A DNA stretch of 64,000 nucleotides from contig OZ022591.1 of NCBI GenBank assembly GCA_963669155.1, forward strand, positions 7,082,851 through 7,146,850, written 5' to 3'. A program made the position numbers and the translations under genes. Shown here in pieces: positions 1 through 64,000 of this stretch. The notes beneath the pieces were generated by a model that did not search any database, was not told where the DNA came from, and worked only from the letters and a program-made list of their open reading frames with translations. The stretch's first letter is position 1. Every line of letters starts with the position of its first letter. The DNA comes from Arbacia lixula. Lineage: Eukaryota; Echinodermata; Echinoidea; Arbacioida; Arbaciidae.

Positions 1-1640
1 TCCTGCAACTGAATCACAATTGTGGGTAGTGTATAAGCAAAGACGTACACACCTACCCTTTAGGCAACTTGTCATACCATATTTATTATTCATGATTTCT
101 AATTAAAGCAATTAAAAAATAATTACACAGCAACACATTTCATGATAATCATTATACAAAGCAAACAGAAACCCATGCATGAAAAATATATTTACCATTT
201 CTAGCATAAATAATCACTAGACAATTGATAATTTTGTGATGAACAAAATTAAACAAATTGAAAAAAAAAACCCACATAATTTATAGTGTGCTCATTTAAT
301 TATAAAAAAATAGAGAAGACAAATATTTAAAAAATGATCATTTTATATTCATATTTCAGTATTTTTTTTACTGATCACATTCCCATAATACCGGGTATGT
401 GCATTTTTGTGGTTGTAAAAACAACTTCAGCACTGGTAACAAGCTCATGTTGGCGGCCAAATAAGAAGCCTCCAGAGAAAGACTTTGTAATTTCATTTGT
501 TAGAACTATGTGAGATATCACATTTTCACACCGTAGAAACAAAAAGCTGTTTCAATTTTTACTTTTGTACCTATTTCTGTCTCATGTGTGATACTAAATA
601 TTATATATACTGAATTATATATACCATGTAAATATTTGGAGCTCCCGTTACTAATTATCACTAATCTCATTGTGATATTCGGTCTTCCACTTCATATTGA
701 AAAGCAGTTTTAGAATATATATCGCAGTAAAGAACACGTTACCCTGTATTTTGCATAGTTGGGATGAAAGATAGTCACTATATATTTCATTATCGACGTA
801 ACAAGCACATATATACAAACATATTATATGCTTTGACAGCAACACTTGACTAATTTTTTACTATCTATATATACACTGGGATGTAGCTGACTAGCTAACA
901 TATTTTTCAGTATGTCAATGTCAGAGCCAATGAGGTAATTGAAGCTTTCCCAATTTAATAGCATTAGCTAACATGTTCAGAGTTGATCAAAGTAAATATT
1001 AAACAACTTTGAAATTTCAGGATGTATCCGATGATTACCTGAGTGTCACAAGGCAAAAAATGTATAAACACATTCACATGCCTACCCTACTTCCTTTATG
1101 ATAATACCATAAGAGGAACAAGACCTCATTGAGTCACATTAATATTCATTTTACAATGAAAGGCAAAACATCACTGCCATAAAGGTGGTATTTCCTCTTT
1201 CAAGGCCTGAGCTGTTTGAAGGTGGATTATTTCATTCCAAATCTATGACACCATGGAACAGTTGAGATTCCAGTTCTTATGTTCAGAGAACACTTCATCA
1301 AAGCATTTACTTCATTCATCACAATTAAATTCTACTAAACGGCCAAGATTGGGGGGGGGGGGGGGGGGAGTTAAATGTTAATTTCATAGATTTGCATTGT
1401 ACATAATTATAATTGAGATTGAGTTGTATATAAAATAGTTCACCTACACAGGGATCTGGCCAGGGTAGACTTCATATGGTATGTTCACCAAGTGAAAAGT
1501 GTTTTGGCACCATAAATATGTGCAAATTTTACACAATACTGAATGTAAATCTTTCTGTGCCAACATTTTTTTCTTACCACATGCACAACCCACGTCTAAA
1601 GAGTGCCCTGCACCAACAAAGACCCAAGCAACAATATATA
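1..1640. other. Region downstream of the ATPase gene, no gene seen
   Basis: AT-rich sequence with a poly-G tract (1351-1368). No ORF with recognisable content. Part may be 3' UTR, but no polyadenylation site could be fixed. Confidence 0.6.
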
Positions 1641-1644
1641 TTAA

Positions 1645-2009
1645 AGGGCATATACTGTACTGGGAAGGCAAAAAAACCTTCAAAATGCAATTGTTAGCAA
1701 TCTTCTTGCCAATGGTCTTAAATTCATGTATTGTCTATTTTAGAAGCTTGCTGAAAGTTATTTGCCATTAAATGATCCACATATGGAGTAGTTAATGATA
1801 AATGATTAAATCCTCAAAATGTTTCGCCCAAACATTTTGAGGATTTGTGATTTAATCACTCATTACTCCAAATGTACATCATTTGATTGCAAATAACTTT
1901 CAGCAAGCTTCTAAGATAGACAATACATGAATTTAAGACCATTGGCAAGAAGATTGCTAACAATTACATTTTGAAGATTTTTTTGCCTTCCCAGTACAGT
2001 ATATGCCCT
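1645..2009. mobile_element. Palindromic element flanked by TTAA, copy A
   Basis: Two 180-bp arms (1645-1824 and 1830-2009) are near-perfect inverted copies around the 5-bp loop CGCCC. The ends are AGGGCATATACTGTACTGG and its complement, and TTAA lies directly outside both (1641-1644, 2010-2013). TTAA duplication is typical of piggyBac and Kolobok families. It lies about 740 bp downstream of the ATPase stop, so it could be within its 3' UTR. Confidence 0.85.
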
Positions 2010-2747
2010 TTAACCCCTCTTCTTCTCGCCTACTCTGGCAGGAGGATGCGGCTCTCACACCTGTTCTGCAAGTGCACTCTGCCTGCAGCCAACCTTCTCG
2101 CAACCACCACCAATCAAAACGCCTCTTTGATGATGGCTTCCCATGCATCTAGTTCTTGGACAGCCTCTGCCTCTTTTCTGTGGAAGCTGAATTTCTATAA
2201 TGTTCTCTCAAACCATGTTAGTTCTTTCCAAGCATGGTTTTGTCTGCAGGTGTCTTCCTATTTTGGTTTCTAAGGTCCCTTCTCCTGATTCTCCTGTATA
2301 CTGTATTATGTTCTCTTATTTCATTTTTCCAATCTATTAATGATTCTCCAAAAATCTGAAACTTTTTGAGCGCCACACACTGTGATATCTTATATTCATT
2401 TGCAATATCAAAAATTGGTATGGTAGCAAAGGACTATCTATACACTGTTAGTTTTGAGTTGTTACATTGGCAGAGATAATGCTGATTTGCCCGATTGCAG
2501 GTTAGAGGGCTATTCACAACTATAGTATTGTGTTTAATCGAGACAACAGCAGTTCTCAGACAGAAATAATAGTCATGTACAGTTGAAATCCTAGTGGCAC
2601 TTAAGATATAAAAATATTATTTACAAGAAATCATTTCATTCTACATCAAAAGCACAACAGCTTCCTGCCGAGCACTGCATGGTATTAAGCCACTGGGCTG
2701 TAGCTCAGCTCAGCGATGTGAGGTGAGGTGATCCACTTTGGCGGTTG

Positions 2748-2945
2748 TCATGACGACGAGACCTCCTCCATCTCTAGACGCTGGAAGGTGGTGAGCTGTT
2801 GTTTGCGCAGGCAGCGGCAAGAGACGAGGTCCATGAAGGCCCGCCACGGGACAAAGAAAATCTCGATGATTTCGGCCAGGGCGAAGTGAGCGATAGCAAG
2901 CGCAAGGATGATGCCCTTGAAGGCATAGTCGGGAATGTCCTCCAT
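2748..2945 (-). CDS. ATP13A2/3: ATP13A terminal exon: M10 and basic tail
   Basis: 65 codons plus TGA. It reads [20 protein letters not shown] then [20 protein letters not shown] and a tail [16 protein letters not shown]. The leading ATG directly follows an acceptor (accttag) and is taken as internal. The spacing of M10 and the KRxxxFxxLE-like tail match the end of ATP13A2. The link across 25.6 kb rests on phase and family fit, so it is slightly less certain than the other joins. Confidence 0.85.
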   Translation of the reverse strand: MEDIPDYAFKGIILALAIAHFALAEIIEIFFVPWRAFMDLVSCRCLRKQQLTTFQRLEMEEVSSS

Positions 2946-3380
2946 CTAAGGTGAGAAGGAGAAAACAACGGAGAGAGAAGATATCACTGCTTGTCACAAG
3001 TAAATTGGGACGCCGTTGACAGAGGGCGACAATTTTTTTTTAAAAGATTTCGCGGGAAAAAGACGTGATGAAAAAGATGTGACCCGAGGCACGGTTTTGG
3101 GAATCATGGTATATGGGTGGGAAGAGGAAAATTTGAGGGGATACGATTTTGAATTTAGTACGGAGAGGAAGCGTCTGGCTACAAGCCGAATTTAGTAGTT
3201 TGCCAGGTGTTGGATTCTTCGTTCTTAATGGAATTTTAAACGACAGTGAGGTCTGCAGTATTTATTCCATTCATTAAATGTTCAGCGTTTCAAGGCGATA
3301 CCAGCAGAGAGAATCCTCGAGCGGCATCTTCCTCGCTCTTACCCGGAATCAAGAAATTGTAGCATGTACAGATGAATATT

Positions 3381-3457
<77 letters not shown>

Positions 3458-6400
3458 GTATGACATACCTTTGATGGACAAAATGCCTAAACACACCAAC
3501 GTTTGTTGGACATTTGCCGTTGTGGGACGTCCAACAAAGGTTTTTTCCGAGAAAATTTTCCGAGACGGTAGGACCCACGTTAGGAACACGCATGCGCAGT
3601 TACAGAAAATTCCCACGTTGGTATGCTTCGTGAGATTTTCTGCGTTTATTGTACAGTGGAATAGCGCCAGCTTGAGCTCGTGGACTGCCAGGGGTCCAAC
3701 AACAGTCACCCTTTTTTTCGTGCCGCGATCCAAATCACGCATACTGCTCCAGGACATCGAGAGCTAGAGCGCGCCGCGCCGGCCGCGCGCGTGTGCGCGG
3801 GTACGGTTAATGCAATTATGTGCATTTTTGTGCTCATAATATTCCAATCCATCATATCCCGATCCGCAGAGGCCACGCGCGGGGCCCGCGCGTGGCCTCT
3901 GCCATCATGTCTGAAGTGCATCCACAGCAATTAAGCTAGACTTGACTTGCTGCTATTAGTAACTTGGTAAGGTGAGTTTGATATGTATGTCATTGTTTTC
4001 AGACATTAGAATATATGAATTTTATTCACTTAACTGTTTCTGCCCGTTTTCTTCCTTCAGTTTAACGTGTCGTTTTGCAGGACACCTCGGGTATTTGCGC
4101 GCGTGTGCATTGCCACATGGCACTGCATGGCCTAGACCTTCCCTACATTAGCTCCGGACCCGGGATACGCTCCCGCTTGCATGCGGTCGCGCAGTATAGA
4201 GTCTACTACTTACTTAGGCCTAGTCTAGATCTATAGTCTATACTACAGTGCGAGTCAGAAAAAAACTTTACACTTTTATGATTACCCGTCATTTAAAAAT
4301 GGAAAGGAATTTTGTAAATATGTTTGCATGTTTAGATTGGTGTATTCATCAGCTTTCTTTTGATACCAAATTTGTTAGGATTCTCTTCACGAATGACTGA
4401 ATTAACAGGGTTGTGTGACTTTCGGTGACTGGGTGAAAACCCGTTTGATTTGCGCCAATTGCACACAATACCTTGACTGGTTTGGAGCTATTCCACAATG
4501 GACAAGGATCTTTTATGTTAATTCCTATGCGTAGTCACATCACAAGTTGGCGCAGATGTGTTTTGACTCTTTCTCAAACAATGCCTGTTGTGCATTCAGC
4601 CGTGCAATTATACCCAACAAAAATGATACCAAACATTCATCCACTAGACCTATATTAACTGAAACTAATGGGGTAAAATCATGCAAATTAATTATTTTGA
4701 GTAAAGCTGACCATCTGCAACAAAATTTAGGGTCACCATTTTTTGTTTATAGCCATTTTATGCAATTTTCAAACGTTCTCCCATTGAATAACATTTGACA
4801 GGTACTTTTTTGTATATGCACATATGACATAATTTATTAGGGCTAAATTACAGAGTATACGTATCATTAAAAAAAAACATCACCTTAAATTGTAGAGGAG
4901 ATCGTACCGATCAAAATGAGATGCAACTTGATATGGCTTGCATATATTTCAATTATTTGTGTGAATGTGACATCCCTATTATTTTTCTGAAACTATCAGA
5001 TTCAGACTCCGTTATTAAATTTACAGAGTATTGTTGAAATGATACTAATTGATATTCCTTTCTACTGTATGTGTAGAACTCCACATTGAATCAATTTTGA
5101 ATGTTTTTCTGATGGTCGGCAGCAAAAAGGGACATTAACAATGAAAGACAATGAAAACTTGATGTTTCGAAAGTTCATAAAACTGATGTGCACAGAATTA
5201 AGAATCCATGATAACCTATTCTGAGTCATTTGCACCAGAATATTTTTTTTAAGCACAATGTTGACCTTGGCCCTCTCCAAAAATTTATAATTTCAATAAT
5301 TGTCTCCTGGACTTTGTACATAATTCTCTTTATTGTGAGCATTTGTTGTTGGTCACAAAATCGTAAGAGCATTTCTTGGCATCAAAAACAAGAATAATTT
5401 TCCATGTCCATTAAACATTTTTAATTCTTTGTATTCACTCACTCACACTCACTTGATCGGCACTTGCCGATCAATCAGTATTCTTCGCCACACCTTCCGA
5501 TCTGTCATCAGGGTCGCAAGCTCCTTCACACCCGTTGTCATAAAATATATGATTGCACAACGTCAATGAAAATAACCAGCATATCACACAAATTATGTGC
5601 AAAAAATTGCCATTATTCATTTGAATCATTAAAATGTAATGAATAATTTTGAGTTCTTTACAAAAATTATGAGTGGAAACTTAAATTGGTTGAGTGTATA
5701 TAACCAGGCACAGCAGCAGGATTTTTGAGAACAAAAGAATGGGAGGACAAAAGATTTTTAACAATATAGCATTAAATGTGTAAAATTGTTCGCCCTCCCT
5801 ATCTTTTGTTCTCTATTTTATCTGGGTGTGTACAGCGTAAATTGGAGGAAGGAATAAAACACCTTTAGCCTAGGGATTGTTTTGAAAACCTGTGATCATG
5901 CTTGTGTACACCTGTACAGCACTATAGTTGAGTGGCCTCCTGGAAGTAAAACATTATTGCAAGGCTAAATTTTATTGCAATAAATATCACTTGAAGCCTT
6001 AAAAACAATTTCACAAGAAGATAATCCTCTAAAGGTATGAACTTGCCAGTTTTCTGACATGGAAATTTACTATAATAGCTTCTATTTTTTTGTTCTTCTT
6101 TAAGTAATGCCACATGGACACCTTTTGAAAGGACCCAAATTTTGACTTGATTCATGTCGCTATATACACTTCTCAACTACAGTATTTTTTAGAAGTCAGG
6201 CAAACTGTTCAGTGAAATGATATTTTAAAGAAGTTTTGAATTGTAGCCATATGAAGGCACGCAACATAAGATTTATATTGGCTGTCAAAAATATCAAATG
6301 ACATGTGTACCAAATTTCTGGTTGAGCACAAAGTAAAAATGGCCCAAACTGCAGATTCTACATATATTAAAGGCTAATTTTATCTATAGTGAATATTTTG

Positions 6401-6781
6401 AGTGCTTAGAAGTAATGTCGCAATTAATTTTTGCAACTTTAGTTGATGTCGATTTTAGAGAAATTGGATGATGCTGCAGTGTAAATATTGGTTGGGAATA
6501 GAAAATGATCAAATTCCTATTACTTGATATGAAAATCGTCGTTAATTTTCTTTGGGAGTTTATTAGATTCAATTTTCATAGAAATTCCAACCTCTTACAC
6601 TTGATTGAGCAGGAAAAAGTAGTGTAAAATGAGAGGTAGTTGAGGCTGTTTGTGCAGCATCAAAGTTGAAATTGGCAAAGAACTCTGGCAAAGAACTCTT
6701 TCAACTTTAGGATAGGGCAGTGAAAGTATTAAAGCAACAAAGCGAGGAGGAAACGACAGGGGGTACCATGGTCAGCCCCTA

Positions 6782-6812
<31 letters not shown>

Positions 6813-9800
6813 ACTCACACACAGCAGGGAAACTTTGCATTTGCAGAATAACAATATCTGCACTTAGGTTTTTAAGTTAAAGCAGGTAGATGTTAGAACT
6901 GGAGTCAGCACGAAGCATAATTTATTCCTATACCAGTCGCGTTCACTGATAACACAATAGAATATTTGACGCATTTGGTTCTTTGATCCAGTGACGACCA
7001 CCGCCAAATATGCAAAGCGAATTTTGGATGCATTTAGAGGATTATATATTTTGTATGCGCAGAAAATTTCAGAACCACTTCATGAACTGAAGTGCATGTG
7101 CAGTAGTAGTACATCTTATAAAGATACGATTCTGTGTATTTCAGATTATATTGTTGCTTCGTTTTGGGGATAAAAGGAGAATACTGGAGAAAACATGCCA
7201 AAGAAATGCCTCCATATCGCACATTAAGCAATGATATTTCATTAGAGATATCTTGTAAATCGTTTATTGAGTGTTTTATCTTCCATGGAAACAAGCTCAA
7301 TTTCGTGTCCGGAGGTGTCCGAAAAAGTTACGGACCAAATTCTTTCTCCCATTTTTCCAAAATTTACCTTCGCTCACCCCAAAATTAATTCACAGTGTGT
7401 GTAAAAAAAATCACCTACGAGCTCCCAGCGAAGGCTGAACGGTTGACATATTTCTCAAAACAGATTTTCTTTTGTTATTCAGAGGAAGGCACTACCTAAT
7501 TAGAAATACAACGAATTGTTTAAAACACCTGAATGTCTTGAATTTTTATGAGGCGGCGGTCATCATAGATCAAAGGAAATCTATCCGAGCACAGTCCATT
7601 CATGATAGGTCCATGGTTAAAGTTTAAAGGGCACCATTTTCAAAAGAAAAGAGCTTAAAGTTGATTGGTAGAGGAATTCTACCTCATTCATTCGTACCTA
7701 ATGATGTTGACAAATGTCATGCATGGGTGATCACATCTAAAAATATATAATGGTAAGATGTATTTTTATCCTCAAAGTTTCAATGTTATCATAAAGAAAC
7801 ATTGTATTGTGGCATATCGGCATTACCATGATTCACTATAGTTTCTGAGTTCGGCTACAGTGATGTCATGAATATTCTGTGGATTGTCCAAGGAGAATTG
7901 CAATATCTATTTTCGCAATAATCAAGTTCTACATGTATGCTCTTTATGGATGTAAATAATTATCTTTTTAGTTAATCTGACTAGTTATTTAACATTTAAA
8001 GGTGTAGAAATGTTAAAGTTTGTTGATCACGTTTTCTTTTAAGATAATCCCTTTTTTATGAAAACACCAGTTATCAGTAAGAGAAGTATTCCTAATTGGC
8101 CAAAGTTTATGTTTTTGTTTCCTTCCCTATTAAGCAAAATATACAGTAAACAAGTGTGAATTGAACAAGAAATGGAATTCTGCAGATATTCACAAATATT
8201 CAACTGAGAGTGATTTTATGAAAATGGGCACAGATCTTAAAGTAGACATTCAAAACACTACTTATACTTTATGAAATCTCAAAGGAAGTTCATGCCGACC
8301 CCAGTAATTACAACTTCATACATCACAAAAAAGATTAGTACAAAATAAAGTGAGAAAAATTCCATATTGTTTTCCATTTCAAAAACCTCCCGAACCTCCG
8401 CCGAAAATCAGTGAAATTTGTGACGTCACAGAAGGGTTTAGTCTACCACTGGCAGATGATGTGTCATAGATAAAGCATTATGGCCAAAAGGGCTGTTGTC
8501 GCTAGTGAAAAACAGTTAAATGTACTTCAAATGTAGCCAAATGTGGTACTACTGGAAAAAGAAGATGTCTCTGTAACCAGCTATTTCAGGCTGTGTACTA
8601 ATGTACGGAATGCGATGACACTTGCTTTTTAAAACTAAATTCTTATCCTTTTAGCGAATGTTCCTCAGCAGGGTTCAGAGGGACCTTTTTCTTTCCAGAC
8701 ATTCGAGACAAATGCACATATATTGCTTGTTTGAGCCATGACATGTACAGTAACCTGCTGGTTGTAGAATGGTCCATTCTGTGACGTCAGTTAGAACATT
8801 GCCGACTTTCCCCAAATTCCACCAAAGTGGCTCTCTTTTTTGTGGCCTTTGTAATCTCCGAGCTCCTAACATAATCACAAAACAGAATTTGGGCATATTT
8901 ATATAATTTCCTTTGAATGTCTACTTCAAGGAAGCCTTTATAACTTCCAAGATCTGATGCCAAATTGTGTTCCAATGCTGCTCCCAAACTACACCTCATT
9001 CTGCACAATGTTGCATGGAAATACCTGTCAACTTTCACATCATGCTATTAGAATTAACTGCATGTGACTTTTGTTGATTTTTGGACAGCAATGATTGACA
9101 TACATGTATATGACTTTTGTTGGACAGCACCGATTAGAACTACCGGTGTGACTATTATTGAACAGCACTGATTAGAACTACCGGTATCGGGGTGATTATT
9201 ATTGGACAGCACTGATTACAACCACCTATGTGACTTTTGTTGGGCAGCACTGATTAGAACCACCTGTGTGACTTTTGTTGGACAACACTGATTTGAACTA
9301 CCTGTGTGACTTTTGTTGGACAGCATTGATTTGAACTATCTGTGTGACTTTTGTTGGACAGCCCTGATTAGAACTACTGGTGTGACTTTTGTTGGACAGC
9401 CCTAATCAGAACTACTGGTGTGACTTTTTTGGATAGCACTGATTTGAACTACCTGTGTGACTTTTATTGGACAGCCCTGATTAGAACCACCTGTGTGACT
9501 TTTGTTGGACAACACTGATTTGAACTACCTGTGTGACTTTTGTTGGACAGCACTGACTAAAATTATCTGTGTGACTTTTGTTGGACAGCACTGAGTACTG
9601 CCTGTGTGACTTTTGCTGGACAACATCAATTAGAATTACCTGTGTGACATTTACTGAACAGCATTGATTAGAACTGCCTGTGTGACTTTTGTTGGACAGC
9701 ATTAGTCTAAACTACCTGTGTGACTTTTGTTGGACAGCATTGATTTTAAACTATCTGTGTGACTTTTGTCGCACAGCCCTGATTAGAACTACCGGTGTGA

Positions 9801-12800
9801 CTTTTGTTTGATAGCACTGATTAGAACTATCTGTGTGACTTTTGCTGGACAGCCCTGATTATAGAACCACCTGTGTGACTTTTGTTGGACAGCACTAATT
9901 TGAACTACCTGTGTGACTTTTGTTGGACAGCATTGATTTGAACTACCTGTGTGATTTTTGTTGGACAGCCCTGATTAGAACTACCGGTGTGACTTTTGTT
10001 GGATAGCACTGATTGCAACTATCTGTGTGACTTTTGTTGGACAGCACTAATTTGAACTACCTGTGTGACTTTTGTTGGACAGCATTGATTTTAACTACCC
10101 GTGTGTCTTTTGTTGGACAGCATTGATTTAAACTATCTGTGTGACTTTTGTTGGACAGCCTTGATTAGAACCACCTGTGTGACTTTTGTTTGACAGCCCT
10201 GATGTGAACTACCTGTGTGACTTTTGTTAGACAGCATTGATTTGAACTACCTGTGTGACTTTTGTTGGACAGCATTGATTTGAACTACCTGTGTGACTTT
10301 TGTTGGACAGCACTGACTAAAATTATCTGTGTGACTTTTTTGGGAAATCACCGACTAGAATTATCTTTCTGACTTGTTGGACAGCACTGATTATAATTAC
10401 CTGTGTGACTTTTGTTGAACAGCACTGATTTGAACTACCTGTGTGACTTTTGCTGGACAGCCCTGATTAGAACCACCTGTGTGACTTTTGTTGGACAGCA
10501 CTAATTTGAACTATCTGTGTGACTTTTGTTGGACAGCATTGATTTGAACTACCTGTGTGATTTTTGTTGGACAGCCCTGATTAGAACTACCGGTGTGACT
10601 TTTGTTGGATAGCACTGATTGCAACTATCTGTGTGACTTTTGTTGGACAGCACTAATTTGAACTACCTGTGTGACTTTTGTTGGACAGCATTGATTTTAA
10701 CTACCCGTGTGACTTTTGTTGGACAGCATTGATTTAAACTATCTGTGTGACTTTTGTTGGACAGCCTTGATTAGAACCACCTGTGTGACTTTTGTTGGAC
10801 AGCCCTGATGTGAACTACCTGTGTGACTTTTGTTAGACAGCATTGATTTGAACTACCTGTGTGACTTTTGTTGGACAGCATTGATTTGAACTACCTGTGT
10901 GACTTTTGTTGGACAGCACTGACCAAAATTATCTGTGTGACTTTTTTGGGAAATCACCGACTAGAATTATCTTTCTGACTTGTTGGACAGCACTGATTAG
11001 AATTACCTGTGTGACTTTTGTTGAACAGCACTGATTTGAACTACCTGTGTGACTTTTGTTAGACAGCATTGATTTGAACTACCTGTGTGACTTTTGTTGG
11101 ACAGCATTGATTTGAACTACCTGTGTGACTTTTGTTGGACAGCACTGACTAAAATTATCTGTGTGACTTTTTTGGGAAATCATCGACTAGAATTATCTTT
11201 CTGACTTGTTGGACAGCACTGATTAGAATTACCTGTGTGACTTTTGTTGAACAGCACTGATAAGAACTGCCTGTGTGACTTGTGTTAGAAGGCACAATCT
11301 GTGTGACTTTTGTTGGACAGCACTGGTTATAATCACTTATGTAAGTCTTTTGTTTTCATTCCATAGATGATCATGACCTGTATTCAAGTTCAGAAAAAGA
11401 GTACAAATGCATAAATATGTGACCCTAGCACTATATATTTTTTATTTTGTTTTGCAGAGATATGCCGCGTGAAAGAGGGAGACGGGTAGTCGTAGATTAT
11501 GTAAAAGATTACATCAAGAAAGAATGTGATCCACCATGGATAAAGGAACATTACATTAACAAGGAGAAAGGTAAACATTTGAAAATATGCTTCAGGTACC
11601 TACAGAGAATTGTATACAAATAGCTCTGTGTCTTTCAAAAAACGGTGATAACTGTCCCTCCCGAAGTATACGGAATTTAATATTCTCCTGATCGAAGGAT
11701 ATGTTCTCAATATGGGCACTGTACCTACAAGTTCCTTTGAAATGCCAAAGAATATACTTTCAGATCAGTTGGGCTTTTTGCTCTGTTGCTATGGGGACCT
11801 TGAGTCATTCTTGGGGCAAGTGAAAGGCAAGAATATTTTATACTGTATAAGTGTGTCTTCACCAGCTTGAGCTTGAAAAATAGCGCACTAATTTGGGATC
11901 TGAGAATTAGCCCAATCAGAAATAGCGAGCTATTTTGCAGTGAAGACGCAAATAGCGCGTTATTTCAATCGAAAAATAAACCATCAAATCTTGGGCTTAT
12001 TTTCAAAATAGCGAGCTAATTCCAATGTCAGCGCGTACAACTGGTGTTGCAAAAACTGGGTCTGCGCGTGCAACAGTGTGCGCACTCGTTTACGCCTATG
12101 TGACCATGAAGTCAGAATAGGTATAAGCGTTATTCATATTATGGATGCATTAGTATGTACCTGCATACACCTACATACACGCGGATCAAATTTTAAACCG
12201 CATACACATTCCTCTGAACTGCGCTTGCGCCAGTTTCGGGCTTAAACTGAAGCTGGAGCTGGTGAAGACGGGATCGCAAACCGTTAGCTGACTTCGGGCT
12301 AATTTCTCCTCTCCCAAATTAGAGACCTAGTGATCACTTTTCCTGTTGGTCTGTTAGTCTGTTGGTCTGTTGGTCTGTTACAAAAATGTTAGTGTTTTTT
12401 TAACTTGCTCTCATTTCTTTTTTTTCCTGCATCAATTGTGATCACACTCGGTACAAATGATCCTTAGGTAATGCCACATGTGTCTTCATGAAGCTGATGG
12501 GGTCAAAAGTCATCTAGGGGTCAAAAGGTCAAATGATATGAGGCCATTTGCATTATTTTTTCTCAAAGTTTTTGTTTGACTTGCTTTCATTTCTTTATTT
12601 CTGCATCAATTGTGATCACACTTGGTACAAATGATCCTTGGGTAATACCACATGTGTCTTTTCATGAGGCTGATGGGGTCAAAGGTCATCTAGGGGTTAA
12701 AGGGTTTGAAAAAAAATATTTGAAAAAAAAAAAAACACTTTATCGATTGCGAAATTAGGCAAGACTTGTGGTTCGCGAACCACCTTGTTTTATTATGCAT

Positions 12801-15800
12801 ACATGTATTGTAATTAAAAAAACTATAAAACATTTAATTCTAGGGCGTGGAGTGATTGCAGTGGAGGACATCAAACCTGGACAGTTTTTGGCTCAATATC
12901 ATGGAGAGTTTCTTTCAGGAGATGAGGGAAGTCAAAGAGAGGACTCGGAGGAGTGTAAGGATAGTATCTTCCGATTTTTTTTCTCATGGCGAGGAAAAAT
13001 TTTTTGGTAAGTACATACAAATAGTGTTCAGTTTAGTGGTTAGTCATTACACTCACTTTTGTAAACCTGATGAATTGTTACCTAAACTTTTGATATGTCC
13101 ACATAATTTCTAATTTTGGGGGAAAAAAGAATTTCATTGATTCATTGGCAGATTTTTTTGTACTTATTTTGGTACAATGAGCTCCTGTAAATGATTTAAC
13201 TTTTGAGTCTTAATTGATGAAATTCATTTACTATGTATGTCACTATAATGTAAATTTCATGAAAATTCTTAGAAGCCAAAGTATTCAGAAATGGGTCCAT
13301 GCCTCCATCCCAGTCCTAAACTGCAAATTTGTTGCAGTAAGCACTTCCTGGATATCCGGATCTAGTTGGAGCATGCACTCCCTGAAAACAAGAATTTTAT
13401 TTTGTAGTTTTAGAATACTTCCTGAATACTAACTATTAATTTGTTTACAGACCTCATAGTAAAATTTCTTCCGCTCATCCTTTTTTTATGCCTCTAATGA
13501 CGAAGTGGCCGGAGGCATTATGTTTCGGGGTTGTCCGTCTGTACGTCCGTCCCGTTTTATTTTTGTCAATATCTCCAGAACCATTTGATGGTTTGACTTC
13601 AAACTTGATATGAGGGTGTATCGAGGGGAACCAATACTTCTGTCAGCTTTTGGGGTCACAAGGTTAAAGGTCACAATGGCCATTTGTGAAAAGAGTTTTT
13701 TATGCAAGATCTCAAAAACTCTTTGACATACATGTTGAGCTATCAAAATTAACTTTTATACACCTATTCCTATTGAGGTCTTTGATTCTATGGAATACTT
13801 CACATTAAAAAAAATATGGCAAATGTATGCTGCATACTTTTGGTATTATTTAGATCCTGCGAAAATACTGTATTTCCAAGATGACCTCATACCAATAATT
13901 ATTCATAAGATGATTTTGACGTATATTGATAATTTAGCATTGATGCTACTGAAGAGCCTACCAGAGGGCCAAAACTTGCGCGACTGGCAAACCATGGTGA
14001 TGCCTGTGAGAGGAATAGTAGGATGAAGGTGATTACTGTGGATAACAGTCCTCTTCTCTGTTTATTTAGCACAAGGTGAGTAACTTAATGGTCCATTAAA
14101 GAAACACATCCCAACAAGGCATACTTTTTAATCTACAAAGCAAAGAATAAAGAATTGTCCTCTTCCTTGTAACATCAGTTACCATGGAATTGCCCATCTG
14201 TGAAACTGAAATGTTTCCACATGATATCGTTGTTTTGGCATCAATCATTTATTGTACAAATAATGGTGCATTCATGAATTTTAGCTAGAAACGGAATTAG
14301 CGATTGATTTGAGCATTTTGGGGGCCAACATGCAATTACAAACAGTACTACTTTGTTAATGATGTTTACATGTATGTAACTATAGTATAATGCATTAAAT
14401 ATGTATATGTGACCTGCTCCGACAAAAGGTTCCAAAAGTCTCAACAAATGGATTTCGGGGTATTAGCAAAACCCTTTTTTCCAGTTCACCTGCTTTAATT
14501 TGATATATAACACGATGCAGAAAAGTAATCCAGTGCGGATATATCAAGGTTTTAAGAGAGCATGTACAGTGTAGAACGGTTTTGAAAATAAAAATCATGA
14601 GAAAATCGCGTGTAAATTTTACTTCCGTAGTGAGCGCGCGCACTGAGGCGAGGAAGTAGAAATACAAAATTTTCCGCTTTCTATTAAGTATTTTGCTTCG
14701 AAATTTTGCCACACGGTATAAAAAAATTCTGAGATTGAGATAATTTAAAAAAAGTAAATTTCGATAAGTTTTGACATTTTTGCTTCAAAGTTGTTTTTCT
14801 CGGCTAGAACTTCGGAGACTTTTGGAACCTTTTGTCATAGCGAGTCACATATATCATACATAAACATTTAAATTACTCGTTAACGTGATTCTAATGATGA
14901 CCATGTGTCATCTTTCATGTTTAATGATTTTTGAGAGGAGGTAGGTCAAGATCAGTTGAAATGATAAATTCAGAGGAAACAACTTGAAAAGGAATGATTA
15001 GGATTTTATAGTATACATGTTGCGTCCTTGGGTGTAGCAGGTGTTGAGGCTGTATCCACTCAAATAGGTAGAATCAAGTTAATCAACACTTAGTACTTAT
15101 ATGAGAAAATCTATCACTTTTCATATCGATCAGTTAAACATTTTCTATTTTTATTCTAAACAGATCTATAACAGCGGGTACAGAAGTTCTGTATGACTAT
15201 GGATTGAAAACAAAGGAATGCCTTGGAAAAAGGTATGTGTTTTCAAATAACTCTGGTGAAATTGTAATATTGAAAAATTGCAAATGATTGTGAGTGTGTG
15301 TTTAGGTGAAGCAATGACATTGTAATTAAAGGGGTAGTCTGGGCTGAAAATATAATTTGAACAAATACATTAGAATTACATGTAAAATTTCATCACTATC
15401 AGACAAGGAATAAGAAAGTAATGATATAAAGTTTAATATTTCAATGAAATGGTTCTATGCATGTCTTCATGAATATGCAGTGAGCAAGCCAATGATTTTA
15501 TATGTCACAGTTTCTTATTTTGTAATGTATTATATGAAATTATATTTATATTATATTATGGTGTGTTAACCCCATAGGCGATATGGCACATATTTTTAGT
15601 ACATGTGTCTTTAGGTAATAAAAAGGGCACACCTTTCTTAGACACATGTCCCCCCCCCCCTCCCCCCCCCCCAAAAAAAAAAAAAAATGGCAGCACAGAA
15701 GTCACATATACTGTGGACATGCATGCCTTAAATACTATGAAGCTTTCATAAATCCCCTCAAAGGTACTCAATTCATTAATAGAGTACATGGATGTTTGTT

Positions 15801-18800
15801 TCCTAAAACTTTATTATGTGGGGGTATGGAGAATAAATTTGCTGGTATTTACAGGATAATTTTGCGATTTTATAGGAAAATTATTTTGGACTGGGATGAG
15901 ATTTAAGATATCTGTGTATTATAAATACCTTATGTTGCATGTTGAATTGGCTGAATATGGGGCACCGTAAAATGACAAATTGAGGAACAAAAAGACGTCA
16001 TAGGTGAATTTAAGGATGATTTAATTACTTTTTAAAGCAAAATAGGGGTATATATTTTGCATGCCTCTGACCTCTACTTTTCCATCTTTTTTCTTGCTCT
16101 TCTCTTTTTAAAAATTTTCACAGGGAGGCAGTTGGCCGACTTGCAGAATATTATATTTCCTGTACATTTCTGATACTATCCAATAAGATGTGTAAATAAG
16201 TGCACTCACAATTCCTCCTAAAAGATGAAGAGTGGGAGCTAGATGTTGTACCTCAAATGTTACATGAATTTAATGACTGAACAAAATAAGACTTCAACCA
16301 CACATTTGTAAAATTTGACTGTTTCAAGATAACCCACAGCAATTAGTCCTTATCATTGCTTTGTATGGGCTCTGAGACCCATATAAAGCATTGGTATAAT
16401 GTAATTGCTTTGAACGATTCTCATCTATCATGATCATATCCCAGTTTTACAAACAAGTGGTAGTATATTTTTCAATACATTGAATATTATATTGTATATA
16501 AATTGCATGGCAAGAGTAATAAATCCATAAGGAAGGTTTACAACCATGTAAGAGTTGGAAACCCCACGTTCCGAGCTGAACTGCGCAGCTCGTCATCAGG
16601 AGAAAGAATAAAGATAAGATCAAGATAACTCATGTATGATACTAGGTATAGGCTAAGGTAAGAAGTTGAAAACAATGAAATGAATAGTGTTAAGGTGAAA
16701 GGAGGAGGATGTGACATCCTCCTCCTTTGGTTGTACCGCAAACCTTCCTTATGGATTCATATTTTTCAAGTTGTTATGTTATTATTGTAAACACTTCTTT
16801 TACTACGTTTGTGACTTAAAACGAGGATCAGTGGCTCACTCTGCCAGAAGTTTACTGTTCACCAAGGTCCTGTGTAAAACACTTTTCATGCACTTTTGGG
16901 GCTATACAAGAAGCCATCATAGTCATATAAAATTACACTGTATCAGGTGGCCCTCTCTTAATAACTCTCTCTTCTGTTACAGCTGACAGATACTGGTAGA
17001 AGAACCAGTGACAAGGAGAGAGAGACACCCAATGAGACTACTGTCCCGGTAAGCAACCAGTAATTCCTACATTCCTTCATTATAGGTAAAATATGTAAGA
17101 AGTGGAAAATCTGAGATGTTGACCTGTCTCACCCCAACAATACTTACCAGGATTACCCACATGGTAAACCATAAACCGTTAACCTCTACATAATCTTCGC
17201 TTCCGTGCAAACCTTTAAAGATCATCTGGTACTTTCAAAACTATCATCACCATATCGAATGCTGTGTATTGAGTAATTGATCTTTTCACTTCTGTTACAG
17301 CCTATGGATACTAGGGGAAAACTACACACATCCGGTGACAGGGAGGAACCCGAGCCTAGGGGAGGACTACACACATCCGGTGACAGGGAGGAACCCGAGC
17401 CTAGGGGAGGACTACACACATCCGGTGACAGGGAGGAACCCGAGCCTAGTGGAGGACTACACGCATCTGGTGACAGGGAGGAACCTGAGCCTAGTGGAGG
17501 ACTACACGCATCCGGTGACAGTTAGGTGTGGGAAACAGTAGATATTGGGTCATCTGTTTATCCATTAGTCAGTCCAGTGTGGGTTATTGCAAGAAATTAG
17601 GGAATATTTGACAGGCCCACTTCAATGTTATATGCACACTAGAGTGAAAATGATCTGAGGGGATTTGGGGATCATAAGGTCAAAGATCATCATCTTTTTT
17701 ATTTGTCTTGTTTTGAAAGTTACCTTAATTATACAGTGCGTATCAACAAAAAAAAAAAAGGTAATTCAACTTAAGACGGCTCTCGTTTTGTAATTGTCAA
17801 CCATGAAATGCTCAAAATTGAATCAGAAGAACAAGGATCTCTACTTCTGCCAATTGATACCTACATCTGTCAACAAATGTCTAGCATGACTGAGTACATT
17901 AGCATTAAAGACAACTATGGCATTTTCCACTATTGCCAGGTTTTAGTTTAATCATAATGATGGATCAATGAATGCCTCACTGACACTGTCATCTCGATAA
18001 ATTTTGAACAGAGTGTGGGGAGACTCAACTTTCCATTTTAAGAAGGAGCAGTGTAAGTTAACAAACCAATGAGGACAGGACAAAGGGTGTCAGCCCCCCC
18101 CCCCCCCCCCCTTCTCACAGCAGGATATTGTTGACCTTTAGAGAATAGCATTATCTGCACTTACTTTTTAAAGTTAGAAGTTAGTCCAAATTTAAAGGGC
18201 ACCTATTTCAAAACCGAAGAGCTCAGAGTTTGCAGGGATAACATAAATAAAGAAAATTTTAAGATGTCCTCTTTTTCTCAAAGTTTTAATGTTATCACGA
18301 AGCAACGTTAAACATTGACAGGATTCCCATCCCCCCTCCGCCTTTCCTGAGCACTTTTAAGGGGTTGCTTTTGACTTAAGTCACTCCCATTACCCCCTCC
18401 CAAGAATGTTCAAATTCCTGGTTATCTGCCATAATTACTGAAAAATTATGGATATGTCAGTGCCATTGAGAAATTCAATGCTGCTTCATGATAATATTGA
18501 AACTTCAAGAAAAAAGTACATCTTACCATTTGTTTAACATTTAACATGATTCATGGACCTGACAGTGTAAGTGACGCATTCATTGATCCATCATGATCAC
18601 ACTAAAACTTGGTCACCCAAATGTCTTTAATGCTAATGTGCTGAGTCATGCAAGACATTTGTCGACGTAATTAGGTACGAATTTTGCACATAACACACTG
18701 TTTATTGGCATAGTGTTTATCTGTAATATGAAAGGGATTATGCATCAGGTGTAACTGTGGTTAATGTGTCCAAAAGATTCACTCCTGAAGGTAATCTTAA

Positions 18801-21800
18801 CCAGTGCTGTCCAACAAAACTCACACAGGTAGTTCTAGTAAGTGCTGTTCAACAATAGTCGCACAGATTATTCTAATCAGTGATGTCCAACTAGAATTCT
18901 AGTCAGTGCTATCCAGCAGAGGTCACACAGGTTTTGTGTATAGTTTTGATTTCTCCTATACGGAGGGCCTGGAAAATCAATTTTTAATCCCCCAAATGAT
19001 TCCATATATTTTTGATAATGAATTAGATAAATAAGCATATAATTTAAAGTTCCAAGCAAATTAAAAGTTCACATGATGTCCTACATTCCGTAGAATTGCC
19101 CATATGTTATTATTATTATTTGAGAAGGTTGCACAAATTCTGGCTTCATCAGGATGCCACATACATGTATATGTAGTTAACCTTTTCATTACCTGTGTTA
19201 TTGTTGGACAGCATGGATTAGAATTATCTGTGTGACCTTTGTTGGACAACATTGATTAGAACTGCCTGTTTGACTTTTCTTAGAGAGCACTTATTAAAAT
19301 TATCTGTGTGGCTTTTGTTGGACAGAACTGCTTAGAATTATCTGTGTGACTTTTGCTGAACAACATTCATTAGAGCTGTGTGGCTTTTGTTGGACATCAC
19401 TGAGAAGAATTATCTGTGAAACATTTGTTAGACAACATTGATTAGAACTTACTGTATGACTTTTGATGGACAGAACTGCATACAATTATCTGTGTGACTT
19501 TGGTTGGACAACATTGATTAGAACTACCTGTTCGACTTGTTTTAGACAGCACTAACTAGAATTATTTGTGTGAATTTTGTTGGACAGCACTGATTAGAAA
19601 TACTTGTGTGACTTTTGTTGGGCAACACTGAGTAGAATTGTCTGTGTGACTTTTGTTGGACGACATTAATTAGAAATATCTGTGTGACTTTTGTTGGACA
19701 ACATTAATTAGAACTGCCTGTGTGACTTTTGTTGGACAGCACTTATTATTTGTGTGAATTTTGTTGGACAGCACTGATTAGAATTATCTGTGTGACTTTT
19801 GTTGGACAACATTGATTAGAAGTACCTGACTAAATTATCTGTGAGACTTTTCGTGAAATACCTGTGTGTATTTTGTTAAAAAGTTATGCTCTCATCTGTA
19901 AAGGATATTCTCTCCTTCTGCTCATCAGGTCAATCCATATTTGTTCTTGTGTGAATAAATATTATGGCCCATATTCTGAAGTCCGGTATAAGTAATTTTA
20001 AACCTGAACTCTGGTCTAAGTGTGTTTTAAGTCAGGTCTAAGTAGCGACTTAGTACGGTTAGACACGGTGTCTATATTTCTGTTTCTGAAGTCAGGTTTA
20101 GTTAAACCTAGGTTTAAGTGTGGTCTAACTTCCCATATGTGTGTGTAATAAGTAAAACCAGACTTTAAACTAGGTGTAGGGGTAGTTTAAGTCCGGTTTA
20201 ACTCTGCGATGTGATACGAACGTTTTTGTGCGATGGAATCTCTATGGGAATTGCGTGTTTAAGAGACAATCGCAAACTCGCATTCGCGTACACTGTACTG
20301 CATGCAAGCTATTGTGATGATTGTATTTTAGTGTATCAACAATTTATGCAGAGGTGGAAATTTAAATCAAGAATTGAACAGTGTTATTTCAATAAAAGCA
20401 GAGGGACGGAATTGTAGTTATTTCTCAGAAATAGTGTGCTCACCTTCTCGAAAATAGTGTGCTCTCTATATTACAATGCCATTAGGTAAGTCAACACCAC
20501 AAAGTCTAGATCTAAATTAGATCGTAAGGTTAGACAATATCTGAGTCTGACGTAGTCTCGTAACTTTTTTTTAATAGTCCGTCTAACTTATAACTTAGAC
20601 TCCAGTCTAACTTACACTTACTTATACACAGAGTTATATATCTAAGTTAGTTAGATCTAGTCTAATAACAAGCTATGTTAGACCATAATTTTCAAGCATT
20701 TTATTTTCAGTTGAGCCAATGAAGATCTTATCTAATGTTAGACAGTCAGACCAGTCATTGCCCTAGTATCCCTAGTTTAGGCTTGTTATTAATAATAAAA
20801 AAAAAACATGTAGAGGATCTAGACCTAGCTAGTTAGGCCTAACATCGTGCACCACTGCAGGCATTAGCATTGCCATTGGCATGTAAATTAGATCTAATCT
20901 AACACAGTAACAGTTAGATCTAACGATCTAACTTTTAGATCCGTGTTAGATTTAGTTTTAAAAATCTGATGTTTGTCCCTCGCCCCTTTGCTCAACTCTA
21001 CTAGATCTAGTTTTTGAGCAAGTCATAGATCTACTCATAAACCTATAGATCTAGATCTTCTACTTCTAGTGTTACTTATAGTAATACTAGCTTAGTCTGT
21101 GTTCTCGTTTCATACCCAATTCTAAAAGTAACACTTGCAATAATTTTTTTGTCAAAAGAAAAATGGATACGCTACAATAAATTGTCAATATAACATGGAG
21201 ACCAAACCATGGAGACCAATTTGTTTCAAAAGCAAATTTGTTCAAACGTTATACCAAGTAATACTTTTGATATAAGGCAATGAACTCTTAACAAAAACAT
21301 TTAATACTGTTTAAGATATTTTTAGCCCAAGCTAGACGTAGCCCAAGCTAACTAGTATTTTGTAGTAACAGACATAGGCAATAGGGAACGAAGAACTAGA
21401 CTACTAGCCTATTTATTTATTTTTTTTTTACTCACAGTTTCAGCCTCACCCTTATACCTAACTTCAGAATACAGGCCTATGAGTTTTACAAGATATTAAA
21501 TGATTGGTTTTTGTGGTTTTGGTTGACCGGAGCAGCAAACCGGAACTATACGTTGTAAGCGCCCTTTCAGGTACCGGTATTGCTGCCTGGGTGATATTGC
21601 TTGATATTGGCTGTATTCTGTATGCTGTCCAACAAACATATATGAAAACTTAATCAGTGTTGTCCAACAAAAGTCACACAGGTAGTTCTAATCAATGCTG
21701 TTTAACCAAAGTTACACAGGTAATTCTTACAATGCTGTCCAACACACTTCATGCAGGTGATTTTGATGAACTAACAAAAGTCATGGGTTACAACTTAATC

Positions 21801-24800
21801 AAAACTTCCCCACATAAGTATCATGTGAAATATAAATGTGCTATTCCATGTTAGTCACATTACAGTTCTTCATTTTTTCAATGAAACATTTCATCTTCTC
21901 AGTTATATGACCTTGGTGCAAGAATCTGTCTCTGTTATAAAGACCATGAAATGAAGAATAAGGTCTAACTGACCAGGCATAAAAAAATTGGTGAAGAATT
22001 TGTCGAGCGTCAGTCGCGGTACACTACTCCCCTATAAATTGGACTAATTTTGATGTAATCTAACACAGATATAAGGGCATTTATTCATAACATTTTTTAT
22101 CCTTTTTTTAAAAAAAATGTGATTAACATAGTGCATCATATTGCGAATGGAAATGTTATGAATAACCAAAAAATTTGACATGTTCAATGTAACCTTGAAA
22201 GTAATGAGTGTGACAGCTAAGAAAGGAAAGTAAGTGCCGATGGGCTAAATACCATTGGAAAAATTTTTGTTAACACAAGAAATGCTGATCAATTTTGATT
22301 AGTTAATTTTAACTTACTGCATATATATATATATATATATATCCTCCATGTCAGTTGCAAGAGTCTCATTTAGCTTCACAGTGTCTTCAGTGAGTGGAAT
22401 GCACTTTCTTTTCTGCCATTTTGTCTTCTTCATTTGGCGGAGTACATGACGTGTGATCTTCTTCGACCACTCATGATCATACAGGTCCTGGAAACCCTTT
22501 GCCGTTTCCTGTATGGAATGATCTTTTGTCTTTATTCCTATTGCATGCAACAGTTCAGAGAGGCCTCTCAGGCTGTGTCCAACCTTCTTTGCAAGAGTTG
22601 GAGAAGTAAATTCCATCGTTTTGAAATTAAATCCAGCCATTTTTTTCACACCTTTGATGACGTCATCAAAGTTTCCTGGATCGACAAGATCTCTTGACGT
22701 CTTGAACTTTTCACTGTTCACATGTAGCTTGCATGCACTCCTGAAGCAATCTCCCAAGTTCCCGCATTTTTTGTGAAATGTAATTTGCGGATTTGTGTAG
22801 GTACCCAGCTTGTTCGAAAACATGATCTCCATATTTACATATGAAGTCATCTGTCCTTACCAGTCGGGTGACAGTATCTGGGGTCATGCTATCAAGGACT
22901 GTTTTCAGTTGTTCCGAAACATTCTCAACTGCTGGTAGCAGAGATGCTGATGATATTTGATGACTATGGTGAGAAGACTGTGATTGCGGTTTGGATTTCA
23001 TACAGCTTGTTTTATGTCTCCACAAATTCGATTTCTTGAAATAACCCTTACAGGTATTGCACGGAAGATATTGCTCAGCATTTTCCTTTGCATCAGATTT
23101 TGGTCTTTTGTAGACCAGAAGACTGCCCTGTCCCTCTTTTAAGACCTGTGTGTTGTATTCATAGTCTCCTTCTTTCCTTAGTTCTTCAAACGCTTTTCGT
23201 CTCTCTTTTGAAAATTTTGGATGCATCAAAGCTTCGATTACCCTTTTTTCATTGGAATGATGTATTTCCAGATGTCTCGGCAGTTTGGGGTCCATTTTTT
23301 TACAATAAAGACAGCAATGTCTTCTGTCCCATTTCCTTTTGTTAGGTTGATGACAATGTGATGATGATGATGTGACGACAATACCACCAGAGGTCTGAGT
23401 AAAATCCAGGGAAAGAAATAAAGAAACCTCATGTTTATTCATAAAAAAAATATCATTTTCATTTCTATGCTGTGTTCATATATCCTAAGCTTGTTCATGG
23501 ATTGGTTCAATGTCACATGATATAAATGACCAAGTACTGTTTATGGAACTGTTATTCTTCCTCAAGACTACAAGGATTCATAAATAGCATTTTCACCTAA
23601 AATGCATTTTTTTACGCTGACAATATGCCTGTAAAGGGCGTTGTGTGATGATGGTGTCATAATTTGCTTAATTGGGCATGGTCACCCATTCCATTCACAT
23701 ATCTATATGAACTTAGGAGTTTTAAATTGTATGTGAATACTAATAAGGATCTGAAATAAAGTATTGCCAAAACAGAAAACAAACTTCGTGTTCATTTTAG
23801 ATAATGGAAATTTTAATTTTAAACAAATATATCTGTTCTCAAACTACTTGTATGTAGAAAAAAAATGTGTAACTTCCCGAACTGTCTCAACATAATGTAG
23901 TTTATAGGTAGATTTTGCAATAAGGTTATGCTACCTATGAGTTTTGCTGTTAATGTTTTTCATGCCTTGTTATTGTTGATACATATCCTGCAGGAACGAT
24001 AGTAAAGGGATTCTAGGATGCCCTTGGTTCGCTGAGGGGGTCCTCGGGGACTTGCTTATTTTGGGTTGGCCCTGAATGTCTCAAGAATTTTTTGTCTGAT
24101 GGGATGTATGATCACTGACTTTTATAGTGGTAGATGGATCATATGGATCCTCTTCGTTGAATCTGTGGGTCAGTGGATAGGTCATACTTTCAGACTGGCT
24201 TGCTCGTGGGGTTGTTAGTGGTCCAATGAACCTTCCCATATCTCCAAGAACTCATGGATTCATGTTCATGTATTTTAGTGCTACCATTCCTCCTTTCATT
24301 CTCAACAAACCTCTTGATTTGTTTTTCATGTAATGACCACTTATCTGATGATCTGTTATTTCATTTCATCATTTTTGTCTCGCCCACCGGAGGTGAAGGC
24401 GAGACTAAGGGATCCAAATGGCGTCCGTCCGTCGTCCGTCACAAATGTTATAGTTTACCTGCAAGACTCTCTTATGATCGATAACTTGGCAACTGTTACA
24501 GCAATGGCAGCCACACTTGGTTGATAGAAGCACTAGGGGTATCTTCATGTTATGGCCTTGTCAGAGGTCATGTGATGATGATGTCAAAGGTCATTTGAGG
24601 TCATATATTAAAGAGTATGTGCAAGACTCTCTTTTTCTATGTTAAAGTTTACCTGCAAGACTCTCTTTTGACAAATAACTTCACATAGGTTGCTTTGATT
24701 ACAACCTAACTTGGGTCATAGATGCACTGGGGGTACCTTCATGTTATGGTACCGTTGGAGGTCACAGGATAAGGTCAAAGGTCATTTGAGGTCATACGTT

Positions 24801-26127
24801 AAAGTTTACTTGCAAGACTCTTTTATCACACATAACTCATCACATGTTGCTACAATGGCAATCAAACTTGGATGATGGATGCACTGGGGGCACCTGCATG
24901 TTATTGTGCTGTAAGAGGTCACATGATAAGGTCAAAGGTCATTTGAGGTCATACATTAAAGTTTACTTGCAAGACTCTTGGTGAAGGCTTCCTAACTTGT
25001 GCACAGAATTGTGTGAGCATGTGTGAGCATTACTGATGTAGATTTAGGCTAACATTACTCATGCACATTTATGCAAATTTATTCAAAGTCACTATTTTGC
25101 ACCTGATTTTGATGTTGTCTGTTTAAAGTTGCTTATTTGTTTCAGTTTTTCACAGGTTTTACAGGCAGGCACTACCTCTTAGGCAACAAAGGAGCCCATT
25201 TATTTTATGGCAACATGGCGTGTACATGTAATAGATGTGGAAAGTCATTCCAGTTGAGAGCGAACCTCCAGAAACATTCATGTAATATTTGCTACAAATG
25301 TGGGAAGCAGTTTACCAGGAAACAAGTGTTGCATTCACATTCTTGTTTAGGTTCTTTTTCATGTCAGTATTGCAACAAAACATATTGCTCTGAAGTCAGA
25401 CTTAAAAGTCATTCTTGTACATTTTGTACAAAGTGTAAAAAGCAGATCGCGATATTTCTGGTTATTTTCGCAAGTGGGCGAGACACAATATTGCTAATGC
25501 CTTGTTTATATGTTGATTTGTTGTTTCATGTAATCATTTTTTTTAATAAATTAAACATATATATACATATACAAAGAACGTATTCTGTTATTAATCATTA
25601 CAGTGAACTGGATATTTGCATATGATTAAAGCTAAAAGATTTTGGTATGGGATTTGGTCATCAAGATAGCTAGTGTTAATTTGTTTATCAGTTTGATCGC
25701 GTTCCCATAAAAATCATCTGGTGAAAATTTGACATCAATCAGACAAAGAATCACAAAGCTATGAATGAAATAGGAATAAAGAATACAGTAAAACCATGCA
25801 CGTGGTTGCTCGGGTGTCCCAGATCACCACGTGGTAAAGTGGTTTTATTATTTTCTTAATTCAAATTTTATCCATAACTTTGTTATTTTTTGTCCTTTTG
25901 ATGTCAATTTTTCACCAGATGGTTTTATGGGAATGTGATCAAAATGAATATACAATTCTATCTTGATGATCACCAAATCCCTTACCAAAACTCTTTTAGC
26001 TTTTAGCTTTAACTGAAGATATGGCTGGGCTATTTTGAAATTGCATAGCCTGGGGGATGTGACCAGAGGGGGGGGGGGGGGGGGAGGCTTAAGTGGCCCC
26101 CCTTCTGATTTTGGCTGTTCATCGCAC

Positions 26128-26172
<45 letters not shown>

Positions 26173-27828
26173 AATCGGCACTGGGAGTCACATGTAACGT
26201 AATCTACGAAAATTGTGTCATTAATTTTTTACGGAACTTATACGACTTTATTTTTAAGTGATTACTTTTGCGTAAATTGCGTAAATACTGAATTATGTGC
26301 TGTAATTATCTGACTTATACTCCAAAACTTCTGTCTCCTTGATAGACACTTATTTATGATTTTTATCCAATGTATATCAAAGAAATGGCTTTTCAATTTT
26401 TGTTGATGATCTAATTTCCTTTTTGTCGATAGGATTCCGTTCGCGGCACTAGCATCATGTCCTCAAAAGCTCTGCAAAGACTTAAAAAAATAAAGTCATG
26501 AAGTACGTATACATTGCGGCCGACCTTTAAAGGGGAAGTCCTGGCCAGGATTTACGTAATTTCAAAAGAAAGATATTTTTGTTCTCTCCAGAAAGATGCA
26601 TAAATCATGAAAATCAGACAAGAATTAAGAAAGAAACAATATTTTAAAATTTCAAATTTTCTTGGAAAACATATCTTGACCAGTCCTTATGAATATTCAA
26701 ATGAGTGAGTTGGTGATGTCATCCCCTCACAATTTGTCATACATATCATACATGAGATTGTGAACATTTTCATTATTTGGCAGATACAAGTGAAAGCATA
26801 TCCATGTATTAAGATATGTCAGAATGAACATCATTTCTCATTTATTTAGGTTGAATAAAACAAAAAAATAAGTTTAAGTGGCTAACACTTGAAATATGAG
26901 ATTTTTCATCATTTTTGTAACTGAAATGTGTTGAAAATTATGAGAGAATGACATCAATTCCCTCAGAGTATTCATAAGGACTGGTCAAGAAATGTTTTCC
27001 GAGAAAATGTGAAATTGAAAAATGTCATATCTTCCTTATTTCTTGTCTGATTTTCATGATTTTTACATCATTCTGTAGGGAAAATTTTTCTTCCTCTTAA
27101 ATTATGTTAATTATGGCCCGGACTTGCCCTTTAAAAGATTTGTCGTGAAAAATGTTAAGGGTTGATTTAATGCCCTCGCGGGCTATATAGTGTTAAATAA
27201 TGAAGTGTACGTCACAGTACTCTAGTGACAGTGACTGTTGATGATGAAATGTTTCAATTTGGATAATGATGACAAACGAGGATTTTGATAATGGGTGTAA
27301 TCAAAATGCACAGAGTAATTCCATGCAATTCAATTTATTGTTATAAAAAGAAAGATAAACATTTTATTACAATCCATTAAACAAACACATAGTGAAACAT
27401 TGCACATAAACAGCATACGGAAAAAATACATTATTGTGTTTTTTTTTAATTTCCATTTTCATTTATTTATTTTTATCTATTATTTTTTTTAAATTTATTT
27501 ATTTATTTATTATTTATTATTATTATTTATTTTTTTTTTTTTTTTTTTTGGGGGGGGGGGGGGGGGGTGCGTTCGTACTCTGCAACCCCCCACCCCCTTC
27601 CCCCGGCGACTATTTTAGCAAAGGTTTGTTTTGGCAAACAAAATATGCACTGTCGCTAGTTGGCGCTCTTTGAAATATTATTCACACACACACTCACACA
27701 CGCGTAAGAGACGATCTGTGTGAATGACTTTTTCAACCGACCCTTGTTGGACACAAACTGAAAACAGGGCAGTGTCCAACAAGGGTCGGCAAAAGAGACG
27801 ATGTCCCACATTGGTATTCCATACGCGG

Positions 27829-27867
<39 letters not shown>

Positions 27868-30800
27868 ATAGCAGGGTGACTAGTAGATCGCCTTATTGTG
27901 AAGGTTTGGTGTAAGTTAGCTAGCTGCTATCATGGCTGCAGATGTTCCCAAGTAATTTTAATTATCACAGTTAATAATAAAAACAAGAGAAAAGAAAGAC
28001 ATATGAACCATTAGTGTCCCATAAGTGTCACGTACACATATATGCCTATCAGTTGATCTCCATGTGATCAAACATCTTTACTCTGTGCTTGGATGAATTT
28101 TCTTATTATTGTAATATAAAGATTCAAATTAAGTCTATTTCTTGCAAACTTTAAAACCTTTAACCTTGGATGGATTTGAACATCATCTCATCAGTTCTTC
28201 TCAATGTGTCCAATCATCTTCCCATCACATTCACTTGGAACTTGCTTTGTTTTTGTAAAATGAAACACCACATGCTTTGGCCAGTGCTGGCACACTGCAG
28301 TAACCTTTGACCTCCGGACAGATGCGACCCAAATTTTACACTGCTCACCGTTTTACAATGCAAAGTTTGTAGCGAATTTATCAAGAAATGGTTGAAATTC
28401 AACAGATAGGGTGCAGAAAGAAAGATAGGCAACCCATAAACATGATGCCTATAGCCACTTTGCAGCATGGAGATATTAACATTTTAAAAATTTAAAGTGA
28501 TTTAAAAAGTACGTACCTCAAACTCTTTCCGCAGTTTCTCTGGCGGTCCAAAGAGAAGGAAGAGGTTCATTCCATACATGATGAGCAGAGCTACGCAGTA
28601 TGGCCCTGGGCAAGTGAGGGAGACAGACAAAATGAGAGGATAGCTTCAAGCGTCCTAGAAATGGGCAAAACTCCCCCTTTTTAATTCAAATGTGCAATTC
28701 ATGTCAGTAAAAGCACGAAAATTAGAACTAGAGCAATTCGACTGCCACGCAGTCTATAAATATGCCTCCGCCTCTTTGCTATTCTCAGAAAATGTGTAAG
28801 TTTGGTGGGCAATGTACCATTGCTCCCATGTGAAATGAAAATATCACATTATATTTTTCCAAGTTTAGCCTAGTTTGGCAATGTTCAATGACTTTTGAAC
28901 TCTTACTTCTTTGACTTCCAATCTGACCAGTCTGTCTAAATCCATCCTTGTATCAAGTTTGTTTAAAATTAGCCAATTTTGGGGTGAAGTTCATTGACCT
29001 TTGACCTTTCAGGAATTTTACCCAAACTTCACCAGTCTACCTCCATGAAGTAATACATCTCTGTACTATGTTTGGTTTGAATTGGATCATTAGTATTGGA
29101 TTCAATGTGAAAAATATCTATTTGGGGGCAATTTTTAGCCAATTCTGGCAAAGTTCATTGACCTTTGATCTCTGACCTTTGAGAAATTTCACCAAAAATG
29201 TCATGCAGTCCTACCCCCAAGTAGTGATCCATCTTTGCACCATGTTTGGTTGGTATTGCATCATTGGATTTTGATACATTTTGAAAATTATCACTTTGGG
29301 GGCAATTATTAGCTAATTTTTGACAAAGTTCATTGACCTTTGACCTTTGAACTCTCAGGAATTTTACCCAAACTTTCACCAGTCTACCTCCATAAAGTGA
29401 TGCATCTCTGTACCATGTTTGGTTAGAATTGCGCCATTGGATTTGGATTTGGGTTCATTGTGAAAAATATCAATTTTTGCAAAGTTCATTGACCTTTGAC
29501 CTCTGACCTTCCAGCCATTTCACCAACAATGTCACCAATCTAATCCCAAAAAGTGATCCATCGTTTCACTACGTCTGGTTGGAATTGCACCAATGGATTT
29601 GGATTTATTGTGAAAATTTACAAGTTTGGGGCAATTTCTAGCCAATTTTGGCAAAGTTCATTGACCTTTGACCTCTGAACTTTCAGGAATTTACCAAATA
29701 TGTCACCAGTCTATCCCCAAGTAGTGATCTATCTTTGTACCATGTTTAATGAGAATTGCATCCTTGGATTTGGATTTATTGTGAAAAGGGTCAATTTTTG
29801 GCAAATTTTCACAAATTTCATTGACCTTTGACCTCTGACCTTTCAGGAATTTTACCAAAAATGTTACCAGTCTATCTCCAGGTAGTGATCCATCTTTGTA
29901 CCATGTTTAATGAGAATTGCATCCTTGAATTTGGATTTATTGTGAAAAAGGTCAATTTTTGGCAATTTTTACAGAGTTCATTGACCTTTGACCTTTGACC
30001 TCAATCAGATTTGACCCCAATTTTACACACTTCATTAGTTTCATGCAATACATACATGTACCAAGTTTGAAGCAAATCTGCTAAACGGTTCTCAAGATAT
30101 TGCCAAAAAGGATTCGGGACGGACGGACGGACGGACGGACGGACGGACGGACAACCCGAAAACATGATGCCTCCGGCCACTTCGTGGCGGAGGCATAAAA
30201 ACACATTGGCACAAATTCATCTCCAAATAGGCAGAAACAAAATTTAGGATTGTTTAGCATTGTCAAAGTTGAACTAGAGCAATTCGACTGCTGTGCAGTC
30301 GATAAATATGCCTCCGCCTCTTTGCTAGCTCTATTTAGATTTATTCTCAGAAAACCTGTTTGGTGGGCAATGAACCATTTAATTCCTATGTGAAATGAAA
30401 ATATCATATTCTGTTTTTCCATGTTCGGCCAAGTTTACAATATTCATTGACCTCTGACTTCCAATCTAATCAGTCCATCTAAAGCCATCCTTGTATCAAG
30501 TTTGTTTAAAATCAGCCAATCTGGGGGTAAAGTTCATTGACCTTTGACCTTTCAGAAATTTTAACCACACTTTCACTCGTGTACCTCCATGAAGTGATAC
30601 ATCTCTGTACCATGTTTGGTTAAAATTGAACCAATGGTTTTGCATTCAATGTGAAAAATTTTAAATTTGGCTCAATTTTTAGCCAATTTTGGCATAGTTC
30701 ATTGACCTTTGACCTCTGACCTTTGAGAATTTTCACCAAAAATATCATCAGTCGACCCCCAAGTAGTGATCCATCTTTATATTATGTTTGGTTTGTATTG

Positions 30801-32034
30801 CACAATTGGATCTTGATTTATTTTGAAAAATATTACTTTGGGGGCAATTTTTTAGCTATTTTTGGCAAAGTTCATTGACCTTTGACCTTTCAGGAATTAT
30901 ACCCAAACTTCCATCAATCTACCTCCATGAAGTGATACATCTCTGTACTATGTTTAATTAGAATTGCACCATTGAATTTGGGTCTATTGTGAAAAATATA
31001 AATTTGGGGCCAATTTTTAGAAAATTGTTGCAAAGTTCATTGATCTTTGACCTCTGGCCTTCCAGGAATTTCACCAAAAAATGTCACCAGTCTATTCCCA
31101 AGAAGTGATCCATCTTAGTACCATGTTTCATGAGAATTTCATTTTTGGATTTAGTTTTATGGTGAAAAATGTGAAGTTTGGGGCAGTTTTTAGCCAATTT
31201 TGGCAAAGTTCATTGACCTTTCACATCTGAACTTTCAGGAATTTTATCACAAATGTCAGCAGTCTATTCCAAAGTAGTGATCTATCTTTGTAGCATGTTT
31301 CATGAGAATTGCATGCTTGGATTTGGATTTATTGTGGAAAATATAAAGCTTGGGGCAGTTTTTAGCCAATTTTGCCAAAGTTCATTGACCTTTCACCTCT
31401 GAACTTTCAGGAAATTTATCAAAAATGTCACCAGTCTATTCCCAAGTAGTGATCCATCTTTGTATCATGTTTCATGAGAATTGGATCCTTGGATTTGGCC
31501 TTATTGTGAAAAAGGTCAATTTGGGGCAATTTTTCACAAAGTTCATTGACCTTTGACCTTTGACCTCAATCAGAACTGACCCCTATTTTACACACTTCAT
31601 TGGTTTTATGCAATACACACATGTACCAGGTTTGAAGCCAATCTGGTTAACGGTTCTCAAGATATTGCCTAAACGGATTCGGGACGTACGTACGGACGGA
31701 CGGACGGACGGACAACCCGAAAACATAATGCCTCAGGCCACTTCGTGGCGGAGGCATAAAAATCAGTGAAATGAGGCAGTAATGTTGCTGTTGAGCACAG
31801 TTCTTTATTTTTTGTATGCACAAAGGCAGAATTGTATTCAATGAACAATGATGATGCGTACAAATAGGCTGAGACTCAATTTACATTAAAAGGTCATTAT
31901 TGCATTGTATATTTACAGGGTAATAGTAAAATACTTGCACAGTGCCCATGTCTTGTAATTCAGATATCAAGCAGACAAGTCACTCTCACTCTCTGTTGAA
32001 ATCCTGTTTTTTATATTCATGTCTCTCTCCCCCC

Positions 32035-32067
<33 letters not shown>

Positions 32068-35000
32068 AGTGCCGTATCTAGAGACAAAGGCAATCATGGC
32101 ATGCCACAAATCTCTGTTCCCAGCTTTCTGGATCAGCTCCACCTACAGCTGACCTGCACCTCTCTCTGCAAACCAAGCATTTAGACTGGTCATCTGATTA
32201 ATCTGATTCCTTCCTCTTCCCCTCTTTCCCTCTTTCTTTCCTATCATTGCTAGGTATTGATGTACCTAACCCATAGATGCCAACCTCTTGACACAAAAAA
32301 TCAGACTGAATATCCTAAAAAAAAATCAGATATTTTAAAGAGAAAAATCACATTTTCGTGAAAACTCAACACGACCACTGGCCTGTTGGCCTGGGCCAGT
32401 AAAATGTTAGCAAAATGTTTAACCGGTAAGAATGGGCAAATGAAATGTTTTTTTTTTTTTTTCGTATCCTAACTGAGCTGATTTTGAGATCTTTGAGCTG
32501 TTACGGTGCACACATTGGGATCACAGTGAGATCATCAAACTTCCATGTGCGCACTGTACACTACACAAACTGCATACACTTCATCAATGATGCACATATT
32601 TTAAAAAAAATTTTTTTTAAATGGTATAGAGGGTCTTTCCCATCGCAGTCCGGAGACTGAATTAAATGGGATGTTACAGTGTGAGCCCTTGTCGCTGAAT
32701 ACAAGAACATATTATACACATGTATGTGCACCATCTCCACTCCCTGGGGAGTATTCCTTGCCCGCTGCACGATATCGGCGCTGGGTCAAGATCATTCACA
32801 TAATCGTCCACCTCCTACCAGGTACCCATTTATACTCCTGGGTGGAGAGCAGCAATGTGGATAAAGTATCTTGCTGAAGGACACAAGTGCCATGGGTGGG
32901 ATTGAACCTGGGACCTTGAGATCTTCAGTCACAGTACACAACCACCACACCACGACACCTCCACATATGCATGCGACATATGGAAAGCCCTATAGGACAA
33001 AATGCAGGACAATGACAGAAGGTCAGGAAATTGAAATCTACTTGAAATCTACTTGTAAATATGATAAAATCATACTGCTTGACATCTCTGCTAACCCATA
33101 GTTTACGCCAAGGCCAAGGAGACTTACAGTTAGTGTAGAGCTCCTTGCGGTAGGGGCTTCCCGGGGAGAAAGCTACGGCTGAGTTGAGGTACAGGAAGCA
33201 GGAGAGAGTGAAGATGGCTGTGTTCTCAAAACTCAAGATGTAGACGTCGTCCTCGTCATACACAGGAGGAGTGTACCTGCAGAGATGTTATATGAGGACA
33301 AATAAAGAATATTATTTGTCTGCGGTACGATTGTATAGCAGACAAATGTTGTTTGTATCGTTAATTAATGCATACTTATGTTGGGTACGGGGCCGTCGCC
33401 CCGATGGAATGTAATTTGCATAGGCAGCTCGTACAGGTGTGCGAGCTAATTCAGCCACGGTGACCAGGGCACGTACGGGGGTACGTGGCTTCAATTAGTA
33501 CGTAATTGAATCATTCTAGCTTGAACTTTCAACGAGACAACTTTTATCTGCAATGAAAGTGTGTTGTTTATGTTATGACATGACTGTGTTTCCTAAGGTT
33601 TTCCAGAGTTTTTATTCTCGTCGAGTTTTATCTCTGGTTTTTTATCCTGGAACACGCTCGGTCCTGTTTCCTGAAGGAAACGAGAAGAAATGTTTGTTAA
33701 ACATTCATACATGATAAAAGGCCGGCTCCCAGTAGTCGTTGTCAGGCTATCCCACAATAATTGAAGTGTATTATTGTGTTATTTGTTTGTTTTGGGAGCC
33801 AGAGGGTTGACAGATGAAATAATATGTGTAATTATAGAACAGACTGTGTGATAATGAAAATTAAGTGAAACAAGCTAAAACGACTGCATGACAGAATTGC
33901 ATTCTAAAATGAAACATATGTGAATTTTTGTCCCCGTTTCCTTTCCTTTTTATTTCTCACCCTGTAAGTGGGTCAAATATCCTAAAAGACTACGAGCACA
34001 AGGTGTTACTGACAGTTTGACATTTTTGTCTATATAGCAGTTATCAATACACTCTGTTGCTGTTTGGAGGTTCATGACACGCTTCCCAATCAAAAATGAT
34101 TATGTACACGCCGGCTTTTACAATGTTCTTATTACTTTGAACTGAGGGCATCAACTTCCATGAGCATGTCACCGATGCACACTGCAGCTGGGCGGCTTTT
34201 TGGTGCCAAGTTGATGACCCCTGCGCAAATTCACTTTTTTGTTTAGTGCTAATACTCAAGAAGTGACATTGTTAAAAATTAACACCAGGGGTTCATTTCT
34301 GTTTTGTTATTTTTCTCTCAATCTTTTATAAATTTTTTCTCACTCAATTGCTCTCATGATTTTTAGCAGACACATTTGATTACCATGGAAATATAGAAAG
34401 AACATTTCAACTCCGCACTCACCAGACTTGCATCCTGATGGCCACATAGACCAGTGCCTGCAGGATGATCTGTATGATCACGTTGGCCACCATGGCGAAG
34501 ATGATGGTGGCCGTCATGAGCTGGGGTGGCGGGGGTATCTTGGCCAGCACGGGGTAGGCCTCGTTACGGCCCATCAGAAGGATCACCACGGTGCTGAGGA
34601 TGATGTCGATGTACAGGAACTGAAGGTCGCCGATGTAGCCCGAGGCATAGAGCAGGATCATAGCCGAGGTGAACTGGATCATGCTGTACAGCGCCATGAA
34701 CTTGAACATGCCGAAGGATGTGGTGAGGGCCGCTCGACCCTCCCTGACAAACAAAGAGAAAGATTTTAAAATTACTTCTGGTATATGAAGCCATATTTTT
34801 AAGGTGATATTCATAGAAAATCACAAAAAAAGGAAATTATGTTTAAATGGAAAGTCGCGATGATATACAATGATAATCATACAAGTACACCAGATGAACA
34901 TATATGTAGCTCAATCATTGCACATGTAAATTCAGACCTTGAGTCTTGACATTTCAATGTTCTTTGAAAGCTTCATGTTTTACATTGCCTTTTCGTGTGG

Positions 35001-38000
35001 GTCCAACCTTATATTTTCAGTTTAGGTAAATCATCGATGTGGAAATCTAGAGGCGTTGGATGAAAACTACCTGGAATAATGTTGACTCGAGACATGAAAC
35101 AAAGAGGAGCGTGAGAAGACAGTCTTGTGAAAATGATACCTTTCATGATTATGACCCTCTTAACAAGACGGTCGCAACCCAGAAAGTGAATGGTGACAAA
35201 AATTGTCACCATCACAAGCATGCACTCATGTGCTCCTCATTGTATCATGTCAGGAATATAAACTAGACAACGTCATTTGAAAAGCGGAATTAAATAAAAC
35301 TGTTGTAAACTAAGTGTTTACTCACGTCTTACAGTTAAAGGTCAGGGTTAAATTCAGAATAAGGTATTGGAATTGGACATCAAGGGAGAAAAAGCATGTG
35401 GATCAACAAAAAAGAATAATATCCCATGAGGCAAATAGTGACAAAAGACGTCTTCCCTACAAGCATACTTCATACGCTGCTATCCAATTCAAGATTCTTC
35501 AAGCTTGAAATAGGCAGATCGCCCCGATTGTACATCTCATGGCAGATACTGGAAATTGACATTTGAAGTGCACATTCCAGGCTTCTTGGTTTTATCCTTG
35601 GCATCATTAAACTAACAAACGGTCTATCCCATAATACTCACTTCATAATGGACGGGATGCAGGAGATATCGTGAATATTTGATGTGAACGGCGCCGCCAC
35701 GGACGCCTCTGCCTCCGAGAGTGCCACGCCAACATGAGCAAGCTTGAGGGCGCCACAGTCGTTGGCTCCGTCTCCGCACATCCCCACGTGGTACTCCAGC
35801 AGCTGCAGGATCTCAATGAGCTGCATCTTCTGGTCAGGAGACATGCGGGCAAAGACCTGGGCATGGACCGCCAGCTGGGGATGATAACAATGATAAAGAT
35901 GACAAGAAGAAGAAGAGGAAGTCAAAGGAGGAGAAGGAGTAGGAGATGTATCTCAATGAACTGCATCTTCTGGTCTTCAGACATGTAGGCAAAGACCTGG
36001 GCATGGACGGCCAGCTGGGGATGATAACAATGATAAAGATGACAAGAAGAAGAAGAGGAAGTCAAAGGAGGAGAAGGAGTAGGAGATGTATCTCAATGAA
36101 CTGCATCTTCTGGTCTTCAGACATGTAGGCAAAGACCTGGGCATGGACGGCCAGCTGGGGATGATAACAATGATAATGATTAAAAGAAGAAGAAGTCAAA
36201 GGAGGAGAAGGAGTAGGAGGTGTATCTCAATGAACTGCATCTTCTGGTCAGGAGACATGCGGGCAAAGACCTGGGCATGGACCGCCAGCTGCAGAAAAAA
36301 AACAAGCATCATCATGATGACAAGAAGAACAGGAAGAGGAAGAGGAGGAAGAAGAAAGAGAGGAATCAGGAGAAAAAGAGGAAGGAGGAGAAGGAAAACA
36401 AGAAAAAATAAGGAGAAGAAAAGAAAAGCAGAAAAAGGAGAAGAGGAAGAGGAGGAAAGATGATCAAAAGAAGAAAGGAAAGGAGAAGATAAGGTAGAAG
36501 AAAAAGGAGAAGAAGAAGAGGGGGAAGAAGAAGAAAAGAATGAAAATGAAGAGGAAGGAGGATAAGAAGAGAAGGAAGAGGCAGGAACAGAAAAGGATGA
36601 AGAGAAAGAAGAAGAAAAGGGAAAAAAAAGAGGGAGAAGAAAGACCCCTTACATGATTTTAAACATGAAAGTTATTCACCTTTTTCATGAGTTCTGGTTC
36701 CAACTCCCTGATGAGTCCAAACGTCTTACCATCCATGGCAAACGTTGTTCCGTTCATATTCCCCACATCAATCATCACATCATTGGACGTCTGCAGGGGT
36801 AAAGACAATGAGATCTAAATAATGCTTTCATTTCTAAATACCAGAGCAATCACAGTCATTCCAATGTTACAAGTATGCTCTATATTCCATTTTCTCCATC
36901 CTTCAGATTTTCTCTGAGCAGCTCTTGTCAAACTACTCATCAAAGAATAATTCAACTGACTACCAGGACTAATCAAGGTGCATTTTAACTCGACTATACA
37001 GTAATTCATAGTCTCACTTCATATAGCATGATCAGATTAAGATTCAGGGGGGTGTTTCTTCAAGCAGTTTGTAAGTTACGAACGACTTAATGCATGCCTG
37101 GTGACCTATTTTTTTTGCTAAATGAGATTTGTTCCTTTTTCAATATAGTGGGAGTGAATTTCCTAAAATCGTAATCAAATTTGACATATTATGTACTCTG
37201 TATTCAGATGCTTGCTAACATTGAGAATTTTAATCTGCAAACATCAGATTCCAACAACTTAAGCTGCATGGTCACTACTCCCATTAGGTCAGATTCCCAT
37301 TTCGCATAAATACAAAAGTGAATATACACACTGAAGAGTTCAGGTTATGGTAAAAGGTAAGGATGAGATTCAGGTAAGGGAATTTGACAAAATGTGAGTG
37401 AATCATATAAGTGTTCAGAGTACACAGCCATTGAAGTTTGAATCATGATTAGGGTAAGGTATGACAAAATGGACAAAACAGGCGTAACAAACATGTCAAC
37501 GTACCACAGGCTGCATGGCAGTGTTCACATTACTTTCAGTCTTTTCTTTCCCTTCATTCTTGTTCTCCTGAAACTCCACCGTCTGATACTGGACATCCAG
37601 TTTATCCCCGTTCAGCGGCGCCGCGGCAGAGACATGCATGACCTTCTTTCCAGGCTTAATGACGCTGCATTTCCGGGCGACGTTCACTGCTGTGAGAATG
37701 TTGTCACCTGTAAATTAGATGAAAGCTATTATTACCCTGTTTGAACAAGATTCAATATAGAAATAAATAAATGAAATTACTTTGATTGTGCATACTTGGA
37801 AGGCAATCATTTTACAAGCAACTTCCCCTCCATACTCCTACCTCTTGCTCTACCCTACTGTTCTCTCTTCTTTTCTTCACCTTCCTATTCTTGCGCTCTA
37901 GTCTCCTCCATCATTCATTCTTGCATCCTGACCCAACCCCACCCCACCCCAATCCATCTCTTCATGTCATTCCACCACAATGTTCGCTCACCACTTCCAT

Positions 38001-41000
38001 TTCTATCCTCTCCATCCTACTCATGAGTGATCATGAGGTTCGTAACGATAACGATGACATTACTTACACATATGAGGACACATGGATTTTTTAATTCTGC
38101 CTGTTTTGTACTTGTTGTCCGGTTGATTTCTGTGTTTTTGGAGCCTGAGTGTGATGTTATAATGCTTTGATTTGTTTTTTTTGTGACAAGAAGAGTCATT
38201 AAATGGGTGCATTTTTGTGACAAGTGCAGGCATTTTGCCTGGAAAAGGTTGGAGCTTGTATCTGCTTTTTTGGACATTTAGTACTGCGGTCCCATGTATG
38301 TGATTCTGCGTATATGTGTTTGAACCCTTATCAAACGCTAGTGCACTGCATTCACTCCACACTGGGAAGCTTAACAGTGATCTTATATTGTGCTGTTCCA
38401 CTATTCATCTAGGATTAATCTGGGATTAGCCCTTAACTCTGTTCATCCCTGCTCAACACAACATAATGGCGGGCAGTGCTGGAACCCGTACTACAAAGAG
38501 CCTTATAAAAGAAGCACTGATGGATGATGAAGTGTTTTCTGTCATCATCACATCCATTGGAACAGCCTTTGATCCAAAGTTCCAGCAGCTCAACGAAAAA
38601 CTAGACAGACAAGATGGTACTATACACGAGCTCCAATGCACAAGTATTTTACTTTTTGTAACCTCCTATTCCATTATCTGCATTTATATGATTAATACAT
38701 GACATGTATTTTATTGTTGTTTTTATGATTTGGAAATAAATGAACTGAACCTGGTAAAGTTCCTCGATAGCTGACAGTTTGTAACTTCTTCTTGTTCCTT
38801 CTTCATAATCCTCTCCTCTCCTTTCATTTATATCTCCAATGTCCTTCCTTCCTTCTCTCATCCACTCCCTCTCCTTCATTCCATCTACCTCTCCCTTCTA
38901 CTCACCCTCAATCATCAAGGTTCAAATCTTAACAAATTGAGGTTCCTCAATAGCAGTTTATTCATCAACTTGGTCTCTTTGTTTTCCTATCCTCTCCTTC
39001 CATTAATCCTTCCTTCCCTCTCTCTACTTCCTCTCATTTTTACCTTCTACTCACTCCCTAGTGAGTCCTAATGGTCCTAATGTAAGCTTGAGGAAGTTCC
39101 TAAATAATTGAGTTTTTTCATTCAACCTATTTCTTTGTTTCCTTTCCTCTCCTTCTATCTATCCATTAAAATTTCCTCGATTCCTTCACTCTCTCTTTCC
39201 TCCCATCTCTACCTTCTACTCACTAGTAATCATCATGGTCCTAATGTTAGCTTGAGGAAGTTCCTAAATAACTCAGTTTTTTCATTCAACCTATTTCTTT
39301 GTTTCCTTTCCTCTCCTTCTATCTATCTATCTATCCAATTTCCTCCATTTCTTCCCTCTCTCTTTCCTCCCATCTCTACCTTCTACTCACCAGTAATCAT
39401 TGTGGTCCTAATGTTAGCTTGAGGAAGTTCCTAAATAACTGATGGTTTATTCATTCAACCTATACCTCTGTTTCCTTTCCTCTCCTTCTATCTATCCATC
39501 CCATTTCCTCCATTCCTTCACTCTCTCTTTCCTTCCATCTCTACCTTCTACTCACCAGTAATCATCATGGTCCTAATGTTAGCCTCGTGAAGCTCCTCAA
39601 TGGCAGACACCGTCTTCTCCTTCAGCTTGTTCTGCATGATCATCAGCCCCAAGAACTGCAGATCGCTCTCAACAGAATCTCTGCATAACAAACATGGAGA
39701 AAGATCAAAGTAAATCGATCCTTTTTTTTTTGTAAGTCTAATGTTTATCTTTTTCTATACCAGTTTTCTATAAAAAAAAATTCTGTGTATTTTTTGTGCA
39801 ATTCACATGCAAGTCATGCGCAATTCAGCTATATGCTGCTAACCATGCTTTGATTTTTAATGAACAATTTTAATTGTATCAAATTGAATAAAATTTAAGT
39901 GAAATAAAATTTAATTGTTTATTTCAGTCATCAAAACCTTTGAAAATGGCTCCAATATAAATCAAAACATTGAAAGAGTTCACATGTGCACAATCATGAC
40001 TAGTGGCAGAGACAGAAAATCAGGACCAGTTTTACACATAACTAAATCTTGGACTTTGTGACCAGTATTCAAGCATCCTCCTGCACAAATTTGTGAGGTA
40101 TTGACATTATCTCTTGTGTCTGTCCCTATGATCATTTTACTTCAACTTTTGAAATTTGACATAAATGGTAATAAATCATAATTCACCATCACACATAACC
40201 ATATCTCTCATCAGAATATGTGCTTGTCCCTATGATCATTTTACTTCAACTTTTGAAATTTGACATAAATGGTAATAAATCATAATTCACCATCACACAT
40301 AACCATATCTCTCATCAGAATATGTGCTTGTCCCTATGATCATTTTACTTCAACTTTTGAAATTTGACATAAATGGTAATAAATCATAATTCACCATCAC
40401 ACATAACCATATCTCTCATCAGAATATGTGCTTGTCCCTACGATCATTTTACTTCTACTTTTGAAATTTGACATTAATGGTAATAAATCATAATTCACCA
40501 TCACACATAACCATTGTATCATAAAAGTTAATAAAATCCTGTAAAATATATGTTGAGTTATCCCATAAATGAGATGCATAAACATTTTAGATCATTGATG
40601 TGCAATCTACTTAAGCTCTCACAAGCTCCAATGAAGTATATGTATACCATACATTTCGGTCAGGGGGTTAAAAATCAATTGAATAGGCCGACTGCACACC
40701 TAAACTTCTGGAAAATGGGCAAAATATAATCCTGCGTCACGGTCTGAATTATAGCTTTTGCCAGAAAACCGACATCCACGTTCCAATTTCTTTTTACCTC
40801 TGTATCTTCTGAGCCTTATGCCACTGCAAGCTGGGGTCCAGTGGTTTCCATGCCAACGCAAGAACTCGGAATCCATCCGCTGTGTATGAGCTCAGTGTGT
40901 CCTCAAAGTTATTTGGAACTGGGAGGAATAAAATGTGATGAAATGTTCAATTGTAATGTGATGACAATGAATGCAATCATGGATTTTTCGTTGTCTCTCA

Positions 41001-44000
41001 CTGCTGTGAGGTCAACTTCCAACCTATATTATACAATTTATTACAAGGCATTGAAATCCATCGTCTTTCAAAAGCATGGAGCTGACTGCGGTTAACTCCA
41101 ATCCATTACAAGAATGCTTTAAAGTTCATCACCAGCTCCACGTTACCTTACCAACGACCAATTTTGACTGCTTTTGTTGACATACGAGATGACAATAACA
41201 AGCTGCACTCACTCGAGTCTGGTACGCACAGCGACGCAATCTTCTCTGGCGCCCCCTTGCTGTAGACCGACATGTGCTTAGAGTTCATGGCGCGGGTGAT
41301 CACACTCATGCGCTGAAGGCTCGAGGAGAACGGGAACTGCTTGATGATGCCAATCTCACCCAGGTCCTAACAAGAAAAATATCACAACTGAAGTAATCAA
41401 TTTATTCTGCTTTGGTAAGATAAAACATGACGAGCATATTACTTAAGAAGTTAAAATCACATATGATATGATGACAAACTAGATGAAAGGAAATATTAAC
41501 ATATTTTAGCAAATTGATTACGTCACAAATTGTGTGTGATAGATAAAAAAAAAGGACAACAAAACTTGAAAATATGCAACAAGCATACTGCAAACAAATT
41601 CATGAATGGAACATGATTTTGAACAAACTATATCTGAAGGCATACATTAACCAGTGCTTTTAATATTAAAGTTCAGGGCAAAAACTGTCGGCATGATAAT
41701 GACACTGTATCACATCTTTGCTCCTCAAATTGCTACAACTTCTGCTCAAAATAATACTTTTTTCATTATATCTTTATTTACAATGCAAAACACTATTCTG
41801 TTAAATATATCATGATCTTAAAAATTGTGCTGCCAATTTAAACTAAGGTTTAGTTTGAATGTGAATGCCCCAAGCAGCTACCTTATCATCTTGAAAATGG
41901 TGTTGCCAATCTAAGTGCCAAAGTAAGGATCAATTAGCATACCTCTTCCACAGTGTCGCCCCCAGCCTTCAGGTCGGCGTGTTTGCCAGGGCTACGCACA
42001 ATGGTCGGCACCATGGAATCATAGTTACTGGTCTCCGCAGAGTTGGACTCCTCCAAAGTCTACAAACAATGAGATTAGACAAAGTAATTAATACAAACGA
42101 GGATAATGTACTGGCCTGATTACCGTATCCTGATACTCTGTGTACACATCTACGACAATTACATTTTGAAGGAAATTTACTTAGAGAGAAATACAGTGAA
42201 ACCTGTCTATAGTAGCCACCCAAGGGAAACAAAAATTGCGGCCTTTATAGACAGGTGGCTGCTATAGACAGGTTCTTTAACACATGATCTCTTTCCGGGG
42301 GAATTATTTTAGTGGCCACTATAGACAGGTGGCCGCTAAGACAGGTTAAACTGTAAATCTAAATTAATTTGTGAAGCAGTAATCATATCTGGAGGATGTT
42401 TCACCAAGTTGTTCACAAGCTACGAACGACTTTACGCATGACTGGTGACCTGTTCTTGTGCTAAATCAGTTACACCAATTCGTTTCAGTTTTAACATCAG
42501 AGCGAACTTTAATCAATCCTATTCAAATGTGACAAATCATACACTTTGTCTTCAGATGCTTGTTAGCAACAAGAATTTTAATTAAAAAAAGATCAAATAT
42601 CAACTTTAGCTGATGGGAATCAAAATCATTGAGAATCTGATTTAGCCCAAGAACAGGTCACCAGTCATTCGTTGCTTGCCAGTAGCTTGGAGAAACACCC
42701 CCCAGATATGTTTGTAATTCCAGTGGCAGAGCTACCAACATTGAAATTCAACAATCAGGGAGATTTGGGGGAATTTCATCAGAAATCAGGGAGATGTCTA
42801 TCAAATGCATACAACCTAATGACAATGATCAATAATTAGGGAGATTGTGTGATGTGATGAAATTCAACGCAGTAATATTGGTCTATTTTCAGGGAGTCTC
42901 CTGTGAAATCAGGTGAAATCTCAGTAGGCTGGAGACGAGGTGGTCAGAGTCTATATGACGTCTCCTGGAGAATAGCCAGTTCTCCTAGCAACTGCTGTAA
43001 ATGCAACCATGTTTTTTTTTCAGACTTTTTCCTGTCGCCAGCAGGTCTCAGGGACGTCTCCATCTGTTGTGGCAATATTAAAGGTGATATTCATAGAAAA
43101 TCCAAAAATATGAAGATATTCATCTACAGAAATCTTATAAGCCATGCAATGAGCTCAGATGACTTTCAAACAATATATCACTTTCCAAAAAGCGAAATTT
43201 GGGTGAAAAAAATCACCGTATTCTCGGGGACAAATTTGACCTACTGTCATCCGAAACGGCCTTTAGGTCTGACGTAAGAAACGGGAGGCGTTATTGTGCA
43301 TCACACATGCCAATCCGCAGCTTCTTTTCTGCCAGAGGCATCAGGCATTGTTAATAAAACTGTGATGGCAGTTGCTAGTGGATTAACAGGTGTGATACAC
43401 AATGGTCATTGTGAAGCATATCCCGGCTGTGACGTACACACAACGCCACTTTCCCTTAGGCGATTTCGTAGGTCAGGAAGAGAGTCAATTTAGTTAAATT
43501 TGACTTTCATTTAACACAAAACTGAACACTTTCATGGCATGTTAGTCGCATAAATTGCTCTCATAACTCATTCAATTATAAAATAAATATATTTATTTGA
43601 TTTTATTTCCTATGAATATCACCTTTAAGGGATAGATTTTGTCCCCAACCATGGAGATGATTGGTCCTCACCTAGTCTAGAGAGACATCATTCAAGCCGT
43701 TTTATTGTTTCCCTGGGAGATGTTTATGATGCAATTCAGGATTTACAACATCATCAAATATTTCACATTCCACTTCATCATTTACAGACTCACCCATGGT
43801 TGAGCATCTAATAGCTCCATTAAAACTTGTTTTACGAATTTTTACTCACTAACTCACTCACTCATTTATTAATTTAATGCTGTTGTTGAATATGACAGCT
43901 CTTAGATATATATGAACGTGTGTATTGTTAAAGGTCATAATCTGAAATGTAAGTCATTCCTTCATCAAACATGTGTTGAGTGATCTCATCATACCTACTT

Positions 44001-47000
44001 TTTTGGGGGTACCAGAATGTATATCAAATCAGATCTGAAATATGAAATCTTTTCATCAATACATAAATAAATCAATGAAATCCTTTTCATACAATTTAGA
44101 ATGACTTCATACATAAATGGCAATGAAAATGTAGCATATATATCTGTGACTGCCTCAGTGACCCGTTCAGAACATCATAACAAGTGACACTGTTCTTGTT
44201 GCGTATTACATGTTACACTGAAATGAATGAGTTGTTTATTTGATAAAGTACAAATTACATGTATGTGTACAACAAAATATATTACAATATATCATATAAA
44301 TTGTATTATAGTTATATAAATAATATCAATATAATATTTTATTATCAATACAACATTGCATCATTAGGACAATAATAACAGGGTAATATCACACATGTCA
44401 GGTACCTGTCAACATATGAGCATTAATCAATCATGCATGACATTGACGATGTTCATCCACTAATCCATTAATTCACTCATGTGTATTTAAGTTAAGCAAT
44501 TCTGCACTCACAGAGATTTCTTTTTTATGATTTCTTTGTGAAAGAAATATGCATTTGGGATGAGCTTCAGAAATCAGAAATATGAAAATGTAATTTATTC
44601 AATTATTGATTTTGTTTGTTTCTTCAAATTTATTTACTTTTTTTAATTACACATAAATTCATTCACTTCTTTGTTCGTTCATTCATTCAGTACATCCTCC
44701 TTGTTCATTCCTTCAGTAACCCCTTTTTTGTTCATTCATTCATTCACTTATTCATAATTTCTTTTGTTTTATATTTCCTCATTGCTTCTCCGTCATTCAT
44801 TCAGTAACTACTTCCTTGTTCCTTTATTTTCATACTTTTTTTGTTCACTTAGTCACTTCTTCTTTCTTTATTTACTTAATCACTCCTTCTTTATTCATTC
44901 ATTCACTCACTCATTGTTTCATGTTTCCGTCATTCAGTGGACAGCAGGGTAGCCATATTTCCAAGTAAAATCATTCTTTACAAGAAAGGAGTTTTGCCGT
45001 TTTGAACAACCATATCTGTTTATTCACACTGCCTTCTCACTCTAGTCGAAGAGGGAATCATGTTTGCCTTTTTTGAAACTACATTAAAAGGTAGCCCATC
45101 CCTTTTGCAGACCTAATTCTGAAAGCTCCCTGACTTAGTCATCATTTGAGAGAGAGTGGCTATATAACCTTTCCCTGGAATCGACAAAGCGTTTATACGG
45201 TTTTGAGGAAATAATCTTTGATAATTGATTGAGCTTTCTTTTTTCGTACCACGAAAATAGTCATAATTTCAAATTGTGTCAATGGTCGGCAACTAATTGG
45301 AATCAAATCCCAGTGAAAATAATGACTCCAGCCACTTCGTGGCAGAGGTATAACTAGTTAGGTTTTTATTTATTCTACGGGAGTTATCATACCTCTGACT
45401 TTAAAATTTCACAGTTGGTATCATAAGATACATGCTAAATATGTGCAAACTTTCATAAAGATTGCAGATTTCTGCAAAAGGGAAAGGCTACCTTTAAACA
45501 ATTGAATTATAGCTCCATAAGAGCAGGATATGAGATAGTAGTTTGATTATAATATATGTAATAAGATCAGTACCAAGGGATGAATTAATTACAATGGCTG
45601 GCAATGAATTATGGGATTCATGACAGCATGTGATGTTTGCTGAATGATTGCGAGGAGAAGAAAGCACAGTCTACATACCGCTTGCGCCCCTTCGTGTAAA
45701 GACTTCAAAGAAATCCAACAATATGAGAGAAATTAATAAACTTTGCTTGTCCTCATTTGCAAATCTTAAATGCTACCTTTCACAGTAGGATATGAAATAC
45801 ATGCTTGCCATAAAGTGAAATATACATTTTATCGTGTTGATATCCTTGTTCGTTATTCCTGTTTTATTATACAAATGGAATAACAATAAAAGGTATAGAA
45901 CTTGCAATAGATTAGAATACAATACAATATAAATATTATCATCTATGCAACTGTCAAAATTGTCATTGCTTTCATGCACAGAGCTATGCCATACTTTTTC
46001 ACAGAAATGTGCATTTTAGAATATGTCTTTATAATGATAATGCTTTTCTCAGAAGAGGTCGTATTTCAATTTTCCTATAGCAAGAAAGCTCATGGTAGGA
46101 TATGAACATGTCTTGTAGTATTGGTGCATCTGTATCTGTGTATGAATTGCAGTGTGTGTGGGTATATGTGAGTTTCTTGTGTTTGTGTGCTCATGAGTAT
46201 GTGTGTATGTGTGTATGTATGTTTATGTGTGTGTGCGTATATATGTTTATGTGTGTGTGTTTGTGTGTATATGTGGGAGCTTTCCAGTTTCATATACACA
46301 CATGTGAGCACATGTGTATGCACACATTTGGGCCTGTGTGTCTGCCTGTCTGTCTGTCTGTCTGTCTGTCCCACTCACCCATCCCGTAGCCTCAAACATT
46401 TTGACGTCCAGTGGGTCTCCGGCCAGCTCATCGTTGATGTAGGTCAGCGAGTGGCAGGTTGCCATGGTAGACAGGAAGGGGCCGATGACAAGAGAGGTCA
46501 CATCCGCTATCATGTCAGAGAATCTATCAAGAGAGGGAGACATTGCCAGATAGACAGAATTAGTGTTATCGTCCTGGTAAGCTTGTCTAAGGCTGCATGC
46601 ATACCCACATTGTCTAGAATCAGTGTTTACAAATGCAGATTTAAATTTTTGTGGGAATCTGGTCCATTTTAAAAAGATTTGCAATTCATTGCAAATTTAC
46701 TTGCGATTGATACCAATCTGTACATTAGAGACAGGGGATTGAACATGCATTCAGATCAATCTCAACTCATTATGAGATGGGGCCCTATAAGTAAAGCAAA
46801 TCAGCTGACCTTAATTTTGGTGGTTGAACTACTTCCGTATACAAAGGGGAACTGAAAGACAAGGTAGGGTTTTGTGCATGAAAGTCATAGAGCTGGCGGT
46901 AACCACACGTAAGGGTGGCACTCTTAATTCATCTTTTGATTCGCTGTTGCATTAATATCCCTTGGTTCATGTATGAAAATGCACATAATTCAGCAGTGAA

Positions 47001-50000
47001 TATTTTTTGTTTATATGAGCAAAAAGTATCACTCATCACGCATAGAAAACACAGCTTCTAGCTCAGAAAACTGGATATTCAACACACTTTATCAGAGTGA
47101 TCTTCTCCATGTCCTCCATGGGTGCGATCATTCTGGATCATTTCTTTGATCTTCCTCAAACTCCCATCAATGTGCTTGGACAGTAGTTACATTATTCTCC
47201 TTTTAAAGGGATAGTTCACCCTGACATTAAATTAGCTATAATAAAAGCAGAATCATAAAAGAAATATATTAGTTAAAGTTTGATGAAAATCCGTCGAAGG
47301 ATAAGAAAGTATCATTAATAAAGTTTTGATTTTGGAACGTCACGTGCGAAGTGCTCTCCAATATATTTTGTACTAAATTTTTTGAAAATGTTGATTTGCA
47401 TCATTTTACCTGTGCATTTGATACATCATTAGAAACTCATTTTTACACTCATACCTCTATGAAAAAAAAATCATTTAAAACTAAAAAAAAATACAATTAT
47501 GGAATCATACAGCACACAACATATGAGAGAGCACCTCGCATTAATGTCACAAAAAACAAAATTTGAAAAGATCATAACTTTCTTATCCTTTTACGGATTT
47601 CTGTCAAACCTTCACCAATATGTTTCTTTCATGATTCTGTTTTTATTAAAAACCAACTGAACATCAGGGTGAACTATCCCTTTGAGGACAGTTTATTTAC
47701 AACTCTCACCCTCCATTTGAAGTCTCCTGTACACCTAGCAGATCCAGGCCGTCTTCCGTCAGGGTGCCCGTCTGTGTGACAAACAATGCAATGTAATGAC
47801 AGCAATCATCAAGAGCCCTGGTTCATATATACCACGTATCTGCAACACTTGTTGCAATTTTGCCAATACATTACTGGTATCTGTGTTTTTGATTGAGAAT
47901 CACTGAACTAATGCCGGATTGGCTTCCTCCTTTTTCCGCCTATTTTGCAGATCAAGACCTAGTAATAATACCGCAATATAGCGATAAGCGAATCTTATAA
48001 ACTGCGTCTGCAAAATAGCCGTGAATGTTGCGCCTTGTGCATTGTGCTCTGGCATGTGTTTCGCTACTTGCAACACTCGTATGGCTTAGCGTAACTTGTC
48101 ACCACCACCTGTTTGCCCTAGCTACGAGTGTGGGGGTGGTCCAGCTGTCCAAAAGACCAAAATGTTATGTTTTTTGGTGTTTATGAACGGTGTTTACAGA
48201 GGGTCACTGGAAACTTTCTTACCAACATGCATCGGTAATAATAGCGGTATTATCATGATTATGGTAAATGAACGGAGCTACAGAGATACAGTAGGTGGTA
48301 TTGTCACTTACATTCTATCATTTCCCTCATACCTAGTTTGTTTCATTGACTTTTGTATGTCAGCATTTAACTAACTCACAACCATGATATATACAAAAAG
48401 TAGTGCATAGTTGCATGTATGTTACACCTAACATGTCAATTAGACAGCTCTTCAAGAAAACGTGGCCCCAAAATAGCGGGACAAACCTGAGGTGTAAACA
48501 GTTGTACTACAGTAACTTTTACTACTGTTTTTGGATGTTATATTTGAGGCACCTGAATATGTCAACCCTTCATCAACTTTTGTCACTTCACTCATTGAAT
48601 AGAAACAGACAAATGAAACAGGCAGCTACCTTTTCAAAGCAGGTGATATGCAAGATTAAACATAGATATAAAAACAAAAAGATACAAAATACAACGAGCC
48701 CAATCGTATAGAGAGTTTGCTTAAATAACATCAATCAAATTACAATAAAATCTATCATTCAATCAAATGAGATTAACTCTTAACATGACATGGCCGATTT
48801 TTGCCCAAATGATACACACAACTCGCATACAGAAGCAGTGCATCTGGAATAGGAAGAGTTTGAACAATGAGAAAAAAAGGACAGTCACCTTATCGAAGCA
48901 AACGATGTCCAGGGTCCCACAGAGGTTGATGCGCTGCGGGCTGATGCAGAAGATGCCCCTCCTCTTGAGGCGGAACTGGGCATAGACCATGCCGATGGTC
49001 AGTGAGGCAGGGAGGGCTGGGGGAACGGCGATGGTGATGATGTCAAGGGATTTCAGGACAATCTCGGTCACCGCAGTCTAAGGAAACAATTCAACGGAAA
49101 ATCAAAACTCATTAAAGAAAGAACAGTGCTTTCAGGACAATCTCCTTCACCGCAGTCTAAAGAACAATTCAATGAAAAATCAAACTCACTAAAGAAAGAA
49201 CAGTGCTTTCAGGACAATCTCCTTCACAGCAGTCTGAAGAACAATTCAATGAAAAATCAAACTCATTAAAGAAAGAACAGTCCTTTCAGGACAATCTCCT
49301 TCGTCACCGCAGTCTAAAAAAAAACAAATAAATGAAATAAAGAATAGACAAATACAATGGTGATGATATCAAGGGCTTTCACAACAATCTCTTGAACAGC
49401 AGTCTCAGGAAACAATTCAATGAATATTAAAACTCAATGAAAAATGAATATGCAAATTTAAAAAAAACCTAAAGAAACACAATATATGAATATTCATATC
49501 AACATTTATCATAAAAGAAACCTATTTCATGACTAAGAATGGACACATATCGTCAACACAGAGTTCAATTTTGCACTCTGAAATGATATGCACAAAATAT
49601 CAGGATCTCTGCGCAGGACTAATTTATATGCTACCACAATGGAGTACCAAAGGGATTTTGCTTATTCATTTTGTAAACACAATTATGATAGTTCATATGG
49701 AATAGGAAATTTGACACTGAGGTGGTCATAAAATGATGGGTTGGTTTTCAGGTGCTTATTCAACAGTTGTTAAATCTACACCTCCATTGTAAATTCAGGC
49801 CTTTATATCATCCTTTTTCAAATGATTAACGGCCTAGTGAAAGAGCTGGATCAACTTACCCCTTGGAGGGCCAGAACGACCACAGTGTATATGAAGCCAA
49901 TCAGAGCTGGAAAAGAAAAAAATATATATGACATGTTTGTGAAAATCACTTAATGTGACTGAGAAGGAACAAAGAAAACCATAATCTAAACAGTGCTTTC

Positions 50001-53000
50001 ACAGTAGAGTGTACACACATTTAAGGCTGGAGTAAATAAATGAGACACAAAAGTAAACAATATAATTCTGTGACAAATGCACTAGTTTTGTCCACTCATT
50101 TTGGAACGAAATCAAAAAGTTTGCATCTCATATTAGTTGAGGCTTAGTATGTGTACTGTATTACACCCTTGTAGGGAATACAAACAACTTATTTGTAAGG
50201 AAGATGAAGAATTTAGTCAAAATGATGTTTTGACAACTTGTGTGGCATTGTGGAGAAATGGAAGTGGAAGTGCACTCACTGAAGAAGGCCAGGATGCCAA
50301 TGAAGAGAAGAGGGTCACGGAAGAGTTTGATTTTAGCAAGTTAGGAAGATTGGTTAATTACACAATGTGTGTAAGAGAGGATTTAGCAGAATATAATCAT
50401 AGGAGAGCCATCCCCCAGTAATAACAATTTAGTAAAAAATGATGTTTGACAGCTTTTGTGGCACAATGATTGAATTGGATTCTTGAGAAATGGAACAGCA
50501 CTCACCGAAGAAGGCCAGGATGCCAACGAAGAGCAGAGAGTCGCGGAAGAGCTTGATCTCAGTCGGCATAGGATAGAGAATAGAACGCACCATGATGCCC
50601 TTGGCTGTGGAGAAACCTGTGGACGAGAATGGAAGGCACATTACATCAGGACATGTTTTCGATCCTCTTCACATTCTGGCACAATAATGTTCAATATCTC
50701 ACTCTTCCTTCTCCTTTCTTCACCCCAGAAGTGGGCCAATTATCCAAAAGAAAACTATCCAAAAGAATACAACATGGTGTTACCGAAAGTATTACTATTT
50801 TCTAAATAGTACATATTAATGTTCAATATGTTGTAATTGAAATATGTGAAATAAAGGAAACAAATAAACAAAATCAAATAAAATCTTTCTGAAGTCCCAG
50901 CTATTCAATTGTAGAGTTGCTATAAATCCGCACAAGCAACAATCCACATTCACTGATCCATTTCAATTGACACTTTCTTGTGATACAGATTTAAATTTAC
51001 ACCAAACATAGTTTTTGTGCTAAGGGCACAGTAAATTCAACGAGATGGCATACAAAAACATATATGAATATATAACTTATATTCATTTATACATATATAC
51101 AAACTACATTTGAATATATGATATGAATCTATACATAAACAAAATTCATATGAATATACGTTATAATGTACATTTATCTATTTATTGTAACCACTTTGTA
51201 TCATACAAATATGTCAATGGTTGAATTAAAATTACAAAGATAAATAAGAGATAATACTAAAAACAAAACGATTATGAAAGTGATTGTACTTCTTACCTGT
51301 GAGAACAACCACAGCTTTGACTTTCTCATCAGCGTAGAATCTGGTCTGGATGACGTGCGTACCACAGAACAGGGTGTGTCTCTTGTGGTCGTCCATGGAG
51401 TAGTAGAGTTCTCCACTCTCTGGGTTAGGTAGCGGGGTCTTAGTGATCGGCACGCTCTCCCCTAGCGGACAAAAGGCGAAAGGTCAAATCAGTGACAAAG
51501 GCACACAGGGTTCAGGGAAATTTAACCCCTGCAAAGCAAAGAAGACCCCCTGTGAACCCCCCCCCCCCAAAAAAAAAACAAAAAAACAAAAAAAAAGAAA
51601 GAAAGAAAAATAAATAAATAAAAAAAAAAAATTAAATAAATAAATAAAAAACAATAAAAAATAATAAACAAAAATAAACAAACAAAATAAATAAATAAAT
51701 AAAAAAAATTACAAAAAAAAAATAATAAGAAAAAAAAAAAAAAAAAAAAAAAAAAATAAATAAATATATAAATAAATAAAAATAAGAAGAAGAAGAAGAA
51801 GAAAAATCTTCTTTGGTAACATGCATAACATGGCTCAGGCTGTTCCTTTTCAGATGTCGGGGCCTTGTGTTATGACGATTTGCAATTGATCTGAATCGAT
51901 TGTAAGTTCAATCCCCTATATGTGATGTACAGAGTTAGGACTGCAAGTCAAGTTGCGATTAATCTCAATTCTTTAAAAGATGGGGCCCAGGCTAAAAAAA
52001 GTGGCCCTTGTCCATCCCAACCCCCCTTTCCTTCCCATGAGATTGATGGGTAGGGATGAATAGTAAAGGCATAATTAGCATTCAAATAGCAGATAGTGTC
52101 GCTGCTCATCAACCAGTAGATGAAGGTTCAATTCCTTTCTGTCTTTGATGGATCAATCTCTTCACTCCACAAAGTACCAGTTAAACAACACAAAAAATGC
52201 TAAAGATTATCCGCCACTCACCAGTGAGGGAGCTCTCATTGACGATGCAGTTGCCGGCGACCAGGACCGCATCACATGTCATGGTGCAGCCGCTGGCTGG
52301 GATGATGATGACATCACCAGGGACCAGCTTGTCCTCCCAGATCATCTCCAGCTCTAGAGGGAGACAAACAAACAAAGCTCAAAGAGAATGAAACCCTGAA
52401 CAGGAATTGAATTCTCTGTTTGAGAATAAAGTCAAACAATTATAAACAGATAGATCCATAAATTAATCATCATATCATTTGAAAATGTTATAACTTCTAT
52501 TAAATGTTAACTTTGAATGTGTTAACAAGTCCTATAATGACTATTTGAGTCTGTCTAGAGTAAAGGGAATTTTTGTGGCACAACTGAATCATTTGAAAAT
52601 TATGACCACCTTGCACCACCAAAATATGACAGAGTGTTCAAGTAATTTCCTCCAAAATAACTTCAGCTAAAATCCTGCTCTGAATGTTCATTATTATATA
52701 TTTCTAAACTAAGCCTGTACATGATTGTAATATCACAGTGGTAAAGTTATCAACGTCCCGTTATCAACGTGCTGTGGCAAATTTGTACAGGGCAAATTTT
52801 CTGAAGCGTACAAAACCTTGTAAAGTGCAAATCAATACATTTCTTTGATATTTCATCATCATTGGCTGGCTTATTTAAGAGAAAAAAAGTGATTGGAATT
52901 TAAGAGATTTATGCAAATGTTAGAGTAAATGTAACAGAAATGTACCCATTACTGTAGACAGGCCCATTTCTTAGATGATTGAGATCAAACAATGTCTAAT

Positions 53001-56000
53001 GGTCAATATAAATCACTCCAAATTAGTAAATTAACTTGAATGGACTCACCTCCGTCAGGTCGCAGTACCTGCACCGTCATGTTTGACTTGACCATATTAC
53101 GTAGAGTTTTTGCTTGCTGCAGGTTGATATAAACATGTGCATCTTTGGTTACTAATGCTATTTTCAGGTGAAAAAAAAAAGTACAACACTATGGCCATGT
53201 AGTAATTAAGCTTCAGCTATTTTTATGGATATCATAACAAAATGATAATGGCTTTCCATGGTAGAGACTAATATAACAATTATTTGAAAGTTTAAACTTA
53301 TGTTTTTGTTCTTCTTGGGTTCATGCAATGAAGAGAGAGACAGATACAAAAGATAGAGTTATGACTTTTTAAAAAAAAAAAAAAAATTTTGCGACATCAC
53401 TTGCAGACAGAGACACATAGAGAGAGAGACAGGCAGACATACATGTATATATAGATACATAGAGAGACAGAGACAGAGACATAGAGACAGATAAACAGAG
53501 AGAGACAGAGAGACAGAGACACATAGAGACATGTAGACAGAGACATAGACAGAGAGACAGAGAGAAGGAGACAGAGACAACGACACAGAGACAGACAGAG
53601 ACATGGACAGAGAAACAGAGACAGAGACAGAGAGACAGAGAAATAGAGAGAGAGACAGACAGAGAAATGGACAGAGAGACAGAGATAGAGAGAGACAAGG
53701 ACAGAGAGAGAGACAGACAGAGAAATGGACAGAGACAGAGATAGAGAGAATGAGAGAGTGGGAGAGCTTACCTTCCTGGTGGTGTAAAGTGAGATAGAGA
53801 TGGAGAGAGTAGACAGGACTATGATGCAGCCGGAGTAGTAGTAATACTCATCTGCCAGCCATACAGACACGCTGAAGATTTGGAAGATGTAAAACGGATT
53901 CAGGATCTGGGGAAGATATAGAGGAGAATTTATTGGAATCCGAAGTATCTACTCGACCATCAAATTAACTGTATCATCATCACAATCACATTCATCATCT
54001 ATTACCATCAACAAATTAATTCTCAACATTTAATTTTTTCGCTATCATCATTATTACACTCATCATTAACATCATCTGTGTGAGATAATGTGAGAGTAGT
54101 GTGTGAAGTAATCATCTACTTGACCATCAAATTAAGCGTAACATGTGTTTGATATTCATTTCATTCATAAGGAGTGGAGTGTTTCCTCATAATCAGCACT
54201 ATCGTTATCATATTCATAACCATCGTCATACTGTCGACCATCACCACCATCACTTGCATCACCACCACCATTATACTCATAATCTAACTAACTGTAATAA
54301 GAGCCATACACTACAGCTCAAAGGAATTGGCATAGGGAATGGGAAAGGGAAGAAAAGGAAGGACCCACATTTTTAAACCGCAGTATATCTTGTCCAGTTC
54401 AGCATGAAACACGATGCATTAGCCTAAAAAGCATCGTGTTTCATGCTGAACTGGACAAAACATACCGCGGTTAAAAACTGCGGGTCCTCCCCTTTCTTCC
54501 TTTTCCCTTTCCCTATGTCAATTCCTTTGAGCTGTTGTGTACATGATGGACCATCATCACCACCATCACAATCATCCTCATCCTCATCACCATGCCTCCC
54601 TTTGACCGAGCATCTCACCTCTTGTATCAAGAGCAGTGGAATGGACTTCACTCTGACAGCGATTTGGTTCAGGCCATACAAGGACCGCCTGGTAAAAAAA
54701 AAGACGAGAAAATCCATTCAATAGAGTGAAAACAAATATATGGGGGCTTAGGGAAATTATGCCCCCCCCCCCCTCCAACAAAAAAAGAGAAGGAATAAAA
54801 GAACTCGCAAAAAGTGATCCCCTATGTATACATTATCATTTGAATAAACTTGAACACAAACCTATATCTTCTTCGTAAGGTCAATAGAGTAGTCAACTAC
54901 CGTATTGTATCTATATTTGAATAAGCTAGAACTCAAACCTACATCTTATTCCTGAGGAGCAATACTGTCATCAACTAGTGCGTCACAAGACAATTGGAAA
55001 GGCAAAAAAAAATTACTCTTTTTTGCTACCGTAGGATCATGATTTCATATGATTAACAATTTGCACTGTAACCTGATGATAATAACTTTGGGGTGATAAA
55101 TGATCAAATCTAACGATCAAATAAACGTTTAAACAAATAATAATCATGCTAAATATGTCACTCATTGCCGATATCACTAGCCAAATAATAATTATGTTTA
55201 TTTTTGGTACCCACAGGATCTCCAGCTGAAGTAAATTAATCATAACGTGACATTTTGCACACCATCTGTTTTAGTACGTTCCTCGGTCGCATGCTTCCTG
55301 TAAAGAATCCAATCTCTTCCACGTTGATACGTTCAGTCTATGCGTAAATGACTGTGAATTTATTACAAATAAGGGTCAGTAGTGGTAATAGAGTCAGGAC
55401 GCATATTCAATAGAGTGACCTTGTGACGTGAGTCCCAATCAGACTTCATCAAGATACCAGCAAGAAATCATCTCACACTTATAAAACTGAAATTAAGTGG
55501 AATCCGGAATTTGCTGATGACGGTATAACGTTTCTGTCATGATTATGTCCTGCAATTATCACCATTACCTTACCTTTTAAGGGATAGTTCACCCTGGAGT
55601 TTTTAAGTATGTTTTAATAAAAGCAGAAATTTGAAAGAAACATATTAGTGAAGGGTTGATGAAAATCCATCAAAGGATAAGAAAGTTATTATCTTTTAAA
55701 ATTTAGTGACATCACATGCGAGGTGTTCCCCCATACTGTATATTGTGTGTTGCATGATTCCATAAATTGATGTTTTTTTTATTTTTTTCTCAGAGGTAAG
55801 TGTGTAAAATTGAGTTTGTAATGATGTATCAAATGCACAAATAAAAAGATGCTTTTTGAGAAAATTAACATTTTCAAAAAAACATTTTACACATCTGGGA
55901 TCAAAATCAAACCTTAAAATAATCGTAACTTTATCTTTTGACGGATTTTCATAAAACCTTCACTAATATAGTTCTTTCATGGTTCTGCTTTCAGCAAAAC

Positions 56001-59000
56001 CAACTCAATTTCAGGGTGGACTATCTCATAAAAGTATCGAGTGACAAGGTTTTATTCCAAGACGAAATGATCGCATCAAATATCAATGACATGCGGATGT
56101 GAGTCTGACCTTTGAGCTGCTTCCTGTGTGTCAACACCGAGATGGGCCCGCTTGTAGATCTCATCAGTTAGAGTCAGCTTATCAAGCCCCCTGGAATCAA
56201 ACAAAGTAGTGATAAGACAAGTGAGCATCAAATGAATAACTAGTCCTGGTGCAAAACAGAAAAAGAGATCGGCCTGTATTATATCCTGCTCATTTGAGAC
56301 ATTCGACTTTGTTTTTAAACAAGTGAATGTTTAAATTAACCTCTCCCAATAGACGAGGATGTTTCACACAACGGTATAATCGGAAGTGTTCAGCTACAAT
56401 ATTCAGTGTACAGTGTACGTAATAGACTTTTAGTATTTGTTTAAATTTCATGGAATTCCTGTATATGAGTGACACATAACATCAATACAAATCTGACCAA
56501 AACTTGCCATAAGATCGCCACAAGTTTCATACCTTGCTAATTTGAGACTGTCAACATACCAGAAAAAATAAAATGCAGTGCCCCAATAGAGCCCCTGTGA
56601 ATTAACTTTTTCATATGTAAAACAGAAAGAAAAATCACCATAGGTTTCAAATCTTGCTAACTTGAGACATTCAACAAACCAGAAAAACCGCTCAGAGTGG
56701 TTTACCCCCACAATGCCCAAAGAGGCCCCTGTGAAATGATTCTCTTGTCAAAGAGGTACAAATGTTTTCAGGGTGTCCATTTCAGGACATCCAGCTTGGA
56801 GAGTAGCACTTGCAAAAATATTTGTTATTTTTTCCCCTCCACAGTATACATATCATTTTGGTGAGTAATCTACAGTTTAAGTCACTTCTGGTGCATTGTA
56901 CTTATTGGGCCATATTCAAGGGAAGTTACAAAGCCTAGTTCTTTACTAAAATACATTGAGATGTAACTTAAGTTTCAGGGGCCATATTCATGACATCTTA
57001 CTAACCTAGTTTGTTACTAAAATGCATTGAGATACATGCATTTTAGTAGTTAGCTAGGAAAGTAAAGATTTATGAATACAGCTCCTGGATGATAAATATC
57101 AAAATGTCATATTAACACAATTATCCATAGTACCACTGGCCTATTGAAAAACAGACAGATGTTCTTTTTAGGGCTACCATAGGAGATCCTACTTCAAATT
57201 AAAAGACATAAGAAACACAGGCGCTCATTACAAGGTAAATGAATTATATCAGTACTTGACCAGATCATGAGATTGTTAATCTTGAATCTCTTCAATGTTT
57301 GGTGATACTGTCAGTCTGTGAGCAAAATGTACATACTATAGATTTGGTTGTCTCAGTTTTATTGCGAGATGAAAGGATCAAGTCAAACAGTCAAAGTCCA
57401 ATAGTTAATGATGTTTGTTGTCATTTGAATGTTCAAGCTACCCATCAATTTAGTTCTGATGCATGTACTTTTTCATACAGGAATATATAACTGGAATCAA
57501 TAACAAGTGCATTGTCAAATAGAAGTAAGAAGGGGGGGAAAAACGTCTGTTTAATTATTTTGGCCACCATACGATATTGCTGAGACAGGTAACATATTAA
57601 GCGAAATCTTCCAATGTGAAATGGCTCATATCAATGCTTTACAAGGTCATGAGCTTCTAAAAGTTTATTAATCTCTTCAAATGTTGATACTGTCAGTCCG
57701 TGAGTACACTGTAAATGTTTGAGTGTTGGGTGATATGGTTTAATTGCGAGATTATGTGATCAAATCAAACACGAAAAGTTCACAGATAGTTGTCGAGTCA
57801 CAAATCTTCATATTAAACAAGTCCTGATATGTATACATGTACTTCAAATGATACATGATTTAAAGATTTAATTGCATCCATAACGGCATAATCAAATAAA
57901 TAAATTCTAATAGCATTAATACACATTTGCAGCATCAATGGAATGAAAGATAATTCAATTTCATCATAAACTCTTGCAACATCACCAGGATGATAAATCC
58001 TTTGAATGGAACAAATCTGCATTTACATCATACACTGGATGATGAGTAATTCAGCTTATTATGAACTATATTACACCGCTAATTAATGCTTCCAGCTGTG
58101 CTACTGATCAGGATCAATATAAGTATTCATCATCACTAATAGTGATTTGTCTGATGAAAGGTTTAGCTACCCTATCATCTTCTCAGAGTGATATCTCTTT
58201 AAGCATCTCAGTGATGATCCTTCTACTTTTTTTGTTTGTATAGGAAAAAATATCCACATTTATTCCCAGGGACATCTGAAGCCTAAGTTATGAAATAAAC
58301 ACTTTGAACCATGTTGTGCATTTAAGACATGGTGTCACATTTACCGAAGTCATGAAACTCGGTAGTATACTGCAACAATAATGCATATGAAATCTCGGTC
58401 ATAGTTTCACATACATTTCCAGGAAAAAGGAACAACTATCCCTGTTTAATAAATACTATTTAGAAAATAGTAAAACTTTCGGTAACACCATGTGGTTGTA
58501 TTCTTTCGGATAATTTCCCTATTTACGTATGAACTACAGCGATCATAGTCTACACTCATTCATAATCATATTGCCCCTCTCAGCCCCAATGGCAGGCATT
58601 GCTTCCATTGAACGCATACACTGTACATGTATGACCGCTGCAGAGCATAACATACAGCGGTCCCCAATCTCTAGGCTATAGGTTTCGGACGACCCGCCCC
58701 CAAACCCTCTCAAAATCTACTGATCACTATAATTTTGCTATAACTTCCAGTATTTTTATTAGGAGGGAAGTTTCCGTGGTTTTTCCAAACAAACAACATT
58801 GACCTGCAAAAGGTACACCCTGTCTTCAAATCCTAAGGGGCTATTTTGTCGTTTACATGGGCTATTTCTTGGAATGCTGGGCTAAATTGACAATTAAAAG
58901 GACACCCAGAACCATGTTGTGCAATATTACCTCAGAGGTACAATTGTTTTTCTTAGGGGTGCTTTTTGTCATTGATGGAGTAATATTGTGCTGAGCCCTC

Positions 59001-62000
59001 TATGCCATTTTTTTTTTACCTGAGTTTGAAGAAAGTCTCCTCCTGAGGATTCCAGATGAACTTTGTCTTGTGGAAGCGGAAGTAGAGGAAGCTGTCGTCT
59101 GTGAGGACTTCTTTCTTCATCACATCGCCGATGATCTCCTTGGAAACGGGTCTGGGGAGGGGGAGGGAGGGAGTCAGGATGTGGAAACTTGACATCGAAA
59201 ATATCTCTCCAATCTCCCATGGTTTCAAAGAATTCTCGCAATAACAAAGAATTTCAAAAAATCTCAAAATAAGATGAGATAATTTTCCACTTAAAGGGTT
59301 GTCATAACCACTTCTGGAATGTACGAATCAAGCACAATATTAAAGTAAAGAGTAAGTGGTTTCCATGCGTGTTTTCGGAATTTCATCTGGATTTCAACAT
59401 AATCCGTAATCGAGGTACTAGGAATTGTGTCACCTGATCATACCTGTACAATGCACAAATGTTCAAGCATTGTAAAATACTGTGAGCATGAATCACTTCA
59501 GAAAATAAGTTTGATGGTACCTGCATTTCATTTTGTTGTACATTTGGGGAATGCATGTGTCACATTGATTTGTAGATTGTACGTTCTCCTTATCATCCTT
59601 GGTTATTAGAAATGTCTAGACGTAACTGGCTTGACAGAAATGGCTTACCAATTTTAAAACATTACATTATTCCCTGCACCATCAATTAAACCATCAATTA
59701 AGGCATGCTTTGAAGCAGGTAACTGCTGCCTATTAAAAAAGATTAGAGCATATTTGTGGAAACGCAAATGAGGATATGTTGCAGAGACACAACATATATA
59801 TCTTTGTGCAGTAATCCCTCGGCATGATAGATAAGAGCTCTTTTGTAGAAACACACCTCATACAATCGGTGTTATACCCTATACATATCAAAGAGATGAA
59901 ACTTGTGGAAACACAGTTGTAAAATCTTTACACAGCAAACTCTGCAGAAACTCCCAAAGCACTCTCATGAAAACAACTGAAATCTTTATTCAGTAACCTT
60001 GGAGTAAATGATAAGAACAATCTGTCATGAAAACACAACCCATCTAATCTTTGTGTCTACCACTTCATGACAGACCATAGAAACACACCATATATATATC
60101 CTCACAGAAATCTTGAAGATTTAGTTACCATCCAGGAGTAATGTACAACTCAAATGTAACAATACCTTGAACTAGCAATTACTAAACAGTGCGCACAGTC
60201 TCCCAACCACTTGACTACATTTATAAGAGGGTATGTTTCTTCACACAGGTGTAAAATGAGATATCGTTATCTGTTCTCCAGAAGGAAGATGGACTTTGTG
60301 ATGGCACATCTTTGTCTGATCTTTTGAGTATAAAGCTTCCTTTGACAATGGCCTCCTTAACTCACCAAAACCCAACACAGTTTAATGTTAATATGTAACT
60401 AGTATTTCTGAATCCTCCCTTCATTTTTATTCCTACCCTAGCAAACATCTAGTTTCATGTTGTACTGTACAAGTATTAATAAATCCTCCCTTCATTATTC
60501 CTACTCAATCAAATATCAAGTTGGATGTAAACATGTACCCAATATTGATCATTCCTCCCTTCATTATTCCTCTTCACTAGTCCTACTCAAACATCCAGTG
60601 CCATGTAAGCGATTATTAAACCCAGTAGGAAAAGGATTCTTCACCCTGAAAATAAATTGGTTTCAATATATGAAACATGTTAGTGAAGGTTTGACGAAAA
60701 TCCGTCAAAGGATAAAAAAAGTTATGATCATTTGAAATGTTGTCACATCACACGCTAGGCGCTCTCTCTCATACATGTAAACCGCTTTTTTTCTGTATCT
60801 GACAACGGAATGATTTTTGTTCACACATGTGTGTGTGTAAAGACGTATTTCCCATGATGTCTCAAATGCACAAGTCAAGGATACATATCTTTTTTGAGAA
60901 AATGCATTTTCAAAAAAAAAATTGTACACAACATATGGGAGAGCACCTTGCATGTGACGTAACAAAATCAAACTTAAAAGATCACAACTTTCTTATCTTT
61001 TGACAGATTCTGATCAAAACTTCACTTATTCCTACCCCAAGAAACATTCAGTGGTTTGCTTTTCTCATATTTTCTTTTATGTAAAGATTGGAAAGTAATC
61101 ATTTTAGGCAAGAAGCTCCGTAATGAGTTTATTTTTTAGTTTGTTACATGAGAAAATATTTTCTACCATCAATATGAAGCCCAAATAAATATAAATTTGG
61201 ATGTGCCAATTATCACTTACAACAACATTCTGCATAATCCAGGTTTTCTGTGGGCAAACTATCATCTTTTTCATAGCATACACAAAAGACTAAAGCTTAA
61301 ATATACATGCACAAAAAAAAATTTAGTCTCGAAAATTTGACAAAAAGGCAATATACTTACTCTCCCACTTTCTCTCGAATAACCTTTTCCACATGATATC
61401 TGGAATACTGATCCTGTTTGGCAAAACAAGTATGGTAAAGAAACACTTTCAAAGTATAATGTTAATGCTTTCAATTCTAACGGCTCCTAAATGTATCTCA
61501 ATTTCCCCTCGTGGTTCCATTGCAATATACATGTACGTATTATGAAAAATAGAACATAATCTTTTATTTTCTCAACATTTGACCTTGCTTTAAATGGGGA
61601 TTTATGACATGAAAATCACAATATTTAATAAAAGAATGACAAAGTTTGCACTGAATGGAACAACATTTTTACTATTTTAGGGCTGATGATATATTTTCAA
61701 AGGTTCAAACCTCCTATCAGTCATTTTATTTTCTGATATTATTTAAATCAACTTATTTGGACATTTTGACCACTTATAAACATAAAGTAAAGAGAGATTT
61801 GTGACAATGCAAAGGCTTGCTTGCAATTTATCTCCCTGAGGCCAGCAAATACCATGGATAATTGTTACCAGTTTGTATCAAGTGAAAGAATTCAGTTTTT
61901 GCCAAACCCCCTAAAATCCCCTCCTTCAACAAAAGAGAGAAAGAAAGAGAAAGAAAAACACAAAAGTTGTTTTTCATACCAGTCATCAAAAATATGGCTT

Positions 62001-63924: not shown

Positions 63925-64000
63925 CTGTCAGACAATAAAACGGGAGCCAGCGAAATGTTACACATTGACTCAAGGCGCTTTAGCCCCCGGCAGTGCACAA

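Follow-up and report, generated by a model that had tools for sequence, protein, structure and literature searches.

Tandem repeats lying over exon-intron boundaries have been described in amphioxus under the name of mirages, in Adh3, the globin genes BflGb6 and BflGb9, PGBD5 and troponin C (PMC3087553, PMC3902484), the original mirage paper being Canestro 2002, as cited in PMC3087553. The unit lengths given in these accounts are 10-72 bp for Adh3, 60 and 108 bp for PGBD5 (PMC3902484, which cites troponin C as a further case) and 150-160 bp for globin, the units of BflGb6 each joining an intron end to an exon start (PMC3087553). Splice signals are reported to be intact in many mirage units, and the internal units to be homogenised with the boundary units left out (PMC3087553, PMC3902484). 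RT-PCR suggested normal splicing in amphioxus, and mirages were proposed as a source of new introns (PMC3087553). Variable tandem repeats at exon-intron boundaries, with a mean unit of 30 bp, have also been described in human segmental duplications, where they have been tied to the formation of new introns, manual inspection leaving 27 intron modifications, and alter transcripts in some genes (PMC2812944). In the matter that it covers here, PMC10946897 bears on polypyrimidine tracts only. Among the matches listed for the open-licence literature, no title concerned exon-edge tandem repeats in an echinoderm.

The genome of the sea urchin Arbacia lixula has been assembled from PacBio HiFi reads into 607.91 Mb with 22 chromosome-scale scaffolds and a mitochondrial genome of 15,740 bp, published RNA-Seq from several individuals having been used and 200,894 CDS pieces annotated (PMC11310861). 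In the genome analysed here the mitochondrial contig carries, in order, cox1, tRNA-Arg, nad4L, cox2, tRNA-Lys, atp8, atp6 and cox3, with tRNA-Ser on the opposite strand (cox1 assigned by family match, the tRNAs by ARAGORN and the remaining genes by their protein sequences), an echinoderm arrangement. A cephalochordate host, as the amphioxus mirages might suggest, was rejected on this gene order; a GFP family search of the genome gave 0 matches, which by itself proves no absence. A sea star was likewise dropped, cox1 having no long ORF ahead of it. The window analysed here, a stretch of 64,000 nucleotides, carries on its minus strand, at about 34-64 kb, a gene for a P5B ATPase (ATP13A-like), an ion/polyamine pump. 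The identification rests on the GDGANDC exon, which resembles solved P5B ATPases (E about 1e-26), and on the joined reading frames, which align with polyamine-transporting ATPase 13A2 in nine stretches (E = 3e-119). With the help of splice signals and similarity at the protein level, 36 exon edges were mapped, 18 acceptors and 18 donors. Coordinates are collected in Table 1, in which, as in the text, extra copies of an exon edge are called decoys. A search of the 64-kb window for RNA families gave 0 matches at gathering thresholds. Other repeats are present in the window. A 38-bp satellite (TTGGACAGCACTGATTAGAACTACCTGTGTGACTTTTG and variants) reaches up to 58 copies and occurs in several blocks (9081-11286 and 19201-19828, also 18803-18891 and 21651-21744). 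Two blocks of repeats of about 160-175 bp (TTGACCTCTGACCTTTCAGG...) lie at 28994-30001 and 30537-31534, each followed by a GGAC microsatellite. Within the ATPase gene an intronic array at 40121-40514 (104 bp x 3.8 copies, 98% matches) touches no mapped exon edge.

Table 1. Exons, introns and copied exon edges of the P5B ATPase gene (positions in the window), with edge copies read by eye in other genes; a slash marks the splice site.
Feature	Position	Strand	Remarks
True GDGANDC exon, 233 nt, acceptor CATCCCCAG/CTGGCG	35642..35874	-	splice signals and protein similarity
Intron end of true GDGANDC exon	35875..35949	-	70/70 identical to intron end of decoy 3; 167-nt exact block at 140-bp shift
Decoy 3 (D3), 65 nt of exon start, AG intact	35950..36014	-	exon part 58/65 against true exon
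Intron end of decoy 3	36015..36089	-	exact repeat at 140-bp shift
Decoy 2 (D2), 65 nt of exon start, AG intact	36090..36154	-	exon part equal to that of decoy 3
Intron end of decoy 2	36155..36223	-	61/76 against true intron end
Decoy 1 (D1, outermost), 65 nt of exon start after TTTTTTTTCTGCAG	36224..36288	-	exon part 64/65 against true exon
805-bp intron upstream of GDGANDC exon, contains acceptor array	35875-36679	-	
Exon preceding GDGANDC exon, donor AAAAAG/GTGAAT	36680..36790	-	
Exon with duplicated donor edge	39556..39680	-	
Four donor-edge copies, units about 165 bp	38876..39555	-	GT at 39390, 39223, 39054, 38905
Exon TAVTEIVLK...FDK, second acceptor-edge case	48889..49077	-	edge at 49077
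Four acceptor-edge copies, 77-bp units and outer copy	49078..49432	-	exon starts 49403, 49313, 49233, 49156
Exon with duplicated donor edge	50506..50616	-	
One donor-edge copy, two-copy case with 226-bp unit	50261..50336	-	GT at 50279
Acceptor-edge copies in other genes	L010, L011, L013, L015		read by eye
Donor-edge copies in other genes	L009, L013, L021, L023, L025, L030, L035		read by eye

Four copies of the GDGANDC exon's acceptor edge form a tandem array at 35810-36291, which Tandem Repeats Finder reports with a period of 140, 3.5 copies and 93% matches. The repeated unit comprises about 70 nt of intron end and about 65 nt of exon start, and AG is present in all four acceptor copies. The first-pass annotation had described such a 140-bp array with four copies of the acceptor edge, three of them decoys that precede the true site in transcript order; the period and the located exon starts bear this out, the first exon bases at 36288, 36154 and 36014 (decoys) being reached before that at 35874 (true). 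Its further claim that the outermost decoy is nearest to the true exon holds for the exon half only. Over 65 nt of exon, D1 matches at 64 positions and D2 and D3, which are identical to each other and have six changes common to them alone, at 58; over the 70 nt of intron the order is reversed, with 53/78, 61/76 and 70/70 aligned columns matching for D1, D2 and D3. The annotation's proposal that the array grew by internal duplication agrees with the identical exon parts of D2 and D3, the six changes that are theirs alone and the exact 140-bp unit.

The stretch over which D2 and D3 are identical begins 22 nt upstream of the exon start and ends 145 nt downstream of it; between D3 and the true copy it takes in 162 nt upstream and 5 nt downstream of the exon start. 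This makes the newest duplication step an exact 140-bp shift and confines its breakpoint to 27 nt around the acceptor. On the simple reading of this mosaic, the last event would have doubled one unit consisting of an exon fragment and then an intron end. The exact 140-bp unit has 0 differences, where two average A. lixula alleles would show about 5-6; the chance of 140 identical bases between two such alleles is 0.008 at 3.47% heterozygosity and 0.002 at 4.40%. Because this chance is low, the last 140-bp step is probably younger than average alleles, and copy number may still be variable. In the middle decoys two codons of the exon are each altered at more than one base (36113-36122 in D2, 35973-35982 in D3), CGC to TAC and CCT to GAA. 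The latter yields GTCTGAAGAC, an imperfect inverted repeat, as from a possible template switch.

When the 1.5 kb around each of the 36 mapped edges was searched, four exons proved to have copies, in every case of one edge and not the other; two of these edges are acceptors and two donors, with 12 decoys in total. The 12 copies score 47-120, against at most 30 in shuffled sequence (30 dinucleotide shuffles per edge), and chance resemblance is excluded. The same kind of event had been claimed in the first-pass annotation for the exons at 39556, 48889 and 50506, and each does carry copies at one edge. The annotation had gone on to call chance unlikely on the strength of this recurrence; that part stands as regards chance resemblance, and an excess of events over chance is not established. 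The idea that recurrence marks this gene as special does not survive comparison with background, edges being in local repeats at 4/36 against 11.2% of non-exon bases in this gene, and at 15/136 against 10.0% elsewhere.

Splice signals in the decoys were scored with a weight matrix trained on the gene's own edges, a small set of 18 acceptors and 18 donors, which in the GDGANDC array gives 10.8 to D1 and 5.4 each to D2, D3 and the true site. The last three have the same 20-nt intron context. At the other acceptor case, near 49.0 kb, three decoys (7.6, 5.1 and 3.0) score above the true site (0.1) and the fourth (-3.2) below it. Of four donor decoys near 39.6 kb, three were scored, with 11.4, 8.2 and 9.0 against a true 11.4, and the single decoy near 50.5 kb scores 4.1 against a true 7.2. 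From the true acceptor the GDGANDC exon is 233 nt long; from the decoys it would be 373, 513 or 647 nt, and with any of the three the extended exon meets an in-frame stop at its codon 31. When paired with the exon's normal other end, all 12 decoys in the gene give a stop in the exon's frame, which is the ordinary behaviour of intron sequence and no sign of function. Among the donor-like sites listed, none between decoy 1 and the true acceptor of the array at 35.8 kb scores above 3.5. In the 49.0-kb array, the decoy acceptor at 49233 is followed 44 nt on by a good donor, TTA/GTGAGT at 49189 (score 6.4), making a possible cassette exon.

The four duplicated edges have the anatomy described for amphioxus mirages. 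The GDGANDC array consists of tandem repeats spanning a boundary, and the unit lengths of 140, 77 and about 165 bp lie within the range, with the 226-bp case at 50506 being longer. The AG or GT dinucleotide is intact in 12/12 decoys, and the inner units are homogenised with the boundary unit left out, the exon parts of D2 and D3 being identical, the 140-bp unit exact and D1 different. The difference is one of range and not of anatomy, as the host here is a sea urchin, whereas the cases named as mirages in the cited accounts are all cephalochordate. Here the gene is a P5B ATPase and four exons of one gene are involved; in addition, a rate over many exons is measured here, whereas single genes are reported in those accounts. 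The human boundary repeats are likewise minisatellite-like and located at exon-intron boundaries, but as described they concern recently duplicated genes, picked for copy differences between paralogs, and transcripts change (PMC2812944), whereas the present units, of 77-226 bp, belong to a conserved gene for which no altered transcripts are known.

Two other processes that copy sequence at exons differ from what is seen here. Intron gain at AG/GT proto-splice sites, reported for potato RdRp and for Drosophila genes (PMC2891723, PMC4974935), likewise has tandem duplication making extra splice sites, but there an intron arises inside an exon, whereas here the duplicated sequence is the edge of an intron already in place, with no splitting of an exon; the true exon is intact, and a single existing intron contains the array. 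Mutually exclusive or otherwise duplicated exons also place tandem copies of exon sequence beside an exon. The copies here, unlike those, are partial, with about 65 of the exon's 233 nt and a single splice edge, show no donor-like site above 3.5 and lead to stops.

Duplication of edges was then compared with that of the surrounding sequence, a local repeat being taken as at least 40 bp with a partner within 2 kb. Within the gene span 4 of 36 edges (11.1%) are in local repeats, as are 3255 of 29069 non-exon bases (11.2%), a figure in which unmapped exons are counted as non-exon and to which the four edge arrays themselves contribute part; for exons with both edges mapped the value is 215/2503 bases (8.6%). 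A cruder simulation for this gene alone, in which 11 hand-picked unit lengths were set at random, expected 1.34 edge overlaps against the 4 observed, with P(at least 4) = 0.034. This mild excess is not borne out by a larger sample, and it carries the caveat that constrained true edges keep old copies recognisable for longer.

The wider sample was drawn from exon matches to the myosin head (PF00063, 73) and the P-type ATPase (PF00122, 16) outside this gene. Of these 89 matches 68 were usable, 59 of which had first been tested by another method. With match ends as a proxy for exon edges, 15 of 136 ends and 3 of 68 middles are in local repeats, as are 936/13185 coding bases (7.1%) and 21723/217066 other bases (10.0%), unmatched exons being counted among the latter. 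Counting overlapping stretches once leaves the other bases at 21370/214559 (10.0%), and leaving out scaffold C29 gives 14/132 ends, 2/66 middles and 10.3% of other bases. The rarer repeats in the middles of exon matches are as selection would leave.

Fourteen exon matches were read by eye, namely 13 flagged by the repeat count and one acceptor case (L010 19559391) that the other method had picked out. Edge copies are present in 10 of them, at four acceptor and seven donor edges (the weakest being the L013 donor and L025), and were not seen by eye in the other four (L010 19566485, L011 12108307, L024 5440879 and L031 14920664). The total read by eye is 11 of 136 ends, which drops to 10 distinct edges should L030 and L035 be one exon. 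They are probably two versions of one exon, and the unplaced scaffold C29 (L030, L029), which agrees with the C3 myosin gene (L035, L036) at about 89-97% across the principal aligned blocks, may represent a second haplotype retained in the assembly. The C3 and C29 versions of this donor-edge case agree throughout the 68 nt of true exon end, and their decoys differ at 5 positions, which would be in line with a lack of constraint on decoys, in one case only. In L024 (C10:5440879-5440986) a 35-nt piece inside a myosin P-loop exon is repeated 201 nt downstream (32/35), and the donor is not reached. Altogether about one in ten sampled exon edges carries a local repeat, and the P5B ATPase gene is not special. 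The GDGANDC array is one instance of a genome-wide condition, as far as two gene families show. Given the background rates, both here and in the 68 other exon matches, a mechanism particular to this gene is rejected.

Since edges are duplicated at about the rate of introns, they are most simply explained by local tandem duplication that is neutral. We put at roughly 0.83 the probability that the GDGANDC array is a mirage, a minisatellite-like tandem duplication over an intron-exon boundary whose decoys would be mostly neutral. Unequal exchange or replication slippage would have produced the units, this genome being rich in local duplications, and would have struck introns and exon edges alike. 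Copies of edges would be tolerated because the extra ones fall in introns; the innermost would head an intact exon and the others turn into intron. On general principles of splicing, the innermost acceptor would be the one mostly used, since of the four it lies closest to the donor of the exon and exon definition would favour the 233-nt exon, and occasional use of a decoy would be cleared by nonsense-mediated decay. Counted against this neutral account are the AG or GT kept by all 12 decoys, the P = 0.034 excess of edges in the gene and the altered transcripts that human boundary repeats cause in some genes (PMC2812944). Plain neutral drift also does not predict that D1 should have an exon half at 64/65 and an intron half at 53/78; its near-unchanged exon half, together with the strongest acceptor, could stem from a later exchange of sequence between it and the true exon, from chance across the 65 nt, from constraint or from real use.

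Real use would be expected if D1, with its strong polypyrimidine tract, served under some conditions as a regulatory poison acceptor, so that the stop at codon 31 and subsequent decay lower ATPase output. Its score of 10.8 against 5.4, its 64/65 exon half and the stop itself would all suit such a role, but a stop follows from every decoy in the gene, as intron sequence gives generally, and similar arrays occur in other genes at about the background rate; we regard this reading as very improbable. Equally little credit is due to a broader version of it, in which boundary minisatellites would be pervasive in sea urchin genes, at about one exon edge in ten, and some of the decoys that equal or exceed the true site in strength, D1 among them, would be spliced to a regulated extent and so adjust expression via early stops. 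A decoy fragment might instead combine with a nearby donor into a cassette exon, a step to a new exon or intron as proposed for the amphioxus globin genes (PMC3087553). Human boundary repeats can form new introns (PMC2812944), and decoy 49233 has its donor at 49189. Against this stands the GDGANDC array itself, where none of the donor-like sites listed from decoy 1 to the true acceptor exceeds 3.5, and we think it very doubtful. Slightly less probable again is an assembly artefact, in which collapsed or chained haplotypes would be rendered as tandem copies. Heterozygosity in A. lixula is high (3.47 and 4.40%, PMC11310861) and unplaced scaffold C29 resembles a second version of part of C3, but the PacBio HiFi reads behind the assembly (PMC11310861) should easily span 482 bp, the copies are of different ages in a mosaic structure, and the same structure is known in amphioxus.

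With the GDGANDC array read as a mirage, a structure named in amphioxus is now found in a second deuterostome group, at about the rate to be expected were local tandem duplication to strike edges just as it does intron. What was an oddity becomes a measurable background process that continually generates competing splice sites. One intron of the A. lixula gene offers four acceptors, three of them sharing a 20-nt context, so cDNA would show directly the choice made by distance or exon definition, and a single population would allow copy-number alleles to be set side by side. Reed and Maniatis in 1986 reportedly ran competition tests with duplicated splice sites, placing identical competing acceptors in one transcript. 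Unlike those constructs, the competing acceptors here are natural and not built, and they would provide a natural test of the cell's choice among near-identical splice sites.
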